Positions 1-64,000 of a stretch of 64,000 nt of DNA are shown here, in pieces. Source of the stretch: Halapricum desulfuricans (lineage in GTDB: Archaea > Halobacteriota > Halobacteria > Halobacteriales > Haloarculaceae); contig NZ_CP064791.1 of NCBI RefSeq assembly GCF_017094465.1, forward strand, positions 682,001 through 746,000, read 5' to 3'. Numbering within the stretch: the first letter of the stretch is position 1; every line of letters starts with the position of its first letter. Made by a program: the position numbers and the translations under genes. The notes below the pieces were generated by a model, which ran no database searches, was not told where the DNA came from, and saw nothing but the letters and a program-made list of their open reading frames with translations.

Positions 1-1181
1 CGGAGCGTCCGTTGATCGACCTTGTCCCTGGTGTCCGCCCGCGTGTGCGTCCACCCTCGTTTCCAGGTGCCGGTCTCGTCGTTCGCCTGGCTGTGCACCT
101 GCAGCGCCGGGATGCCCCGGCGGAGAAACGGCCAGTGATCGCTGTAGGGATGGGGCCGGTCCTGGACCTCCAGCGGATGGCCGACCGCCGCAAACGCCTC
201 TTCCGCAAGTGCGCCGAGTTCGTCACTACCGTGTGTCAGCGCCTGAATCGTCCGCTCCCGTCCGACTCCGTCGAGGTTGACGACCGCATGCACGTCCTCG
301 GGATCGACGCTTGCCGCCAGGGTCTCGCTGCCCTGTAGCCCCAGTTCCTCACACCCGACCAGCGCGATCTCGACGCCGCGGTCGAGTTCCAGTTCCCGCA
401 GTGCGTCGACGACGGACAGAGATACGGCGACGCCGCAGCCGTTGTCCAGCGCCCCCTCCGCGACGTCGTGGGCGTCGTAGTGAGCGACCAGGAGCACGGA
501 CGCGTCGGTCTCGGGACCGAACCGGCCGCGGACGTTCTGGCTCGTTCCCGGTTCGACCGACGCGGTGACGTTCAGCCTGGCGGCCGCCCCGTTTCGAGCG
601 TAGTCACGGAGCCACTCGCCGGTCTCGTGGCTGACTCCCACCGCGGGCAAGGTGTCGCCGACCCGGAGCGAGCCGGTCGGCGGGAGCTGTCCGGGCCGGT
701 GATTCGCGAAGATGAACCCCGCGGCGCCGCGTTCGGCCGCGTGACCGATCTTCTCGGTCCGGTGGACGAACCGATCGGCCGACGGCGGCGTGGCCGCACT
801 CGCGACGACGATCGCGTCCTCCACGTCGTTTTCGTCGAGTTCCTCGGGCGTGCCGTACCCGACATCCACCAGTGGTGCCTCGACGGTCGCCTCCGGGCAG
901 TACGGCAGCGCTCGCGCCTCGAAGGTTCGCTCGCGGTCCTTGCTGTGGACGTGGACCAATAGCGATGTCTCCCCGCGCGTCCACTCCGGGATCGCGAACG
1001 ACTCCTGGCGGACGTCCTCGACGCCGAGTGCTTCGAGCTCGTCACGCAGGAACTCCGCCGCCCGCTTTTCGCCCGGATGCCCCCCGAGTCTGTCCTCGAA
1101 TTCCGCCAGCGTCGTCACCACGCGCCAGGGGCGGTCGGACTGCCAGATCGTCCCGAGACGGCGCGTCACCCGTTCGTCCAT
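1..1181 (-). CDS. M28 family metallopeptidase (aminopeptidase), 3' end off window
   Basis: Zinc-dependent exopeptidase of the M28 family. The readable part is about 393 residues, beginning MDERVTRRLG at 1181 and running off the left edge, so the C-terminus is not seen. A PA-like insert occupies about residues 100-200. The co-catalytic zinc ligands are visible in order: His-Asp in VAHYDAHD, Asp in GALDNGCG, the Glu pair in VGCEELG, an Asp in VNLDGVG and His in YSDHWPF. No signal peptide is evident, so a cytoplasmic or peripheral enzyme is likely. The start is the first in-frame ATG after the gap to the neighbouring M48 gene. Substrate is unknown. Family call is firm; aminopeptidase activity is inferred from the family. 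Confidence 0.88.
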   Translation of the reverse strand, partial: MDERVTRRLGTIWQSDRPWRVVTTLAEFEDRLGGHPGEKRAAEFLRDELEALGVEDVRQESFAIPEWTRGETSLLVHVHSKDRERTFEARALPYCPEATVEAPLVDVGYGTPEELDENDVEDAIVVASAATPPSADRFVHRTEKIGHAAERGAAGFIFANHRPGQLPPTGSLRVGDTLPAVGVSHETGEWLRDYARNGAAARLNVTASVEPGTSQNVRGRFGPETDASVLLVAHYDAHDVAEGALDNGCGVAVSLSVVDALRELELDRGVEIALVGCEELGLQGSETLAASVDPEDVHAVVNLDGVGRERTIQALTHGSDELGALAEEAFAAVGHPLEVQDRPHPYSDHWPFLRRGIPALQVHSQANDETGTWKRGWTHTRADTRDKVDQRTL

Positions 1182-1258
1182 GGCGAATGCGTCGAACGGG
1201 TGGACCAAAAAACTCCCCTGCGCGGATGACACGGTCGCGTCGTTGCGTCCGATCGCAG

Positions 1259-2323
1259 TCAAGACAACTCCGGGCGAGTTAGGGACTCATCCTCTCCCCC
1301 TTCCAGTTCGGCGGCGACCGACTGCAGACGCTCTATCCGCCGGTCGGTCGGCGGGTGTGACCGAAGCTTGATCGTGAGTCCGTCGTCGTCCGCCGACTCG
1401 TCGCGGGAGAATCCGTACGGGAGCAGGCACAGCCCTTCGACGAGGCTGTCCATCGACCGGAGATCCGTTTCGGGGCTCGATTCGACCGCATCGTCGAGCT
1501 TCCGGAGCGCGCTGGCGAGTGCCTCCGGTTCCCCGGTCAGCATCGCCCCTGCCCGGTCGGCCGCGAACTCCCGGTCCCGGGAGAGCCGGTGAGTGAGGTA
1601 GACGACTGGCGTCGCCAGGACCCCCAGACCGACGCCACCGAGCACGAGCGAGAGGCCCGCCGCGACCAACAGTGACACGGGCGAGGTCGGATCCGTCCAG
1701 CCCGCCGCAACGATCAGCGCGAACAGCACCGCGCCACCGAAGAGGTTCGCCCGCAGCCAGCGCGGGAGCCCGGCGACAGGCCGATCGCTCGCCAGTGCCG
1801 GCAGAAACGTCGCCAGGGTCATCACCGTCGCGTCCCGGTTCTGGAGATGCGCGAGTTCGTGTGCCAGCACCGCGTCCAGTTCCGCGTCGGTGAGTTGTTC
1901 GCGCAACCCGCTGCTGAGGACGATCATCGGATCGCCGCCGCCGACCGAAAAGCAGTTGGGCGTCGTCGAGTCGATCAGCCCGACCGCCGGCGGCTGGCGA
2001 TCGAGGAGTGCCGAGAGCCGCTCGACGCGGTCGTGTAACTCCGGGGCGTCCGATGCAGAGAGGCGCGTCACGTCCGCTCGGGACAACGCCATCGCCCGTG
2101 CAGTCCGAAGCTGGACGGCGAGCAAGCCCGAAAGCGAGAGTCCAACTAGTACCGTCCACCAGACTACGCCTGGAACCGCCGGTGCGACCGCACCGCGTGC
2201 GCGCTCGACGAACGGTGCCAGCAGCCCCAAAAGCGCGGTGACGAACACCACGTTAGCCACTACGATCGCGAGTACCGTGGCTGCCAGCCGTCGCCGGAGC
2301 GATGTCGGTCGATGCGGGGACAC
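1259..2323 (-). CDS. htpX: M48 family metalloprotease (HtpX-like)
   Basis: Integral membrane zinc protease of the M48 (HtpX/Ste24) group, expected to degrade damaged membrane proteins. The protein is 354 aa. Two N-terminal transmembrane segments lie near residues 13-36 and 52-72. The catalytic HELAH motif is at residues 155-159, a further hydrophobic pair follows near 188-240, and the downstream zinc-ligand Glu region reads SRDREFAADRAG. It is transcribed divergently from the DUF4129 operon. The ATG at 2323 fits the usual length of haloarchaeal homologues. Function is assigned from the family. Confidence 0.88.
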   Translation of the reverse strand: MSPHRPTSLRRRLAATVLAIVVANVVFVTALLGLLAPFVERARGAVAPAVPGVVWWTVLVGLSLSGLLAVQLRTARAMALSRADVTRLSASDAPELHDRVERLSALLDRQPPAVGLIDSTTPNCFSVGGGDPMIVLSSGLREQLTDAELDAVLAHELAHLQNRDATVMTLATFLPALASDRPVAGLPRWLRANLFGGAVLFALIVAAGWTDPTSPVSLLVAAGLSLVLGGVGLGVLATPVVYLTHRLSRDREFAADRAGAMLTGEPEALASALRKLDDAVESSPETDLRSMDSLVEGLCLLPYGFSRDESADDDGLTIKLRSHPPTDRRIERLQSVAAELEGGEDESLTRPELS

Positions 2324-2409
2324 GTATCAGCGATGTATTCACGGCACCGGATCAAAACTATTGTGGACTACTCACGCAACTTGAGCGTTTAGAGAGTGAA
2401 CAACAAGCT

Positions 2410-2442
2410 ATTTTATCGTCACACGTGACACGTCCACACGTG
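2410..2442 (+). promoter_or_regulatory. Probable core promoter and leaderless GTG start of the DUF4129 operon
   Basis: A T/A-rich box (ATTTTAT, about 2410-2416) stands in GC-rich surroundings. The expected transcription start about 25 bp downstream falls on the in-frame GTG at 2440. A second GTG at 2425 is also in frame but would lie upstream of that start site. This is why the shorter start is preferred over an ATG at 2302 that overlaps the divergent M48 gene. Confidence 0.5.
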
Positions 2443-3489
2443 GGACAAGACCTTCGTAGAGCCGCCCTGCTCACGGTCGCCCTGGGTTCCCTCCTGCTGG
2501 CGGCGTCGCTGATGCCGGCGGCGGGCCTGGGATCGTTCCCGTCCGCCGAGAGCGACGCCGGCGGGGATAGCGGCCCGGCCGCGTCGACGGGGACGGCCAC
2601 GGAGACGGCGACCGAAACGGCGACGCTGACAGAGACAGCGACGCCGACCGAAACGACGACGCCGACAGTCACACGGACCGAAACTGACGCCCCAGCCGGC
2701 GACTCGCCGGACCGATCCGACGGCTCCGGTTCCGTGTTCACAGAGCTTTTCACGCTGTTCTCGCTGCTCACGTTCGGCGTGGTCGGTTCGGCGCTGGCCG
2801 CTGCTGGGTACGCGGGGACCGTCCTGGCTGTCAGCACCGTCGCCGGTCCTGCTGTCGCGGAACGGCTTCCGTTCGGTGCCGGGATTCGGTCGCTTCCGAC
2901 GGCGACGATGGCGACGCTGATCGGACTGTCCGGCTCTCTCAGTCGGTTCTTCCGCAGTGTCGGGTCGGGCACTGACGCGCTCGTGGCCGGGCTCAGCGGG
3001 CTGACCGGTGCCATCGGCTCGATCGGGGTGGGGCTCACTGCAGTTCTCTCCCGCTCAGTCTCGCTCGGCAGTGGGCTCTCGGCCGGCGTCGGTTCGCTGT
3101 TCGGATCGCTGAGTAACGCATTGTCGTCGCTCACCCGCGGTGGCGCGACTCGAACGACCGCCGGGACGACGGAAGCAGCGAGTGCCGACGCCCGTTCGGC
3201 CGTCGGCGTCGACCCCGAGCCCCCCTCCGAGCCCGACGAGCCGGCGACGGTGTCGGAGGCCTGGGAGCGGATGACTGACCGTATCCCGGTCTCCGACAAG
3301 TTCGCGAAGACGCCCGCCGAGCTTCGTGACGCCGCGATAGAGCGCGACTGGCCTCGAGACCCCGTCGAGCGTTTGACAGCCATCTTCCGGGAGATCCGAT
3401 ACGGCAGCAGCGACCGGACGGACGAACACACCGAAACGGCGCTGTCCGCGCTCGCGGAGTTGCGGTCCTACTGGGAGGACGACCAATGA
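2440..3489 (+). CDS. DUF4129 domain membrane protein
   Basis: First gene of a three-gene operon with a DUF58 protein and a polytopic membrane protein. Such sets usually accompany MoxR-type AAA ATPases in archaea, but no moxR is in this window. The protein has an N-terminal membrane segment, then a Thr/Glu repeat region (TETATETAT-type, encoded about 2595-2690), a hydrophobic stretch near 2750-2860, a Gly/Ser/Leu-rich middle, and a C-terminal acidic DUF4129-like domain (ERDWPRDPVERLTAIF; encoded 3340-3480). The low-complexity linker suggests an extracytoplasmic, possibly glycosylated spacer. It overlaps the next gene by 4 nt. Start is GTG 2440 (GTG 2425 is the alternative). Molecular role is unknown. 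Confidence 0.75.
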   Translation: MGQDLRRAALLTVALGSLLLAASLMPAAGLGSFPSAESDAGGDSGPAASTGTATETATETATLTETATPTETTTPTVTRTETDAPAGDSPDRSDGSGSVFTELFTLFSLLTFGVVGSALAAAGYAGTVLAVSTVAGPAVAERLPFGAGIRSLPTATMATLIGLSGSLSRFFRSVGSGTDALVAGLSGLTGAIGSIGVGLTAVLSRSVSLGSGLSAGVGSLFGSLSNALSSLTRGGATRTTAGTTEAASADARSAVGVDPEPPSEPDEPATVSEAWERMTDRIPVSDKFAKTPAELRDAAIERDWPRDPVERLTAIFREIRYGSSDRTDEHTETALSALAELRSYWEDDQ

Positions 3490-5594
3490 TATCTCGGCCC
3501 ATGAAACGTCTGGCACTGTCTCTGCTGGAGGCTCTGACGCTCGCGGCGGCGATCGCAGTCATCCTGCTGCCCCAGTCGCCCGCAGTCGTCACACAGTACG
3601 GTCAGACGCTCGAAGGGTCGATGCTGCTGCTCGTGCTGGCGGGCGTCTTCGCGGCCCTCGGCGTTCGCTACGGGTATCGCGTGGCGGCCCACCGCGGCGG
3701 GGAGCCACCGTTCGATCAGCCGCCGGAGGAAGCGACCGGCTACGATACGAGACTCCCTGGCGATCACGTTGACGCGCAGTACGCGAAGGCGACGGCGCCG
3801 AACCGCAACGAAAACGTTCGGGCGGCCCACCGACAAACGGTCGTTCGATATCTAGAAGAAACGGCCGTCGACGTACTCTCCGACGCCGAGAACGTTGCGC
3901 CACCGGCCGCCCGCGAACGCGTCGAGGACGGTTCCTGGAGCGACGACCCGCGCGTGCAGGCGCTGTTCCAGGGCGATCGCACGCAACTGCCACCGCGGAT
4001 TCGGCTTCGGGACTGGGCGAGCGGCGAGAGCTTCGAACGTCGCGTCGAGCGAACCGTCGCCGAACTCCAGCGCATCGCGGACCTGCCGGACGACACGCAG
4101 TCGTCCCCCGATGATCTCGATTCCGAACTCGACGCCAGCGGCTCGACGCCCTCGGCGCGCTTCGAACCGTCGACAGCCGACACCGCGACGCGCGAGCGGG
4201 CCACGGTCACGACGGCCGACGCGACTCTCGAACGCGACGGTCACTGGAACGTCGGGGTACCCGTTGCCTTTCTGCTCGGTGGGCTGGGGTTCGTCCTCTC
4301 GAACCCGACGCTGGTGCTCGCTGCGATCGTTCCGGCGGGCTTTTCGATCTACGCGTCGCTGACGCGTTCGCCCGCCCTGAACGTCGATGTCGAGCGGACC
4401 GTCTCGAGTGAATCGCCCGCGCCAGGCGAGCGGGTTCGCGTGGTGCTCACCGTCGAAAACATCGGTGACCGGCCACTGGCCGAGTTGCGGGCGGTCGACG
4501 GCGTTCCGGAGTCGTTGCGCGTCGTCAGTGGTTCGCCACGACTCTGTGCCACGCTCGAACCCGGCGAGTCGGCGACGACCACCTACACGGTCGAGGCGTT
4601 CCGTGGCGAGCACGCCTTCGGGACCGCGTCGCTGTGGGCCCGCAACGTCAGCGGCGACGCCGAACGGACGCACGTGGTCGACCTCGAAACGAGACTCGCG
4701 TGTCACGATCCGGTCGAGACGATGCCGACGACCGGGCAGACGACGCCGTACGAGGGCCGGATTGAAACCGACGCCGGCGGTCACGGACTGGAGTTCTACG
4801 CGACCAGAGCGTACAACCCGGCCGATCCGCTCAGCCGGATCGACTGGAACCACTGGGCACGGACCGGGGAACCCCGCACCGTCCAGTTCCGACGGACTCA
4901 GGCCGGGACGGTCGTGGTCGTCGTCGACGACCGGTCGGTCTCCCGGAGGGCCAGAAGCGAGTTCACCCCGGACGCGGTCGCGCTGGGCCGTCACGCTGCC
5001 ATCCGTATCGCGGACGCGCTTTTCGCCGCGTCGAACGCCGTCGGAGGCGCGTTACTGACGCGCCGCGCCTACGAGCGGCCGTCGCGCGGTCGGTATCAAC
5101 GCCAGCAACTTGAGGAGTTTTTCCGCCGGCCGCCGAGCCAGCCCGAGTCGACCGGCAGTGGCGGCTCGCAGTCGCTGATGGACATCGACAAGCAGTTTTT
5201 CGGTGGGATAGATGAGGACTCCGATCGCCGATCGAAGCAGGACGGAGACGACGACAGCGTCTGGAGTCCGCTACTCGCGACCGACGGCGGTGGCATCCCG
5301 GTCGAATGGCTTCGAAAGCGTTTGTCGGGCCGGGAACAGGTGGTGTTCGTGTCGCCGCTGCTTGATGACGCGCCCCGTCGGTTCGTCCGGACGCTGCAGG
5401 CCGGTGGCACCGACGTGACGGTTCTCAGTCCGGATGTCACGTCCGGTGGCTCGCCCGGGCGGGCAATCGCCCGGATCGAACGCCACGAGCGGCTCAGGGC
5501 GTTGCGGCGCCGGGGGCTGCGCGTCGTCGACTGGTCGACCGACGAACCGCTGTCCGCGACGCTCGAACATGCCCAGCACAGGTGGTCACGATGA
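3486..5594 (+). CDS. DUF58 domain-containing protein
   Basis: A 702-aa membrane-associated protein. Two transmembrane helices lie at about residues 7-30 and 40-58, followed by a soluble region and another hydrophobic pair at 250-290. A beta-rich segment then carries the DUF58 hallmark around residues 425-470 (YNPADPLSRIDWNHWARTGE, then a VVVVVDDRS strand resembling a vWA-type MIDAS-like fold). DUF58 proteins act with MoxR ATPases and are thought to help assemble cell-surface or enzyme complexes. It overlaps its upstream neighbour by 4 nt and its downstream neighbour by ATGA, so the three are probably cotranscribed and translationally coupled. Exact partner unknown. Confidence 0.82.
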   Translation: MISRPMKRLALSLLEALTLAAAIAVILLPQSPAVVTQYGQTLEGSMLLLVLAGVFAALGVRYGYRVAAHRGGEPPFDQPPEEATGYDTRLPGDHVDAQYAKATAPNRNENVRAAHRQTVVRYLEETAVDVLSDAENVAPPAARERVEDGSWSDDPRVQALFQGDRTQLPPRIRLRDWASGESFERRVERTVAELQRIADLPDDTQSSPDDLDSELDASGSTPSARFEPSTADTATRERATVTTADATLERDGHWNVGVPVAFLLGGLGFVLSNPTLVLAAIVPAGFSIYASLTRSPALNVDVERTVSSESPAPGERVRVVLTVENIGDRPLAELRAVDGVPESLRVVSGSPRLCATLEPGESATTTYTVEAFRGEHAFGTASLWARNVSGDAERTHVVDLETRLACHDPVETMPTTGQTTPYEGRIETDAGGHGLEFYATRAYNPADPLSRIDWNHWARTGEPRTVQFRRTQAGTVVVVVDDRSVSRRARSEFTPDAVALGRHAAIRIADALFAASNAVGGALLTRRAYERPSRGRYQRQQLEEFFRRPPSQPESTGSGGSQSLMDIDKQFFGGIDEDSDRRSKQDGDDDSVWSPLLATDGGGIPVEWLRKRLSGREQVVFVSPLLDDAPRRFVRTLQAGGTDVTVLSPDVTSGGSPGRAIARIERHERLRALRRRGLRVVDWSTDEPLSATLEHAQHRWSR

Positions 5595-7090
5595 CCGCGC
5601 CCGATCGACAGCCGGCCTGGCTCACCAGCCGACTGGCCGCCGCGCTCGTTTCCGCGCTCGTGGTCGTCCACGGCTTCGTCGCCGGCGTGCCGGTCGTCGC
5701 GTTCCTCGCGCTGCTCGGAGCGCTCGCGCTCGTCAGAGCCGCCCGATCGCTCGCTGTCGACCGCTCGGACGTGGCGCGAACCGAACGCGCGGCCTCGACG
5801 ATCGGGTTCGTGCTCGGTGCGCTGGTTGTAGTTCTGGCACTGGCGCACCTCGACCCGATCGCTCGGTCGCTCCTCGGTTTGCCGATCGCCGGATTCGTCC
5901 TCGTCGGACTCGCCGGCCACGGCGCGATCTACGGACCGCACGCCGGCGCGTTTACCAGCGTCTACCGGCGATCCCGGGTTACTTTCGTGGTTGCTGCTCT
6001 CCTCTTTGCGTTCGTCCAGGGGATACTCCTCTCGACGACGGTCTCGCGTGGCGTGGCCTGGCTTCCCGTACTTTTCTCCTGGCGATTCGGCATCGCGCTG
6101 GTCGCCTTCGAGCTGGTAGTGTACGCGCTCGTCGTCTCGCTGTTGTGGGCCCAGCGCGAACTCGACGAGCGGCTCGGCACCGAGCGTGTTCGACAGACGA
6201 TGGCTGTGACGGTCGGCGGGCGGTCCGTCCACGGAACCCTTCGAGCCGTCCACACCTGGGTTCGCGACCACTGGATCGTCGCGGGCGTGCAGGTGGTCGG
6301 CGTGTTCTTGCTGGGCGGGACTGTCGAGGCGGTCCTGCTGTCGGCAGTGCCGGTCGGTCCGCTCGTCGTCGTACTGTTCGCGTCCGGCCTTGCACACGCC
6401 CTGGTCGGCGTCCTCGTCGCCGTCGCCCTGTCCGTCCGCGTCGCTGCGTTCGTTCACGATATCCTCTTTCGGCCGCTGCAGGATCCGATGGCCACCGGAA
6501 CCGATGTGACCGGTGCCGTTCTCGTCGCCGTCGGATCCGGATTGCTGTCGTTGCTCGTTCCCGACGCTCTCACGTCGGTGCTGCCGAGTGGGGCTGCGAC
6601 GGATCTATCGTCGGCGGTCGGTCCGGCGGCCGTCTTGGTCGGACTATTGGCCCTCGTCGGCATCGTGGCGCCTTTCGTCGTGTTCATCCTCACGCAAACC
6701 GCCGTCGTGGTCGGTCTGGCCGCAGAACGGACGAGCGGCTTTTCGATCGGGAGCGCGCTCGTCCTGCTCGGATCGATCGTCGCGGCCGAACAGGGCGCCC
6801 CGGCAGTCGTCGTGTTCGTCGGCGTCGCAGTCGCCGTGCTGGCCTGGGAGTTCGGCGAACAGGCGACGTATCTCGGTGTGACTGTCGGCGACGACACCGA
6901 CGACGTAGTCGAGACAGTCCACGCAGTCGCGGCCGTCGCCGTCGGAGTCGTCGGGATCGCAGTGGCGAGTGGCGTCGGCTACCTGTTCGGGCCGATTTCG
7001 GTCGGGCCCGATCGGGCGGTCGTGGCGATCGTGCTGGCGCTCGTCGCGGCCGTCGCGGCGGTGGCGACGCTCGACAGTCAGACCTCGTAG
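5591..7090 (+). CDS. Polytopic membrane protein of the DUF58 operon (DUF7519-like)
   Basis: A 499-residue protein made almost entirely of Ala/Val/Leu-rich helices, with about a dozen predicted transmembrane segments separated by short charged loops. The ATG overlaps the preceding stop (ATGA at 5591-5594) and a GGTGGT sequence just upstream can serve as ribosome binding site. An in-frame start 9 nt earlier is possible. In other haloarchaea a protein of this kind closes the MoxR-DUF58-DUF4129 cluster. I recall the label DUF7519 for it but cannot verify that here. No catalytic motif is visible; a scaffold or transport-like role in the envelope is inference. Confidence 0.7.
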   Translation: MTAPDRQPAWLTSRLAAALVSALVVVHGFVAGVPVVAFLALLGALALVRAARSLAVDRSDVARTERAASTIGFVLGALVVVLALAHLDPIARSLLGLPIAGFVLVGLAGHGAIYGPHAGAFTSVYRRSRVTFVVAALLFAFVQGILLSTTVSRGVAWLPVLFSWRFGIALVAFELVVYALVVSLLWAQRELDERLGTERVRQTMAVTVGGRSVHGTLRAVHTWVRDHWIVAGVQVVGVFLLGGTVEAVLLSAVPVGPLVVVLFASGLAHALVGVLVAVALSVRVAAFVHDILFRPLQDPMATGTDVTGAVLVAVGSGLLSLLVPDALTSVLPSGAATDLSSAVGPAAVLVGLLALVGIVAPFVVFILTQTAVVVGLAAERTSGFSIGSALVLLGSIVAAEQGAPAVVVFVGVAVAVLAWEFGEQATYLGVTVGDDTDDVVETVHAVAAVAVGVVGIAVASGVGYLFGPISVGPDRAVVAIVLALVAAVAAVATLDSQTS

Positions 7091-7153
7091 CGTCCACGTT
7101 TCTCGGAGGGCATAGCCGGCAGTCTTAGGACCCCGCCGTCCCAAAGCCGGCCC

Positions 7154-8950
7154 ATGAGTTCGGTGCCCGAACGGAGCGACATCGAGACGGAGTACACCTG
7201 GGAACTGGAAGCGCTGTACGCCGACGACGAGGAGTGGGAAGCCGCCTTCGAGGACGCCAGCGAGCGGATCGAGGACCTGGCCGCCTACGAGGGGCGAGCG
7301 ACCGAGGACGCCGCAACGTTACTCGAAACCTTAGAGACCTTCGAGACGGTGATGCGACAGGTCGAGAACGTCGTCGCCTACGCCCGGATGCGCCGCGACG
7401 AGGACACCCGCGACAGCGACTACCAGGCGCTGTTCGCCCGCGCGCAGTCACTGCACTCCGAAGCCAGCAGCGCCGCGAGCTTCCTCGACCCGGAGATCCA
7501 GTCCTGCACGCGCGAAGAGATCGAGGCGATGATCGAGGAAGAGCCGGATCTGGCCGACTACGAGCACTACTTCGACGACATTCTCCGGATGAAAGAACAC
7601 ACTCGCTCGGCCGAGGTCGAGGAACTGCTCGCGGACATGGGCGAGGTCCTGGGTGCATCCTCGGAGGTGTACAACATGCTGACGAACGCGGACATGACGT
7701 TCCCCAGCGTGGAGGACCCCGAGGGCGAACCCGTCGAGATCACGCTCAACAACTTCACAACCCTGCAGAAGCGCCAGGACCGGGGATTCCGCCGGGACGT
7801 GTACGAGACCTTCTACGACGAGTGGGGGTCCGTCCGCAACGCCGTCGGCGCGGCACACAAAAACAGCGTCAAGACCGACGTCAAGAGCGCGCGAGCACGG
7901 AACTACGAGACTGCCCGCGAGGCCGCATTGAACGGGCCGAACGTCCCGACCGAGGTCTACGACACGCTCGTCGAGACCGTCCGGGACAACCTCGACGCGC
8001 TGCATCACCACGCCGACCTGAAACGGCAGGTCATCGACGGCGACGAGTTGCGGATGTGGGACCTGTACGTGCCACTGACCGAGACCGAGAGCCCGGAAAT
8101 CGAGTACGAACAGGCCTGTGAGTACGTTACCGAAGCCGTCGCGCCGCTGGGCGAGGACTACCAGTCCCGCCTGGCGGAGGGGCTGGATTCGCGGTGGGTC
8201 GACGTCTACGAGGCCCGCGGCAAGCAGTCCGGTGCTTACTCAGGGGGAACCTACGAGTCCCAGCCGTACATCCTGATGAACTATCAGGACGACGTCGAGT
8301 CGATGTACACGCTGGCACACGAACTGGGCCACTCGATGCACAGCGAATACACCAGCGAGCACCAGCCCTACGTCTACGCCGACTACGAGATCTTCACGGC
8401 GGAGGTCGCCTCGACGGTCAATGAGACGCTGCTGACTCATCATCTGCTGGACACCGTCGAGGACGACCGACTGCGTCGACACGTTCTCAACGAGTATCTC
8501 GAACGGTTCCGTTCGACGCTGTTCCGGCAGACGATGTTCGCGGAGTTCGAGCAGCGGACCCACGAACTCGCCGAGGCCGGCGAGGCGCTGACCGCCGAGC
8601 GACTCGACGAGCTCTACGCCGATCTCAAGGGCGAATACTACGAGCCCGCCGAATTGGACGACCGGATTGCCCGCGAGTGGATGCGCATCCCGCACTTCTA
8701 CCGGGCTTTTTACGTCTACCAGTACGCCACGGGGATCTCGGCAGCGGTCGCGCTGGTCGAGTCGATCCTCGACGGTGACGACCCCGATGCGGCCGACCGG
8801 TACGTGAACGACTTCCTCTCGCGCGGGTCACGCGCGTACCCGCTCGAACTGCTCCGGGACGCCGGTGTCGACATGGCCGAACCCGACCCGATCGAGGCCG
8901 CGACCGACGTCTACAGCGAGTACCTCACGGAGATGGAGTCGCTGCTGTAG
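7154..8950 (+). CDS. pepF: Oligoendopeptidase F, M3 family
   Basis: Cytoplasmic zinc metallopeptidase that cleaves short peptides, 598 aa, the full length for the family. The N-terminal helical oligo_F domain (about residues 115-185) is followed by the M3 catalytic domain. HELGH occupies residues 389-393 and the third zinc ligand Glu lies at about 417 in FTAEVAS. It stands alone between the DUF58 operon and the PAN gene. A role downstream of the proteasome, trimming peptides, is plausible given the adjacent proteasome ATPase, but that link is inferred from position only. Confidence 0.93.
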
Positions 8951-9018
8951 GCCCGGCATCGAACCTGCAACCGCGACCCAAAGGCACTTTTCCCTGTATC
9001 GACTACCATCTGTATCAG

Positions 9019-10242
9019 ATGTCTCGCAGTCCCTCGCTTCCGGACCGACCCACTCTCGATCTCGACCCCGACATGTCGCCGTCCGAACGCCTGGCGGCGC
9101 TACAGGAGCATTTCGTCGAGGTCGACCGGGTGAACCGCGAATTACAACAGCAACTGACCGCGGCCAAAGAGCGCCAGGACGACCTGGTCGAACAGGTCGA
9201 CACGCTCGAACGGCAAAACGAGACGCTCAAGACCTCGTCGCTGTACATCGCCACAACCGAAGAGTTGCTGGACGACGGCGTCGTCATCAAACAGCACGGG
9301 AACAACCAGGAGGTCCTGACGGAGGTCTCACCGCAGCTCCGCTCGAAAATCGAGGCCGGCGACCGCGTGGCGATCAACGACTCCTTTACCGTCAAACAGA
9401 CGCTGGACAGCGAGAAAGACGCCCGAACGCAGGCGATGCAGATCGACGGCTCACCGGACGTGACCTACGACGATATCGGCGGGCTCGAAAGCCAGATCCG
9501 CGAAGTGCGAGAAGCCGTCGAGGAACCCTTGCTCAACGCCGAGCAGTTCCGCGAGGTCGGGATCGACCCGCCCAGCGGCGTCCTGCTGCACGGCCCGCCC
9601 GGCACGGGCAAGACGATGCTCGCGAAGGCCGTCGCCAACGAGACTGACGCGACGTTCATCAAGATGGCCGGCTCGGAACTCGTCCAGAAGTTCATCGGCG
9701 AGGGCGCGAAACTCGTCCGGGACCTGTTCGAACTCGCGGCCGAGCGCGAACCGGCGATCGTCTTCATCGACGAGATCGACGCGATCGCGAGCAAGCGCAC
9801 CGAGTCGAAGACCTCCGGCGACGCGGAGGTCCAGCGGACGATGATGCAGCTCCTCAGCGAGATGGACGGCTTCGAGGACCGCGGGGAGATCCGGATCATC
9901 GCCGCGACCAACCGCTTCGACATGCTCGACCGGGCGATCCTCCGGCCCGGCCGCTTCGACCGTCTCATCGAGGTGCCCGAGCCCGACCGGGAGGGTCGCA
10001 AGCGGATCCTGGAGATCCACACCCAGGAGATGAGCCTCGACGACGGCGTCGACCTCGCCACGTGGGCCGAAGAGACGGCTGGCTTCACCGGCGCGGAGCT
10101 GGCCAGTCTCGCGACCGAGGCCGGCATGTTCGCGATCCGGGACGGCCGCACTGAAGTCACTGCTGGGGACTTCGCGGACGCTCTCGACAAAGTCGAAGCC
10201 GCCGACGACGACAGCGTCGGCACGCCGGTCGCGTTCTACTGA
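9019..10242 (+). CDS. pan: Proteasome-activating nucleotidase (PAN)
   Basis: Hexameric AAA+ unfoldase that feeds substrates to the archaeal 20S proteasome. It is 407 aa. The N-terminal coiled coil spans about residues 20-72, the OB domain 75-140, and the AAA+ domain 150-400, with Walker A GPPGTGKT at 192-199, Walker B IVFIDEID at about 247-254 and the sensor region AATNRFDML. The C-terminus ends A-F-Y rather than a strict hydrophobic-Tyr-X tail, so the docking motif is slightly atypical. Haloarchaea often have two PAN paralogues; which one this is cannot be decided here. Start ATG is preceded by a short spacer after pepF. Confidence 0.95.
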
Positions 10243-10314
10243 TAGTCGGCTCCGCTTGTTCGTTTTCGATAATCACCCCGAAGCTTGACGGTGGCTCCCT
10301 GTGAATACCCAACT

Positions 10315-10743
10315 ATGGGCAAGCATATTCTGATCCCGGTCGACGGGTCCGACCAGGCCCACGAGGCGTGTGAGTTCGTCGCCGAGAATTCTCCCGACAG
10401 CGACGTGACGCTGCTGCACGTCATCAACCCGGCGGAAGCCGGCTACAGCGTCCAGGCGGGGCTTCCGACCTTCTCCGAGGAGTGGTACGAGCGACAGAAA
10501 GAGCGCGCCGAGGAGATTTTCGAGGAAGTCGAACCGGATCTGGCAGGCGGCGACGGGACGGTTACCAGAGAAACCGAGATCGGCAAGCCGACGAACACGA
10601 TCGTCGAGTTCGCCGAGGACAACGGCGTCGACCAGATCGTGATGGGCAGTCACGGTCGCTCGGGCGTCTCGCGGATCCTGCTGGGGAGTGTCGCCGAGAC
10701 CGTCGCCAGACGCTCGCCGATCCCGGTGACGATCGTCCGGTGA
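10315..10743 (+). CDS. Universal stress protein (UspA domain)
   Basis: Single-domain UspA protein of 142 aa with a Rossmann-like alpha/beta fold. It begins [13 protein letters not shown], the standard UspA N-terminus, which decides the start over an in-frame ATG 30 nt upstream. The ATP-binding signature G-x2-G-x9-G-S is present as [16 protein letters not shown] near residues 114-129, so it probably belongs to the ATP-binding class. Physiological role unknown. It is separate from pan and argS by ordinary gaps. Confidence 0.9.
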
Positions 10744-10798
10744 CCCCCTTCGAGTCGAACCCGTCACGCTAATACCTGCCCCCGGAAAACGGGGAGAT

Positions 10799-12616
10799 AT
10801 GTTACTCTCCCTTCGCGCGGAGGTCGAGGACGCCCTCAGGGACGCCCTCGAGGCGCTCGATCTCCCGACGGACGACCTGGGTATCGAGACCCCACCCGAG
10901 GACGTGCCCGCCGTCCTGGCGTCCAGCGCCGCGTACCGACTCGCGAGTGACGCCGGCGCGCCGCCGCCGGAGATCGCCGCCGACATCGCTGCCGAGATCG
11001 AGGTCGAGGCGTACGAATACATCGACGCGGTTCGGCCGCAGGGACCGTACGTCAACGTTCTGCCGAGCGACCGGTACCTCGAAGCCGCCATCGAAGCCGG
11101 CCAGGACGAGTCGTTCGGAACCTTACCCGATCGGGAGACGAGCCTCGTCGTCGAGCACACCTCCGCGAACCCGACCGGCCCGGTCCACGTCGGCCGCGCC
11201 CGCAACCCGATCATCGGGGACGCGCTCGCGCGCGTGCTGGAGTACGCCGGCTACGACGTCGAACGCCACTACTACGTCAACGACGCCGGCCGCCAGATCG
11301 CCGTGTTCACCTGGGCCTACGAGACCTTCGACGAATCGGATCTGCCCGAACCCGAACGCGACTCACCCGAGTACGAGATGGTCCGGTACTACCGCAAGGG
11401 CAACACGTTCCTCGAAGAAGCGGACGAGAGTGCCGTCGAGGAGGCCGAGGCAGAGATTCAGGACATCCTGCAAGGGCTGGAGGACGGCGACGAACGAGCG
11501 TACGAACGCGTCTCGGAGGTCGTCGACACCGTCCTCTCGGGGATGACCGGGACGCTCGAACGGCTCCCCGCCGAGTTCGACGAGTTCGTCAAGGAGACCC
11601 GATTCATGCGCGACGGGGCGACCGACGACGTGGTCGAGCGGCTGCAGGACCTCGACGCGGCAGTCTACGAGGACGACGCCTGGCAGCTGGACTTCCCTGA
11701 CATCGGGAAGAACCTGGTCTTCCTGCGCGCGGACGACACGTCGCTGTACACGACGCGTGACCTGGCCCACCACGAGTGGAAGTTCGACAACTTCGATCGC
11801 GCTGTGACAGTGCTGGGCGAGGATCACAAACTCCAGGCCGAGCAGCTCGAGACGACACTTCGTCTCCTGGATCACGACACCGATCAGCTCGATCAGGTCT
11901 TTTACTCGTGGGTCAACCTCCCCGAGGGCGGCATGAGCACGCGCGAGGGGACCGGCGTCGACCTCGACGACCTGCTCGACGAGGCGATCGATCGCGCCCG
12001 CGAGGAGGTCGAAGACCGCCTGGACGATCGCTTGCGCGACGACGACCTCGACGAGGACGACATCGAGCGGATCGCCCACCAGGTCGGGATCGGTGCCGTC
12101 CGCTACGACATCGTCGCCAAACAACCCACGAAGGGGATCACATTCGAGTGGGACCGAGCACTGGATTTCGAAGCCCAGTCGGCCCCCTACGTCCAGTACG
12201 TCCACGCGCGCTGCTGTGGGATCATCTCGGAGGCGCGCGAGGCGGGCGTACTCGAGCGCCTCGATTCGGACGAGCGGGGAGAGACGACCCGCAAGACCGA
12301 AGTAGCCGGCCATAAGGTGGCCAACGACATAGATATCGACGCGCTCGAAACCGATGCGGCGCGCGACCTCGTCCGGGAGATTGCTCGCTTCCCGGCTGTG
12401 ATCGAGGAAGCCGCCGAGGAGCTGCGCCCGCACGTCGTCGCGACCTACACGCGGGCCCTCGCCGAGTCGTTCAACACGTTCTACCGGGAGTGCCCGGTGC
12501 TGACTGCCGAGGAGCCGGAAACGCGTGCCGCCCGGCTGGCCGTCGTCGCAGCCGCCCGGAACGCGATCGCGAACGCACTGGACGCGCTCGGGGTCGCCGC
12601 GCCCGAGTCGATGTAA
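10799..12616 (+). CDS. argS: Arginyl-tRNA synthetase
   Basis: Class Ia aminoacyl-tRNA synthetase charging tRNA-Arg; 605 aa, complete. The N-terminal Add1 (tRNA D-loop binding) domain spans about residues 1-95. The catalytic domain carries the HIGH-type signature as HVGRARN, preceded by the conserved ANPTGP, and the KMSKS region as [10 protein letters not shown]-terminal anticodon-binding DALR helical bundle ends in [10 protein letters not shown], with the typical C-terminal Met. A large acidic insert, usual in halophiles, is seen around residues 220-250. Monocistronic by spacing. Confidence 0.96.
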
Positions 12617-12663
12617 CTGCCGATCGGATACTCAGAGTTAGAACGTCCGGGACACGCCAGCCG

Positions 12664-13479
12664 TTAGCCGCCGAACAGGCCGAGAACGCCGCCACTACTT
12701 TCGTCATCCTCGTCTTCGGTCGTTTCCTCTGACTCTGCGGAGGGGAACCATTCGGTTTCCTCCTCGACGATCGTTTCGACCGCTTCCCCCTTGAGGACGC
12801 GTTCGAGCGCGGTCGAGAGGCGACGATACGCGTGGGCGGCGTCGCTGTCGGGGTAGTTCAACACGAGCGGTTCGTCGGTCGTCGCTTCCGAGTCTTCCGG
12901 GATGACCGCGAGCAGCGGGTGATCGACTTCCCGTTCGACCTCGTCAATCTCGGATTGTTCTTCTGCTCTGGTCAAGATCGCACCGATGACCTCGCCGTCG
13001 ACTCGTCGGGCGAGCTGTGCGGTTTTGCCGGCGTCGCCGATCGCGACGCTGTCCGGCGTGGTCACGAGCAAGACGCTGTCGGCGAGCCCCAGCGGGACGG
13101 TTGCCTCGTGACTCAATCCCGCACCGGTGTCGATCAGCACGATGTCGTAGGCGTTGGCAAGCGTCTTGATGACCTTCCGGAGCTTCGCCGGGTCGGCGTC
13201 GGCGAACGCTTCGAGGCTCTGCTCGCCGGGGACGAGCGTGACGCCGCCCGGCCCTTCCGTCAGCGTGTCGCTGACAGCAGCCTGTTCGGCGAGCACTTCG
13301 TGCAGGCTGGTGTCGTGGTCGATCCCGAGCATGGCGGCGAGGTTCGCCATCCCTAGGTCCGCGTCGACGATGACCACGTCGTATCCGGCGTCCTCCATCG
13401 CGACGCCGACGTTGACGGCGGTCGTCGTCTTCCCGACACCGCCCTTGCCGCCAGCGATCGTAAAGACGTGTCCCGTCAT
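12664..13479 (-). CDS. MinD/ParA-type P-loop ATPase
   Basis: Deviant Walker A ATPase of the MinD family, 271 aa. KGGVGKTT lies at about residues 10-17, DADLGMANL follows as the A' motif, and LIDTGAGLSHE is Walker B. The acidic C-terminal tail ends in a short hydrophobic Gly/Leu/Phe segment that could be a membrane-targeting tip; that is inference. Start chosen at 13479 (MTGHVFTIAGGKGG) because a TATA-like box at 13511-13517 places transcription start near 13489, downstream of two further in-frame ATGs. Haloarchaea carry several MinD homologues involved in positioning of surface structures; this one cannot be assigned to a numbered paralogue. A second relative is at 48.2 kb. Confidence 0.85.
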   Translation of the reverse strand: MTGHVFTIAGGKGGVGKTTTAVNVGVAMEDAGYDVVIVDADLGMANLAAMLGIDHDTSLHEVLAEQAAVSDTLTEGPGGVTLVPGEQSLEAFADADPAKLRKVIKTLANAYDIVLIDTGAGLSHEATVPLGLADSVLLVTTPDSVAIGDAGKTAQLARRVDGEVIGAILTRAEEQSEIDEVEREVDHPLLAVIPEDSEATTDEPLVLNYPDSDAAHAYRRLSTALERVLKGEAVETIVEEETEWFPSAESEETTEDEDDESSGGVLGLFGG

Positions 13480-13510
13480 TTGGCCTGTTTCGATAGAGTG
13501 GGTGCCATCC

Positions 13511-13517
13511 ATATAAA
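13511..13517 (-). promoter_or_regulatory. TATA box of the MinD-like gene
   Basis: On the minus strand this reads TTTATAT. It lies 32-38 bp before the ATG at 13479, giving a short leader of roughly 10 nt. It sits inside the alternative longer reading frame, which argues against starts at 13512 and 13530. Confidence 0.5.
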
Positions 13518-13606
13518 GCCGTCCGTCCAATGTCAGCGGAGCATGACGTTTTCGGTCCGACGTCCGGTCAAAGCATACTTATCCGTCATCGGACTAGTAG
13601 CAGCCA

Positions 13607-14860
13607 ATGAGCGAACAGGAAGCCGACCAATCCGACCGGCAAAAATACGAGTTCCAGAAGGTCATCGAGGAACTCCAGGACTACCGCGGGTCGGGCACGC
13701 AACTGGTCACTATCTACGTCCCCGAGGACAAGCAGATCAGCGACGTCGTCGCCCACGTCACTCAGGAACACAGCGAAGCGAGCAACATCAAATCCAAGGA
13801 GACCCGGACGAACGTCCAGGACGCACTGAAATCTATCAAGGACCGTCTGCGGTACTTCGATACCTATCCTCCCGAAAACGGGGTCGTTCTCTTCTCCGGG
13901 GCGGTCGACGCCGGCGGCGGCCAGACCGACATGATCACTCGGGTCCTGGAGAGTCCGCCCGATCCGATCGAGTCGTTCCGCTATCACTGCGACGCGGAGT
14001 TTCTGACCGAGCCCCTGGAGAACATGCTCCTCGACAAGGGCCTGTTCGGACTGGTCGTCCTCGACCGCCGGGAGGCTAACGTCGGCTGGCTCAAGGGCAA
14101 GCGGGTCGAACCCGTCAAGTCGGCCTCCTCGCTCGTGCCGGGCAAACAGCGGAAAGGCGGCCAGTCGGCCCAACGGTTCGCCCGGCTCCGCCTGGAAGCG
14201 ATCGACAACTTCTATCAGGAGGTCGCCGAGATGGCGAACGATCTGTTCGTTCCCGATCGTCACGACATGGACGGCATTCTCGTGGGCGGCCCCTCCCCGA
14301 CCAAAGACGAGTTCCTCGACGGCGATTACCTGCATCACGAACTCCAGGACATGGTGCTGGGGAAGTTCGACGTCTCCTACACCGACGAGTCGGGGCTGTA
14401 CGATCTGGTCGATGCCGCTGACGAGGTGCTGGCCGAACACGAAATCCTCCAGGACAAGGAGGTCATGGAGCAGTTCTTCAAGGAGCTACACGACGGGGAA
14501 AAAGCGACCTACGGGTTCGACCAGACCCGACAGAACCTCAATATGGGGGCCGTCGAGCAGTTGCTCATCAGCGAGGACCTCCGAAAGGACGTGCTCACGT
14601 ACGAGTGCCCCAACGGTCACACAGACTACGAACTGATCGATACCAGTGATACCACTGACTCACACGCCTGCTCGACCTGTGGTGAGACTATCTCCGCCGA
14701 GGCGGCCGAACGCGAGGACGCCATCGACCATCTGATGTCGCTGGCCGACCAGCGCGGCACCGAGACTGTCTTCATCTCGACGGACTTCGAGAAGGGCGAA
14801 CAGCTGCTGACCGCGTTCGGCGGCGTCGCCGGTATCCTCCGCTACTCGACTGGCGTGTAA
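13607..14860 (+). CDS. prf1: Peptide chain release factor aRF1
   Basis: Archaeal class-1 release factor that recognises all three stop codons and triggers peptidyl-tRNA hydrolysis. It is 417 aa, the normal length. Domain 1 carries the NIKS stop-codon recognition motif at residues 60-63. Domain 2 carries GGQ at 184-186. The C-terminal eL30-like domain includes a zinc-finger-like pair (YECPNGH and CSTCG, about residues 330-357). It has its own upstream region, divergent from the MinD-like gene. A GC-rich hairpin follows the stop. Confidence 0.96.
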   Translation: MSEQEADQSDRQKYEFQKVIEELQDYRGSGTQLVTIYVPEDKQISDVVAHVTQEHSEASNIKSKETRTNVQDALKSIKDRLRYFDTYPPENGVVLFSGAVDAGGGQTDMITRVLESPPDPIESFRYHCDAEFLTEPLENMLLDKGLFGLVVLDRREANVGWLKGKRVEPVKSASSLVPGKQRKGGQSAQRFARLRLEAIDNFYQEVAEMANDLFVPDRHDMDGILVGGPSPTKDEFLDGDYLHHELQDMVLGKFDVSYTDESGLYDLVDAADEVLAEHEILQDKEVMEQFFKELHDGEKATYGFDQTRQNLNMGAVEQLLISEDLRKDVLTYECPNGHTDYELIDTSDTTDSHACSTCGETISAEAAEREDAIDHLMSLADQRGTETVFISTDFEKGEQLLTAFGGVAGILRYSTGV

Positions 14861-14870
14861 TCCCGGAGGT

Positions 14871-14890
14871 GCGTGCCCGTTCCGGCACGC
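14871..14890 (+). terminator. Possible terminator hairpin after aRF1
   Basis: GCGTGCC and GGCACGC form a perfect 7-bp stem with a 6-nt loop, 10 nt after the aRF1 stop codon. No T-run follows, so efficient termination is uncertain. The remaining gap to 15070 shows nothing else I can identify. Confidence 0.35.
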
Positions 14891-15070
14891 GTCCGCCACG
14901 AGCGCGTTCGATCAGGGATCTCCATCGTTGCCATGTCACCGATGGGGCGTCCGTGGCGGATCGATCGGGTGGGTCGAACACCCACTACACTGTTTTCGAC
15001 TCGCGTGGAAAGTACTCCATCCCCAATATAATCGGTATCTGTCCGCCGGATCGGTCGTCCGCCGGCGCCG

Positions 15071-15460
15071 TCACAACAATTGCTCGAGCTGCCGGCGTCG
15101 CCCGTTCAGGTCGACGTGACTGTCGACAGTCGGGTCGGACGCGAGCCGATCGACGACGAGCATCGGGTCGGTCCCCGCGCGCTCGACAGCTTCGAACAGC
15201 GTCCCGATCTCCGAACGGTAGAGTGCGAACCGATCGAGCAACCCGACTGCCAGCGCCATCGGGACGGCCGCATCGGAGTTCGACGGGAACGCGTCACTGA
15301 TCCGCTGTAGATCGGGATCTGTCGTCGGATCGCCCGCGGGATGGAGCGCCAGACAGTGGGTGCAGATGCCGACTCCGGATTCGTCGCCGGGCAACAGCTC
15401 CTGGAACTGCACGGGGACTTCGAACTCGACGACCGGCGAGCCGCATTCGGGACAGTCCAT
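15071..15460 (-). CDS. Small zinc-binding protein (DUF6276-like)
   Basis: A 129-aa protein with an N-terminal zinc ribbon: CPECG at residues 3-7 and CTHC near 36-39. An alpha-helical, acidic C-terminal domain follows and ends in RRRQLEQLL. Start taken at 15460 (MDCPECGSP) because the first Cys pair normally follows the start directly. Longer readings upstream are basic and unlike halophile protein. I recall haloarchaeal relatives under DUF6276 but cannot confirm. Function unknown; nucleic-acid or protein binding is suggested only by the zinc ribbon. Confidence 0.7.
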   Translation of the reverse strand: MDCPECGSPVVEFEVPVQFQELLPGDESGVGICTHCLALHPAGDPTTDPDLQRISDAFPSNSDAAVPMALAVGLLDRFALYRSEIGTLFEAVERAGTDPMLVVDRLASDPTVDSHVDLNGRRRQLEQLL

Positions 15461-15615
15461 ACGGGTTGCTGGCGACGGGCGTATTTCAATCTCGGGACGA
15501 CAGCATACTGGATAAAAGATTATCCAATAACGGCGTGTAGATCGACACATTGCTGGGAGGGATCCGGACGATTCCGGTGTGGCGGTGGTCGCCTTTGCTC
15601 CCAGCAGTGATTCCC

Positions 15616-16143
15616 ATGAAACTGGACGACAAACGCATCGCCATGTTGGTCGGCCCCGGATACGAGGACCTGGAGTTCTGGGCCGTCTACATGCGCATGC
15701 AAGAGGAGGGCGCACAGGTCGACGTTGTCGGGATGGAGGCCGACGTCGAGTACACGAGCAAGAGCGGCGGACTGACCGCCGAGACCGAACTCGCGGCCGA
15801 AGATGTCGATCCGGACGAGGTAGATGCGGTCCTCGTTCCGGGCGGCTGGACGCCCGACAAGATACGGCGCGACGAGTCCGTGCTCGAGCTCGTCCGCGAG
15901 GTCTACGAGGACCACAAGGTCGTCGGGCTGATCTGTCACGCCGGGCTGGTCGGCATCTCGGCGGGCATCGTCGAGGGCTCGGATGCGACGGGCTCGCGCG
16001 GGATCAAAGACGACCTCGAAAACGCCGGCGCGAACTGGGTCGACGAACCGGCGTTCAGAGACGGCAATCTCGTCTGGGGGCGCGTCGTCGCCGATATCCC
16101 TGACTACTGTCGTGTCTTGGTCGACGCGCTCGAAAAGCAGTGA
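15616..16143 (+). CDS. DJ-1/PfpI family protein
   Basis: A 175-aa class I glutamine amidotransferase-like fold of the PfpI/DJ-1 group. The start MKLDDKRIAMLV at 15616 is the normal N-terminus; an in-frame ATG 66 nt upstream adds residues unlike the family. Conserved Glu17 (GYEDLE) and the nucleophile Cys107 with His108 (LICHAG) are present, so the catalytic elbow is intact. Members act as glyoxalase/deglycase-like or chaperone proteins, or intracellular proteases. The substrate here is not determinable. It converges on atpD with only 5 bp between the genes. Confidence 0.88.
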   Translation: MKLDDKRIAMLVGPGYEDLEFWAVYMRMQEEGAQVDVVGMEADVEYTSKSGGLTAETELAAEDVDPDEVDAVLVPGGWTPDKIRRDESVLELVREVYEDHKVVGLICHAGLVGISAGIVEGSDATGSRGIKDDLENAGANWVDEPAFRDGNLVWGRVVADIPDYCRVLVDALEKQ

Positions 16144-16148
16144 CCGGA

Positions 16149-16820
16149 TCAGTCCTCGGACTCGGCTGATTCGGCCTCGCGTTCGGCCCGTTCCTGGGCT
16201 TCCTTTTTGTCCTTGATCTTTTTCATCCGGAAGATCTCCTCGCGCTCCTGTTCTTCGAGCTTCTGCTCGATGTACTCCTTGTTCTCGTTGAGCTCGGGCA
16301 ACAGCTTGAACTCCAGCGCGTTGACCCGGCGTTTCGTCGTCTCGATCTCGTCGAGCAGTTCCTTCATCGCGGTCTCGACCTCCGCTGCGAGGATGATCTG
16401 TTCGAGCAGTTCCTCGTAGGCCTCCGCGGCGGCGTCGATCCGGCCCGACGTGCCGAGCACGCCGTAGCCGCGCTGATCGAGGCTCTTGCGGACGCTCGTC
16501 GACTCGATCTGCGGGACGACAACGCCCATGATGTTCTTCGACTGGGTCGTGATCTCGGGGTGCTCTTTCAGCGCGGCGGCGGCCCCGCGAACCGCGACGT
16601 CGCCGTCCATCGCCCGCGCCATGTCCAGCCGCTGTTGGGCCGTATCGTAGGTGTCCTCCAGATCCGACCGGACGTCCTGTGCCTGATCCAGGATGTCCAT
16701 GAACTCCATGATGAGGCCGTCGCGCTTCTTTTCGAGGGTGTCGTGGCCCCGCTCGGAGAGCTCGATCCGGTCCTCGATCGCCATGAGGTTCTTCCGGGTT
16801 GGTTTGACGTCGGTGGCCAT
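16149..16820 (-). CDS. atpD: A-type ATP synthase subunit D
   Basis: Central-stalk (rotor) subunit D of the archaeal A1Ao ATP synthase; 223 aa. It is almost entirely two long helices (about residues 5-75 and 115-200) forming the coiled-coil shaft, with the conserved start [11 protein letters not shown] and a Lys/Glu-rich C-terminal tail. The gene stands apart from other atp genes: its neighbours are a PfpI-like gene and a PP-loop gene, and no subunit A, B or C gene is in the window. Cotranscription with the rest of the complex is therefore not visible here. Confidence 0.94.
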
Positions 16821-16932
16821 TTGCGCGCTAGTTCCGGCTACGGTGACTTACACCTTTTCACTTCTCCGACCCGTTCGAACCGCGGTCGCTCCGTAGTCAC
16901 AGGTGGCCGTTTCGTGACCGCCAAGCGGCCGT

Positions 16933-17523
16933 TCACCGCCGGCCGCGCACTCGCGTCTGTGTATGCTCGGGAAAACACTCGCTGACGGCCTCCTGGCCGT
17001 GCTCCTCGGCGATGACTGCCCGAATCTCCGTCTCGTAGTCGCCTTTCGGCACTTGCTCGCTCGGGCCGGCCTCCACGTCGAGGCGGGTCTCGACCAGCCG
17101 GTCGACGGCCCCGCGACCGAACCCTGTCAGCGGCGAGAGGTAGTCGATCCCGTGGCGATCTTCGAGGCTCTGGGCGAACGACCGGGGGATCGTCGGGACG
17201 CGATCGTCCCGGCGCGTCCCGTCGGCGACGGCGTCGTACTCCAACTGGGCGACTTCTTCGAGCGCGTGCTCGTGGATCGCCTGAATCCCGTTTCGCGGGA
17301 ACCCGTCGGCGACGATCCGTTCGGCCGCCTCGCGCACGACGGACTCCTCGAGTTCGACCCGCTCGAAGGGGAAGTCGATGGTTTCGGCCGCCTCCCGTGC
17401 GTGGGCCGCGCTGTCGGCGACGCCGGCGGTCGCACAGACCAGCGTCACCTCGTAGAACGGTTCGAGGAGCAGCGCCGCAAGCGACGAGTCCTTGCCACCG
17501 CTAAAACAGACGGCTGCGTTCAT
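16933..17523 (-). CDS. PP-loop ATP pyrophosphatase-like protein
   Basis: A 196-aa protein with the N-type ATP pyrophosphatase P-loop SGGKDSSLAA at residues 8-17 immediately after the start. It resembles the adenine-nucleotide alpha-hydrolase fold of diphthamide ligases and tRNA thiolases, but is short and lacks an obvious tRNA-binding domain. PDCD5 precedes it directly: the PDCD5 stop at 17524-17526 abuts this ATG, so the two are almost certainly cotranscribed. Haloarchaeal relatives carry a DUF number that I do not recall with certainty. Substrate unknown; RNA or protein modification is the general expectation. Confidence 0.72.
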   Translation of the reverse strand: MNAAVCFSGGKDSSLAALLLEPFYEVTLVCATAGVADSAAHAREAAETIDFPFERVELEESVVREAAERIVADGFPRNGIQAIHEHALEEVAQLEYDAVADGTRRDDRVPTIPRSFAQSLEDRHGIDYLSPLTGFGRGAVDRLVETRLDVEAGPSEQVPKGDYETEIRAVIAEEHGQEAVSECFPEHTQTRVRGRR

Positions 17524-17883
17524 CTACCGGTGGCGGATGTTGAAGCTCTTCGAGTCGGGGGTGAGTTCCTTCAGCAGATCCCGCATCTGGTCCTCGTCGA
17601 TCTGCTCGCCGCCCAGTCGCCCGCTCTGTGCCAGCGCGACGACCTGCTGTTCGACTTGCTCGGCGATCTCCGGTTTGGACATCTTGACCGTGTTCAGTCG
17701 CTTTCGCGCCCCGTCGGTGAGATGCTGGCGGAGCAGGGCCTTGCGCTGGGCCTCGGCTTGCTCTTTGGCTGCCTGTCTGCCCTCACTCTGGCCGCCACTA
17801 CCGCCTTCGGCCTGGTCGCGCATCTGTTCCATCTTCTTCTGGCGAAGCTCTTCGAGTTCGTCGTCGCTTGGCTCTCCGCTCAT
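17524..17883 (-). CDS. PDCD5-related DNA-binding protein
   Basis: A 119-aa archaeal homologue of eukaryotic PDCD5 (TFAR19). It starts with a charged, Gln/Gly-rich N-terminal helix and ends with the conserved triple-helix core, [20 protein letters not shown] then [21 protein letters not shown]5 family members bind DNA and, in eukaryotes, interact with chaperonin; the archaeal function is not settled. It is the first gene of a two-gene unit with the PP-loop protein. Upstream lies a 334-bp palindrome-rich gap rather than the ribosomal gene often seen here in other haloarchaea (recollection, not checked). Confidence 0.88.
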
Positions 17884-18217
17884 TGTATCTGTACGTACGA
17901 CTTCAGCCCCCGAAAGGCTTTCTCCTGAAAGCCCTCGGCGGGTGCTGGCGCACCCGCCTCGCCCTTTTCATGTCCGCCAGGACCGCCGTGCGGTGCCGCG
18001 CCGATCGGCGCGGCATCCGCCTGGGTTACGCCGACGCTTTTCGCAGTCGCGGCCGCCGTGGCCGCGACGAACCGCACCGTGGCCGCACCGCTTCCGCGGC
18101 CGCGCCCCGTCCCTCCCCAGGCGCGCGGCTGAAACCGCGCGCTGGCATCCTGGCGGCGGTTGACCGGAACCGCGCGTCGGCATCCTGACCGTACCGCGAT
18201 GGCACGTCCGAGTTGTG
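17884..18217. repeat. 334-bp intergenic gap packed with six or more perfect palindromes
   Basis: No credible gene. Perfect inverted repeats follow one another: 17916-17933 (7-bp arms, loop TCCT), 17938-17957 (8-bp arms, loop TGGC), 17982-17994 (5-bp arms, loop CGT), 17995-18014 (20-bp perfect palindrome), 18047-18067 (8-bp arms, 5-nt loop), 18121-18142 (8-bp arms, loop CTGAAA) and 18156-18173 (6-bp arms, 6-nt loop). GGCATCCTG occurs twice (18143-18151 and 18179-18187). All arms have different sequences. It could be a structured RNA, a terminator array for the convergent gltX and PDCD5 transcripts, or decayed palindromic elements. A 65-residue open frame on the minus strand is Ala/Gly-rich and probably chance. 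Confidence 0.7.
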
Positions 18218-19957
18218 TCAGGGATGAGCGAAGTACGTCACCAGTTCGTCGTCCGCTGCCGGGAGCGTATCGACCCTGATGAACCCGATCCGCACGAACT
18301 GCAGCATGTCGTCGGGCTCGTAGTCCGCGAGGCCGGGCTCGGCGTAGCCCGTCACGTCGCCGTCCATCGTCCGCATGCGCGTCGGAACCGCACCCTCGGC
18401 CGGCACCCAGTGGACGACCTCGACGTCACCGTCTCGGACGACCTCAATATCGTCGTCGGTGTACTCGAAGGTCCCTCCGGTGTGTCGCACGCAGCCGTAG
18501 CCTTTCAGCCAGATCCGATCGCCCTCGGCCGGCACGTCCTCGGCTTCGACCAGCACAGCGTCTTCGACGGGGATCTCTCGACGGCCCCGCTCCTCGTTGG
18601 GGTGGACCGGCGGCGTAGCGGCGTCAGGCCCGTCGACGATCGGCTTCTCGACGGCTGGCCCGACCGCGTCGTCGCCAGCGTGGGCATCCCGGACGAAGAA
18701 GGCCCGGTCGGCCCCGTCGTCGATCAACTCGCGGTTGTTCGCGTAGACCGCCGACATCGACAGATCGACGTTGCTGGTGGAGGTGCCGAGTTCGACCATC
18801 GCGTCGACGATCGCCTCGCCCCTGATCCCGCGGCGCCTGAGACTTTTGAGGGTGGGTGCCCGGGGGTCGTCCCAGCCGTCGAGATCGCCGGAGTCGATCT
18901 TCTCCTTGATCGTCGAGGTGCTCATCGCGACGTCGTAGGCCTCGACCTGGACGTGCCCCCAGTGGATCACCTCGGGATAGTCCCAGCCGAAGTACTCATA
19001 GACGAACTGCTGGCGCTTGGCCGAGTCCTGCAGGTCGATCCCGCGGATGATGTGCGTGACGCCCGTGAGGTGGTCGTCGATCCCGCTCTGGAAGTCCAGC
19101 ATGGGCCAGCAGCGGTACTCGCTGGCTGCCTCGCGCGGGTGCGGGGTATCGATCATCCGGAAGGCCACCCAGTCGCGCAGTGCGGGGTTCTTGTGCTCGA
19201 TGTCGGTTTTCACCCGCAGGACCATCTCGCCGGAGTCGTACTCGCCGTCGATCATCGCCTCGAACTCCTCGCGGGTCTGCTCGGGATCCTTCTCGCGGTG
19301 TGGACAGGCTTTACCGTTGTTCTTGCGCTCGGAGAACTCCTCCTGGGGACACGTGCAGGTGTAGGCACCGCCCTGATCGATCAGTTCTCGAGCGTGGTCG
19401 TAATAGGTCTCCAGCCGATCGCTGGCCCGCAGAACTTCGTCGGGCTCGAAACCCAGGTATTCGATGTCGTCGAGGATCGCGTCGTAGGCATCCAGATCCG
19501 GCCGCTTGGTCTCGGGGTCGGTGTCGTCGAACCGAACGATGAAGGATCCGTCGTAGCGCTCCTTGTAGGTGCCGATGACGGCGGGCATCCGGGCGTGGCC
19601 GAGGTGCCAGGGGCCGTTGGGGTTCGGGGCGGCGCGCATCCGGACCTCGTCGGCGTTCGGCAGATCGGGCAGCGCGTGCTCGTCGCCCTCGTCCTCGCGT
19701 TCGAGTTCCTCGAGGCGTTCGGGCGCGAGTTCCCCGAGCCGTTCGCGCTTCTGGGCTGGGTCCATGTCGTTGACTCGCTGGACCACGGGGGCGACGACGC
19801 CGGCAATCTCGTCGCCGTACTCGCGGAACGCGGGGTTTTCGCCCATCAGCGGTCCCATGATCGCCCCGACCTGTGCGTCGCTATCGTGCTTCAAGGCGTT
19901 GAACAGCGCGTCGACCTCGGCGGCTTCCTCGACGCGCTCGCGAATGTCCTCGTCCAT
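18218..19957 (-). CDS. gltX: Glutamyl-tRNA synthetase (archaeal type)
   Basis: Class Ib synthetase, non-discriminating in most archaea, that charges tRNA-Glu and tRNA-Gln with glutamate; 579 aa. An N-terminal helical extension (about 1-95) precedes the catalytic domain with the HIGH-type signature PWHLGHARM. The zinc-site region has C-x-C and C-x2-H near residues 200-220, and the KMSKS-like loop reads AMSTSTIK. The C-terminal beta-barrel anticodon domain is archaeal/eukaryotic GlnRS-like. Start MDEDIRERVEE at 19957; the longer frame upstream is basic and overlaps the divergent NUDIX promoter. It pairs functionally with tRNA-Glu at 37.3 kb. Confidence 0.95.
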   Translation of the reverse strand: MDEDIRERVEEAAEVDALFNALKHDSDAQVGAIMGPLMGENPAFREYGDEIAGVVAPVVQRVNDMDPAQKRERLGELAPERLEELEREDEGDEHALPDLPNADEVRMRAAPNPNGPWHLGHARMPAVIGTYKERYDGSFIVRFDDTDPETKRPDLDAYDAILDDIEYLGFEPDEVLRASDRLETYYDHARELIDQGGAYTCTCPQEEFSERKNNGKACPHREKDPEQTREEFEAMIDGEYDSGEMVLRVKTDIEHKNPALRDWVAFRMIDTPHPREAASEYRCWPMLDFQSGIDDHLTGVTHIIRGIDLQDSAKRQQFVYEYFGWDYPEVIHWGHVQVEAYDVAMSTSTIKEKIDSGDLDGWDDPRAPTLKSLRRRGIRGEAIVDAMVELGTSTSNVDLSMSAVYANNRELIDDGADRAFFVRDAHAGDDAVGPAVEKPIVDGPDAATPPVHPNEERGRREIPVEDAVLVEAEDVPAEGDRIWLKGYGCVRHTGGTFEYTDDDIEVVRDGDVEVVHWVPAEGAVPTRMRTMDGDVTGYAEPGLADYEPDDMLQFVRIGFIRVDTLPAADDELVTYFAHP

Positions 19958-20062
19958 GGTGTCGGATTGCGGGCCGCGGGTCAAAACGCTCCCGGGTTCG
20001 GATCGCGGGGTCCCGCCGGCCCGATCCACAACCAGTTTGCCGTCCGGGCCGACAGTGAAGGT

Positions 20063-20611
20063 ATGACCGATCGTGATCTAGCGTGGAACCGTCTCGAATC
20101 CGAGACCGTCTACACCTGCCCGGGATTCGACGTGATCAACGAGACCGTCCAGCTGCCCGACGGTACCGAGACGGACTTCGATTACGTCGCCGAGGGCGAC
20201 AGCGTCGTTATTCTCCCCGTCACGACCGACGACGAGGTCGTCGTCATCGAGGAGTGGCGCGAGCCCGTTCGGCGGATCAACTACGGACTGCCGGCCGGCG
20301 GCCTGGAACCGGACGATTCGGAGCCAGCGGCCGCTGTCGAACGCGAACTCGCCGAGGAGACCGGCTACGAGGCACAGCGAGTCGAGCATCTCACGACCGT
20401 CGAGCCGACGAACGGCTTCGCCGACACGGTCTTCCATTACTTCCTCGCCGACGGCTGTACGCCCACTGCCGAGCAGGACCTCGATCACGACGAGACCATC
20501 GCCGTCTCGACGACGACTTTCGAGAAACTCCTGAGCGCCGTCCGGGAGGGGGAACTGCGGGACGGACGTGCAGCCCTGGGCATCCTCTATTATCACGCGT
20601 TCGAGGCGTGA
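20063..20611 (+). CDS. NUDIX hydrolase (ADP-ribose pyrophosphatase-like)
   Basis: A 182-aa NUDIX protein resembling ADPRase/NudF: an N-terminal beta domain (DVINETVQLPDGTETDFDYV), then the Nudix helix with RELAEETGY near residues 97-105. The catalytic R-E-x2-E-E-x-G is intact. At the first Glu of the G-x5-E part a Ser is found, with Glu one position later. ADP-ribose or a related nucleoside diphosphate sugar is the probable substrate. Start ATG 20063 is divergent from gltX; a far longer in-frame reading upstream is antisense to gltX and is not used. Confidence 0.88.
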   Translation: MTDRDLAWNRLESETVYTCPGFDVINETVQLPDGTETDFDYVAEGDSVVILPVTTDDEVVVIEEWREPVRRINYGLPAGGLEPDDSEPAAAVERELAEETGYEAQRVEHLTTVEPTNGFADTVFHYFLADGCTPTAEQDLDHDETIAVSTTTFEKLLSAVREGELRDGRAALGILYYHAFEA

Positions 20612-20623
20612 CCTCAGGATGCG

Positions 20624-21475
20624 TTACTGTACGTCGGCGCTGGTCGCTCGCGTGATGGTGTAGACGGCGATCGCGCCGAAGACCAGATCGAGCGCGACCA
20701 GCACGCCGATCGCGGGGACGAGCGTGTTCCAGATCCCACCGAAGGCAGTGACGTTCCAGACCTCCATAACGTCAGCGTTGACCATGATCGCGCGTGCGGC
20801 GTCGACGCCGTAGGTGATCGGGTTGTACGTCGCGACGACCTGGATCCAGTCCGGCATCGAGTTCACCGGCAGAAAGGCGCTGGAGACGAACAGCAGCGGG
20901 AGTTGGATCATGTTCGCGGCGATGATGGTCGATTCCTGGTCCCGCGTGGCGAGCGCGACGACGTTCGAGAACGCCAGGAACCACAGCGAGAACAGGACCG
21001 CAACGCCGATTATCGCCAGCGCGCCGGTCAGTCCCGACTTGATCTCCGCACCCAGGAGCACGCCCAGCGCCAGCACGATGACGATCTGGACGACGATCCG
21101 AACCAGTTCTGACAGGGTCTTTCCCAGGAAGATCGCCGTCCGGCTCATCGGCGTGACCAGCGTCTTCTGGAAGACGCCACTCTCGATGTCGTCGACCAGC
21201 CCGATCCCCGACGAGGAGGCGACGATCAGCGCAATCTGGATGACGATCGCCGGCACGAGGTAGGTCTCGTAGCTTATCGGGCCGGAGAGCGCCTGACCGG
21301 CGACGTTGCCGAACACCTGCGTGAACAGAAACAGGAAGATGATCGGCTGCAGCAGCGAGGAGATCACCACGAACGGATTGCGCACGGCGTTGATGTTCCA
21401 GCGCATGAAGTTCGTCCAGACGTCGCTGGCGAACGTGTTCGAGGTCCGGGCGACTCCGTCCGTCTCCGAGCTCAT
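20624..21475 (-). CDS. ABC-2 type transporter permease
   Basis: Membrane subunit of a DrrAB-like exporter, 283 aa, with six predicted transmembrane helices (first near residues 38-58, last near 250-272). The ABC-2 signature region lies around TPMSRTAIFLGKTLSELVR. Its start overlaps the stop of the ATPase gene by 4 nt (21472-21475), so subunits are translationally coupled. The exported substrate is unknown; drugs, lipids or small organics are typical. Likely repressed by the TetR protein encoded nearby through the shared operator. Confidence 0.9.
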   Translation of the reverse strand: MSSETDGVARTSNTFASDVWTNFMRWNINAVRNPFVVISSLLQPIIFLFLFTQVFGNVAGQALSGPISYETYLVPAIVIQIALIVASSSGIGLVDDIESGVFQKTLVTPMSRTAIFLGKTLSELVRIVVQIVIVLALGVLLGAEIKSGLTGALAIIGVAVLFSLWFLAFSNVVALATRDQESTIIAANMIQLPLLFVSSAFLPVNSMPDWIQVVATYNPITYGVDAARAIMVNADVMEVWNVTAFGGIWNTLVPAIGVLVALDLVFGAIAVYTITRATSADVQ

Positions 21476-22533
21476 CGTTCACCCCCGTCGGCCGCGGCAG
21501 CCGCGGGAGTTTCTCCCGTCGCCTGCTCCGCTCCCGGTTCGTCGGGCAGGTCGTCCTCGATGTGCTCGCCGGTGATCGCGAGGAACACGTCATCGAGGGT
21601 CGGCGAGCGGACGTTGAACCCGGTGACGGCGATCCCGGCGTCACGGAGCGCGACGAGCAGGTCGGGCCCGCGCTGGCGCGCGTCCCGCGAGGTGACCGAA
21701 ATCCCGCTGTCGGTAGCGTCGACGGTCGGATCGTCCGAAAACAGGCCGTCTTCGCGGACGATGTCAGCGGCCCGCTCGCGTGCGTCCGCGCCGTCTTCGA
21801 GTTCGATGTCGAGGATCTCGCCGCCGACCTCGCGCTTGAGGTCCGCGGGTGACCCCTCCGCGACGATCTCGCCGTCGAGAATGACCGAGAGCCGATCACA
21901 GAGATAGTCGGCCTCTTCGAGGTACTGGGTCGTCAGAAAGATCGTCGTCCCGTCGTCGTTGATCGCCTCGAAGTACTCCCACAGGCGGTTCCTGGCCTTC
22001 GGATCCAGCCCCGTCGTCGGTTCGTCCAGGAAAACCAGCGGCGGCCGATGGACCAGCGCCATCGCGGCGTCGAGGCGTTTTTTCATCCCACCGGAGAACC
22101 CTTCGGCCCGTTTGTCCGCGACGTCGGCCAGATCGACCAGATCGAGCAACTCCTCGATACGGCCGCTCCGATCGCGTTTGGGCACGCCGTAGGCGTCACA
22201 GGCGAATCGCAAGTTCTCGCGGGCCGTCATCTCCGTGATGACGCTGGTCTCCTGGGCCATGTACCCGATCGACTCCCGGATCTTCCGTGGCTCGCTCTCG
22301 ACGTCGAACCCGTTGACTCGAACCGATCCGGCCGTCGGCCGCAGTAGCGTCGCCAGGGTCTTGATCGTCGTCGTCTTCCCCGCTCCGTTCGGGCCCAGAA
22401 ATCCGAAGAACTCCCCCCGAGGGATCGATAGCGACACGCCGCGTACCGCTTCGGTCCCGTCGCTGTAGGTCACCTCCAGCCCGTCCGTCTCGATGGCGTG
22501 GTCCCCCTGTGCAGTCCCGTCTGTGTCTGTCAT
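21472..22533 (-). CDS. ABC transporter ATP-binding protein (DrrA-like)
   Basis: ATPase partner of the ABC-2 permease; 353 aa from ATG 22533. Walker A is GPNGAGKTTT, the signature is FSGGMKKRLD, and Walker B is VFLDEPTTGLDP. The C-terminal DUF4162-like extension (GGEILDIELEDGADARERA) is typical of DrrA exporters. Start is chosen at 22533 because a TATA-like TTTATG near 22560-22565 on this strand would start transcription close by; an ATG 12 nt upstream is the alternative. It is transcribed divergently from the NmrA-like gene over a palindrome at 22569-22586. Confidence 0.9.
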   Translation of the reverse strand: MTDTDGTAQGDHAIETDGLEVTYSDGTEAVRGVSLSIPRGEFFGFLGPNGAGKTTTIKTLATLLRPTAGSVRVNGFDVESEPRKIRESIGYMAQETSVITEMTARENLRFACDAYGVPKRDRSGRIEELLDLVDLADVADKRAEGFSGGMKKRLDAAMALVHRPPLVFLDEPTTGLDPKARNRLWEYFEAINDDGTTIFLTTQYLEEADYLCDRLSVILDGEIVAEGSPADLKREVGGEILDIELEDGADARERAADIVREDGLFSDDPTVDATDSGISVTSRDARQRGPDLLVALRDAGIAVTGFNVRSPTLDDVFLAITGEHIEDDLPDEPGAEQATGETPAAAAADGGER

Positions 22534-22568
22534 ATACGACGACATGTCGCCGTCGAACATAAACGCGT

Positions 22569-22586
22569 TGATTGAATATTCATTCA
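22569..22586. promoter_or_regulatory. Palindromic operator between two divergent promoters
   Basis: TGATTGAATATTCATTCA is an 18-bp palindrome with a single mismatched pair and a perfect TGAATATTCA core. It lies between a TATA-like element for the ABC operon (about 22560, minus strand) and one for the NmrA-like gene (GTTATACG, about 22592). A TetR-family regulator is encoded 0.9 kb downstream. Binding by that regulator is inferred from arrangement. Confidence 0.65.
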
Positions 22587-22621
22587 GCACCGTTATACGG
22601 ATGGAAACACATTCCTCCCGT

Positions 22622-23515
22622 ATGGACACAGTGCTCGTCACGGGGGCGACAGGGACGGTCGGCTCCCGGGTCGTGGACAGACTCACAGACCGAGACGTCA
22701 CGGTCAGAGCGGCCACGCGCGATCCCGCCGACGAGCAGTTTCAGGGCGATGTCGAGCCGGTCGCGTTCGACTTCGAAAAGCCCGAAACGTGGGGGGCGGC
22801 CTTTGGAGGCGTCGATGCGATGTTCCTCGTCAGACCGCCCGCTATCGCCCGGGTCGGCGACTCGATGCTCCCGGCGATCGACGCTGGCGCGCGGGTCGGC
22901 GTCGAACGAATCGTCCTGCTGTCGGTGCTGGGCGCGGAGCAGAACCCGCTGTTGCCCCACCGGAGGATCGAAAAACACCTCCGGGACAGTGATGCAACCT
23001 GGACGTTCCTGCGGGCGTCGTTTTTCATGGAAAACCTGCTTGCGGTTCACCGACGGGAGATCACGGAGCACGGCGAGATCGTCGTCCCGGCAGGTGACGG
23101 CGAGACCAGTTTCGTCGCTGCAGACGACGTCGCCGCTATGGCGGTCGCGGCGCTGACCGAATCCGGCCACGAGTATCGCGCCTACGACGTGACGGGGCCG
23201 GAAGCAGTGACCTACTACGACGTGGCCCACACGCTGTCGGACGCCCTCGATCGATCCGTCACCTACGAGGCTCCATCGCTCGCCCGGTTCGTCCGGCACT
23301 CACGCCGACTCGGCCGCGACTGGTCGTTCCTGCTTGTGATGGCGGCGCTGTACACGACCGCCCGTCTCGGCCTCGCAGGGCGGGTCAGTGACGACGTCAA
23401 GCGGGTACTGGGTCGACCGACGATGTCGTTCCGCGAGTGGGCCAAACGGAACGTCACAGCGTTCGACCCGAGTGCGGACGAACCGGAAAATAACAGTCTT
23501 AACGGGAGTGAGTGA
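22622..23515 (+). CDS. NmrA-like NAD(P)-binding protein
   Basis: Atypical short-chain dehydrogenase fold, 297 aa, beginning MDTVLVTGATGTVGSRVV, so the dinucleotide-binding TGATGTVG is at residues 7-14. It resembles NAD(P)H-binding NmrA/QOR2-type proteins and has the conserved S-V-L-G and R-A-S-F-F-M-E-N-L stretch seen in azoreductase/quinone oxidoreductase relatives. The Tyr/Lys pair of classical SDRs is not evident. Start at 22622 follows a TATA-like GTTATACG by about 27 bp; an in-frame ATG at 22601 lies between. Probably a redox or sensor partner of the TetR-controlled exporter set; inference. Confidence 0.82.
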   Translation: MDTVLVTGATGTVGSRVVDRLTDRDVTVRAATRDPADEQFQGDVEPVAFDFEKPETWGAAFGGVDAMFLVRPPAIARVGDSMLPAIDAGARVGVERIVLLSVLGAEQNPLLPHRRIEKHLRDSDATWTFLRASFFMENLLAVHRREITEHGEIVVPAGDGETSFVAADDVAAMAVAALTESGHEYRAYDVTGPEAVTYYDVAHTLSDALDRSVTYEAPSLARFVRHSRRLGRDWSFLLVMAALYTTARLGLAGRVSDDVKRVLGRPTMSFREWAKRNVTAFDPSADEPENNSLNGSE

Positions 23516-23527
23516 GAACGTACAGCC

Positions 23528-24133
23528 ATGTCGGCCGGAAACCCGTTCGCCGAGGATGCCGAAGACACCCAGACTGCGATCATGCGGGCGACGTTCGACG
23601 CGCTCGTCGAGTACGGCTACGCCGGACTGACGATCGACCGAATCGACGAGTTCTTTCCCAAGAGCAAGTCGCTGCTCTATCACCACTACGACGGCAAGGA
23701 CGAGCTCCTGTTGGATTTCCTCTCGCGGATGATCGACAACCGCGAGGCCACGATCGACCACGAACCGTCTGACGACGCCCGCGAGCGGCTCGATCGATGG
23801 CTCGACGCCGCTGCGGCGCCCGAACTCGCCGAGGAGGACCTCGGATTCATTCGCGGACTGGTCGAACTCCGCGCGCAGGCGGCCCACGACGAACGCTACC
23901 GCGAGCAATTCACGCGAAGCGACCGGCTCTTCCGGGGGTGGCTCGCCGATATCATCGCTGAGGGCATCGAGGATGGTGTTTTTCGCGATGTCGACCCCGA
24001 ACAGGTCGCGACGACGATCCACATGCTCGCGGGTGGGATCATGGCCGAACGGGTCACGAACGACGATCCGCGCGTGGAAGACGTCCGTGCTGAACTCGAC
24101 GCCTACGTCGAGGCGCGGCTGCTGGCGGATTGA
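23528..24133 (+). CDS. TetR/AcrR family transcriptional regulator
   Basis: A 201-aa repressor. The N-terminal helix-turn-helix (about residues 14-60) includes IMRATFDALVEYGYAGLTI and the recognition-helix region SLLYHHYDGKDELL. The rest is a helical ligand-binding/dimerisation domain. It begins 13 bp after the NmrA-like gene and is likely cotranscribed with it, so the operator at 22569 would make it autoregulated. Ligand unknown. Confidence 0.9.
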   Translation: MSAGNPFAEDAEDTQTAIMRATFDALVEYGYAGLTIDRIDEFFPKSKSLLYHHYDGKDELLLDFLSRMIDNREATIDHEPSDDARERLDRWLDAAAAPELAEEDLGFIRGLVELRAQAAHDERYREQFTRSDRLFRGWLADIIAEGIEDGVFRDVDPEQVATTIHMLAGGIMAERVTNDDPRVEDVRAELDAYVEARLLAD

Positions 24134-24174
24134 CGACGAGACAGGACTGATCGCGGTCCCGGCCCCGCACTGGC

Positions 24175-24459
24175 TCACTCGATCTCTAGCTGCCCGCTCT
24201 CACCACTCTCGCCGCCGTCTTCGTCCCATTCGAGTTCGAACTCGATGCTCAACTCGCCTGGGCGATCCGTCGGTCCCTCGCGCTCGGCCTTGACCTCGAA
24301 GGTCGGCCGGGCTGGAGGGTCGAGCGTCACGGATTCGCCGCCGGATTTCAGGTTGATCTCGCTCCCGCTTTCGAGGTTCTCCGCCACGGTCCGGAGGTAG
24401 GACGCGATTTCCGCTCGGCTCTGGTCGCTCTCGGATTTGAACAGCACTTCCTCTGGCAT
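24175..24459 (-). CDS. Amphi-Trp domain-containing protein
   Basis: A 94-aa acidic protein matching the amphi-Trp domain (about residues 3-75: EEVLFKSESDQSRAEIASYLRTVAENL, then two amphipathic strands VTLDPPARPTFEVKAER and LSIEFELEWDE). The family is widespread in haloarchaea and some bacteria with no established function. It is a single gene with a start close to 24459. Confidence 0.82.
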   Translation of the reverse strand: MPEEVLFKSESDQSRAEIASYLRTVAENLESGSEINLKSGGESVTLDPPARPTFEVKAEREGPTDRPGELSIEFELEWDEDGGESGESGQLEIE

Positions 24460-24522
24460 GATAGACCGTCCGCTGTCCCGTAGGTAAAAACACGCCCCTC
24501 GACCCAGCCCTGTAGAACAGAG

Positions 24523-24759
24523 CTACGCTTCGACGTTTCCGAGACTCGACATCGGCGTCGCGCCGGCGACGATCGCGCCCGTCGCCAACAGCGCCGCTGA
24601 CAGCACGACGAAGTCCCCGCTGGGCGAATAGCCGGCGATCCCCGCGCCGGCCTCGACGATGAACACCGTCACGAAGAAACTGAGCACGGCGAACAACAGC
24701 ATGACGAGCGCCGCGATAACACTACTGACTAACACGCCGAACGAATCGAGAAAACCCAT
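24523..24759 (-). CDS. Small two-helix membrane protein
   Basis: A 78-aa protein starting MGFLDSFG. Two predicted transmembrane helices lie at about residues 8-32 and 46-66, with little outside the membrane. Start chosen at the ATG followed by a normal membrane segment; the upstream in-frame extension is Arg-rich and implausible for a halophile. Divergent from the M24 peptidase gene. No family I can name. Confidence 0.62.
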   Translation of the reverse strand: MGFLDSFGVLVSSVIAALVMLLFAVLSFFVTVFIVEAGAGIAGYSPSGDFVVLSAALLATGAIVAGATPMSSLGNVEA

Positions 24760-24860
24760 TAGTACTGTTACCTCACGTCCATCGACGCACGGCCGACGGT
24801 TACCGTTTGGGGCTGGCGGTCGTCGGTAGTCCTTTACTCGCGTCGCTCCCATCCGGATGT

Positions 24861-26036
24861 ATGGATCCCGATCTCTCGCGACTGGACGAGACGCTCGCAA
24901 CGCTGGACGTCGACGGCTACCTGATCGACGCCGACTCGACGGACGCCGATCAGTACTACCTCTCCGGGTTCGACGCGCCCGACCCCTTCCTCACGCTGTA
25001 TGACGGTTCGGTTCGGCTGCTGTTCGTTCGGAGCCTGGAGTTCGGCCGCGCGAAACGCGAGAGCCGCGCCGAAACCGTCGAACGCTTCACCGACTACGGA
25101 TACGACGACTACCTCGAGGATCACGACCGAACCGAAGCTGCTCATCGGAGCCGCGCGGCGTTTCTGGACGCCTATGGTATCGATTCGGTCGCCGTTCCGT
25201 CACGGTTCCCGCTGTCGACTGCCGACGGACTCCGCGATCAGGGAATCGAAGTCGTCGTCGACGACGGCGAAGCGGTCACTGATATCCGCGCGCGCAAGAC
25301 CGACGAGGAGATCGAACACGTCCGGGCGGCCCAGCGGGCCAACGAGGCCGCGATGGCGGCCGCCGAGGACCTCCTCGATCGAGCGGAGATCGACGGCGAC
25401 CGGCTGTTCGTCGACGGCGAGACCTTGACCAGCGAGCGAGTCAAGGAGGAGATCGAAGTCACACTTCTGCGCCACGGCTGCGCGCTCGACGAGACGATCG
25501 TCGCCTGCGGGGCCGACGCCGCCGATCCTCACGACCGCGGGAGCGGTCCCCTCGAGCCTGGTGAGCCGATCATCGTCGACATCTTTCCGCAGGACAAGGC
25601 CACAAAGTACCACGGCGATATGACCCGGACGTTCTGTGTCGGCGAGCCCGACGATCGAGTCCGGGAGTGGTACGATCTGACCGAGCGAGCCTACCGGGCC
25701 GCGCTGGCGGCGGTCGAGCCGGGCGTGACGGGTTCGGACGTCCACGACGCGGCCTGTGATGTCTACGAGGACGCCGGCGAGCCGACCCTGCGAAGCGAGC
25801 CCAGCACCGAGACGGGGTTCATCCACAGCACGGGTCACGGCGTCGGGCTTGACGTCCACGAACTCCCGAGCGTGGCCCCGGGTGGCTCGGAACTCGAACC
25901 GGGGCACGTCATCACGATCGAACCCGGTCTGTACGATCCCGAGATCGGCGGCGTTCGCATCGAGGACCTGGTCGTCGTCACCGAAGACGGCTACGAAAAC
26001 CTCACCGACTATTCCGTGTCGCTCCGAATCGAGTAG
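24861..26036 (+). CDS. pepQ: M24 family Xaa-Pro peptidase (prolidase-like)
   Basis: Cytoplasmic metallo-dipeptidase of 391 aa. The N-terminal creatinase-like domain (about 1-135) is followed by the pita-bread domain with the five metal ligands in order: Asp in VDIFP, Asp in DMTRTF, His in [12 protein letters not shown], Glu in TIEPGLY and Glu in RIEDLV. Start [12 protein letters not shown] at 24861. Substrate preference for Xaa-Pro is assumed from family; the protein could also be a general aminopeptidase P-like enzyme. Confidence 0.9.
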
Positions 26037-26059
26037 GTGAAGTTAGTAAAAGACCATTA

Positions 26060-26093
26060 TATTTATAACGTATCATCTCATTGTGGGTGATAC
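26060..26093 (+). promoter_or_regulatory. Promoter with inverted repeat over the transcription start
   Basis: A strong AT-rich box (TATTTATAA, about 26059-26067) is followed by an inverted repeat: GTATCATC at 26070-26077 and GGTGATAC at 26086-26093 (8-bp arms with one G.T, 8-nt spacer). The expected start site falls inside or just after it. A 12-codon ORF begins at 26095. The site could be an operator for the small gene at 26178. Confidence 0.45.
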
Positions 26094-26177
26094 GATGTTG
26101 GCGCTTCTCGTACGTGGTGCACGTTCTGTTTGATCGGCCAGTATCGCAGTCGAATCCGCGCGTCACACCACGTCACA

Positions 26178-26348
26178 ATGAGTACGAATCCACAGCCACC
26201 CCAGCACCGAACCGAACCAACTCCGACCGAGCCGACACCGACGATGCGTCGTCCAGCGTCACGCACAGCACCGCGGACGTTCGAGCCGACACAGACTGGC
26301 GAACTCCCGCCGATGTTCGAGACGGAGGCCACCCTGCAGGAGCGGTAG
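26178..26348 (+). CDS. Possible small Pro/Thr-rich protein
   Basis: A 56-residue frame, MSTNPQPPQHRTEPTPTEP at its start, rich in Pro, Thr and Arg with a more ordinary C-terminus (GELPPMFETEATLQER). It ends one base before the convergent idsA stop. It lies downstream of a convincing promoter at 26060, and third positions are GC-rich in its second half. No domain recognised. It may be a real small protein or a non-coding transcript; evidence is moderate. Confidence 0.4.
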   Translation: MSTNPQPPQHRTEPTPTEPTPTMRRPASRTAPRTFEPTQTGELPPMFETEATLQER

Positions 26349-27401
26349 CTAGTATTCCCGTTCAACAAGGAAGTCCGCGATGTCGTCCAGACGGTCGCGG
26401 GCCTCGTTGTCGGGCAACACTCGCAGATGCTCTTTGCCCTCGCGGATCAGATCGTGAGCTAACTCACGGGCGAACTCGATGCTGCCGGCCGCTTCGAGGC
26501 GCTCGACGGCCTCCTCGATAGTTTCCTCCTCGACGGCCTCGACGTCGTCTTCCGGGACGAGGCTATCGACGTCGACGCCCTGCTGGCGGGCGTGGAGCGT
26601 GATGATCGTCTGTTTGTTCTCGACGAGATCCGAGCCGCGCTGTTTCCCCAGTTGCTCGGAGGGAATCGTCAGATCCAGCAGATCGTCCTGGATCTGGAAG
26701 GCCCGGCCGACGTTGAGTCCGTACTGATAGAGCGGACCGACCGCCTCGTCTTCGCCGAGCAAGATCGCCGGAATCGACGCCGCGGCCGCGTACAACACGG
26801 CGGTCTTCAACTCGACCATCTCGAGGTACTCGTCGGTCGTCACGTCGGTCCGGCTCTCGAAGGCGATGTCACAGGACTGGCCCTCGCAGATCTTCGTGCA
26901 CGTCGTCGCCAGCTCCGACAGCGCTCGCACCGACCGCTCGGAGTCGGCGCCCGTCTCGAGCATCTGCTCGAAGGCCTTCGCGTAGAGAGTGTCGCCGGCG
27001 AGAATCGCCGTCGAGAGGTCGAACTCCCGGTGAACTGACGGGACGCCACGACGCATGTCGTCGTCGTCCATGATGTCGTCGTGGATCAGCGTGAACGACT
27101 GTATCGTCTCGATGCTGACCGCTGCGGCCATCATGTCCACTGTCCGCTCCGGTGCGGGAAACTCCCGGTAGTCCTCGCTCAGCGGCGGTACGTCGGCGAT
27201 CGCTTCCGCCGCGAGCAACAGCACTGTCGGCCGCAGCCGCTTCCCGCCGGCATCGAGCAGGTACCGCGAGGCCTCGTAGAGCCGTTCTGGCTCTTGAATC
27301 GGCAGCTCCTGGGGGATCGCCTCGTTGACGAGTTCGCGTCTGGCTGTGATCGCCTGCGTGACCGCCTGTGCAGTGTCGGTGCCCTCGGTCATTTCGGTCA
27401 T
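26349..27401 (-). CDS. idsA: Polyprenyl (geranylgeranyl/farnesyl) diphosphate synthase
   Basis: Trans-prenyltransferase that condenses IPP with allylic diphosphates to build the C20 (or C15) chains of archaeal lipids; 350 aa. The first Asp-rich motif is DDIMDDDD with downstream RRG, and the second is DDLLDL within FQIQDDLLDLT. A Lys/Arg pair GGKRLRP near residue 53 is the IPP-binding site. It follows RNase J with 1 bp between stop and start, an arrangement conserved in haloarchaea. Chain length specificity cannot be read reliably. Confidence 0.93.
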   Translation of the reverse strand: MTEMTEGTDTAQAVTQAITARRELVNEAIPQELPIQEPERLYEASRYLLDAGGKRLRPTVLLLAAEAIADVPPLSEDYREFPAPERTVDMMAAAVSIETIQSFTLIHDDIMDDDDMRRGVPSVHREFDLSTAILAGDTLYAKAFEQMLETGADSERSVRALSELATTCTKICEGQSCDIAFESRTDVTTDEYLEMVELKTAVLYAAAASIPAILLGEDEAVGPLYQYGLNVGRAFQIQDDLLDLTIPSEQLGKQRGSDLVENKQTIITLHARQQGVDVDSLVPEDDVEAVEEETIEEAVERLEAAGSIEFARELAHDLIREGKEHLRVLPDNEARDRLDDIADFLVEREY

Positions 27402-27402
27402 C

Positions 27403-28743
27403 TCACTCGACCAGCTGGATCAGTTTCCCGTTGCGCGTGACGTGCAGCGTCTCGCCGACCTCGAGTCCGAACTGCTCGGCCAGATCGACGTACGGAGCGA
27501 ACCCTTTCATGTCCTGGTGGGCCGGAATGACGTTCTCGGGCTGGAGCGCGTCCAGCATCTCGTAGTGACCCTCCTCACGGAGGTGTCCCGAGACGTGGAT
27601 CTCGTCGTAGATGCGCGCGCCCTGCATCCGCAGCAGCTTCTCGGACTGGTAGCGCTGCCCCTCGTTGGTCGGCTCCGGGATCACACGAGCCGAGAAGATG
27701 ACTTTGTCCCCCTCCTCTAGTTCGTAGGGCGTCTCGCCGCGGCCCATGCGGGTGAGCATCGCGCGCGGCTCGCCCTGGTGGCCGGTGACGATCGGCAGGA
27801 AGTTCTCCTTGCCCTCGTTCATGATCCGCTTGAAGGTCCGGTCGACCGACTTGCGGTGGCCGTACATCCCCAGATCGTCGGGGAAGTCCACGAAGTCCAG
27901 TCGCTCTGCAGTACCGGAGTACTTCTCCATCGAGCGTCCCAGAAGGACCGGCTGGCGGCCGATGTCGTCGGCGAACTCCACGAGCGACTTGACGCGCGCG
28001 ATGTGGGAACTGAACGTCGTCGCGACGATCCCGCCGTCGTAGTCTTCCATGCTGTGCATGGCGTCCTTGAGGTGGCGTCGAGCGACCGATTCGGATGGCG
28101 TGCGCCCTTTCTTGCCGGCGTTGGTACAGTCCTCGATGTAACAGAGGACGCCCTCGCGGCCGATCTCGCGGAACCGCTCCATGTCGATCGGGTCGCCCAG
28201 TACTGGGTCGTGGTCCATGCGTTTGTCCAGCCCGTAGACGATCGCGCCTTCGGGCGTGTGCAGAACCGGGTTGATGGCGTCGATGATCGAGTGGGTGACG
28301 TTGACGAACTCGAGTTCGTTCTCGTCGCCGATGGCCATCGTCCCGCCGGCCTCCATCTTCACCAGATCGTTCTGGACGCCGAACTTCTCCTCGCTTTTGA
28401 TCTGCTGTTTGACCAGTTCGATCGTGAACGGTGTCGCGACGATCGGCGCGTCGTATCGATGCGCTAGCTTCGAGATAGCACCGATGTGGTCGAGGTGACC
28501 GTGGGTCGGCACGATGGCCTTCACGTCGCCTTCGAGTTCGGACATCACCCGGTCGTCCGGGATCGCGCCCATGTCGATCAGGTCGAGACTGTGCATCCGC
28601 TCGGTTTCGACGTTGTCGTGGATGAGGACCTTCGAGAGGTTCAGCCCCATGTCGAATACGACGACGTCGTCTCCGGCGCGAACAGCGGTCATTTGGCGGC
28701 CGACTTCCTCGTAGCCGCCGATTGTTGCGATTTCGATTTCCAT
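27403..28743 (-). CDS. rnj: Ribonuclease J (metallo-beta-lactamase/beta-CASP)
   Basis: Archaeal 5'-3' exoribonuclease of 446 aa. The metallo-beta-lactamase core has HGHLDH at residues 81-86. Beta-CASP motifs follow (TFSSHIARV and GRSMEKYS regions), and the C-terminal His is in PAHQDMKG. It acts in RNA turnover and 5'-end trimming. It is followed immediately by idsA and preceded by an unusually long untranslated stretch. The ATG at 28743 gives [15 protein letters not shown], the normal N-terminus. Confidence 0.92.
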
Positions 28744-28975
28744 AGTTTACCCTCCGAGAACGGCCACGAGAGAGGCCTGAGGACCGACACGGCCACTGGA
28801 GCGTTGTCGTCTGCCTTCGCTCGCGTTGATGACCGGCGGGGTTCGGATGGGCGTGCCCGGGCGGGCCGTCGCCGCCGAACCGGATCGTCTCCGCACGACG
28901 CTTCGACGCGTCCCTCGGCCGCAACTCGTGCGGCCGTCTGCTCGGTTATCACTCTCTTGTGCGCCTGCCGTTAAA
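28744..28975 (-). promoter_or_regulatory. Promoter and about 200-nt leader of rnj-idsA
   Basis: The only good TATA-like run upstream of rnj is TTTTTAA at about 28967-28973 (minus strand), placing transcription start near 28945 and a leader of about 200 nt. That is long for haloarchaea, where most mRNAs have little or no leader. An 87-codon frame in the leader is Arg/Ser-rich and overlaps rnj, so it is not called. No tRNA or known riboswitch is visible. Confidence 0.4.
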
Positions 28976-29004
28976 AACAGTGCGGGTCGCCGCCGACACC
29001 CGGA

Positions 29005-29676
29005 CTACTCGCTCGTCGGTTCGTCGTCCAGTTCGGACTGGATCTCCCGTTTCCAGGCCGCTTCGTCGCTTCTTGATTCCGTCTTCGGCTCGTCCGGCAC
29101 ATCCGCACGTGACCCGTCCCCGCTCGCCAGTGGATCGTCAGATTTCTCTCTGTCCGTCTGTGGGCCGTCAGCTTCTGGCCCGCCCGCGAGTGGATCGCCG
29201 GTTCCGCCCCCGGCGAGTGGGTCACCCTCGCGTTCGCCGAACGGATCCTCCGGCGAGGGCTCGCGTTCGGCCTGTGGCCCGTGCGGCGACCCGTCGTCGG
29301 TATCCGTATCGGACTCGCCTGCCGGCTCGGCATGTGGCGATCCCTCGCTGTCGTCCGCGGCCCCCGTCTCTGTCCGTGTGTCGGTCGTCTCGGCGGTTTC
29401 GAGTCCGGCCGCGACCGCGTCCGAGATCAGTGCGAACACCGTCGCGAACACGCCCGCGAGGAGGACGAGACCGCCGATCACCGCGAGTGCGCCTCCGGCT
29501 GCGACCGGCGCGTAACTGCTCGGTGACTGGCTCCCGAAGACGACACCGGGATCGAGTGTCACGATCGTTCCGATACCGCCGGCGATCAACGCCCCACCGA
29601 GGAGGACCGATACGAGGAGGTAGCCGAACAATCGAACGCCGTAACCGAACACGTCTCGCGCGGAACGGGCGACCAT
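29005..29676 (-). CDS. Membrane protein with long acidic repeat tail
   Basis: A 223-aa protein. Two transmembrane helices are at about residues 12-40 and 55-83 (start MVARSARDVFGYG at 29676). Roughly 130 residues of Asp/Glu/Ser/Pro-rich tail follow, with a short imperfect repeat DPxxGxxxGDPLAGG occurring three or four times. The C-terminus AAWKREIQSELDDE looks like a conserved docking peptide rather than random tail. Halophile-specific and of unknown function. It is divergent from proS. Confidence 0.65.
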   Translation of the reverse strand: MVARSARDVFGYGVRLFGYLLVSVLLGGALIAGGIGTIVTLDPGVVFGSQSPSSYAPVAAGGALAVIGGLVLLAGVFATVFALISDAVAAGLETAETTDTRTETGAADDSEGSPHAEPAGESDTDTDDGSPHGPQAEREPSPEDPFGEREGDPLAGGGTGDPLAGGPEADGPQTDREKSDDPLASGDGSRADVPDEPKTESRSDEAAWKREIQSELDDEPTSE

Positions 29677-29841
29677 ACGTCTCCCCTCGCAAGTGACCGA
29701 AAAGTGCCTTGTGGTCGCTATGCACTGACACACGTTCCCAGCCTTTCGATACGTTTAGGGGTGCGCTCGGCGACGTGCCGAACAACGACGAGCGATTCGG
29801 TCGCATCGACGCGACTACCGGACCATCGCATACTCGAAACT

Positions 29842-31293
29842 ATGTCAGACCAAGAACTCGGTATCACGACGAGCAAAGAGCACGAAACTGGCGAGTGGTA
29901 CGCGGAACTGGTCCAGAAGGCGGGCCTGGCCGATTACGCGCCGATGGGCGGGTTCATCGTCACCCGGCCACGGGGATACGCCATCTGGGAGCGCCTGCAG
30001 AACTACCTCGACGCGTGGTTCAAGGATACGGGCGTCCAGAACGCCTACTTCCCGATGTTCATCCCCGAGTCCTACCTCGAAAAGGAGAAAGACGTCGTCG
30101 AGGGGTTCGACCCCGAGGTCGCCTGGGTGACCCACGGCGGCTACGACGAACTCGAAGAGCGACTGGCCGTCCGCCCGACCAGCGAGAGCATCATCACGCC
30201 CTTCATCGCCCAGTGGGTGCGCAGCCACCGGGACCTGCCGATGCGGGTCAACCAGTGGTGTTCGGTCGTCCGGTGGGAGGCCACCGAGACCAAGCCGTTC
30301 TTCCGGACCAAGGAGTTCCTCTGGCAGGAGGGCCACACCGCCCACCACGACGAAGCGGACGCCTACGAGGAGACGATGACCCGGCTGGGGCAGTACGAGC
30401 GTCTCTACGAGGACGTGCTCGCGATGCCCGCACTCACCGGTCGCAAGCCCGACCACGACAAGTTCCCCGGGGCCGATACGACGACGACCGTCGAGACGCT
30501 GATGCCCGACGGCAAGTCCGTCCAGGCCGCCACCTCCCACTACCTCGGGACCTCCTTCGCGGAGGCCTACGACGTGACCTACGTCGACGAGGACGAGGAC
30601 GAGCAGCTGGCGCATACGACCTCCTGGGGGCTGTCCTGGCGAGCGCTCGGGGCGCTGTTCATGACTCACAGCGACGACCAGGGGCTCGTGCTGCCGCCCA
30701 CGCTCGCACCCACGCAGGTCGTGATCGTCCCCATCTGGGACGAGGACAGCAAGGACGAAGTGCTCGAGTACGCCGCCGACGTGGCCGTCGATCTGGAAGA
30801 TGCCGGCGTTCGGGTCGAACTCGACGACCGGGACAACCGCAATCCCGGCTTCAAGTACAACGAACACGAACTCAACGGCGTCCCGCTGCGGATCGAGATC
30901 GGATCCTACGAGGTCGAAGACGAGGAACTGACGTTGGTCCACCGCCCCGACGGCGAGGAGGCGACCGTCGACCGCGAGGGGATCAGCGAGACCGTCGAGG
31001 AGCACCTCGATACGATCTACGCCAAGCTGTACGCCGAGGCCGAGCAGACCCTCGAAGGGGAGATCCGCGAGGCCGAGAGCCGCGAGGAGATACTCGGCAC
31101 CATCGGCCAGCACGGCGGGTACGTCAAGTGTGGCTGGTGTGGTGACGAGGACTGCGAGGAGCCGATCAAAGACGCCATCGCCGCCGAGATCGTGATGGTC
31201 CCACTGGAGGAAGACGAAGCGCCGATCCACGACGAATGCGCGATCTGCGGTGAAGCGGCCGAGGAGACGGCGTACTTCGCGAAGACGTACTAG
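29842..31293 (+). CDS. proS: Prolyl-tRNA synthetase (archaeal type)
   Basis: Class II synthetase charging tRNA-Pro; 483 aa, starting MSDQELGITTSKEHE. Motif 2 lies in WCSVVRWEATETKPFFRTKEFLWQEGH and motif 3 in GLSWRALGALFMTHSDDQGL. The anticodon-binding domain comes next and the archaeal C-terminal zinc domain has CGWCGDEDC and CAICG. The last 55 bp are repeated 192 bp downstream. In this copy the isoleucine codon before the final Cys is ATC and the stop is TAG. In the downstream copy it is ATT and the stop TGA. The enzyme itself is complete. Confidence 0.95.
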   Translation: MSDQELGITTSKEHETGEWYAELVQKAGLADYAPMGGFIVTRPRGYAIWERLQNYLDAWFKDTGVQNAYFPMFIPESYLEKEKDVVEGFDPEVAWVTHGGYDELEERLAVRPTSESIITPFIAQWVRSHRDLPMRVNQWCSVVRWEATETKPFFRTKEFLWQEGHTAHHDEADAYEETMTRLGQYERLYEDVLAMPALTGRKPDHDKFPGADTTTTVETLMPDGKSVQAATSHYLGTSFAEAYDVTYVDEDEDEQLAHTTSWGLSWRALGALFMTHSDDQGLVLPPTLAPTQVVIVPIWDEDSKDEVLEYAADVAVDLEDAGVRVELDDRDNRNPGFKYNEHELNGVPLRIEIGSYEVEDEELTLVHRPDGEEATVDREGISETVEEHLDTIYAKLYAEAEQTLEGEIREAESREEILGTIGQHGGYVKCGWCGDEDCEEPIKDAIAAEIVMVPLEEDEAPIHDECAICGEAAEETAYFAKTY

Positions 31294-31485
31294 CGTACTG
31301 CGCGACCGACGGGAGCGCAGTTTCACCGCGACGAGCCTTGCGAGTCGCGGGGCTTTTCATCGACGTTTTGCGACGAGTGGTTCCGCAGCGGGTGCCCCGC
31401 GAGGAACCCGAGGAGGAAACGGTCGGAGTGCGCGATTTGCGGTGAAGCGGCCGAGGAGACGGCGTACTTCGCGAAGACGTACTGA
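31237..31485 (+). mobile_element. proS 3'-end duplication enclosing G.A-hairpin element
   Basis: Copy 1 of the proS end is 31237-31291 and copy 2 is 31429-31483 (54 of 55 bases identical, period 192 bp). Between them are three hairpins. 31297-31321: 7-bp arms ACTGCGC/GCGCAGT, inner CC/GG, loop GAC. 31326-31350: arms CCGCGAC/GTCGCGG, inner GC/GC, loop CTT. Both have GA opposite GA between outer and inner stem and are followed by T-rich runs. The third, 31379-31408, has 6-bp GGTTCC/GGAACC arms and an inner GCGGG/CCCGC stem. Copy 2 directly abuts the phosphoribosyltransferase stop, suggesting copy 2 is the ancestral gene end and copy 1 was brought in. Confidence 0.75.
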
Positions 31486-32130
31486 TCAGGGCTCGTCCGA
31501 CAAATACGTCATCGCCTCTTCGTCCGAAACCTGACCGAAGTCGTCGTAGAACTGCCCCACGCCTCTGAAGACGCTCGGCGTCGAGAGACAGACGACCTCG
31601 TCGGCTATCGCCGCGAGTTCGTCGATCGACTCCGGCGGCCCGACCGGCACTGCCAGAACGATATGGCCGGCGCCGGATTTATCGAGTGACTCCAGACACG
31701 CTCTGGCTGTCGACCCCGTGGCCACACCGTCGTCTACGACGACGACCGTCTTGGCTGTCACATCGGGCTCGGCTCTCCCAACACGGTAGCGCTCGGCCTT
31801 TTCCTGTGCCTCAACTGCCTTCTCCTCGCTCTTACGCTCGAAGTACTCCTCGTCGACCCCGCGTCTCCGGAACGCCTCCAGATTTCGCCAGGCGCTTCCG
31901 TCGGCCGCGACGGCACCGATAGCGTACTCGGGATTTCCCGGCGCACCGACTTTCTTGGCGACGACGATGTCAAGCGGTGCATCGAGCTCGTCGGCCACCG
32001 CTCGCCCGAGCGGCAGCCCACCCCGTGGAATGGCGAGAACGATGTCCGGATCTATCTCTCGCTCCTCGAGTTCCTCGGCGAGTTGTTCCCCCGCTGCCGT
32101 CCGGTTTGCGAATCGATTAGATCCCACCAT
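31486..32130 (-). CDS. Phosphoribosyltransferase domain protein
   Basis: A 214-aa type I phosphoribosyltransferase fold. The PRPP loop reads VVVVDDGVATGSTA near residues 130-143, and an N-terminal Arg/Gly loop IPRGGLPLG lies near 34-42. An inserted helical region (SEEKAVEAQEKAERYR) is typical of the stand-alone family often annotated as predicted phosphoribosyltransferase in halophiles. Substrate base is unknown. Its stop codon touches the displaced proS 3' end. Confidence 0.85.
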   Translation of the reverse strand: MVGSNRFANRTAAGEQLAEELEEREIDPDIVLAIPRGGLPLGRAVADELDAPLDIVVAKKVGAPGNPEYAIGAVAADGSAWRNLEAFRRRGVDEEYFERKSEEKAVEAQEKAERYRVGRAEPDVTAKTVVVVDDGVATGSTARACLESLDKSGAGHIVLAVPVGPPESIDELAAIADEVVCLSTPSVFRGVGQFYDDFGQVSDEEAMTYLSDEP

Positions 32131-32290
32131 TGCCCTCGTCTAGAACGTGTTCTTATAGCAACTTATATTGCAACCTCATCCATAGGCGATTTACGCCGAC
32201 TCGAACGTCCAGTGGACCCGGACCGATCCCCTCCGTTCCCAGTTAGTTGAACTATCACGTTACTTTATGTCTTTGGACTGCGTCTTTTCA

Positions 32291-32309
32291 ACCCCGGAGA
32301 GGCCGGGGT
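32291..32309 (+). promoter_or_regulatory. Hairpin occupying the short leader of the UspA gene
   Basis: ACCCCGG and CCGGGGT form a perfect 7-bp stem with loop AGAGG, ending 7 bases before the ATG at 32316. A TATA-like TACTTTAT at about 32261-32268 sets the transcript start near 32287, so the hairpin fills nearly the whole leader and could mask or present the GGTGAT ribosome site. Confidence 0.45.
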
Positions 32310-32315
32310 GATAGC

Positions 32316-32822
32316 ATGTACCAGGATATTTTGTATCCGACAGACGGGAGTGGTGGTGCGACAGCGGCGCTCGAGCACGTTGGGGATCTGGCCGACAAAT
32401 ACGACGCGACGGTCCACGTCCTGTACGTCCTCGATACGTCCCAGCCAGGGCTTGGACTCGGTGAGGATCCGGATAAAGAACATGCGCCTGGAATGATCGG
32501 ACACCCTGACGGCGAAGGGTCCGGCATGGTTGGCGAACGTGAGACACACGAAGAGCTCCACGCACGCCAGCAGGAGTATGGTGAAACGGTCGTGGAAACG
32601 GTTGCCGATCGGCTCGAGGGAGTCGACGTGGAAACCGCCGTACGGACTGGAACGCCCCACGAGACCATCCTGGACTACGCTGAGGAGAACGCCGACATGA
32701 TCGTGATGGGGACCCACGGCCGGACCGGGCTGGACCGATATCTGCTCGGCAGTGTCACGGAGAACGTCGTCCGGATGGCCGACGTTCCCGTCGTGACGGT
32801 CCGGGCGGAGCAGTCGTCGTAG
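32316..32822 (+). CDS. Universal stress protein (UspA domain)
   Basis: A 168-aa UspA protein beginning MYQDILYPTDGSGG. The ATP-binding signature is GTHGRTGLDRYLLGSV near residues 139-154. It has a longer central loop than the UspA at 10.3 kb (EDPDKEHAPGMIGHPDGEG). It lies at the start of the accessory region. The leader hairpin suggests control at translation. Function in stress response is by family only. Confidence 0.88.
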   Translation: MYQDILYPTDGSGGATAALEHVGDLADKYDATVHVLYVLDTSQPGLGLGEDPDKEHAPGMIGHPDGEGSGMVGERETHEELHARQQEYGETVVETVADRLEGVDVETAVRTGTPHETILDYAEENADMIVMGTHGRTGLDRYLLGSVTENVVRMADVPVVTVRAEQSS

Positions 32823-32894
32823 CGTGAGGGCACGTTGTAGCTGCCGGCTGCGAGATCGTGTCCTCGTTTTTGGCCTGCTGTCACTTCTCGCTAC

Positions 32895-33140
32895 TCACAG
32901 CAGTTCGTCGCCGGGTACGGCAGTGCCGACCAACGCCGTGAACTGCTGGCGACGCTTGATCTGCCCCCAGCTGTCATCAACGAAATCCGACGCCGGTTCT
33001 GACGGATTTTGCTCTATACTGGGGGTTATCCCTCCAGCATATTGCTCCCATTGATCGTCGTCTTCTCTAATATCTTCGAGGAATCTGTGTCGAATTATCG
33101 ACGCCTCAGCGTTTGTCTGCAACGACGTCTCGACGAGCAT
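32895..33140 (-). CDS. Uncertain short reading frame downstream of the ADC-like gene
   Basis: An 81-codon frame (MLVETSLQTNAEASIIRHR at its start) with halophile-like acidic composition, 40 bp beyond the stop of the ADC-like gene on the same strand. The frame stays open upstream into that gene but with unlikely composition. No domain recognised. It may be a gene remnant; GC content here is lower than around it. The rest of the gap 32823-33180 shows nothing. Confidence 0.3.
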   Translation of the reverse strand: MLVETSLQTNAEASIIRHRFLEDIREDDDQWEQYAGGITPSIEQNPSEPASDFVDDSWGQIKRRQQFTALVGTAVPGDELL

Positions 33141-33180
33141 GGCCAGCAGGCTTACCGGCTGTATTTGTGCCGCGACTGGA

Positions 33181-33888
33181 TTACGAACCCGCCTCGATCT
33201 CGAAATCACAGTCGGCGGCAACGGTGTACAGCGGTCGTTCATCGATTGTGACGGTGGCGAGTCGCTTCCCGATCGGGTGTTCGCCGAACGCAAGCTCAGC
33301 GTGACCTCGGGGCCAAATCCCGACAGTGCCGGATAGTCGTGTCTGCTCTCGGAGTAGTTGATCGTCTTTGACGGTATAATTGTAGCCGGACAGCCGGGCC
33401 GGTATTGTCGGTGGTCGCCATCCGTCGAAGGCGAGGACGTGTTGTCCATCGGCGGTGACAGTCGCGTGCCGTGTGCGGCCCTTGTCTCGCAGGTCGATAT
33501 CGGCGACGAGTTTCGGATACCCCCAGATGTCTACGCCGAATGCTCGCGCGGGTTCGGTCAAAACTGGGAGCGTATAGACATAGCCGCTGACACCGCGGCG
33601 AAGTCCGGACAGATACGGCCACGTCCGTGTGCCTGTCTCGACCGCTGGGAGGAGCACGCCGACCTCGTCGTATGGATCGATCGTGTCTTCGCCGATGCGG
33701 TCATAGCTGACGGCCAGCACTGTCAGTGCCGCCCGTGTTCGTGTCGCTCGAATCGGATCGAGTCCTGCGGGCAGCAGCGTCGCGACAGCATCACGATCTG
33801 CGGGGAAGACAGCGCCGACGATCGATGCCGACAGTTGCGCCGGCAGCTGAAACGTGTGTCCGGTCGAAATGGTTTCTTGTGACATCAT
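33181..33888 (-). CDS. Acetoacetate decarboxylase family protein
   Basis: A 235-aa ADC-fold protein. The region DIWGYPKLVADIDL contains the Lys equivalent to the Schiff-base Lys of acetoacetate decarboxylase. Genuine decarboxylase activity is uncertain, as many ADC-like proteins are aldolase/dehydratases. Its ATG overlaps the SDR stop (ATGA), so the two form an operon and probably act on one substrate, a ketone or keto acid. Two adjacent ATG codons start the frame; either may be used. Confidence 0.8.
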   Translation of the reverse strand: MMSQETISTGHTFQLPAQLSASIVGAVFPADRDAVATLLPAGLDPIRATRTRAALTVLAVSYDRIGEDTIDPYDEVGVLLPAVETGTRTWPYLSGLRRGVSGYVYTLPVLTEPARAFGVDIWGYPKLVADIDLRDKGRTRHATVTADGQHVLAFDGWRPPTIPARLSGYNYTVKDDQLLREQTRLSGTVGIWPRGHAELAFGEHPIGKRLATVTIDERPLYTVAADCDFEIEAGS

Positions 33889-34727
33889 TTGAAGTGGGTT
33901 CGGAGGCGGTGGAACGCAGCGAACGCTTTGATAGCTGTTCGGTGTCCGAGCGATTGCGCGGGCTGGGGAAGCCAGCGCGTCGCCAGCACCAGCCTGGCTG
34001 GCCAGCCGACAGGATGGCGTAGGGCAGGGTCTTCCGTCATCGCGACGGCGTGAATCTGTTTGGCGACCCGCTCTGGCGTCACTGCCAGCGGGCCGCGTCC
34101 GCCGATGAGTGTCCCTTCGGCCATCGCGTCGTACACGTCGTTGAAGTACTCGCTACGGTCCGCCTTGTGGAATCGCTGCTGAGCCGTGTCGGCGAACGCA
34201 GTGGTGACCCAGGCGGGTTCGATTATAGCGACATCGACGCCGATGTCGGCGATCTCCATCCGAAGTGTCTCTACCAGCGCTTCGAGTGCGTGTTTCGAGG
34301 CGGCGTACGCGCCCATCCCCGGTGTCGTAATGCGGCCGTGTGTGCTAGACACGATAACGGCTGTCCCCTCGCGCTCGACCAGCAGCGGCACCATTGCACG
34401 CACGGTCCGGTGGACGCCGTGGACGTTGACGTCGAACTGGGCTTCGAGGTGCTCGCTCGGCATATCGGCGACAGGGCCGAGTTGGGCAAGCCCTGCGTTT
34501 GCGACCACGCAGTCCAGCCCACCGACGTCGTCGGCGATCTGTGCACGGAGTCGCTCGATGTCGTCTGTGTCGGTGACGTCTACTGTCTCCGTGACACACC
34601 CCTTGATTGTTTCGAGGCCGTCAGTGTCGATATCGGTGGCGTAGACCTGCCATCCATTGTTGACCAGTCTCTCGGCGGTGGCGCGTCCGATTCCCGAGGC
34701 AGCGCCAGTCACGAGCGCCGTCTTCAT
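33885..34727 (-). CDS. Short-chain dehydrogenase/reductase
   Basis: Classical SDR of 280 aa starting MKTALVTGAASGIGRA. TGAASGIG (residues 7-14) binds the dinucleotide, NAG is in VVANAGLAQ, the catalytic Ser is in IVSSTHG, and YAASK is the Tyr/Lys pair. A DIDTDG acidic residue after strand 2 suggests NAD preference. A start 42 nt upstream is possible. It is followed by the overlapping ADC-like gene. Substrate unknown. Confidence 0.9.
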   Translation of the reverse strand: MKTALVTGAASGIGRATAERLVNNGWQVYATDIDTDGLETIKGCVTETVDVTDTDDIERLRAQIADDVGGLDCVVANAGLAQLGPVADMPSEHLEAQFDVNVHGVHRTVRAMVPLLVEREGTAVIVSSTHGRITTPGMGAYAASKHALEALVETLRMEIADIGVDVAIIEPAWVTTAFADTAQQRFHKADRSEYFNDVYDAMAEGTLIGGRGPLAVTPERVAKQIHAVAMTEDPALRHPVGWPARLVLATRWLPQPAQSLGHRTAIKAFAAFHRLRTHFK

Positions 34728-34993
34728 CGACTCGTACTCCGTAGAGGATCGAGGAAACTGTTCCGACACCTGGCATAGTGATGCTTCAACCGCGGAGTTG
34801 TGGATCCCGGTCTGATCCTCACCTGTCGAATAGCAGCCACATTTTTTGAGCCGTGCAAGATGTAGGGCGCGAATGCAGCACGCGTCCCGTCTGGTTCGCC
34901 GTGAGTCACTCAGTTGTTCGAAACACCGTTGCAGTGTGAAAATGCCACCAGTTCATACGGGTGGGCATCCTGTATGAGCATAGAGAGTCCAAC

Positions 34994-35206
34994 ATGAATT
35001 CAGTACAATCCGAAGCAGACGAACCGAGCACGTGGCCGGATCTCGCGGTGAGCCTCTACGATCGGCTTACCGGTCGAAACGCCGAGATTTCCTACAACTT
35101 CGACGATATGGAAGTCGCGGTTCCCAGCGGCCTCGGGGAGGACAGCGACCACGCTTCCTGGCGCCTCAACGGGACCGTCACAATCACGACCCGCGAGCGT
35201 GACTGA
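34994..35206 (+). CDS. Small acidic protein of unknown function
   Basis: A 70-aa protein containing TWPDLAVSLYDRLTGRNAEI then a beta-rich half ending GTVTITTRERD. It overlaps the next frame by 8 nt, so the two form a translationally coupled pair. I do not recognise the family, though the compact fold and codon use look genuine. No signal peptide or membrane segment. Confidence 0.6.
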   Translation: MNSVQSEADEPSTWPDLAVSLYDRLTGRNAEISYNFDDMEVAVPSGLGEDSDHASWRLNGTVTITTRERD

Positions 35207-35585
35207 GACGCCCGCACCTCGAGCGCCGCTGGCAATCGAGACGGATCTCGAACTCACGATCGACGATACCAGGGCCGAGGTCAGCTCGACCGGGGATCGA
35301 CTATTTGTAAATTTTCCATCACTGGGTGCCGCCAATACGGCCCTGCGTGGCCTTCCACCGGGAGGAATTGGAGAGTTCACCGAACTGCTGGTGGAGACGG
35401 ACCTGACGGTCGAGGTACAATCACGCAGACGGACGGTAATGGCGATCGGAGCCGACGCCACCGCCGGCCCGCTCTCACAGCGGCTGGGTTTTGCCCCGGC
35501 ACAAGTCCGGGTCGCCGGCATCGCCGGTGCTGTGGGCCAGGAGTTCGCCGCTGGAGTTCGCTGGGTTCGCCAACTCCTCAGGTAG
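35199..35585 (+). CDS. Unknown protein, partner of the preceding small gene
   Basis: A 128-aa protein starting at GTG 35199 inside the previous gene. A beta-rich first half (LAIETDLELTIDDTRAEVSSTGDRLFV) is followed by a Gly/Ala-rich helical C-terminus (LGFAPAQVRVAGIAGAVGQEF) that is weakly hydrophobic and might lie on the membrane. No recognisable domain. Function unknown; context (UspA, SDR, ADC) does not help. Confidence 0.6.
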   Translation: MTETPAPRAPLAIETDLELTIDDTRAEVSSTGDRLFVNFPSLGAANTALRGLPPGGIGEFTELLVETDLTVEVQSRRRTVMAIGADATAGPLSQRLGFAPAQVRVAGIAGAVGQEFAAGVRWVRQLLR

Positions 35586-35712
35586 CCTGGTTTCCGTGCT
35601 GCTCCGTCCCTATCGAGCCACACCGAGTTCGACCTGCCCGTTGCAGCAGGGTCCTCACTCACCGATCGGAACGTCTATGAGCACAGTAGCCACTTCGATC
35701 TGCTGATTGGAA

Positions 35713-35741
35713 CCTCTGTATCGGTCAGATTGCTTCTGACA
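35713..35741 (+). repeat. 29-bp direct repeat, copy A
   Basis: Begins CCTCTGTATCGGTCAG and ends TTCTGACA; 27 of 29 bases match copy B at 36436-36464. The pair flanks the Tat lipoprotein gene at a distance of 723 bp. The arms TCAG and CTGA make the unit slightly palindromic. It may be an insertion-element end or recombination scar. Nothing else is recognised in the gap 35586-35857. Confidence 0.55.
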
Positions 35742-35857
35742 CTAATCAGGTAGTTTGTCTTGTGAGTGCTGCGTACAGTGCGCGTATCGGTCACTGGACC
35801 ACGAGTGTGAGATGCCCAGTCAGATTGTTCGATACAGGCACACTGCCAACCGATAGC

Positions 35858-36319
35858 TTACTCCTCAGGACAGGGTGCATCAACATTTGTTACTGTAGTC
35901 ACATTGAACGAATTGGTATCCTCATCGGGGTCAATCTGAATTTGTCGCTCGTAACAAATCTGTTCTCTCTGAGTGAGCCTCGCTGTGATATTGCTCTGGG
36001 TCCAGTCACCCGTCCCTACCTTATATTCGAGTGCATAATCGCCAGGGGTCTTTTCCCAGCCGTGAGTAATCCTTACCGTCGAGGTCGCAGCGACGGTGCG
36101 TTCGTTGTTCGTGACTGTTTTCGGTTCCTCATCAAGAGCATCCGCTCGCTTCACCCGAAATTTGAACGTCTGCTGTTGATCAGTGGCATTCGCAAGCTCA
36201 ACCGCGACCAAGATCGGAAGCGTTGTTTCGTTATTAGAAGAGGATAACTCAGAGCAGCCGGCAAACGCTGAAGCACCGATAAACCCCAAGATCTGGCGGC
36301 GTGAAACATTCGGGGACAT
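35858..36319 (-). CDS. Tat-exported lipoprotein of unknown function
   Basis: A 153-aa protein. The N-terminus MSPNVSRRQILGFIGASAF contains the twin-arginine motif SRRQILGF and is followed by a lipobox AFAGC, so it should be exported folded and lipid-anchored at Cys near residue 22. The mature part is beta-rich with two more Cys (C-Y-E and the C-terminal CPEE) and resembles small immunoglobulin-like halophilic surface proteins. Codons are more AT-rich than the core genes, consistent with acquisition. It is flanked by the 29-bp direct repeats. Confidence 0.75.
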   Translation of the reverse strand: MSPNVSRRQILGFIGASAFAGCSELSSSNNETTLPILVAVELANATDQQQTFKFRVKRADALDEEPKTVTNNERTVAATSTVRITHGWEKTPGDYALEYKVGTGDWTQSNITARLTQREQICYERQIQIDPDEDTNSFNVTTVTNVDAPCPEE

Positions 36320-36435
36320 ACAACGAGTGGTAGAGTAGCCACTCAAATAAAGATTGACTAGATGACCATTTCAGTCAATACGACTCCGAAGTGATCACCA
36401 GTGTTCTCTGAATAACTCCGGAATGTGTTGACCAT

Positions 36436-36464
36436 CCTCTGTATCGGTCAGGATGCTTCTGACA
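36436..36464 (+). repeat. 29-bp direct repeat, copy B
   Basis: Same unit and orientation as 35713-35741 with two mismatches. The surrounding stretch 36320-36649 has no credible gene; a 93-codon frame on the minus strand is antisense noise plus the tail of the integrase remnant. Confidence 0.55.
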
Positions 36465-36649
36465 GAAGTTGGGTAGGTCAATAGCGCCCGTGCAAGATAG
36501 AACGCGCACTCCTTGCACAGAACCTATTCCTGAAACAATCTCTCCTTTACTCAGTGTAGGGAAAGCAATCATTTGTTCATCCCGATAACCAAGCAGTATG
36601 GACGCGGCCGACGGGAGGCAGTGGCCGAAGACGCACGCCAGATTCTCGA

Positions 36650-36925
36650 CGTTCACCTCGATGGGACGCAGCCCGGCGTCGAGACCCGCCCAGACGAGGC
36701 TCGGAATTTTCCAGCCGTTTTCCTGCTTTCAGACCCAGCGGTAGAACTGGTCCATGCGGCGGGAGCGACACTTGACAGTCGCGAATGCGTACCCTTCGGA
36801 TTTGTCAGGATTCTCTCCGAAGTGGAGGTGCCCTCGCGCTGGTTGCGATCGTCAACGCGCTGTCGTTTGTTGAGGTGCTCCGCGGACGGTTCGGTGACGA
36901 CTGAGACGTCTTCGAGGTCGCTCAT
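36650..36925 (-). pseudogene. Decayed tyrosine recombinase (integrase) fragment
   Basis: Starting at 36925 the minus strand reads MSDLEDVSVVTEPSAEHLN, the type of N-terminus found in haloarchaeal XerC/phage-type integrases. A frameshift after RNQRE moves the match to another frame (SEGYAFATVKCR, then MDQFYRWV), a stop codon interrupts, then KIPSLVWAGLDAGLRPIEVN continues from the catalytic domain (the R-P-I-E-V surrounding the first catalytic Arg). The middle and C-terminus with the Tyr are missing. It lies 0.3 kb from the duplicated tRNA-Glu end, so it is plausibly the remnant of an element [12 protein letters not shown] that tRNA. A small upstream frame (37130-36930) may be the end of another element gene. 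Confidence 0.6.
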
Positions 36926-37157
36926 CGCCCATCCTCCGGACCCAGTTGCTTGCCCAGGGAACATCGAAGTCCGTAAATTCGCCCGAAGGCGTCGGGATAA
37001 GGTCGGTGTTTCCGCTTGCCGAAATGGCGACGATAGTTCTCGTGAAATCGCCATACTGCGCGGGGTCGATTCGCGGGTCAGCGACGTGCTTGCCGTTGGA
37101 TATGGATTAACTTTCCACGTCACGAGTAGTGAAATCGCAGGTAGGGATCGTCGCAAA

Positions 37158-37286
37158 AGTGCTCCGGCAGGGATTTGAACCACGTGAAACGCTCACTGTT
37201 CGCGTTTCTCTACTTCAAATCCCTTTGTGCGTTTCCTTCTTCGTCACTTCGTTCCTCAGAAGAGTGCTCCGGCAGGGATTTGAACC
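37158..37286 (-). mobile_element. tRNA-Glu 3'-end duplication enclosing G.A hairpins
   Basis: The last 24 nt of the tRNA-Glu region (37263-37286) recur exactly at 37158-37181, period 105 bp. Between them, read on the tRNA strand, are two hairpins. 37262-37236: arms CTTCT/AGAAG, GA/GA, one G-C pair, GA/GA again, inner AC/GT, loop GAA. 37208-37186: 7-bp arms GAAACGC/GCGTTTC, GA/GA, then a short loop ACAGT. The second shares the core GCGAACA...GTGAGCG with the hairpin after spt5. It may equally be the att site of the integrase-bearing element. Confidence 0.7.
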
Positions 37287-37339
37287 CTGGTCATTGCCGT
37301 GAGAGGGCAATATGATTGGCCGGACTACACCACCAGAGC
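37265..37339 (-). tRNA. trnE: tRNA-Glu(CTC)
   Basis: 75 nt reading 37339 to 37265. Acceptor arms are GCTCTGG/CCGGAGC with one T.G pair. The T-arm is CAGGG, TTCAAAT, CCCTG. The anticodon arm is TTGCC/GGCAA with loop CTCTCAC, anticodon CTC (glutamate codon GAG). Discriminator A; CCA is not encoded. No intron. Its 3' end is duplicated to the left, as in a classical tRNA integration site. Confidence 0.93.
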
Positions 37340-37413
37340 GTGCACTCGACGGTAGCGGGGAGATACGTAAAACCGTTCCGTTTCCGATCGCCGTATGCCG
37401 ATGTCTCCCAGAC

Positions 37414-38613
37414 TCACTCCTCGTCTTCGAAGGGTGAACCGGCAGCGTCCGGCTCGTGACCTGGCAGGCTGACGATGTTCTCACGTCCCACACGGAGCTT
37501 GGTGATCTCGTCGTCGTCCTCCATATCGGAGAGCAACATGCTCACCTTCGATTTCGACCAGTCGGTCGCCTCGACGATTTCGGACTGGCGCATCCGGCCA
37601 CTGTGTTCGTCCAGCAGTGACTTCACCCGTTCGGAATCAGACAGCACTTCCTGGGGTTCGACCGCCGACGATCCGGCGCTCGCCTGCTCGGCGGCGCCCG
37701 CCTCCTGGGGGTCGGTCGTCGTGTCCGGGCGACGCTGGGCGAGACGCCAGATCGCACCTGCGCCACCCGCGACGACGATCACGACCGCCACGATCGGCAG
37801 CCACATCGGAAGGCCGTCCCCGTCGTCCGGGGCGACCGTCGTGTTCGTTGCCCTATCCGTGGACGGCGGTGCGAGTCTCACCAGCGGACGATACGGGTTA
37901 AACTCGCGTTCGCCGGACCAGGTAATCGTCCGGCTGGTTGTGATATTCGAGCCGGACATCGTCCCCGGTGCCGGTTCGACGACGGTAAACCGCAACGCGT
38001 CGGATCTGGTAATCACGAACCGCACGTCGGGGCCAAGCGCGAGGCCGTTCGTGAACACGTCCCCGATGCGCAGTCGCTGTCCCGATTGTTCGGTGAAGTT
38101 CGTCCACAGAAACGACATCTCGACGACGCCCTGGTGACCGAGCGTCACGCCGCCTTCGCCGGGTTCGGAGACGTACGCCCGACGGGAAAAGTCGGTCGCG
38201 TTCATCCGCCTGTCGGTGGCCTCCGTACCGCGCGCAGTCAGCTGGCTGGCCGTCTCACGAAACTGCGTGTAGATGTCCGTCCGCTCGGCGTTGAACCGCT
38301 CGGAGTAGTTCCGGTAGGCTTCGATCTCACTCTCGTTGTTCAGCGGCTGCACGTGACGATCCGTCCAGCGCACGCTGCCGTTCCGGTAGACGGTCAACTC
38401 GTGAGTCGTCCTGACGAACTCCGACGGGGCGGCCATCAGTTCCGTTTCCGTGACCGCGCCCGTACTCGTCGTCTCCGCGAGCCGGGTCGGTTCCGCTCCC
38501 CAGTCGCTGTCGACACCTCGATACTCCTCGGCACTCGCCGGGAGACCGAGGGCCACACTCGCGGCGAGCGTTAGCACGAACACGAGCGCGAGACCGCCCG
38601 ACCAGCGTACCAT
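37414..38613 (-). CDS. Membrane-anchored winged-helix protein
   Basis: A 399-aa type I membrane protein. It has a signal peptide (MVRWSGGLALVFVLTLAAS, cleavage after ASA), then an extracellular beta-rich domain of about 230 residues (the DUF7345-like part), a Thr-rich stalk, and one transmembrane helix near residues 268-292. A cytoplasmic C-terminus carries a winged helix-turn-helix (SERVKSLLDEHSGRMRQSE onward, similar to DUF7343). The design suggests a one-component sensor with DNA-binding capacity at the membrane. Two cytoplasmic Ala/Gln-rich spacers separate helix and HTH. Ligand and target unknown. Confidence 0.82.
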   Translation of the reverse strand: MVRWSGGLALVFVLTLAASVALGLPASAEEYRGVDSDWGAEPTRLAETTSTGAVTETELMAAPSEFVRTTHELTVYRNGSVRWTDRHVQPLNNESEIEAYRNYSERFNAERTDIYTQFRETASQLTARGTEATDRRMNATDFSRRAYVSEPGEGGVTLGHQGVVEMSFLWTNFTEQSGQRLRIGDVFTNGLALGPDVRFVITRSDALRFTVVEPAPGTMSGSNITTSRTITWSGEREFNPYRPLVRLAPPSTDRATNTTVAPDDGDGLPMWLPIVAVVIVVAGGAGAIWRLAQRRPDTTTDPQEAGAAEQASAGSSAVEPQEVLSDSERVKSLLDEHSGRMRQSEIVEATDWSKSKVSMLLSDMEDDDEITKLRVGRENIVSLPGHEPDAAGSPFEDEE

Positions 38614-38677
38614 CTATGCGTATAGATCCATGGCCGATAGTTAAGTACTGTGTTACGATCGGAGTGTACCGACGCCG

Positions 38678-41600
38678 TCACGCGGTTTCTTCGATCGCGT
38701 CGGCGAGCCGTTCGATCGGATGCGGGGGTTCGGTCTCCTCGTGATCTTTGAGTTGTCCGCGACAGGACGCTCCGGGGGCAACCACGGAGTCGCCGTCGCT
38801 GCGGTCGATCTGATCGAACAGCATCGAACCGATCGCCTTGCTCATCGAGTAGTGTTCGGCCTCGTAGCCGAACGAACCAGCCATCCCACAACAGGTCGAA
38901 TCCAGCGCGTCGACCGCGTAGCCGGCCCGCCGGAGGACGTTCGCCGTGTGGTGATCCTTCTTGGTCGATTTCTGGTGGCAGTGGCCGTGATAGGTTAGCG
39001 TCTCCTCGGGCGCGTCGAAGTCGATACGCTCGTCGAGTCGGTAGGTGTCGAGATACTCCGCGACGCCGTAGGTGTTCGTCGCGACGCGCTCGACGTCGTG
39101 GCCGGCGAGCAGATCCAGATAGTCGAGCTGGAACATCACGGCTTCGGAGGGTTCGACGGCCACGATGTCCCAGCCGTCCTCGACTTTCGGCGCGAAGTAC
39201 TCGACGTTGTGCTCGGCGTGCTCGCGGGCCTTATCGAGAAAGCCCTTCGAGTGGGCCGCACGGCCGCTGTCGACGACGTCCGTCGGCACGTCGACGTAGA
39301 CGCCTGCGGCCTCCAGCACTTCGACGGCGGCCATCCCCGCCATCGGTCGATTGTAGTTCGTGTAGGTGTCGGGGAACAACAACACCTTCCGGTCGGCCTC
39401 GTCCTCGCTGACGGTCCGCTCGTGATCGGCGAACCGATCGACGAACGTGTTCCGGTAGAACGGCGGGAACTCCCGCTCGCGGGCGATCCCGAAGAGCTTC
39501 TCCTGGACGAGACCGGTCCCCGGGAGCTTCTGTGCCCAGTTCGACAGCGGCGCAAGCGCGCTGGCCAGCGGGTAGAGCGTGTCGGCGTTGGCGAAGATCC
39601 GGTCTCGTAGTCCCGGGCCCTGTTCCTCGTGGTGTGCGTGTTTGACCTCGGCTTTCAGCTTGGCCATGTCGACCTCGCTCGGGCAGTCTTTGGCACAGCC
39701 CTTGCAGCCGACACAGAGATCGAGCACCTCGTCGACGAACTGTTCGTCACGCGGGTCGTCCGGCAGGTCCCCGCTCATCGCCTGCCGGAGCATGTTCGCC
39801 CGCCCGCGCGTCGCCTGGATCTCTTCGTTGGCCGCGCGGTAGGTCGGACACATCACCCCGCCTGTCGTCTCTTGGGGGCCCCGACAGCCGCCACAGCCGT
39901 GGCACAGTTCGACCATCCCCTGCATGCCGTTGTCGTTGTCCCAGTTGAGCGTCGGCTCGAAGGGAATATCCAGCTCGTACTCCGGGTCGAACCGGAGCTG
40001 TTCGGTCATCGAGGCGACTCGGGCCCGTTCGGGCGTGTCTTCGGGCAGTTCCTCGTCGGGCGCGTACCCACAGACCTGGCTGGGATTGAGCAGCCAGTCG
40101 GGGTCGAACGCCGCCTTGAGTTCGCGCAGCAGTTCCCAGACGTGCTGGCCGTACAGTTTCTGGTTCCACTCGCTGCGAGCCCGACCGTCGCCGTGCTCGC
40201 CGGAGACGCTGCCGCCGTACGTGACTGCCAGATCCGTCGCGCCCTCGGCGATCGACCGCATCTGTGCCACGCCAGCGGGGGTCTTCGTGTTGACCAGCGG
40301 CCGGACGTGCAGACAACCCGGGCCCGCGTGGGCGTAGAAACTCGCGTAGGTGTCGTTCTCGGCGAGCAACTCCCGGAAGTCGGTGACGAACTCGGGGAGG
40401 TTCTCCGGCGGGACGGCCATGTCCTCGATAAAGGAGATGTGCTTCTCGTCGGTCGTCCGGCCCAGAAGCGTGGGCTGGCCGGATTTGCGGAGCTTCCAGA
40501 AGCGACTCCGACGCTCGTCGTCGTGTGCCTCGCTCGCGTCGAAGGCAATCGGGTCGGCGTCGGTGATCTCGGCGGCCCCCGCATCTGGCTCGGCCACCGT
40601 TTCGACGCCCGGGACCCGATCCGCAAGCAGGTTTGCGACCTTGCGCTCGCCCTCGCTGTCGCTGTCGGCGTAGAACTCAACCAGCAGCGTCGCTTTCGCG
40701 CCCGCCGGCAGGATCTCCTCGACGAGATCACCGAACTCCTCGGTGTCGGCCGCCAGATCCAGCAGGACGTCGTCGAGTACCTCCACCGCGGAGGGATCGT
40801 GTTCGAGGATGATCGAGACGTCCTCCATCGCCTCGACCAGATCCTCGTAGAACAGCAGCGCGACCGATTTGGTCTCCGGGACCGTCTCCAGGCCGAGCGT
40901 CGCCTCGGTGATCGTCGCCAGCGTCCCCTCGCTGCCGGCCAGCAGCCGCGCGAGGTTGACCGTCCCCTCCTCGTGGGCCTGCTCGACCATCCGATCGATG
41001 TCGTACCCGGAGACGTTGCGCTTCAGGTCCGGGAACGCATCCAGGATCTCGTCGCCCTCCTCCTCGATCAGGCGCTGGACGGTCGCACAGATCCGGGCCT
41101 CGATGTCGCCGTCAGGATCGGCCCGCTCGGCGAGTTCCTCAAGGGTCACCTCGCCCAGTTCGGTGACCGTTCCGTCCGCGAGGACGACCTCCGCGCTCTC
41201 GACGTAGGCGGCAGTCATTCCGTAGACCAGCGAGTGCGATCCCGAGGAGTTGTTGCCGATCGCCCCGCCGACGGCACTCTTGTCCCGCCAGGCCGGGTCT
41301 GGGCCGAACTTCAGTCCGTCCTCGGCGAGGTGTTCGTTCAGATCTTCGAGGTAGGTCCCCGCCTCCACTCGGGCGGTCTCGGCGTCGGTATCGACCGAGA
41401 CGATGTCGGTCATATACCGCGAGAAATCGAGGACGACGGCCTCGTTGACGGTCTGTCCGGCGAGACTCGTGCCGCCTCCGCGTGGCAGCACCGGGATGTC
41501 ACGCCGTGCACAGTACTCCGTGACAGCGGCGACGTCGTCGGTGTCGGTCGGGAAGACGACGCCGATCGGCGTCACCTCGTAGGCGCTGGCGTCGGTTGCA

Positions 41601-41773
41601 TAGAGCTGGCGCGTGTACTCGTCGAAGCGGACGTCCCCCGAGACACGCGAGCGCAGGTCAGATACGAGCCCCGGCCGCTCCACCTCGCCGGCTGTGTAGT
41701 CGTAGTTCGCCCGGTCGTCCCTCGCAGGGTCCGGTCGTGGAACTCCTGGCTCAACCCGGTCGCTGGTTCCCAT
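38678..41773 (-). CDS. FAD/Fe-S D-2-hydroxyacid dehydrogenase (GlcD-GlcF fusion, YdiJ-like)
   Basis: A 1031-aa fusion. The N-terminal FAD-binding PCMH-type domain (about 65-300; PRGGGTSLAGQTVNEAVVLD and GGAIGNNSSGSHSLVYG) is followed by the FAD-linked oxidase C domain (to about 600). A ferredoxin-like part has CHGCGGCRGP and CVGCKGCAKDCP iron-sulfur motifs. The C-terminal half has the paired CCG-type domains (YHGHCHQKS and STCCGMAGSFG). Such enzymes oxidise D-lactate, glycolate or D-2-hydroxyglutarate and pass electrons to the quinone pool. The substrate cannot be fixed from sequence. Monocistronic. Confidence 0.9.
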   Translation of the reverse strand: MGTSDRVEPGVPRPDPARDDRANYDYTAGEVERPGLVSDLRSRVSGDVRFDEYTRQLYATDASAYEVTPIGVVFPTDTDDVAAVTEYCARRDIPVLPRGGGTSLAGQTVNEAVVLDFSRYMTDIVSVDTDAETARVEAGTYLEDLNEHLAEDGLKFGPDPAWRDKSAVGGAIGNNSSGSHSLVYGMTAAYVESAEVVLADGTVTELGEVTLEELAERADPDGDIEARICATVQRLIEEEGDEILDAFPDLKRNVSGYDIDRMVEQAHEEGTVNLARLLAGSEGTLATITEATLGLETVPETKSVALLFYEDLVEAMEDVSIILEHDPSAVEVLDDVLLDLAADTEEFGDLVEEILPAGAKATLLVEFYADSDSEGERKVANLLADRVPGVETVAEPDAGAAEITDADPIAFDASEAHDDERRSRFWKLRKSGQPTLLGRTTDEKHISFIEDMAVPPENLPEFVTDFRELLAENDTYASFYAHAGPGCLHVRPLVNTKTPAGVAQMRSIAEGATDLAVTYGGSVSGEHGDGRARSEWNQKLYGQHVWELLRELKAAFDPDWLLNPSQVCGYAPDEELPEDTPERARVASMTEQLRFDPEYELDIPFEPTLNWDNDNGMQGMVELCHGCGGCRGPQETTGGVMCPTYRAANEEIQATRGRANMLRQAMSGDLPDDPRDEQFVDEVLDLCVGCKGCAKDCPSEVDMAKLKAEVKHAHHEEQGPGLRDRIFANADTLYPLASALAPLSNWAQKLPGTGLVQEKLFGIAREREFPPFYRNTFVDRFADHERTVSEDEADRKVLLFPDTYTNYNRPMAGMAAVEVLEAAGVYVDVPTDVVDSGRAAHSKGFLDKAREHAEHNVEYFAPKVEDGWDIVAVEPSEAVMFQLDYLDLLAGHDVERVATNTYGVAEYLDTYRLDERIDFDAPEETLTYHGHCHQKSTKKDHHTANVLRRAGYAVDALDSTCCGMAGSFGYEAEHYSMSKAIGSMLFDQIDRSDGDSVVAPGASCRGQLKDHEETEPPHPIERLADAIEETA

Positions 41774-41947
41774 ACGGATTGGCTACGACCCAACACCGAT
41801 TAAACCCACGTTATCGCTCAGCGCTGCCCCTACCCCACTTTCGTCGTTGCTTCGGGTCCGCATACACCTGGGTGCGCGATCCACGAGTATCAGCAACCGA
41901 CGGTGGGTTCCCGGACGTTCAAACTACCACGGCAGCAGAGTTGACCC

Positions 41948-42340
41948 ATGAGCATCGATACCGAGACACCGACGACCGACACGGACGCCGACCGACTCGC
42001 GCGAGAACTCGGCGACGCGATCACTAGCCTGCCGGAATACCAGGCGTATCTCGACGCCAAATCGGAGGTCGAATCCGACCGAGAGGCACAGGAACGGATC
42101 GAGGAGTTCGAACAGGTACGCGAGGAGTATCTGGTCGCTCGGCAGACGAACCAGGCCGAGGACAGCGACAAGCAGGCGCTGACAGACGCCAAACGTCGCC
42201 TCCACGCGCTCCCCGTCATGAAGACGTATCTCCGGAAGCAGGCCGCACTCGAAAACCGACTCCAGGAACTCGACGACTTGATATCTCAGCCGCTCGCCGT
42301 GGACTTCGGCGAACAGGCCGGGAGCTGTTGTCAGGACTAG
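41948..42340 (+). CDS. YlbF/YmcA family regulator-like protein
   Basis: A 130-aa helical protein with a long central coiled coil (about residues 20-112) matching the Com_YlbF family, whose bacterial members act with RNase Y in RNA maturation. It ends in FGEQAGSCCQD with a C-terminal Cys pair that could bind metal or iron-sulfur, as reported for bacterial YlbF-YmcA complexes. The stop codon overlaps that of the convergent HTH-CBS gene through a shared CTAG. Confidence 0.75.
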   Translation: MSIDTETPTTDTDADRLARELGDAITSLPEYQAYLDAKSEVESDREAQERIEEFEQVREEYLVARQTNQAEDSDKQALTDAKRRLHALPVMKTYLRKQAALENRLQELDDLISQPLAVDFGEQAGSCCQD

Positions 42341-42879
42341 GAGACGTGTGCGGCGATGTCGGCGTCAGTGATGATCCCCCGCGTCTGGCCGTTCTCGACC
42401 ACGAGGACGGCGTCTTTGTGGTCGAGATAGGTATCGATCTCGTCGATCGTGGCGTCGGGTTCGACCTGTGCGATCGACTCGTGCATGACCTCCGCGACCG
42501 GGAGGTCACCGACGTTCTCCTCGGGCCGCTGCCGAATGTCGGTGTTGCCGATCAGCCCGATCGGCGAGCCGTCCCGGATCACCGGCACCTGCGAGTAGCC
42601 CTTCTCGTCCATGACGTCCTTGGCCTGGTGGACCGAATCGTCCGGCGCGACGCTGACGACCGCCTCGTTCATCAGATCAGCCGCACGGAGGATGCTCCCC
42701 TCTGCCTCCTCCAGCGCGTTGACGATCCGCCGCAGCGTCGAGAGCCGTGGATCGACATCCCCGCCCTCGATCCGGGCGATCAGCGGCTGAGACACCTCGG
42801 CTCGCTCGGCGAGCTCGCTCTGGGTGAGATCGAGCTCCGTCCGCCGTTCGCGCAGGTCCTCCGGCGTTGGCAGTTTCAT
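42337..42879 (-). CDS. HTH-CBS domain transcriptional regulator
   Basis: A 180-aa protein with an N-terminal XRE-type helix-turn-helix (about residues 12-62: TQSELAERAEVSQPLIARIE) and two CBS domains (about 65-120 and 125-180), a layout found across archaea. CBS pairs usually bind adenine nucleotides, so DNA binding may respond to energy state; that is inference. Start ATG 42879 lies inside a perfect palindrome, implying autoregulation. The longer frame upstream crosses the promoter. Confidence 0.88.
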   Translation of the reverse strand: MKLPTPEDLRERRTELDLTQSELAERAEVSQPLIARIEGGDVDPRLSTLRRIVNALEEAEGSILRAADLMNEAVVSVAPDDSVHQAKDVMDEKGYSQVPVIRDGSPIGLIGNTDIRQRPEENVGDLPVAEVMHESIAQVEPDATIDEIDTYLDHKDAVLVVENGQTRGIITDADIAAHVS

Positions 42880-42900
42880 ACCTCTGTATAACCAGAGGTA
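42879..42900 (-). promoter_or_regulatory. Perfect palindrome overlapping the HTH-CBS start codon
   Basis: TACCTCTG and CAGAGGTA are perfect 8-bp inverted arms around a 6-bp centre, between the TATA-like run (TTTGTATT, about 42901-42909 on the minus strand) and the ATG at 42879. The position would let a bound dimer block transcription from this leaderless promoter. The adjacent XRE-type regulator is the natural candidate. Confidence 0.75.
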
Positions 42901-42934
42901 ATACAAAAAGGTACCGGCAGTCGTCGGGCGACCG

Positions 42935-43300
42935 CTACGCTTCGGCTTCTTCCTCGTCGTCCTCGAACTCGACGGTTTCGATGACCTTCAGCGGGACGTC
43001 ACGGAGTGCGCCGCCGACCTCGCTTTTGGCGATGCGCTGGGCGTGTTCCTGGCTTTCGGCGTTGAACACCTTCATCTCCAGCACGAGGCCGACCAGGGCC
43101 GTGTCGGCAGCGATGAACGCGGAGTCGAACGGTTCGCCACAGGCCGGACAGCCCGTCGCACCGACCTCGACTTCCACGTAATCCATCTCCTGGTCGTTCA
43201 ACCGCTTCCCCGCTTCGCTGACCGCCACACCGATCGCGTCGTCGATGTCTTCGACGTCTCGTACCAACCAAGCTGCTTCCATTGCGACGAGGTAATTCAT
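42935..43300 (-). CDS. UPF0212 (DUF555) family protein
   Basis: A 121-aa archaeal protein beginning [35 protein letters not shown]. It has a CPACGEPFD zinc-knuckle-like pair near residues 51-54, then [24 protein letters not shown] and an acidic tail. These features match the UPF0212/DUF555 family conserved in euryarchaea without known function. Its promoter TATA (TTATAAAA, near 43331-43338 on the minus strand) predicts a short leader. Confidence 0.85.
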
Positions 43301-43378
43301 ACCCGTCCCTTCCGGCCCGAGCCTCTTGGTGTTTTATAATTCGCCACGACGCCCGGTGCGCACGTCATCCCGATAATG

Positions 43379-43393
43379 GCTATAACTTATAGC
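43379..43393. promoter_or_regulatory. 15-bp perfect palindrome in a divergent intergenic region
   Basis: GCTATAA-C-TTATAGC is a perfect odd-centred palindrome in the 284-bp gap between the UPF0212 gene and a small membrane protein, about 45 bp upstream of the UPF0212 TATA element. It is AT-rich in a GC-rich genome and operator-like. A TATA box for the right-hand gene (TTATATA, about 43543-43549) is well separated. No gene in the gap. Confidence 0.4.
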
Positions 43394-43584
43394 TACGCCC
43401 GCCATCTCCAACCGCTCGATTACCCATCGCTCCGGAGAAAATCACATCTACTTGAGTGTAGCCCAACCCTACCTGAATCGCATGACTCCGGTGCTGTAGT
43501 CTGTCACTATCTGTTAAACTACCATATTTCAGTCAGAAATAGTTATATACCGTGAGCAGCCCACATCCGGTCGAGGACAAACCG

Positions 43585-43761
43585 ATGGAATCACGGCTGT
43601 ACCGCGCTACCCTGTTCGCACTGTACCAACTGACTGTACTGGTCGGTCTCGTCATGCTACCGATCGCACTCGTCGCACGTCAGATGGGCGTCGCCGTCCC
43701 GGTTCACCGGGCGATCGACCGAGTCGAAGCCGCCTACGAACGGACCACCGAACAGGCCTGA
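43585..43761 (+). CDS. Small single-helix membrane protein
   Basis: A 58-aa protein starting MESRLYRATLFALYQLTVL. One transmembrane helix lies at about residues 8-32 and a short charged tail follows with VHRAIDRVEAAYERTTEQA. A TATATA element at 43543-43549 sets transcription start near 43570, which favours ATG 43585 over the GTG at 43552. Unknown function. Confidence 0.6.
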   Translation: MESRLYRATLFALYQLTVLVGLVMLPIALVARQMGVAVPVHRAIDRVEAAYERTTEQA

Positions 43762-43846
43762 TCAGTCGTCTTCCGCCGTACTGTCGCAAGCATTGCGCGA
43801 GGGGCATCCCACGTTGTTCATAGCGGTAACAGCGCGAATTCCTGTC

Positions 43847-44050
43847 TCAGACGTCGAAAACGACGTACGCCCGCCAGCCGTCGGCCACCGGCTCCAGTTG
43901 CATTTCGGAGTAGGTAACGGCTTTCACTTCGCGAGCGGTGATCGACGACAGCGGGACGCCCCGTGCGCTGGCTTCTACCGTCCAGCCCTCGTCGGTCTCT
44001 CGGATTGTAGCCTCGTTTTCGATCGGGAGAACAGCTCTGACGTCTCGCTG
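43847..44050 (-). pseudogene. Archease, C-terminal half (gene split by IS605 element)
   Basis: Encodes QRDVRAVLPIENEATIRE to the end AYVVFDV (67 residues), matching the second half of archease including the conserved C-terminal Asp. Archease activates the RtcB RNA ligase that joins tRNA exons. The other half is at 46195-46401. Joining codon TAC (46195-46197, minus strand) directly to CAG (44050) gives a continuous 136-aa archease in frame. A 44116 start of the local frame reads through element sequence and is not biological. Confidence 0.88.
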
Positions 44051-44150
44051 GTGAACCGCCTCGGGGTCAAGCCCCGAGGCTTCCCGTGGGTTAGTCGGAC
44101 ACTCCCACGATACCATCGGTCTGATAACCTCGAACGGAATCGTGGGTCAC
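44051..44150 (-). ncRNA. Probable omega RNA (TnpB guide scaffold 3' part)
   Basis: On the minus strand the end of tnpB and the element end form the conserved scaffold finish GGAAGCCTCGGGG, CTTGA, CCCCGAGGCGGTTCAC, a GC-rich 8-bp hairpin followed by the element boundary. Sense-overlapping RNAs of IS1341-type genes are known in haloarchaea, and TnpB uses such RNA with the flanking DNA as guide. Here the guide would start CAGCGAGACGTCAGAGC from archease. The 5' end of the RNA is not visible; 44150 is nominal. Confidence 0.6.
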
Positions 44151-45368
44151 GGTCGGGGCGTCCACGGCCCCCGATGCCTGCCGTCGCACCTTCCGCACGG
44201 TGGGAAGGCTGTTGAGAGCAGGCACATTCCAATCCTGATGATTCTTGATACCTTTCACGGCGATATTCACGCTTGCACCACGGTCGCTGTGGTCTTGATG
44301 CCCGCACGACCGACACTTGAACCGCTTCTTGTTGCGGTTCGCTCGTTCGGCGTGCCCGCACAGCGGACACCGCTGGCTCGTCTTGTACGGGTCAATCCAT
44401 CCAGTCGGAATCCCCTCGAACGACGCCTTGTACGACGTATAGAACTGAAGGGCGCGAAACGGGAGGTGGTGCAAGCGTCGGTTCATCCGCGTGCCGTAGT
44501 CGATACTGTCGCGCATCTCTTTGAGGTCTTCAAAGACGATGCACGGCGTCTCGAACTGACGGCTCCATTCCACAATGTGACGACTCACCTTGTGGAGTCG
44601 GTCGCGGACAAACCGTTCCTCACGCCCTTCCAGCACGTCGTGGATACTGTCTTTCCCCGCGTTCTGAACGCGCTTCCGCATCGTGAAGTAGCGGTGGCGC
44701 TCGAACTTGATTTCGGGGAAGTCGATGACCAACGTGTCTTTGACGCCAGTCTCGGAGAGCGCGGTGAGGGCCACGTTGTCCTCGTTCACGTCCACGCCGA
44801 CGACTGTTCGTGAGTCCTGCTTGTCCCGAACGGTCTGCTCGGTGTTGGTGACGTTGACGTGCAACTCGGGGGTGTCGTTGTGGAACAGTGCTTCTGCCGT
44901 CCCAATTTTCCACTCGTCGCTTTCGAGTGCTGTTTTGAGAATGTCGAGGTGGGCGTCGTCGCCTTCGAGAACGCCCGTGACGTGCTTGTACGGCTTCGCG
45001 CTGATGCGGAACGCTACATCACCGTTGTCGGTAAGCGACAGGTTGTACCCTTCCTCGTAGTTCGCCCGGAGCGGGTACGCGCCGTCCTTGGTGTGACTCG
45101 GCTGACCGAAGTCGTCGTACTCGTAGTAGTTCTCCATCGCGCCGAGTGCTTTGGCGACGACGCGCTGTGTCGTGTTTTTCACGAGGTCGGCGTCGTCGGC
45201 CACGCGGTCGGGAATGGTATCCCAGTTCACGCCTTGCTTGGCGAGACGGATGGTTTCGTTGTACACCGACCGCGCTTCGAGGGTGGCATCGTACAGCAGG
45301 CTCTCGTTGTCACTCTGGATGTTGAGTTGGAAGTCCAGCGTCTTGACGAGAGTCTGTGAGTCGGTCAT
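44091..45368 (-). CDS. tnpB: TnpB RNA-guided nuclease, IS200/IS605 family
   Basis: A 425-aa protein, apparently intact. The RuvC-like catalytic residues are Asp193 (GVDVNEDN), Glu280 (VFEDLKEM) and Asp362 (SDRGASVNIA), and the zinc finger is CPLC (334-337) and CRSC (352-355). TnpB proteins cut double-stranded DNA next to a TAM guided by omega RNA from the element end, which preserves the element at its donor site. Its start overlaps the DUF2080 gene stop by ATGA. The C-terminal 50 residues after the zinc domain overlap the omega RNA. Confidence 0.94.
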   Translation of the reverse strand: MTDSQTLVKTLDFQLNIQSDNESLLYDATLEARSVYNETIRLAKQGVNWDTIPDRVADDADLVKNTTQRVVAKALGAMENYYEYDDFGQPSHTKDGAYPLRANYEEGYNLSLTDNGDVAFRISAKPYKHVTGVLEGDDAHLDILKTALESDEWKIGTAEALFHNDTPELHVNVTNTEQTVRDKQDSRTVVGVDVNEDNVALTALSETGVKDTLVIDFPEIKFERHRYFTMRKRVQNAGKDSIHDVLEGREERFVRDRLHKVSRHIVEWSRQFETPCIVFEDLKEMRDSIDYGTRMNRRLHHLPFRALQFYTSYKASFEGIPTGWIDPYKTSQRCPLCGHAERANRNKKRFKCRSCGHQDHSDRGASVNIAVKGIKNHQDWNVPALNSLPTVRKVRRQASGAVDAPTVTHDSVRGYQTDGIVGVSD

Positions 45369-45520
45369 TCTTCGTCTTGTTCGGCGGGTTCTGAGGTTCG
45401 GACGACTTTCACGTCGGCTCCACGCCAGCGTTTGGGGACGGTGACGTGGGCGCTGTTCCCGAACGGTTTGACTTCGCCGTCGAGAACTTCCTCGCCGTCG
45501 ATTTCAAACCGGTTCCCCAT
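45365..45520 (-). CDS. DUF2080 family transposon-associated protein
   Basis: A 51-aa protein, MGNRFEIDGEEVLDGEVKP then FGNSAHVTVPKRWRGADVK, typical of the small SpoVT/AbrB-like DUF2080 proteins that precede tnpB in haloarchaeal IS605/IS1341 elements. It shares ATGA with tnpB, so the two are translationally coupled. It probably acts as an element-encoded DNA-binding regulator; inference. The promoter, TATACTTAA-like, is near 45534-45550 between it and tnpA. Confidence 0.85.
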   Translation of the reverse strand: MGNRFEIDGEEVLDGEVKPFGNSAHVTVPKRWRGADVKVVRTSEPAEQDEE

Positions 45521-45573
45521 ACCTGTGTATATCCTTTGGATATACTTAACTGTGTCGGTGGAGTGGGTTCGAT

Positions 45574-46026
45574 ATGGGCGAAAAGCGGTCGAACCACACG
45601 GTGTACAACGTCAACTGCCACTTCGTGTGGTGTCCGAAGTACCGACACGCCATCCTCGAACCAATCGAGGACTCGTTGGAAGCAAGTTTCCGCGACGTGT
45701 GCGACGAGTACGGCTACGAGATTCTGTCGTCGTCCGAAAATCGGAGATTTTCGTGATCACGAGAGACGAAGTCTCTCGAACGACTCCACATCTCTCCTGA
45801 CCACGTACACCTGTTCCTTTCCGCCCACCCGAAGCACGCGCCGAGCGAGATTGTGCGAACGGTCAAGAGCATCACGGCGCGGGAGATGTGGGAACAGCAC
45901 GAGTCGTTCTTGGAGGAGTATCTGTGGGTTGGCGGATTTTGGGAGGAATCGTACTACGTTGGGACGGCAGGCGATGTTTCGACCGACACGATTGAGCAGT
46001 ATATTGAGCGCACGGAACACGTTTAA
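45574..46026 (+). pseudogene. tnpA: tnpA (Y1 transposase) interrupted by a 54-nt stop cassette
   Basis: Encodes MGEKRSNHTVYNVNCHFVW and on to YEILS, then a 54-nt insertion with an in-frame TGA (45754-45756). The original frame then resumes with LHISPDHVHLFLSAHPKHAP to IEQYIERTEHV. The HUH motif (HVH) and the catalytic Tyr (IEQY) lie in the second part, so the first product of 60 aa cannot be active. Removing the insert gives a 132-aa protein, normal for Y1 transposases. The element is thus probably immobile by itself. Confidence 0.88.
45730..45783 (+). repeat. Twin-hairpin insertion inside tnpA
   Basis: Two perfect 19-nt hairpins, 45735-45753 (CGAAAATC/GATTTTCG, loop GGA) and 45760-45778 (CGAGAGAC/GTCTCTCG, loop GAA), separated by TGATCA. 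Length 54 is a multiple of three, so the downstream frame is preserved while TGA is introduced. The first hairpin matches two hairpins at the element's left end except for compensated base-pair changes. Confidence 0.85.
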
Positions 46027-46057
46027 CGGGGCTTACGGCCTTCACCCTCGGGGTCAA

Positions 46058-46166
46058 GTGGTTCGAGAATCGGAGATTCTCGTCATCTGCTCACGGCGCT
46101 TGCGCCGTTCGCAGGTTCGTGGGACTTCGTCCCACGCCCATCACGGAAATCTCCGATTTCCGTACG
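46058..46166 (+). repeat. Four-hairpin cluster in the element's left-end hairpin
   Basis: Hairpins at 46064-46082 (CGAGAATC/GATTCTCG, loop GGA), 46093-46108 (ACGGCGC/GCGCCGT, loop TT), 46118-46136 (CGTGGGAC/GTCCCACG, loop TTC) and 46143-46163 (ACGGAAATC/GATTTCCGT, loop TCC). The last two carry the reverse-complement loops of the GRA type, meaning they sit in the opposite orientation. The whole cluster occupies the loop of the CTCGGGGTC/GACCCCGAG outer stem. Confidence 0.85.
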
Positions 46167-46194
46167 ACCCCGAGGCACTCGGCCTGCTCCGCCT

Positions 46195-46401
46195 GTAGAT
46201 AAGTTCGTCGAGATAATCAAAGAGCAGCGCCTCCCGGGACTCGGCCGTTCGAGTCAGTTCGAATCGGTCTCCCTTCCCGGGCGGCTCGTCGTACATCGCG
46301 GCAGCGAGACCGTCAGCGACCGCCCCAAAGACCGCATCGATCGTCTCCCCAGTGGCTTCGACGGCGATGTCGGCCGTATGTTCGCGCAGTTCGTAGCTCA
46401 T
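46195..46401 (-). pseudogene. Archease, N-terminal half (gene split by IS605 element)
   Basis: Encodes MSYELREHTADIAVEATGE up to DYLDELIY (69 residues), containing the conserved EHTAD metal-site segment. The reading continues into the element as RRSRPSASG before stopping. It begins 4 bp after the DUF502 gene stop, so the original operon was DUF502-archease. See 43847-44050 for the other half. Without excision, no functional archease is made from this locus. Confidence 0.88.
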
Positions 46402-46405
46402 CGGT

Positions 46406-47149
46406 TCACTTGCTGTCGGTGTCGGAGAGCCGTTCCGAGACGTTTTCGACGATCGACTGGTCGCCGGTGCCCAGCACACCTTCGACCGCCACGTCCTCGG
46501 AACTGTTGACTGCGACGCCGCTAGTCACCACCGATCGTATGCCTTCCTCGACCGTCATGTCGATGTCGTATACTTTCTCGTCGTCGACGTGGACGACGAA
46601 TCCACCCATGACCGGGTTCGGGGCCATCGGCAGGTACAGTGTCGTCATCTCCCCGATCCCCGTCGCGTCGCGGATGTTCTGGGACGTGTCGGCGGTCACG
46701 AACGCCACGCAATACGATCCCTCAACAGGGTACTCGACGAGTTTGACTTCCTGAAAGCTCTGGACATCACTGTCCAGCAGGAGGTCGCTCATTTCGTTGA
46801 AACTACTGTAGATCGCTCCGACTCCGGGTATCTCGGAGACAACCTGGTTGAACGCCCGCTCGATCCGACGGGACGCGCGACTCCGTTCGGTGGCGAACCC
46901 GATGAGGAAGATAATTGCAAGCAGCGTTACCAGCGCAGCGAGCTTGGACGCGATGTCGCTGTCGATGCCCAGCACCTGCAACAGCGTGGCGAGGGGCCCG
47001 ACCGAGTCGAGCAACAGATTCATCGCGAAGTTGAGCACGAACACCGTCACCAGTATCGGGACCGTGACGGCCAGGCCGCCGATCATGGCCGCCCGTATCT
47101 GCTCGCGAACGCCTCGCTGCTCGTCTGTTCGCTCGGAATCGGTCTGCAT
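46406..47149 (-). CDS. DUF502 family membrane protein
   Basis: A 247-aa protein. Two transmembrane helices lie at about residues 22-50 and 68-92, then a soluble domain with the family signature IPGVGAIYSSFNEMSDLL, PNPVMGGFVVHVDD, and MTVEEGIRSVVTSGVAV. DUF502 proteins are widespread, bind the membrane and have no assigned activity. It is the first gene of the disrupted archease operon; archease starts 4 bp after its stop. Confidence 0.88.
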   Translation of the reverse strand: MQTDSERTDEQRGVREQIRAAMIGGLAVTVPILVTVFVLNFAMNLLLDSVGPLATLLQVLGIDSDIASKLAALVTLLAIIFLIGFATERSRASRRIERAFNQVVSEIPGVGAIYSSFNEMSDLLLDSDVQSFQEVKLVEYPVEGSYCVAFVTADTSQNIRDATGIGEMTTLYLPMAPNPVMGGFVVHVDDEKVYDIDMTVEEGIRSVVTSGVAVNSSEDVAVEGVLGTGDQSIVENVSERLSDTDSK

Positions 47150-47269
47150 CCGTTTGCACCCTCAGGACGGGACCACAAAAATCGGTCGCCACGCGGTGGT
47201 CGTCCGGCCACCGGACACGGCCGACACGACCGCCAAGCGTTTTTCCGCCGGCGACGGACAGTACACTGT

Positions 47270-48094
47270 ATGGACGACCAGGATTCGGATGACGCCGCGG
47301 CCGGGCGTGTCTACGACCCCGACGCGGATCACGCGTTCCCGGACGAGCGGGTCAACGACGTGCTCGGACGGATCGAGGACGACCCGGAGATTCAGGCGCT
47401 GCTGTCGGCGCAGAACGTCAATCCCGTGGCGCGAAAGCGGTACAACGATCACGGGCCGAAACACATCACTATCGTGCGAAACCGTGCGCTATGTCTCTAC
47501 GACCTGCTCAAGCGCGGTGCCGTCCCGTTCAACGGGGCGGCCGATCAGGGCCTCGCTGCGGCCGACGAGGGGGTCATCATCGCGCTCGCGGCGACGCTGC
47601 ACGACATCGGCCATATCGTCCACCGGGACGAGCACCCGTACTACTCGATACCGCTGGCTGCGGACGTGCTCGACCGGCTTCTCCCGGAACTTCCCTATTA
47701 CGACATCGAGCAGCGGGTCAGACTCAAAGGCGAGATCCTGCATGCGATTCTCTGTCACGATACCGAAGAGGAGCCGCTCACGACCGAAGCTGGGGTCGTC
47801 AGGGTCGCCGACGCGCTCGATATGGAGCGAGGGCGCTCGCGGATCCCCTACGAGCACGGCGGTCGGGGGATCAATACAGTTTCCAGTCAGGCGATCGAAA
47901 CGGTCCGTCTTCAGGAAGGCGCCGACAGCGTCGTCCTCGTCGAGATCGAGATGAACAACGCCGCCGGTGTCTATCAGGTCGACAACCTGCTCAAGGCGAA
48001 ACTGCGCGGCTCGGGGCTGGAAGACGACATTCGAATCGTCGCGGTCAACACCCACCAGGAAGGCGATCGGATCGTCGAGCGGATCGAGCTGTAA
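47270..48094 (+). CDS. HD domain phosphohydrolase
   Basis: A 274-aa metal-dependent phosphohydrolase. The HD signature is complete: His in NDHGPKH, the HD pair in ATLHDIGH, His/Asp in LCHD and the last Asp in RVADALDMERGR. It begins MDDQDSDDAAAGRVYDPD; longer in-frame sequence upstream is antisense to the DUF502 gene. The family hydrolyses nucleotides or cyclic nucleotides; the C-terminal ACT-like region (VVLVEIEMNNAAGVYQVD) may bind a small ligand. Substrate unknown. Confidence 0.85.
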   Translation: MDDQDSDDAAAGRVYDPDADHAFPDERVNDVLGRIEDDPEIQALLSAQNVNPVARKRYNDHGPKHITIVRNRALCLYDLLKRGAVPFNGAADQGLAAADEGVIIALAATLHDIGHIVHRDEHPYYSIPLAADVLDRLLPELPYYDIEQRVRLKGEILHAILCHDTEEEPLTTEAGVVRVADALDMERGRSRIPYEHGGRGINTVSSQAIETVRLQEGADSVVLVEIEMNNAAGVYQVDNLLKAKLRGSGLEDDIRIVAVNTHQEGDRIVERIEL

Positions 48095-48166
48095 GCACGT
48101 CCGATTCCCACGGGGCGTCGGGGTGGCGTCAGAACGCTTTTGATCGTCGGGGCGGATCGTTTCGCT

Positions 48167-48871
48167 GTGACCGAGGCAACTGTACTGACGATCGGTGGTG
48201 CGAAAGGGGGGGCTGGCAAGACCGTTACGGCGATCAACGTCGCGTCAGCGCTGCGATCGGCCGGCTTCTCGGTCGCGCTCGTGGACGCCGATCTCGGTAC
48301 GACAAACGTCGCCGACGTGCTCGGACTCGAGATCGAGACCTCGATTCACGAGGTGTTGGCCGGGGAGGCCGACACCGAGGAAGCGATCGTGACCACCGAC
48401 ACCGGACTGGATGTCCTGTCCGGTGGCGACTCGATCGCGTACCTGACCGAGGCCGATCCGGCCGAACTGCGGACGGTGATCGACGCTCTCTCCCCCGAGT
48501 ACGACACCGTAATCGTCGACACCGGGACCGGTCTGAGCCACGAGGTCCTGGTTCCGTTCGGACTCGCGGACGGTGTCGCCCTCGTCTCGACACCGGACGA
48601 CACGTCGATCGTCGATACGCGCAAGACTGCCGAAGTCGTCGAGAAGGTCGATGGAACGTTGTTGGGCGTCGTCGTCAACCGTGTGACCGACGAGACTGAC
48701 CTCGATCGCGTCCGCGAACAGATCGAACTGCCGCTGCTGGAGCTGCTGCCTAACGATCCGGGTGCCAGCAAGATCGAACCGGTCGTGATGGAGGCGTCCG
48801 ACACCGACCTCGCCGAGGCCTACCGACAACTCGCGACGACGCTCCACCGACAGACCTCAAGCGACGAGTGA
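48167..48871 (+). CDS. MinD/ParA-type ATPase, second paralogue
   Basis: A 234-aa deviant Walker A ATPase. KGGAGKTV follows the start, with DADLGTTNV as A' and VIVDTGTGLSHE as Walker B. Start is GTG 48167 (VTEATVLTIGGAKGG). It shares TGxGLSHE, LGLADxVxLVxTPD and the same length as the MinD-like protein at 12.7 kb but lacks that protein's acidic tail, so the two are paralogues with different partners. No membrane-targeting helix is evident at the C-terminus. Confidence 0.85.
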   Translation: MTEATVLTIGGAKGGAGKTVTAINVASALRSAGFSVALVDADLGTTNVADVLGLEIETSIHEVLAGEADTEEAIVTTDTGLDVLSGGDSIAYLTEADPAELRTVIDALSPEYDTVIVDTGTGLSHEVLVPFGLADGVALVSTPDDTSIVDTRKTAEVVEKVDGTLLGVVVNRVTDETDLDRVREQIELPLLELLPNDPGASKIEPVVMEASDTDLAEAYRQLATTLHRQTSSDE

Positions 48872-48949
48872 GTCCGATTTCTGGCCGCACTGGCGGGACA
48901 CTCGACGGCGATGGCAATCTTTGAGTGAGCATCCGTCCGAATGCCTGCA

Positions 48950-49795
48950 ATGACGTTCTTCGACAGACTGGCCGAGCGCATCGCGACCGTCGACAGCGTC
49001 GTCTCGGTGGGGCTGGATCCGGATCCGGATCGCCTCCCCGAACACGTCGCCGACGCCGACCTGCCGCGCTTCCAGTTCAACCGTCGCATCATCGACGCGA
49101 CCCACGAGCACGCCGCCTGTTACAAGCCCAACGCGGCCTTCTACGAGGGTGCGGACGGCTGGGCTGCGCTTGCGGAGACGATCGCCTACGCTCACGGCAA
49201 GGGCGTGCCAGTCCTGCTAGACGCAAAACGCGGCGATATCGGGAACACGGCCCGCCAGTACGCCGACACCCTCGACCCGGACGGGCTGGACGCCGACGCG
49301 ATCACCGTCAACCCGTACATGGGTCGCGATTCCCTGGAGCCGTTCCTCCAGCGCGAAGACAAGGGCGTGTTCGTCCTCTGTCGGACTTCCAACCCCGGCG
49401 GCGCGGATCTGCAGGACCTGGAACTGTCCTCGGGCGAGCCGCTGTACGAGCGCGTCGCCGCGCTCGCGGACCTCTGGAACGCGAACGGCAACGTCGGCCT
49501 CGTCGTCGGCGCGACCAACCCCGACGAACTCGAATCGATCCGCGAGATCGTTCCCGACGTCCCGTTTCTCGTGCCCGGCGTCGGCGCACAGGGCGGGGAC
49601 GCCGAAGCGGCCGTCGAGCACGGGCTGACGGCGCGGTGGTCCGACGCGGACGACGCGCCGGGCGTCGGGCTGGTCAACTCCTCGCGCGGTATCATCTTCG
49701 CCGGCGAGGAGGCCCGCGGCGGCGCAGACGCCTATTTCGGCGCGGCCGGACAGGCGGCCCGACAGCTCGCCGAGCGACTTAACGAATATCGGTAA
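48950..49795 (+). CDS. pyrF: Orotidine 5'-phosphate decarboxylase
   Basis: Last enzyme of UMP synthesis, converting OMP to UMP; 281 aa from ATG 48950 (an in-frame ATG 9 nt upstream is equally possible). The type 2 OMPdecase pattern is clear: VGLDPDPDRLP, the catalytic DAKRGDIGNTA with the Asp-Lys-Asp array, VNPYMGRDSL, and GVGAQGGDAEA near the phosphate site. Monomeric TIM barrel, cytoplasmic. It follows the MinD-like gene but at a distance suggesting its own promoter. Confidence 0.95.
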   Translation: MTFFDRLAERIATVDSVVSVGLDPDPDRLPEHVADADLPRFQFNRRIIDATHEHAACYKPNAAFYEGADGWAALAETIAYAHGKGVPVLLDAKRGDIGNTARQYADTLDPDGLDADAITVNPYMGRDSLEPFLQREDKGVFVLCRTSNPGGADLQDLELSSGEPLYERVAALADLWNANGNVGLVVGATNPDELESIREIVPDVPFLVPGVGAQGGDAEAAVEHGLTARWSDADDAPGVGLVNSSRGIIFAGEEARGGADAYFGAAGQAARQLAERLNEYR

Positions 49796-49826
49796 CGGTT
49801 ATTCGGTCCGCTGTGCTTGCCGGGAT

Positions 49827-50519
49827 ATGGAGCGGCTGTACACCGACTACCCCGAACTCTACGACGCGATCCAGTCGGAGTGGGACTACAATCGCGACTG
49901 CGCGTTCGTCCGGGAACTGCACGACCGGGATCCCGACGACCTGGCCCTGCTGGAGATTGGCTGTGGCACCGGCGAGCACACCCGACGGTTCGCCGAGGCC
50001 GGCTACGACGTGACCGCGATCGATCCGAACGAGGGGATGCTCGCCCGCGCCCGGGAGAAGGCCGACGTCGAGTATCACGCGGTCGGCGTCCCCGGCATCC
50101 CTGTCGACCGGGAGTTCGATCTCGTCGTCGCGATCCGCGGCGTGATCAACCATTTGCCTCCCGAACAACTGGGGCCGGCAATCGAGGATATGGTCGCGCA
50201 CCTCTCCGGGGACGGCGTCCTCGTGTTCGACAACTCGCCGCTGCCGCCGGAGGGCAACGAAGTCGCGATCGATATCGGTGAGACCGACGCCGGAACGTAC
50301 GCCCGCCTCGTTCAGATGAACCCCGACGGCGGCCGGCTTGCCTGGGATCAGCTCGTGGTCACGCCCGACGGCGAGGTCTGTGCCGACACGCGGCCGATGA
50401 CTCCTTTCGAAGATATTGACATTGCAGCGGCACTGTCGGAATACGGCCTCGAAATCGAACCGATTGACGGGTACGGGCCGAGCGACGATCGGACCGTCTT
50501 CGTCTGCACGCCGGGTTGA
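49827..50519 (+). CDS. Class I SAM-dependent methyltransferase
   Basis: A 230-aa methyltransferase. Motif I is LLEIGCGTGEHTRRF near residues 41-55, motif II is VTAIDPNEGML, and LVVAIRGVINHL near 100 replaces the usual acidic motif III stretch. Seven-strand Rossmann-like fold, no membrane part. Substrate (small molecule, protein or RNA) cannot be inferred. It starts 31 bp after pyrF. Confidence 0.86.
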   Translation: MERLYTDYPELYDAIQSEWDYNRDCAFVRELHDRDPDDLALLEIGCGTGEHTRRFAEAGYDVTAIDPNEGMLARAREKADVEYHAVGVPGIPVDREFDLVVAIRGVINHLPPEQLGPAIEDMVAHLSGDGVLVFDNSPLPPEGNEVAIDIGETDAGTYARLVQMNPDGGRLAWDQLVVTPDGEVCADTRPMTPFEDIDIAAALSEYGLEIEPIDGYGPSDDRTVFVCTPG

Positions 50520-50567
50520 ACGACATTCGCTCGAATTAATGGGATCACCGACCGAATTGGCTCGTTC

Positions 50568-50747
50568 TCAGAACCGGTAGGTGTCTACGTCGTCCCGTTC
50601 GGTCCCACCGCTGATCTCGGACACACACTCAACACAGACGCCCATCTCCGCGTTGTAATGTCGCTCACAAACGAGTTGCCCGCACCGATTGCAGGTGTGC
50701 TCGATGTCCGGCTTCCCGCAGATCTCACAGAGTCCGGAGACACTCAT
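50568..50747 (-). CDS. Small zinc finger protein (HIT/B-box-like)
   Basis: A 59-aa protein with eight regularly spaced ligands: CEIC, CNRC, CERH and CVEC. This C2-C2-CH-C2 order resembles HIT-type or B-box zinc fingers and should hold two zinc ions. Start MSVSGLCEICG at 50747. Such micro-proteins are common in haloarchaea and usually act in protein or RNA contacts; function unknown. Confidence 0.75.
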   Translation of the reverse strand: MSVSGLCEICGKPDIEHTCNRCGQLVCERHYNAEMGVCVECVSEISGGTERDDVDTYRF

Positions 50748-50873
50748 ATACACACATAGGATCTCCGGACGCTTCAGAGTACCTGTCGGTGGCAGACCCT
50801 GACACGGAACCGGATTCCCGACACGCTCTGCCGTTGCCGGGACGTTTAGGCGTCGCCGCGCCGAATCGCAGTC

Positions 50874-51443
50874 GTGGACGAATCACGCCTGCTGGTCGGC
50901 CTCGCCGCGGCGTTCGGCGGGATGGCGGTCCTGCTCGCGGTCCTCGGGGTTGTCTACAACCCGCTCGTGCTCGCGGTCGCGGCAGTGTTCGGTGTCGTGG
51001 CCTACCTCCTCTGGATTCACGGTACGGGTCGGCTGGCTACCCGTCTCTATGCGCGCGTCCAGCGCCAGGCCGAACGGAACGCGGGTCGCGGCCGCCGTCG
51101 AACCGGTGGGCGCGGGGGATTCGGAGCCGGACCTCGCGAGGACTGGGAGCCGCCGGGCGGTCGCGACCGGTGGCGCCAGGCCGGCAATTCCGGCCAGCGC
51201 CGCCGGGCTGACCCCAGCCAACGCGATCCCCGCGGCCGCCGGGCTCGCGCCCCGTCTAGTCGCGACGGTCCGACAGCCGCCGAGGCCTACCGCACGCTCG
51301 GCGTCGAACCCGACGCCGAGCAGGAGACGATCAAACGGGCCTACCGGGAGAAGGTCAAAGCTGTGCATCCGGACACCGAGGACGGCGACGAGGCGCAGTT
51401 CAAGCGCGTCAAGGCCGCATACGAGCGCCTCTCGGGCGAATAG
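50874..51443 (+). CDS. Membrane-anchored J-domain protein
   Basis: A 189-aa protein starting at GTG 50874. Two transmembrane helices are at about residues 6-28 and 30-50, then an Arg/Gly/Pro-rich basic linker (about 60-130), unusual in a halophile. A C-terminal J domain follows (AEAYRTLGVEPDAEQETIKRA with HPD in VKAVHPDTED). The J domain stimulates Hsp70 (DnaK) ATPase, so this protein could recruit DnaK to the membrane. The basic linker may contact ribosomes or nucleic acid; inference. Confidence 0.85.
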   Translation: MDESRLLVGLAAAFGGMAVLLAVLGVVYNPLVLAVAAVFGVVAYLLWIHGTGRLATRLYARVQRQAERNAGRGRRRTGGRGGFGAGPREDWEPPGGRDRWRQAGNSGQRRRADPSQRDPRGRRARAPSSRDGPTAAEAYRTLGVEPDAEQETIKRAYREKVKAVHPDTEDGDEAQFKRVKAAYERLSGE

Positions 51444-51495
51444 CGGACGGGCGACAATACGCAAGGCCGATAGTGCTCCGCACCGACGAACCGAT

Positions 51496-52176
51496 ATGAC
51501 GGACGTGCCGCCGCTCGCGGTCGATATCGACGGAACGCTGACTGACGGCCAGGGTGCGATCGACCACCGGACGTTGCCAGTGCTACGGGAGTGGCCAGCA
51601 CCGGTCGTCGTCGCGACGGGCAAGTCTCTGCCGTATCCGATCGGTCTCTGTCACTTCGTCGGAATCGAGGGCCGGGTCATCGCAGAGAACGGTGGAGTCG
51701 TCGCCCTCGCCGAGACCGACACGCTCCGATTCGAGGGCGATCGCGAGGCTGCGGCGGCAGTCGCCGACGCGTACGTCGAGGCCGGGTACAGTCTGGGGTG
51801 GCGAGAAATAGATTTCGTCAATCGGTGGCGCGAGACCGAAATCGCCGTCGCCCGTGACCAACCGCTGGCACCGCTCGAGTCGATCGCCGCCGAACACGGT
51901 CTGGAAGTCGTCGACACCGGCTACGCCTACCACGTGAAATCCCCGGACGTGAGCAAGGGCCGGGGGCTCGAAGTCGTCGCCGGCGAACTCGGCGTCGATC
52001 CGGAAGCGTTTCTGGCGGTCGGTGACTCCGAGAACGACGTCTCGACGTTCGACGTTGCGGGTGAGGCCGTCGCGGTCGCGAACGCCGACGATGCGGCGCT
52101 CGCGGCGGCCGATCGGGTGACTGACAGCAACTACGCCGACGGCTTCCTGGAAGCGATCGGAGCCGACTCGCGCTGA
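51496..52176 (+). CDS. pgp: Phosphoglycolate phosphatase, archaeal HAD type
   Basis: HAD superfamily (Cof-like type IIB) phosphatase, 226 aa, hydrolysing 2-phosphoglycolate. Motif I is DIDGTLTD near residues 10-17, motif II is VVATGKS, the Lys of motif III is in SPDVSKGRGLEVV, and motif IV is VGDSENDVSTF. It matches the archaeal PGP family in length. Start ATG 51496; a longer frame upstream overlaps the J-domain gene out of phase. Confidence 0.92.
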   Translation: MTDVPPLAVDIDGTLTDGQGAIDHRTLPVLREWPAPVVVATGKSLPYPIGLCHFVGIEGRVIAENGGVVALAETDTLRFEGDREAAAAVADAYVEAGYSLGWREIDFVNRWRETEIAVARDQPLAPLESIAAEHGLEVVDTGYAYHVKSPDVSKGRGLEVVAGELGVDPEAFLAVGDSENDVSTFDVAGEAVAVANADDAALAAADRVTDSNYADGFLEAIGADSR

Positions 52177-52306
52177 TTGTCGACAGATGACCGCCCCGGT
52201 AGTGAGACGATCGTCCTACGCCGCCACTGCGGATATATAGCGATACAGACCTCTACGGTCCAGTCTGCGGGGAAGGCTTATGTCAGGTCCCGCGTTACCC
52301 ACGCGC

Positions 52307-53911
52307 ATGAGCGCGGACCGGGCCGCCCTCGAGCGCGCACTCGAACGCGGGGAACAGGAAGGGGGGAACGTCGAGTTCAAGGAGCGACTCAGCGAGGACC
52401 TCCACGCGACGGAGGGACGCTTCGAGAGCCTCGCGGCGCAGTTGCGCCACCGCGTCCTGAGCGGCGACGGCGAGGCGACGTACGTCGTCGGCGTCACCGA
52501 CGACGGCGGGCTCGCCGGGATCGAACCCGAGACGTTCTCCGAGTCGATGGACGTGCTCTCACTGTTGGCCGAGGAGGCCGACGCGCACATCGCCGATGTC
52601 CAGACCTGGAGCGTCGACCGCGGCGGGATCGTCGGCGTCGCGACGATCAGAGAGGGGACGCGACTGGCCGACGACGAGCACATCGTTGTCGGGACGGCGG
52701 GCCACGTCGATCACGGCAAATCGACGCTCGTCGGGTCGCTGGTGACCGGTCAGGCCGACGACGGGCAGGGCGGGACCCGCTCGTATCTCGACGTCCGCCC
52801 CCACGAGATCGAGCGGGGCCTCTCGGCGGACCTCTCCTACGGCGTCTACGGCTTCGACGAGGACGGGCCGGTCAGGATGGACAACCCCGACCGGAAGTCG
52901 GATCGCGCTCGCGTAGTCGAAGAGGCCGACCGACTCGTCTCGTTCGTCGACACCGTCGGCCACGAACCGTGGCTGCGGACGACCATCCGCGGGATCGTCG
53001 GCCAGAAACTCGATTACGGATTGTTGACGGTCGCGGCCGACGACGGCCCGACGAAGACGACCCGAGAGCATCTCGGGATCCTGCTGGCGACCGAACTGCC
53101 GACGATCGTCGCGATCACCAAGGTCGATCTCGTCGGGGACGAACGCGTCGACGAGGTCGAACGCGAGGTCGAGCGACTGCTCCGTGACGCCGAGAAGACG
53201 CCGCTCCCGGTCGCCCGCCACGGGGTCGACGCGGCGGTCGAGGAGATCTCCGAGACGGTCGTGCCGGTCCTGCGGACCTCGGCAGTCGAGGGCACCGGAT
53301 TGGGGGCGCTCGACGAACTGTTCGAGCGACTGCCGAAGACCGAGACCGCCGCCGACGGCGACTTCGAGATGTACATCGACCGGACCTACAAGGTCAGCGG
53401 CGTCGGTGCGGTCGCCTCGGGGACGATCCACTCCGGACGCGTCGAGGCCGGCGACGAACTCCTGCTCGGGCCGATGGCCGACGGCTCTTTCCGGGAAGTC
53501 GAGGCCCGCTCGATCGAGATGCACTACCACCGCGTCGACGAGGCCGAGGCCGGCCGGATCGTCGGGATCGCGCTCAAGGGCGTCCGCGAGGCCGATGTCG
53601 AGCGCGGGATGGTCCTCCTCCCTCGAGAAGCCGATCCGACGCCGGTTCGGGAGTTCGAGGCCGAGGTGATGGTCCTGAACCATCCGACGCGGATCGGCGA
53701 CGGCTACGAGCCGGTCGTCCACCTCGAAACCGTCAGCGAGGCGGCCGCGTTCTACCCCGAGGGCGGACAGCTGTTGCCCGGCGACACCGGACGTGCACGT
53801 GTTCGATTCAAGTTCCGCCCGTACTGCATCGAGGAAGGACAGCGGTTCGTGTTCCGTGAGGGCCGCTCGAAGGGCGTCGGCACCGTCACCGAGGTCACTG
53901 GTCCGGAGTGA
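52307..53911 (+). CDS. GTPBP1-like translational GTPase
   Basis: A 534-aa EF-Tu-like GTPase of the archaeal/eukaryotic GTPBP1 group. An N-terminal domain of about 125 residues is followed by the G domain: G1 GHVDHGKS at 132-139, G3 in DTVGHEPW, and G4 ITKVDLV where the canonical Asn is Thr. Beta-barrel domains II and III come next, ending KGVGTVTEV. Homologues are linked to mRNA surveillance and ribosome rescue; the archaeal role is unproven. An in-frame ATG 27 nt upstream exists. The 3' end overlaps the convergent gene by 17 bp. Confidence 0.88.
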   Translation: MSADRAALERALERGEQEGGNVEFKERLSEDLHATEGRFESLAAQLRHRVLSGDGEATYVVGVTDDGGLAGIEPETFSESMDVLSLLAEEADAHIADVQTWSVDRGGIVGVATIREGTRLADDEHIVVGTAGHVDHGKSTLVGSLVTGQADDGQGGTRSYLDVRPHEIERGLSADLSYGVYGFDEDGPVRMDNPDRKSDRARVVEEADRLVSFVDTVGHEPWLRTTIRGIVGQKLDYGLLTVAADDGPTKTTREHLGILLATELPTIVAITKVDLVGDERVDEVEREVERLLRDAEKTPLPVARHGVDAAVEEISETVVPVLRTSAVEGTGLGALDELFERLPKTETAADGDFEMYIDRTYKVSGVGAVASGTIHSGRVEAGDELLLGPMADGSFREVEARSIEMHYHRVDEAEAGRIVGIALKGVREADVERGMVLLPREADPTPVREFEAEVMVLNHPTRIGDGYEPVVHLETVSEAAAFYPEGGQLLPGDTGRARVRFKFRPYCIEEGQRFVFREGRSKGVGTVTEVTGPE

Positions 53912-54608
53912 CTGGACCGATCCGGCAGCCTCGTTCGCCGGCGGCGACCCGACGGAAGTTCTCGAAGACCAGCCGCGCCTGTGCGGCCGCGGCGTGGCTG
54001 TCCTCGGTGACGGTCTCGAGTACCGCTCGTCTGTCTTCCTCGGGGATATCTTTGCCCTCGATGACCCATCGGGCGGCTTCCATGTCGTATTCAGGGTGGA
54101 ACTGCACCCCGTAGGTCCGCCCGAACTGGAACCCCTGGATCCCCGTGTCGTTGCGCGCGGTCACGCGGGCGTCTTCGGGAAGCTCGACGACGGCGTCTGT
54201 GTGCGTCTCGAAGGCGGTGAACGTCCGTGAGACGCCGTTGAACAGCTGCGACGCGCCGACGCGCCGGATAGTCCGGTAGCCGAGTTCGAGCTCGCCCATG
54301 TCGGCGACCCGTCCGCCCAGCGCTTCCGCGAGCAACTGGTGGCCCCAGCAGATCCCGAGCATCGGGATCCCGGCGTCGTGGGCCACCCGTGCCCAATTTT
54401 CCGTGTCGGCTATCCACGGCTGGTCGTCGTAGGTCGAACACTGCGAACCGCTGATGATCGCGCCGTCGAGGGAGAATCTGTCGGGTTCTGAGGGCAGCTC
54501 ACCTTCACTGACCTCGAAGACCGTCACGTCGCCCGGGAGCTCCCGCCGGAAGTTCCGTCGCACTGGCGTGTCTCCGACCGAGGCGTCGAGCAGCGCGAAT
54601 TCGACCAT
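53895..54608 (-). CDS. Class I glutamine amidotransferase-like protein
   Basis: A 237-aa stand-alone GATase1 domain. The nucleophile Cys87 lies in GICWGHQLLAEALGG, and His171 and Glu173 in VQFHPEYD, so the triad is complete. It is typical of the GMP synthase-like amidotransferases of uncertain acceptor (some cleave gamma-glutamyl compounds). Start MVEFALLDASVGD at 54608; an ATG 21 nt earlier is possible. It converges on the GTPBP1-like gene with overlapping 3' ends. Confidence 0.87.
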   Translation of the reverse strand: MVEFALLDASVGDTPVRRNFRRELPGDVTVFEVSEGELPSEPDRFSLDGAIISGSQCSTYDDQPWIADTENWARVAHDAGIPMLGICWGHQLLAEALGGRVADMGELELGYRTIRRVGASQLFNGVSRTFTAFETHTDAVVELPEDARVTARNDTGIQGFQFGRTYGVQFHPEYDMEAARWVIEGKDIPEEDRRAVLETVTEDSHAAAAQARLVFENFRRVAAGERGCRIGPVTPDQ

Positions 54609-54668
54609 TATATTGTACAGTATGGCCACAACAGCGAAATAGGTTACGCCCCATGGGTAGCGGTTGCG

Positions 54669-55577
54669 CTAGGGTGGTCCCGTCAGGTCCGCTTCGAGGA
54701 CGAAAAACGGCTCGTCGGAGATCCGTCCGTCCGCTGCTGCGGCTTCCGAGACGTGCCGGCAGGTCTCCGGAATCAGGACGCGGGTGTGATCGACCCCGAG
54801 ATCGGCGGCGTCGGCGGCGATGGCGTCGAACAGCGCCCGGGCGGCGTCGGGGCTGTCCCACGAACTGTGGCCGTAGACGGCCCACGTCTCGGTACCGCCT
54901 CCCTCGACCTCGCGCTCGCGTCGACGGATTCGCGCGGTCGTCGCTCTCGTGCCGGCCTCGTCTCCGAGCGCAATGACGCGTTCACACCCACTCCGAAAGC
55001 GCTCGCGAGTGATCTCCGAAAGCGACCAGGGTTCGTCGGGATCGACGCCGAGTCCGGACAGCAGATCGCGGGCGTCGCTGCGCTGCCAGTGGCCCCAGGC
55101 CGCGTCGGGGTCGTCGAATAGCTCCAGGTCCGGGCTGGCGCTCGGGTCCGGGGCGGGTTGGGCCCACCGGCCTTCCGTCGCCGCTCCGAACCCGGCGGCC
55201 CGAGACAGACCGAGACCGCCGTCGTTCCAGGAGAAGACCATGTCGCGTGCGACCGATGCGCCCTGCTTGCGCGCCCACGCGAGCAGGGCTTCCATCATCG
55301 ACAGCGCGACCCCCGCTCCGCGGTGGTCGGGGTCGACGCGCATCCCCTGCAACCAGGCCTCGTGCTCGGAGAGGACGACCCCCTGGCAGATTCCAACAGC
55401 GGTCCCGTCGATCTCCGCGACGACGGTGCGTTGCTCCGGTCCGTCGGCCTCGATCCATTCCTCGAAGACGCGTGGGATGTAGTCATCGACATCCCGATCG
55501 GACCACGTCTCTCGGGTGAACGCGACGACGTCGTCGCGATCGTCCGCTCGGGCCTGGCGGATACGCGGCGCTGGCAT
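54669..55577 (-). CDS. GNAT family N-acetyltransferase
   Basis: A 302-aa protein. The N-terminal GNAT domain (about residues 5-140) has the acetyl-CoA loop VDPDHRGAGVALSMMEALL (Q/R-x-x-G-x-G/A form). It continues into a second, weaker GNAT-like half (WAVYGHSSWDSPDAARALFDA to EADLTGPP), consistent with a tandem arrangement. Acceptor unknown. Divergent from secE. Confidence 0.82.
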   Translation of the reverse strand: MPAPRIRQARADDRDDVVAFTRETWSDRDVDDYIPRVFEEWIEADGPEQRTVVAEIDGTAVGICQGVVLSEHEAWLQGMRVDPDHRGAGVALSMMEALLAWARKQGASVARDMVFSWNDGGLGLSRAAGFGAATEGRWAQPAPDPSASPDLELFDDPDAAWGHWQRSDARDLLSGLGVDPDEPWSLSEITRERFRSGCERVIALGDEAGTRATTARIRRREREVEGGGTETWAVYGHSSWDSPDAARALFDAIAADAADLGVDHTRVLIPETCRHVSEAAAADGRISDEPFFVLEADLTGPP

Positions 55578-55710
55578 ACCAGAAGATGGCGGTTGCCCGT
55601 GCCTTCAATCTGTTTTGTCTCTCTCCGAGAAGCGACACCGGATCGGGGACGTTCCTCACGGGGGGACCGAGATAGATAGATAAAAAAGTCCTGACGGGTT
55701 ACTCACGGAT

Positions 55711-55884
55711 ATGCACGTCCCGACAGAGCTCTCGTCATACATCCGCGTCCTCAAACTGGCGAGTACGCCGTCCTGGGAGGAGTTCTCGCAGGTGGCCAAG
55801 ATCGCCGGGGCCGGGATTCTCCTGGTCGGATTGCTCGGATTCGTGATCTTCGCGTTCATGTCGTTCGTTCCGGGTGGTCCCTGA
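55711..55884 (+). CDS. secE: SecE (Sec61 gamma) preprotein translocase subunit
   Basis: A 57-aa tail-anchored protein, [19 protein letters not shown] at the start with an amphipathic helix, then one transmembrane helix at about residues 34-54. It clamps SecY in the protein-conducting channel. The stop overlaps the spt5 start (TGATG at 55882-55886), the conserved archaeal secE-spt5 arrangement. AT-rich GATAAAAAAG at about 55678 gives the promoter. Confidence 0.93.
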
Positions 55885-56321
55885 TGGGGATCTACGCCGT
55901 CAAGACCACGGCCAGCCAGGAGCGGACCGTCGCGGACATGATCATCACCCGCGAGGAAGACGAGATCCATGCCGCGCTCGCGCCGGACTCACTGACGAGT
56001 TACGTGATGGTCGAGGCCGACGACGCCTCGGTCTTCGAGCGCATCCTTGATGAGATTCCCCACGCCAACGGCGTCGTCCAGGGCGAGTCCTCGATCACGG
56101 AGGTCGAGCACTTCCTCTCGCCGAAACCCGATGTCGAGGGAATCGCGGAGGGCGACATCGTCGAACTCATCGCCGGCCCGTTCAAGGGCGAGAAGGCTCA
56201 GGTCCAGCGCATCGACGAGGGCAAAGACCAGGTGACCGTCGAACTGTACGAGGCGACGGTCCCGATCCCAGTCACAGTACGGGGCGACCAGATCCGCGTG
56301 CTCGACTCTGAAGAGCGATAA
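55884..56321 (+). CDS. spt5: Transcription elongation factor Spt5 (NusG homologue)
   Basis: A 145-aa protein. The NGN domain (about 1-85, GIYAVKTTASQERTVADMI) binds the RNA polymerase clamp, and a KOW domain (about 88-140, EGDIVELIAGPFKGEKAQV) couples to the ribosome. The last 42 nt plus stop and the following hairpin are repeated 152 bp downstream. The coding sequence is complete. Operon with secE. Confidence 0.95.
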   Translation: MGIYAVKTTASQERTVADMIITREEDEIHAALAPDSLTSYVMVEADDASVFERILDEIPHANGVVQGESSITEVEHFLSPKPDVEGIAEGDIVELIAGPFKGEKAQVQRIDEGKDQVTVELYEATVPIPVTVRGDQIRVLDSEER

Positions 56322-56500
56322 TTCTGCGACGAGCGGCGCGAGTCGCAGCGTTTTGGTCCAGCTTTTTCAAGGAGTGGTTCGCGAACATGGTGAGCGAACC
56401 CGACGAAGAAAAAGGTGGCCACGTGATAGTGCGGGGCGACCAGATCCGCGTGCTCGACTCTGAAGAGCGATAATTCTGCGACGAGCGGCGCGAGTCGCAG
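56280..56500 (+). mobile_element. spt5 3'-end duplication enclosing G.A-hairpin element
   Basis: A 69-bp exact direct repeat (56280-56348 and 56432-56500; period 152 bp) covers the last 14 codons, the TAA and a hairpin. Hairpins: 56324-56348 and its copy 56476-56500 (7-bp arms CTGCGAC/GTCGCAG, GA/GA, inner GC/GC, loop GGC), and between the copies 56376-56400 (arms GGTTCGC/GCGAACC, GA/GA, inner AC/GT, loop ATG). All are exactly 25 nt. T-rich runs follow each repeated hairpin, so they may also act as terminators. After copy 2 the sequence goes straight to the next gene. Confidence 0.82.
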
Positions 56501-56516
56501 CTTTCTCCACTGGTTG

Positions 56517-56945
56517 TCACTCGATCACGCTTCGAACGACTGTCAGGAGCCGAGCGACGAGTCCCGGCTCGGACGGCTCGGAGACCGTCCAACCGGCTTT
56601 CTCGGCTGCCTCGGTGACGCGGACGTACTCCCAGTCGAACATGGTCGAGACTCGCATATCGTCGTCGCTCGCTCCGACGTAGACGTGCCGTGGCGTCGGC
56701 GTCGCCTCGCGTATTTCTTCGAGGGTGAGCCACCTGTCCCGATCCTCCAGGTCGAAATCCTGCCGGAGATCGTGTTCCGCAACGATTCGCTCGATCCGTT
56801 CGGTGTCGTCGTCGATCAGACCGATGTATCGACTCCAGCTCTGTGCGTCCTCGAATACCGCGTTCGGGTCCCCAAGCCACTCGATGGCCGACAGCGAGAA
56901 CGCGAGTGTCAACTCACCCGTGTCAGTGTTGCTATCAGCGCTCAT
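56517..56945 (-). CDS. Haloarchaeal protein of unknown function (DUF7124-like)
   Basis: A 142-aa acidic protein: LTLAFSLSAIEWLGDPNAVF, then a helical part DDTERIERIVAEHDLRQDF, and RHVYVGASDDDMRVSTMFDWE. It resembles a haloarchaeal family I recall as DUF7124, unconfirmed. Its ATG overlaps the stop of the Gfo/Idh gene (ATGA, 56942-56945), so it is the last gene of that operon. No catalytic motif seen. Confidence 0.6.
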   Translation of the reverse strand: MSADSNTDTGELTLAFSLSAIEWLGDPNAVFEDAQSWSRYIGLIDDDTERIERIVAEHDLRQDFDLEDRDRWLTLEEIREATPTPRHVYVGASDDDMRVSTMFDWEYVRVTEAAEKAGWTVSEPSEPGLVARLLTVVRSVIE

Positions 56946-58042
56946 TCAACTTTCAGGCGCTCACCGCGCTCGTCGCTTTTCTCGACCGCTGCCAACACGC
57001 GCTGGACGGCCGCGCCGTCGGCGAAGTTCGGCCGGTACTCCTCTCCTTCTGCGACGGCAGTCAGGAATTCGTAGTTCTCGTGGACGAAGGTGTGTTCCCA
57101 CCCGAGAACGTGTCCTGGTGGCCACCACCGGTCGCCGTAGGGATCGTCCTCGTCGGTCACGAGTACGCGCTGGTAGCCGCGGTCGTCCTCGAATTTCACT
57201 TCGAGTTCGTTCAGCCGCTCGAGGCCGAATCGCAGACTCCCCTTCGAACCGTGGATCTCGATCGTGTGGTCGTTCTTGTGGCCGGTCGCAAACCGCGAAG
57301 CTTCGAGCGTCCCGACGGCGCCGCTCTCGAAGGTCACCTGCGCGCTGTAGGCGTCGTCGACGGTCACCTCACGCGTGCCGTCGCCGTCCGGCGCCGGCCG
57401 CTCGTCGACGAACGTCTGTAACTGCCCGCTGACCTCGGCGATGTCGCCGACGAGATATCGCGCGAGATCGATCGTATGCGCGCCGAGGTCGCCGAGCGCG
57501 CCGCTACCGGCGAGGTCGGCGTCGAGTCGCCAGCTCCAGGGCGCGTCGGGATCGACCAACCAGTCCTGGAGGTAGCGCCCGTAAAAGTGGTGAATCTCGC
57601 CGAGTTCGTCGGCATCGAGCAATCGCTTCGCGTACTGGATCGCCGGGACATACCGGTAGTTGAACGCCGTCGCTGTCGGGACGTCAGCACCGGCGGCTGC
57701 TCGTGCCATCCGTTCGGCGGCCGCGTCGTCGGCCGCGAGTGGCTTCTCACAGAGGACGGGTACACCGGCTTCGAGCGCCGCGATCGACGGCTCGGCGTGG
57801 AGGTGGTTCGGCCCGAGATTGTAGAAGGCGTCTACCTCGTCGATGGCGTCTCGCCAGTCGGTCGCGATCCGTGTGAACCCGAGTCTGTCGGCCGCCTCCG
57901 ACAGGGCGGATTCGTCCCGTCCGATGAGTACGTCCCGTTCGACAGCCGGCGCGTCCGGAAAGAACATCGGCAATCGAGCGAGGGCGTTCGCGTGGGCCCG
58001 ACCCATGAACCGATAGCCGAGCATCCCGATCGAGAGCGTCAT
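56942..58042 (-). CDS. Gfo/Idh/MocA family oxidoreductase
   Basis: NAD(P)-dependent sugar-type dehydrogenase, 366 aa. The N-terminal Rossmann domain has GMLGYRFMGRAHANAL and the EKP motif in VLCEKPLAADD. The C-terminal alpha/beta domain carries GALGDLGAHTIDLARYLVG with the catalytic-site Asp and His. It lies immediately downstream of a sugar isomerase-type gene, so the pair probably interconvert an inositol- or keto-sugar. Start MTLSIGMLGYRF at 58042; an ATG 21 nt earlier is possible. Confidence 0.9.
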   Translation of the reverse strand: MTLSIGMLGYRFMGRAHANALARLPMFFPDAPAVERDVLIGRDESALSEAADRLGFTRIATDWRDAIDEVDAFYNLGPNHLHAEPSIAALEAGVPVLCEKPLAADDAAAERMARAAAGADVPTATAFNYRYVPAIQYAKRLLDADELGEIHHFYGRYLQDWLVDPDAPWSWRLDADLAGSGALGDLGAHTIDLARYLVGDIAEVSGQLQTFVDERPAPDGDGTREVTVDDAYSAQVTFESGAVGTLEASRFATGHKNDHTIEIHGSKGSLRFGLERLNELEVKFEDDRGYQRVLVTDEDDPYGDRWWPPGHVLGWEHTFVHENYEFLTAVAEGEEYRPNFADGAAVQRVLAAVEKSDERGERLKVE

Positions 58043-58124
58043 GTTCGACACGTCGCCACGCACAGCAAAATAACTTGGCGACGGATCGCAGCAACGATCC
58101 CCCGGCGGTGGGCCGCAGCCCCTC

Positions 58125-59084
58125 TCACGCCCAGAACGCGTCGCCGGGTTGCTCCTCGAAGACGACGCGCTGGAGCAGCTCGACGCCCCTTTCGAGGCCC
58201 TCGCTGGCCGAGGTGAGCGCGTCCTCGTGCTCGATCGAGAGCGCGCCGTCGTAGCCGACTATCCGAAGCGTCGAGACGACGTCCCGCCAGTGGTCCTCGC
58301 CGTGTCCGTAGCCGACTGACCGGAACAGCCAGGACCGGTCGGCGACCTCGTCGTACGGCGTCGTGTCCAGCACGCCCTTCGTCCGGGCCTGTGCGTCGTA
58401 GATCCGGGTGTCCTTGGCGTGGACGTGGTGGATCGCGTCGCCGAGCAGTCTGATCGCGTCGGTGATATCGATGCCCTGCCAGTAGAGGTGCGACGGATCG
58501 AAATTCGCGCCGACGCGCTCGTTCGTCCGTTCACGCAGCTCCAGTAGTCCCGTCGGCTCGTAGATCAGCATGTTCGGGTGCATCTCGATCGCGAGGTCGA
58601 CCCCGCGTTCGTCGGCGTAGTTCGCCAGCTCCTGCCAGTATTCGGTGGCGACCTCCCACTGGTACTCGTGGGCCTCTGCGTGTTCGCCCGGCCAGGGCGC
58701 GGTCACCCAGTTGGGCACTTCGTCGTTCGGGCCGCCGGCAGGCAGTCCCGAAAAACAGGTCACTGTCCCGATATCGAGGCGGTCCGCGAGTTCGATCGCC
58801 TCGCGCAGTTCCGCGTCGGCCTCGCTCGCCCGCTCCTCGTCGGGATGGAGCGGGTTGTTGTGGGTCGCAAGCGCGCTCACGCGCAGGTCGTGAGCGTCCA
58901 GATCCTCGCGAAGAGCGGTCCGCGCGTCGGGCTCGGCCAGTAGCGTTGCCCGGTCGAGGTGATCCTGTCCGGGATAGCCGCCACAGCCGAGTTCGACCGT
59001 ATCGACGCCGAGATCGGCGAGATATTCGAAGGCCGATTCGCGTGGCTGGTCCCCGAGCGGGACGGTCAGGACGCCGACATCCAT
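58125..59084 (-). CDS. Sugar phosphate isomerase/epimerase (AP endonuclease family 2 fold)
   Basis: TIM-barrel protein of 319 aa with the metal-site pattern of xylose isomerase-like enzymes: Glu in LAIEMHPNM, Asp/His in GANFDPSHLYWQG, His in HVHAKD and Glu in LSIEHED. Start MDVGVLTVPLGDQ at 59084, standard for the family; the longer frame is atypical. It is upstream of the Gfo/Idh gene by 82 bp on the same strand, a pairing common in inositol and rare-sugar pathways. Substrate not determinable. Confidence 0.88.
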   Translation of the reverse strand: MDVGVLTVPLGDQPRESAFEYLADLGVDTVELGCGGYPGQDHLDRATLLAEPDARTALREDLDAHDLRVSALATHNNPLHPDEERASEADAELREAIELADRLDIGTVTCFSGLPAGGPNDEVPNWVTAPWPGEHAEAHEYQWEVATEYWQELANYADERGVDLAIEMHPNMLIYEPTGLLELRERTNERVGANFDPSHLYWQGIDITDAIRLLGDAIHHVHAKDTRIYDAQARTKGVLDTTPYDEVADRSWLFRSVGYGHGEDHWRDVVSTLRIVGYDGALSIEHEDALTSASEGLERGVELLQRVVFEEQPGDAFWA

Positions 59085-59142
59085 ACTTGGATGAACGACT
59101 GGCTCCGTAGTAAAGGTACAGCCCGAGGACGCAGCGGTCTTT

Positions 59143-59172
59143 GACATCCTCTCCCCTGAAGGGGTGGGCTTC
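59143..59172 (-). repeat. IS605/IS1341 end-like hairpin remnant
   Basis: TGACATCCTCTCCCCTGAAG and the following GGGTGGGCTTCC resemble, in reverse complement, the end of haloarchaeal TnpB scaffold RNAs (GGAAGCCC, GC-rich hairpin with TTCA loop, GGATGTCA). The stem is CCCC/GGGG with flanking wobble pairs. No transposase gene is adjacent, so this would be a solo end left by an old insertion, located between the isomerase start and the chemoreceptor stop. Confidence 0.5.
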
Positions 59173-59185
59173 CGCTCGCTACGTG

Positions 59186-60652
59186 TCAGTCCCCACTACC
59201 GGTCTCGTAGCGGTCGAATAGCGTCGTCAGCTGCTGGGCGCGCATCGTGAGCATCTTCGCGTTGACGTACATCTCCCCGAGCGCGAGGGTCTGCTCTTCG
59301 GCGATCGCGGCGACGTGTTCGGCCTCCTCGACGTGTTCACGGCTCGTCTCGGCGGCCTGATCGGCGATGGAAGCGACCTCTTCGCTGGATGCGGCCTGGT
59401 CGTCGGTCGCGTTGGAGATCTCCTTGACGCCGCTCGCCGTCTGTTCGACGTGCTCGAGAATCGATTCGAGCGCGTCGAGCCCCTCCTGGGCGTCCTCACG
59501 CCCCGCTTCGACGGTCGCTTGCATCTCGTTGATCTCCGTGACGGCCTCGTCGGTCTGATCCTGGATCTCGCCGATGAGTCCCTCGATCTCGTCGGTCGCG
59601 TCTTTCGTCTCCTCGGCGAGGTTCTTGACCTCGTCGGCGACGACCCCAAACCCGGTCTCCTCGCCCGAGGACGCGTGGGCGGCCTCGATCGAGGCGTTGA
59701 GCGCGAGGATGTTCGTCTGCTCGGCGATATCGTCGATCATCTCGACGATCTGCCCGATCTCCTGCATCTGTCCGTCGAGTGTTTCGACGGCTTCGACGAC
59801 GGTTTCGGTCTGGTCGCTCGTCTCGTCCATCGCGTCGACGACGCCGCGCGCGGCGTCGATCCCTTCGACGGTGTGGCGCTCGGTCCGGTCGGCTTTCTCG
59901 GCGACTTCGTCGCTGGAGGCGGCGATCTCCTCGATCGTCGCGGACATCTCGCCCATCTCCCGGGAGATGCGGCTGATCTGCTGGTGTTGGTCCTGAAATA
60001 CGGCGGCGATCTCGTCGATCGAGGACGCGACGTTCTCGCTGGCCTCTCTGACCGCCTCGGTCGCCGTCGTCACCTGCTGGCTCGAGTCGGCGACGTCCCC
60101 GCTGAACTCGCTCGCCGTGTCGATCGTCTGCTCGAAGGACGCGATCATCTCGTTGAACGTCCCGGTGGCTTCCGTCGCTGACCCGTCGGTCGCGTCCGTA
60201 TCGAGCTGCTGGCGGAGATCGCCCTCACTGATCCGCTCGATCGCCGTCGCGTGTGCCTCCAGGGGATCCGTGCCGTCCGCGGCCGGTACGCCGCCGTCGG
60301 TCGTCGCCTGGACTGGCGATCCGCCGGGCTGCCGTCGATCAGCACCGGTCGATCGTGCGTCCTCCAGCTGGCGTTCGAGTGTCGTGACTTCCTCCTGCAG
60401 TTCGTCCCGCTCGGTAGCGAGCGATTGCCGTTCGCCGGTGAGCGAATCGATCGTCGCCTGCAGCCGCTCGAACCGGGTCTCGATTCGCCGGACGGCGTAT
60501 ACCAGCGCGGCCGCGGCGACGAGGAATCCCGCGGCCGCAAACAGCGCGTACACCGGTCCGGAAGCGACACGAACTAGAAGAGCCTGATAGAGTGCGTGTC
60601 CGAACTGCGCCGCGAGCGCAGCGGCCGTCACGCGGTCGAGGGAGAGTCGCAT
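59186..60652 (-). CDS. Methyl-accepting chemotaxis protein without a periplasmic domain
   Basis: A 488-aa transducer. Two transmembrane helices (about residues 9-28 and 33-54) are separated by only a few residues, so there is no extracellular sensor. A coiled coil (58-100), a linker, a HAMP-like helix pair (about 130-175) and the signalling domain follow, with the tip sequence [19 protein letters not shown]. Glu/Gln pairs for methylation occur on both flanks. Sensing must be cytoplasmic or via a partner. The divergent neighbour encodes a substrate-binding protein that also lacks a signal peptide. Confidence 0.9.
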
Positions 60653-60797
60653 ATCCTTGTCTTTCGTGATCGAACGTATATATCCTTCTGCTAATTATCA
60701 GAATCTGTTTCGGCTGCGTATCGTGTCGGGTAACACCACTACCAGTCCTGAAAACCGCGCCGATAAGTTCAATATCGGTCGGACGAAACCCGAGAAC

Positions 60798-61994
60798 ATG
60801 TCAGATTCCGGCACTCGGTCCGCCGCTGTCCGCTCGGGGGCTGAGCTCTTACACCGGATGGTCGGTGGAGACGGCGAGGCCGCGATCAACGCACTCCTGG
60901 ACGGGTTCGAGAGCCGTCATCCGGGCGTCTCACTCGAGGACGTGACCGACGAAAACCTCAGCTTGACCGTCAAAAGTCGCATCCTCAAGGAGAGCCCGCC
61001 GGACGTCTGGATCGAATGGCCGGGCAAGAATCTCATGCCGTACGTCGAGGCCGACGTCCTCGCGGATATTTCGGAGACCTGGACCGACTCGGACATGGAA
61101 CGGGCGTACCTGGACGGCCCCCGCAACGCGGCGGCGTTCGACGGCGCCTATCACGCCGTCCCGCTGAACATCCACCGGATCAACAACCTCTTTTATAACG
61201 TCGATCTGGCCGCCCAGGCGGGCGTGGATCCCTCCCGGGTCTCCTCGCCCCGGGGATTCGTCGAGATGCTCCAGCAGGTCGAGGCCGAAACCGGGCGAGT
61301 CGGGATGTTGCTCCCGATGAAAAACCCCTGGACGGTCCTCCAGTTGTGGGAGACGGTCCTGCTCGGCGAGCACGGACACGAGGTCTATCAGTCCGTCGCC
61401 GACGGCGCGGCGGCGAGCCACCGAGGGGCAATCGCGGACGCGCTGGATATCGTGTCAGAGTACGCCGATCTGGCCACCGACGACGCGTTGTACGTCTCGC
61501 TGACGGACGCAAACGAGCGGTTCATCGACGGCGAATCGGTGTTCTTCCATCAGGGTGACTGGGCCGCGGGCGCCTACACGGAGACTGACGGATTCGAGTA
61601 TGGCTCCGACTGGGAGCACGTCCCGTTCCCGGGTACGGAAGGCATGTACGCGATGAATATGGATGCGGTGATCGCGTCGGAGACGACCGACGCCGATGCC
61701 GTCGAGACGTTCCTGCGGTACGTCGGTTCGCCGGACGGCCAGCGGCGGTTCAACCGCAAGAAGGGGTCGATCCCCCCGCGGACGGACGTGTCGATGGGGG
61801 AGTTCACCGACTTCCTCCAGGACCAACACGCGAACTTCGGGTCCTCGCGCGCCCAGCCGCTGTCGATCACCCACGGACTCGGTGTCCGGCCGGAGCAACT
61901 GATCGAGCTCAAGACGGCGATGTCGTCGTTCGTCGCCGACCGCGACGTCGACGCGGCCGCCTCGGGACTGGTCACGGCATTCGATCGACAGTAG
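60798..61994 (+). CDS. ABC-type sugar-binding protein lacking a signal peptide
   Basis: A 398-aa solute-binding protein of the extracellular family 1 type (ESRHPGVSLEDVT, DVWIEWPGKNLMPYVEADVL, FHQGDWAAGAY, then the C-terminal FNRKKGSIPPR). The N-terminus MSDSGTRSAAVRSGAELLH has no hydrophobic core, twin Arg or lipobox Cys, and no better start exists upstream. No permease or ATPase genes adjoin it. It is divergent from a transducer with no outer domain, suggesting a cytoplasmic ligand sensor rather than a transporter part. Confidence 0.82.
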   Translation: MSDSGTRSAAVRSGAELLHRMVGGDGEAAINALLDGFESRHPGVSLEDVTDENLSLTVKSRILKESPPDVWIEWPGKNLMPYVEADVLADISETWTDSDMERAYLDGPRNAAAFDGAYHAVPLNIHRINNLFYNVDLAAQAGVDPSRVSSPRGFVEMLQQVEAETGRVGMLLPMKNPWTVLQLWETVLLGEHGHEVYQSVADGAAASHRGAIADALDIVSEYADLATDDALYVSLTDANERFIDGESVFFHQGDWAAGAYTETDGFEYGSDWEHVPFPGTEGMYAMNMDAVIASETTDADAVETFLRYVGSPDGQRRFNRKKGSIPPRTDVSMGEFTDFLQDQHANFGSSRAQPLSITHGLGVRPEQLIELKTAMSSFVADRDVDAAASGLVTAFDRQ

Positions 61995-62053
61995 ACATCG
62001 CTGTTTTTGGGACAGTCGCGACCGTTTTATTTGTCGGACTCGAACCGTCAGCT

Positions 62054-62437
62054 ATGAGTCTCGAAACGATGGAGTCGGACCCCGTTTTCAACGAGGACGC
62101 ACACACCGACACGATCGACACGCTGGCCGAACACGACGAGCTGACCTACATCGTCTGGGGCGGCGACTGGTGTGGGGACTGTCGCGCCCAGCTGCCGACG
62201 TTCGGCGCGGCCCTGGAGGCGGCCGGCGTCGACGACGATCGGATCGAGGAGATCCCCGTCGAGAAGCTGGAAGACGGCTCGAAAGCGGGCCCGAAAGTCG
62301 AGGCGTACGGCATCGAGTACATTCCGACTGTGGTTGTTCAGCACGAAGACCAGGAGATCGCTCGCTTCGTCGAAGAGGAACCGGTCTCGATACCAGTGTA
62401 TCTGGCCGAACGGATTCGCGAGCACTTCGGGGAGTGA
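62054..62437 (+). CDS. Thioredoxin-fold protein with CGDC active site
   Basis: A 127-aa protein with the redox motif WCGDC (about residues 38-42: VWGGDWCGDCRAQLP) and the cis-Pro loop in IEYIPTVVV. The strand-helix order fits a thioredoxin. CGDC is seen in some haloarchaeal thioredoxin-like proteins. It is adjacent to, and convergent with, a DUF255 protein whose family begins with a thioredoxin domain. Partner reductase unknown. Confidence 0.88.
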   Translation: MSLETMESDPVFNEDAHTDTIDTLAEHDELTYIVWGGDWCGDCRAQLPTFGAALEAAGVDDDRIEEIPVEKLEDGSKAGPKVEAYGIEYIPTVVVQHEDQEIARFVEEEPVSIPVYLAERIREHFGE

Positions 62438-62467
62438 TTCGAGAGCCTCTCAAGGAGCCGCCTGCGT

Positions 62468-64000
62468 CTATCCTGACAGCCACTCGATCGCGTCGTCGAC
62501 GTCGTTTTTCGGCGGCGAGCACGCGAAGTCCCGGCAGGCGTAGATTGTAGGCTCGCCAGACTGAGCGCTCCGGCCGGCCCAGATCGGCGGGGCCTCGGTC
62601 ATCCCGAGTCGATCGAGCCACGCGTCCAGCCCGTCCCCGGTCGGCGGCCGGCGAGTGAGGATCCGCGCCGGCAGATACGTCGTGGCCAGCGCCTCGCGCC
62701 AGGCGTCCGGTAGGGCCTCCGCGGCGACAGTGAGTTCCGTCGAGCCGTTCCGATAGCGGTCGGCGGCGAGCGTGAGCGACGCGTGACGGAGCGGGTCGCG
62801 CTCGATGGCTTCGGCGTTGGTTTCGAGCACGCTCGAAGCGACCTCGGCAAACCGCTCGTCGTTCCGGAAGTGATCGAGCGCCAGCAGGGTCTCGACGGCC
62901 ACGCCGACGCTCGAAGGGGTCGACTGGTCGGACAGCTCCTGTGGACGCGCGATCAGGCGCTCGCCGTCGGCGGGCGTGAAGTACAGCGTCCCCGCGCCGG
63001 CGTCCCAGAATTGCTCGACCAGCGCGTCGCCGAGACCGAGCGCGAACGAAAGGTGCTCGGGATTTCCGGTTGTCTGGTAGGTGTCGAACGCCCCTCGCGC
63101 GAGGAAGGCGTAATCCTCTAGATAGCCGTCGATCCGGACGTCGCCGTCCTTGTACCGGCGGTGCAGGCCGCCGTCGTTGCCGTCCCAGAGGTGCTCGCGA
63201 CAGAACGACAGCCCATTGCTGGCCGTCTCCGCGTACGTCCGATCGAGGACGAGTCCGCCCGCCGCGAGCGCCGAGATCACCAGGCCGTTCCAGCCTGCGA
63301 GGACCTTCTCGTCGCGGCTGGGCCGGGGCCGCCGCTCACGGGTGTCGAAGACCTGCTCACGGGCGGTTTCGAGTCGCCGTTCGACCTCGTCACGATCCAG
63401 TCCGTGGTTCTCTGCCAGATCCGAGATCGACGCGCTGTGGGTCAACACTGTCTCGCCCTCGAAGTTGCCCGCCGCCGTGACGCCGTAGCGGTCGCGGAAC
63501 AGTTCGGCGTCGGTCGAGTCCGCGACGGCCTCACGCACGTCGGCGGGCGTCCAGGTGTAGAACGCGCCCTCCTCGTCGCCGGATTCGGGGTCGTCCGCCG
63601 GCGGACTGCGGGCGTCGAGCGTGCTGTAGAAGCCGCCATCGGGGTGGCGGAGTTCCCGGCGCAGGAACTCGAAGGTCTCGCGAGCGACCGTCGCGTACCG
63701 CTGCTCGCCGGTGAGTTGATAGCCCGAAAGCAGCGCCCGCGGGATCTCGGCGTTGTCGTAGAGCATCTTCTCGAAGTGGGGGACGACCCACTCGCGGTCA
63801 GTCGCGTATCGGTGGAAGCCGCCGCCGACGTGGTCGTAGATTCCGCCCGCGACCATCGCGTCCAGCGCCTCGACGGCCACCTCGCGAAACTCCGCCCGCC
63901 CGGTCCGCTCGTGGGCGCGCAACAGGAGGCGTATCCGACCGGTCTGTGGGAACTTCGGGCCGCTCGACCCGAATCCGCCGTGTTCGCGGTCGGCCCGGGT
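62468..64000 (-). CDS. Thioredoxin domain / DUF255 protein (YyaL-like), 5' end off window
   Basis: About 511 C-terminal residues are visible, continuing off the right edge. The first readable residues, TRADREHGGFGSSGPKFPQT, are the conserved junction after the N-terminal thioredoxin-like (DUF255) domain of YyaL/SPATA20 proteins. The rest is an (alpha/alpha)6 barrel related to N-acylglucosamine 2-epimerases (GGGFHRYATDREWVVPHFEKM, DEKVLAGWNGLVISAL). The whole protein would be about 700 aa. Biochemical role unknown; a redox-linked carbohydrate function is speculative. Internal ATGs such as 63922 are not the true start. Confidence 0.85.
   Translation of the reverse strand, partial: TRADREHGGFGSSGPKFPQTGRIRLLLRAHERTGRAEFREVAVEALDAMVAGGIYDHVGGGFHRYATDREWVVPHFEKMLYDNAEIPRALLSGYQLTGEQRYATVARETFEFLRRELRHPDGGFYSTLDARSPPADDPESGDEEGAFYTWTPADVREAVADSTDAELFRDRYGVTAAGNFEGETVLTHSASISDLAENHGLDRDEVERRLETAREQVFDTRERRPRPSRDEKVLAGWNGLVISALAAGGLVLDRTYAETASNGLSFCREHLWDGNDGGLHRRYKDGDVRIDGYLEDYAFLARGAFDTYQTTGNPEHLSFALGLGDALVEQFWDAGAGTLYFTPADGERLIARPQELSDQSTPSSVGVAVETLLALDHFRNDERFAEVASSVLETNAEAIERDPLRHASLTLAADRYRNGSTELTVAAEALPDAWREALATTYLPARILTRRPPTGDGLDAWLDRLGMTEAPPIWAGRSAQSGEPTIYACRDFACSPPKNDVDDAIEWLSG

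What the first reader, a model, noticed from the sequence alone, without database searches (positions are those of the whole stretch)
43847..46401. Archease gene cleanly split by an IS605-type element
The halves at 46195-46401 and 43847-44050 join at codon 69/70 into a 136-aa archease with nothing lost or duplicated. Archease stimulates multiple-turnover RNA ligation by RtcB. In this genome that help is missing unless another copy exists, the element excises, or RtcB works without it. No target duplication fits single-strand IS200/IS605 insertion after CTAC.
Basis: partly seen in the sequence, partly recalled or inferred. Interest (0 to 1): 0.72.

Follow-up and report, generated by a model that had tools for sequence, protein, structure and literature searches.

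The report
Archease gene split by IS605 element
In one salt-loving archaeon a selfish DNA element has landed exactly inside its only archease gene, the helper of the RNA-joining enzyme RtcB, and comparison with relatives suggests the cell survives because another RtcB-type enzyme can do without that helper.

Summary
In a near-complete Halapricum-type haloarchaeal genome (99.6% complete, 2 contigs) the only archease gene is cut between codons 69 and 70 by a 2,144-bp IS605-group element (tnpA and tnpB divergent). The halves join without gap to 136 aa, colinear with intact archease in four congeners. All 12 related element copies in the genome lie directly 3' of TCTAC, and nothing is duplicated or lost. 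No second archease exists.

The cell must still ligate tRNA: its only detected tRNA-Trp gene has a 105-nt intron. It keeps an intact canonical RtcB and also a divergent RtcB with its catalytic motifs. Across 146 family genomes, archease never occurs without canonical RtcB. Twenty-seven near-complete genomes lack both, and all 20 of those checked keep the intron in tRNA-Trp. So a divergent, probably archease-independent RtcB is the likeliest backup. Eight more have canonical RtcB without archease.

The element's tnpA has an in-frame stop from a hairpin insert, but a sibling with intact tnpA and identical right end could excise it in trans. Its intact TnpB would be guided to the empty archease site, favouring retention. 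The halves show purifying-selection rates, so the insertion is recent. It is an ordinary insertion making an informative natural knockout.

The parts
46195..46401 (-). archease N-terminal half, codons 1-69 (strand 1, strand 2 with H8 and D11, helix 1, strand 3, most of helix 2)
   Evidence: Pfam PF01951 positions 1-70, 56.5-59 bits; alignment to congeners; secondary structure from a model of the H. hydrolyticum ortholog
43847..44050 (-). archease C-terminal half, codons 70-136 plus stop (end of helix 2, strands 4-7, with K112, D135 and the C-terminal carboxylate)
   Evidence: Pfam PF01951 positions 68-136, 44.8-47 bits
44051..46194 (-). IS605-group element, 2,144 bp; left end at 46194, right end at 44051; inserted 3' of TCTAC
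   Evidence: ends shared with 11 other copies; empty site in four congeners
44091..45368 (-). tnpB, 425 aa, reading frame intact; RuvC-type residues (motifs GVDVNED, FEDLKEM, SDRGASVN) and four zinc-finger Cys present
   Evidence: NCBIfam guided_TnpB 130.6 bits over a cut-off of 100; PDB 9nzp TnpB alignment; motifs
45574..46026 (+). tnpA (Y1 HUH transposase) interrupted by a hairpin insert with in-frame TGA; probable pseudogene
   Evidence: PF01797 in two pieces, one TGA inside; alignment to intact sibling
45730..45783 (+). 54-bp hairpin-cluster insert inside tnpA
   Evidence: ends uncertain by a few bases
46058..46165 (-). about 108-bp cluster of four hairpins in the loop of the left-end palindrome (SMR-A-like)
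   Evidence: absent in the sibling element, 92-97% shared with small non-coding copies
44051..44084 (-). right-end palindrome GGAAGCCTCGGGGCTTGACCCCGAGGCGGTTCAC, expected 3' scaffold of the omega-RNA
   Evidence: identical in the sibling element; upstream stem covaries between the two
44031..44050 (-). expected omega-RNA guide CAGCGAGACGTCAGAGCTGT, which is archease codons 70 onward; expected TAM TCTAC
   Evidence: position relative to the right end; inference from ISDra2 (PMC8612924)
43847..44116 (-). 89-aa open frame joining 22 codons of element right end to the archease C-half, starting with an ATG inside the 3' end of tnpB
   Evidence: translation not shown
45365..45520 (-). 51-aa DUF2080 transposase-associated protein upstream of tnpB
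   Evidence: NF033496 68 bits

Best explanation
An IS605-group element inserted as single-strand circle DNA 3' of TCTAC in the only archease gene of this Halapricum-type archaeon and almost certainly abolished archease. Shown: the break is exact; no other archease is present; D11/H8 lie on one half and K112/D135/the C-terminus on the other, so neither half has the whole metal site; the split lies inside helix 2; the halves show no sign of decay. Inferred: the loss is recent. It is tolerated because exon ligation of the single intron-containing tRNA-Trp is carried by the divergent RtcB and/or by the canonical RtcB working slowly without its activator. The intact TnpB, whose guide would read into archease codon 70, is expected to cut any archease allele lacking the element and so to help it occupy all chromosome copies, even though its own TnpA is broken.
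For: Exact insertion and colinear intact orthologs in four congeners. Single archease, canonical RtcB 546.8 bits and a second RtcB. Canonical RtcB is full-length and matches P. horikoshii RtcB at 551 bits; the divergent RtcB keeps DVGCG, GGGNHF, IHSGSR and HGAGR. Only detected tRNA-Trp has a 105-nt intron. In 146 genomes: both canonical RtcB and archease 98, canonical only 13, archease only 0, neither 35; at 90% completeness or more 74/8/0/27. A haloarchaeal archease profile confirms absence in the sampled negatives while finding the weak g6 archeases. All 20 'neither' genomes tested keep an intron-length tRNA-Trp. dN/dS of the joined halves against the three close congeners is 0.09-0.12, like intact pairs. 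Metal-site residues D12, D141 and the C-terminus, plus H9 and K117, are needed in P. horikoshii archease (PMC3973293). E. coli RtcB works without archease (PMC10630183, PMC5333776). TnpB intact, omega-RNA stem covaries, guide matches the empty site for 14 nt with TCTAC in three congeners.
Against: No expression, growth or ligation data. Each half could be expressed (the C-half has its own in-frame ATG) and could in principle reassemble. The genome assembly shows one state only; haloarchaea are polyploid and minor empty copies cannot be excluded. Whether the divergent RtcB ligates tRNA is inferred only from co-occurrence. Other RNA ligases (e.g. Rnl3 type) were not searched for.
Confidence: 0.72

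Rival explanations
1. Archease is restored in part of the population: TnpA of the sibling element excises the insertion precisely in trans, so the polyploid cell keeps a few empty, working archease copies.
For: An intact sibling TnpA exists at C1:1287467-1287826 with identical right end and near-identical left end. Small copies carrying the same hairpin-loaded left end have spread to several TCTAC sites, so such ends appear mobilisable. Excision of these elements is precise in known cases (PMC8612924).
Against: No empty-site sequence in the assembly. TnpB of this element would be expected to cut the emptied site and restore the element (PMC8612924, PMC11870625).
Confidence: 0.12
2. Canonical RtcB of this lineage no longer needs archease at all, so the gene was already dispensable before the insertion.
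For: Genus g3 (7 genomes) and G086 have canonical RtcB without archease. Some RtcB enzymes are archease-independent (PMC5333776, PMC10630183).
Against: All four near-complete congeners keep intact archease under purifying selection. The joined halves show conservation like intact genes. Archease tracks canonical RtcB across the family. g3 genomes also carry further RtcB paralogs.
Confidence: 0.12
3. A split archease: the two halves are made separately (the C-half from an ATG at the 3' end of tnpB on the same transcript) and fold together into a working protein.
For: Both halves are open frames without decay; the C-half frame runs in phase from an ATG at 44116; dN/dS unchanged.
Against: The cut is inside helix 2 and splits the metal site; extra tails on both halves; no ribosome-binding or promoter evidence; a recent insertion explains the lack of decay equally well.
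Confidence: 0.03
4. Assembly error.
For: None found.
Against: Near-complete two-contig genome; the element copy is only 89% identical to its closest sibling, so misjoining is unlikely; all family copies obey the same TCTAC/TTCAC boundary rule.
Confidence: 0.01

Closest known systems
IS605 group of the IS200/IS605 family (H. pylori IS608; haloarchaeal IS605-type elements of Natronomonas and Haloquadratum)
   Same: Divergent tnpA and tnpB, subterminal palindromes, no target duplication, insertion 3' of a fixed short target
   Different: Target TCTAC instead of TTAC; left-end palindrome loop filled with a hairpin cluster; tnpA broken by a similar cluster; sits inside the only archease gene
ISDra2 TnpB-omegaRNA (PMC8612924) and TnpB gene drive on plasmids (PMC11870625)
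   Same: Intact RuvC-type TnpB, right end followed by host sequence as guide, target motif doubles as expected TAM
   Different: Activity not tested here; the guided site is a conserved host housekeeping gene on a chromosome
SMR-A small mobile repeats and PATEs of Haloquadratum walsbyi (PMC3119063)
   Same: About 110-bp insert inside a near-terminal palindrome; transposase-free copies with IS605-type ends
   Different: Here built of tandem 7-8-bp stems with 3-nt loops; one insert lies within tnpA
Archease of Pyrococcus horikoshii (PDB 4n2p, PMC3973293)
   Same: Fold and metal-site residues (H9, D12, K117, D141 correspond to H8, D11, K112, D135)
   Different: Gene interrupted at codon 69/70, so the two parts of the metal site are on separate pieces

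Membership tests
IS200/IS605 family, IS605 group | Y1 HUH TnpA | tested here: met
   PF01797 over cut-off; this copy has one in-frame TGA in an insert, sibling intact
IS200/IS605 family, IS605 group | TnpB with RuvC-type residues and zinc finger, divergent to tnpA | tested here: met
   guided_TnpB 130.6 bits, motifs, opposite strands
IS200/IS605 family, IS605 group | Subterminal palindromes at both ends, no terminal inverted repeats | tested here: met
   CCTCGGGG...CCCCGAGG near both ends
IS200/IS605 family, IS605 group | Insertion 3' of a fixed short target without duplication | tested here: met
   12 of 12 copies 3' of TCTAC; empty sites in congeners
IS200/IS605 family, IS605 group | Single-strand circle transposition by TnpA | not testable with these tools
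   inferred from family knowledge
RNA-guided TnpB | omega-RNA from right end with host-derived guide, TAM equals target | tested here: inconclusive
   right end identical and upstream stem covaries with sibling; guide and TCTAC found in empty sites of congeners; no RNA or cleavage data
Archease | PF01951 over the full length, with metal-site carboxylates | tested here: met
   only for the joined sequence; each half covers about half the profile
SMR-A small mobile repeat | About 110 bp, inserted in near-terminal palindrome of an IS605-type element | tested here: met
   108 bp in the left-end palindrome loop
SMR-A small mobile repeat | Prominent terminal inverted repeats of its own | tested here: inconclusive
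   internal hairpins seen; outer repeats not clearly defined

The most novel reading that the evidence does not exclude
A TnpB-bearing selfish element has driven a null allele of the RtcB activator archease through a polyploid archaeal chromosome. The cell survives because haloarchaea carry a divergent, archease-independent RtcB that can act as the tRNA-splicing ligase, the same enzyme that alone serves relatives lacking both archease and canonical RtcB.
Probability: 0.35. Interest if true: 0.65.

Novelty: new member of a known kind. Interest (0 to 1): 0.47.

Why it matters
It is a natural knockout of archease in an organism that must splice tRNA-Trp. Together with the family-wide pattern (archease never without canonical RtcB; many genomes with only a divergent RtcB and an intron in tRNA-Trp) it makes the question of which RtcB enzymes need archease in vivo directly testable in culturable haloarchaea.

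Tried and rejected
A second archease in the genome: none. Divergent archease hidden in 'negative' relatives: a haloarchaeal profile found only weak partial matches (E 0.03 or worse); the best one (G044) lies in a reading frame that does not resemble archease over its length. Archease next to rtcB in canonical-RtcB, archease-negative genomes: no tblastn match in G086, G044 and G040 neighbourhoods, positive control G082 found. Decay of the archease halves: none seen. Second genomic target for the expected TnpB guide: no exact copy; the element's own junction differs from the TAM at two positions. Laying the whole genome for scripts was not available. The 2015 RtcB-archease coevolution paper (PMC4604427) was not held; its content is taken from a review.

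Full report
What is there. The window lies in contig 1 of a two-contig haloarchaeal genome (2.88 Mb, 99.6% complete). The closest named archease is Halapricum hydrolyticum, 89% identical. The congeners read TCTAC directly followed by CAGCGAGACGT at the site, so the empty site is exactly reproduced with nothing lost or duplicated.

The element. Between the halves lie 2,144 bp with tnpB on the minus strand, tnpA on the plus strand and a small DUF2080 gene. A sibling (89% identical over tnpB and right end) with intact tnpA and tnpB lies at C1:1285939-1287899. Ten further short copies share the ends. All 12 copies follow TCTAC, and all but degenerate ones end in TTCAC. The chance of TCTAC at a given position is about 0.00066. 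In the archease copy a 108-bp cluster of small hairpins fills the left-end palindrome loop and a 54-bp cluster interrupts tnpA with an in-frame TGA. Inserts of about 110 bp in the near-terminal palindromes of IS605-type elements are described in Haloquadratum as SMR-A, and the short transposase-free copies as PATEs (PMC3119063).

TnpB. It is 425 aa, with RuvC-type D/E/D motifs and four zinc-finger cysteines. The right end is identical to the sibling's, and a stem upstream of it keeps pairing through several changes between the two copies. By analogy with ISDra2 (PMC8612924), the guide would be the first bases of the archease C-half and the TAM would be TCTAC. The guide matches the empty site of three congeners for 14 nt and of the fourth for 11 nt. 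The own junction carries TTCAC instead of TCTAC. A TnpB drive in multicopy plasmids is reported (PMC11870625). Extension to a polyploid haloarchaeal chromosome is inference.

Effect on archease. A model of the H. hydrolyticum ortholog (pLDDT 88.9) places the break inside the second helix, residues 56-74. Residues needed in P. horikoshii archease (H9, D12, K117, D141, C-terminus; PMC3973293) fall on different halves. The N-half gains a 17-residue tail ending in a stop; the C-half can only start from an ATG in the element. Loss of function is therefore most likely. The joined halves have dN/dS 0.09-0.12 against the three close congeners, like intact pairs, so the insertion is probably recent.

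Does the cell need RNA ligation? The only tRNA-Trp among 45 tRNA matches has a 105-nt intron. The genome has a canonical RtcB, intact and 551 bits to P. horikoshii RtcB, and a divergent 482-aa RtcB with the catalytic motifs. Not all 45 matches were resolved: one (L249) was not called by ARAGORN, and an intron-bearing elongator tRNA-Met may have been missed.

Family-wide test. Among 146 genomes of the family: archease with canonical RtcB 98, canonical RtcB alone 13, archease alone 0, neither 35. At 90% completeness or more: 74, 8, 0, 27. Genomes are not independent, but the 'neither' state appears in several genera (g2, g4, g6, g7, g11), some of which also hold genomes with both. The 'neither' genomes carry the divergent RtcB (except G105, 52% complete), and all 20 of them tested keep an intron-length tRNA-Trp. 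In 40 of 70 genomes with both genes on one contig they lie within 6 kb. So archease follows canonical RtcB, and a divergent RtcB seems to suffice alone in many relatives. The seven g3 genomes and G086 show that canonical RtcB without archease also occurs; G086 is only 90% complete.

Conclusion. The most likely account is a recent, ordinary IS605 insertion, tolerated through the divergent RtcB and/or slow canonical RtcB, with TnpB favouring retention. What is shown: sequence, co-occurrence, introns. What is inferred: enzymatic backup, TnpB activity, fixation in all chromosome copies.

Noticed in passing
window 46058-46165 and 45730-45783; loci L173-L182, L188: Clusters of tandem 7-8-bp hairpins whose 3-nt loops vary (GGA, GAA, TTC, TTT, AAA) while stems stay paired; 11 of 12 genomic sites of the first hairpin are in left ends of this element family, one is inside tnpA.
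   Followed up: partly
146 genomes of the family: Archease never occurs without canonical RtcB; 27 near-complete genomes have neither and rely on a divergent RtcB while (20 of 20 tested) keeping an intron-length tRNA-Trp.
   Followed up: yes
genus g3: G038-G044: Seven genomes have canonical RtcB plus further RtcB paralogs but no detectable archease.
   Followed up: partly
L173:538-714: A short copy of the same element family, of roughly 175 bp, appears to interrupt another protein-coding frame (SLPEFY / HHQTISPDGSQVAFYYDENG), also directly after TTCTAC.
   Followed up: no
window 43847-44116 (-): The element's right end supplies an in-phase ATG and 22 codons to the archease C-half, overlapping the 3' end of tnpB.
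   Followed up: no
G003, G067, G070, G075 and others: Many canonical RtcB genes match the profile only from about position 40-50 and lie in open frames of about 1,000 aa, suggesting inteins.
   Followed up: no
L177, L178, L179: Three near-identical non-coding elements of about 450 bp with the same ends (PATE type).
   Followed up: partly
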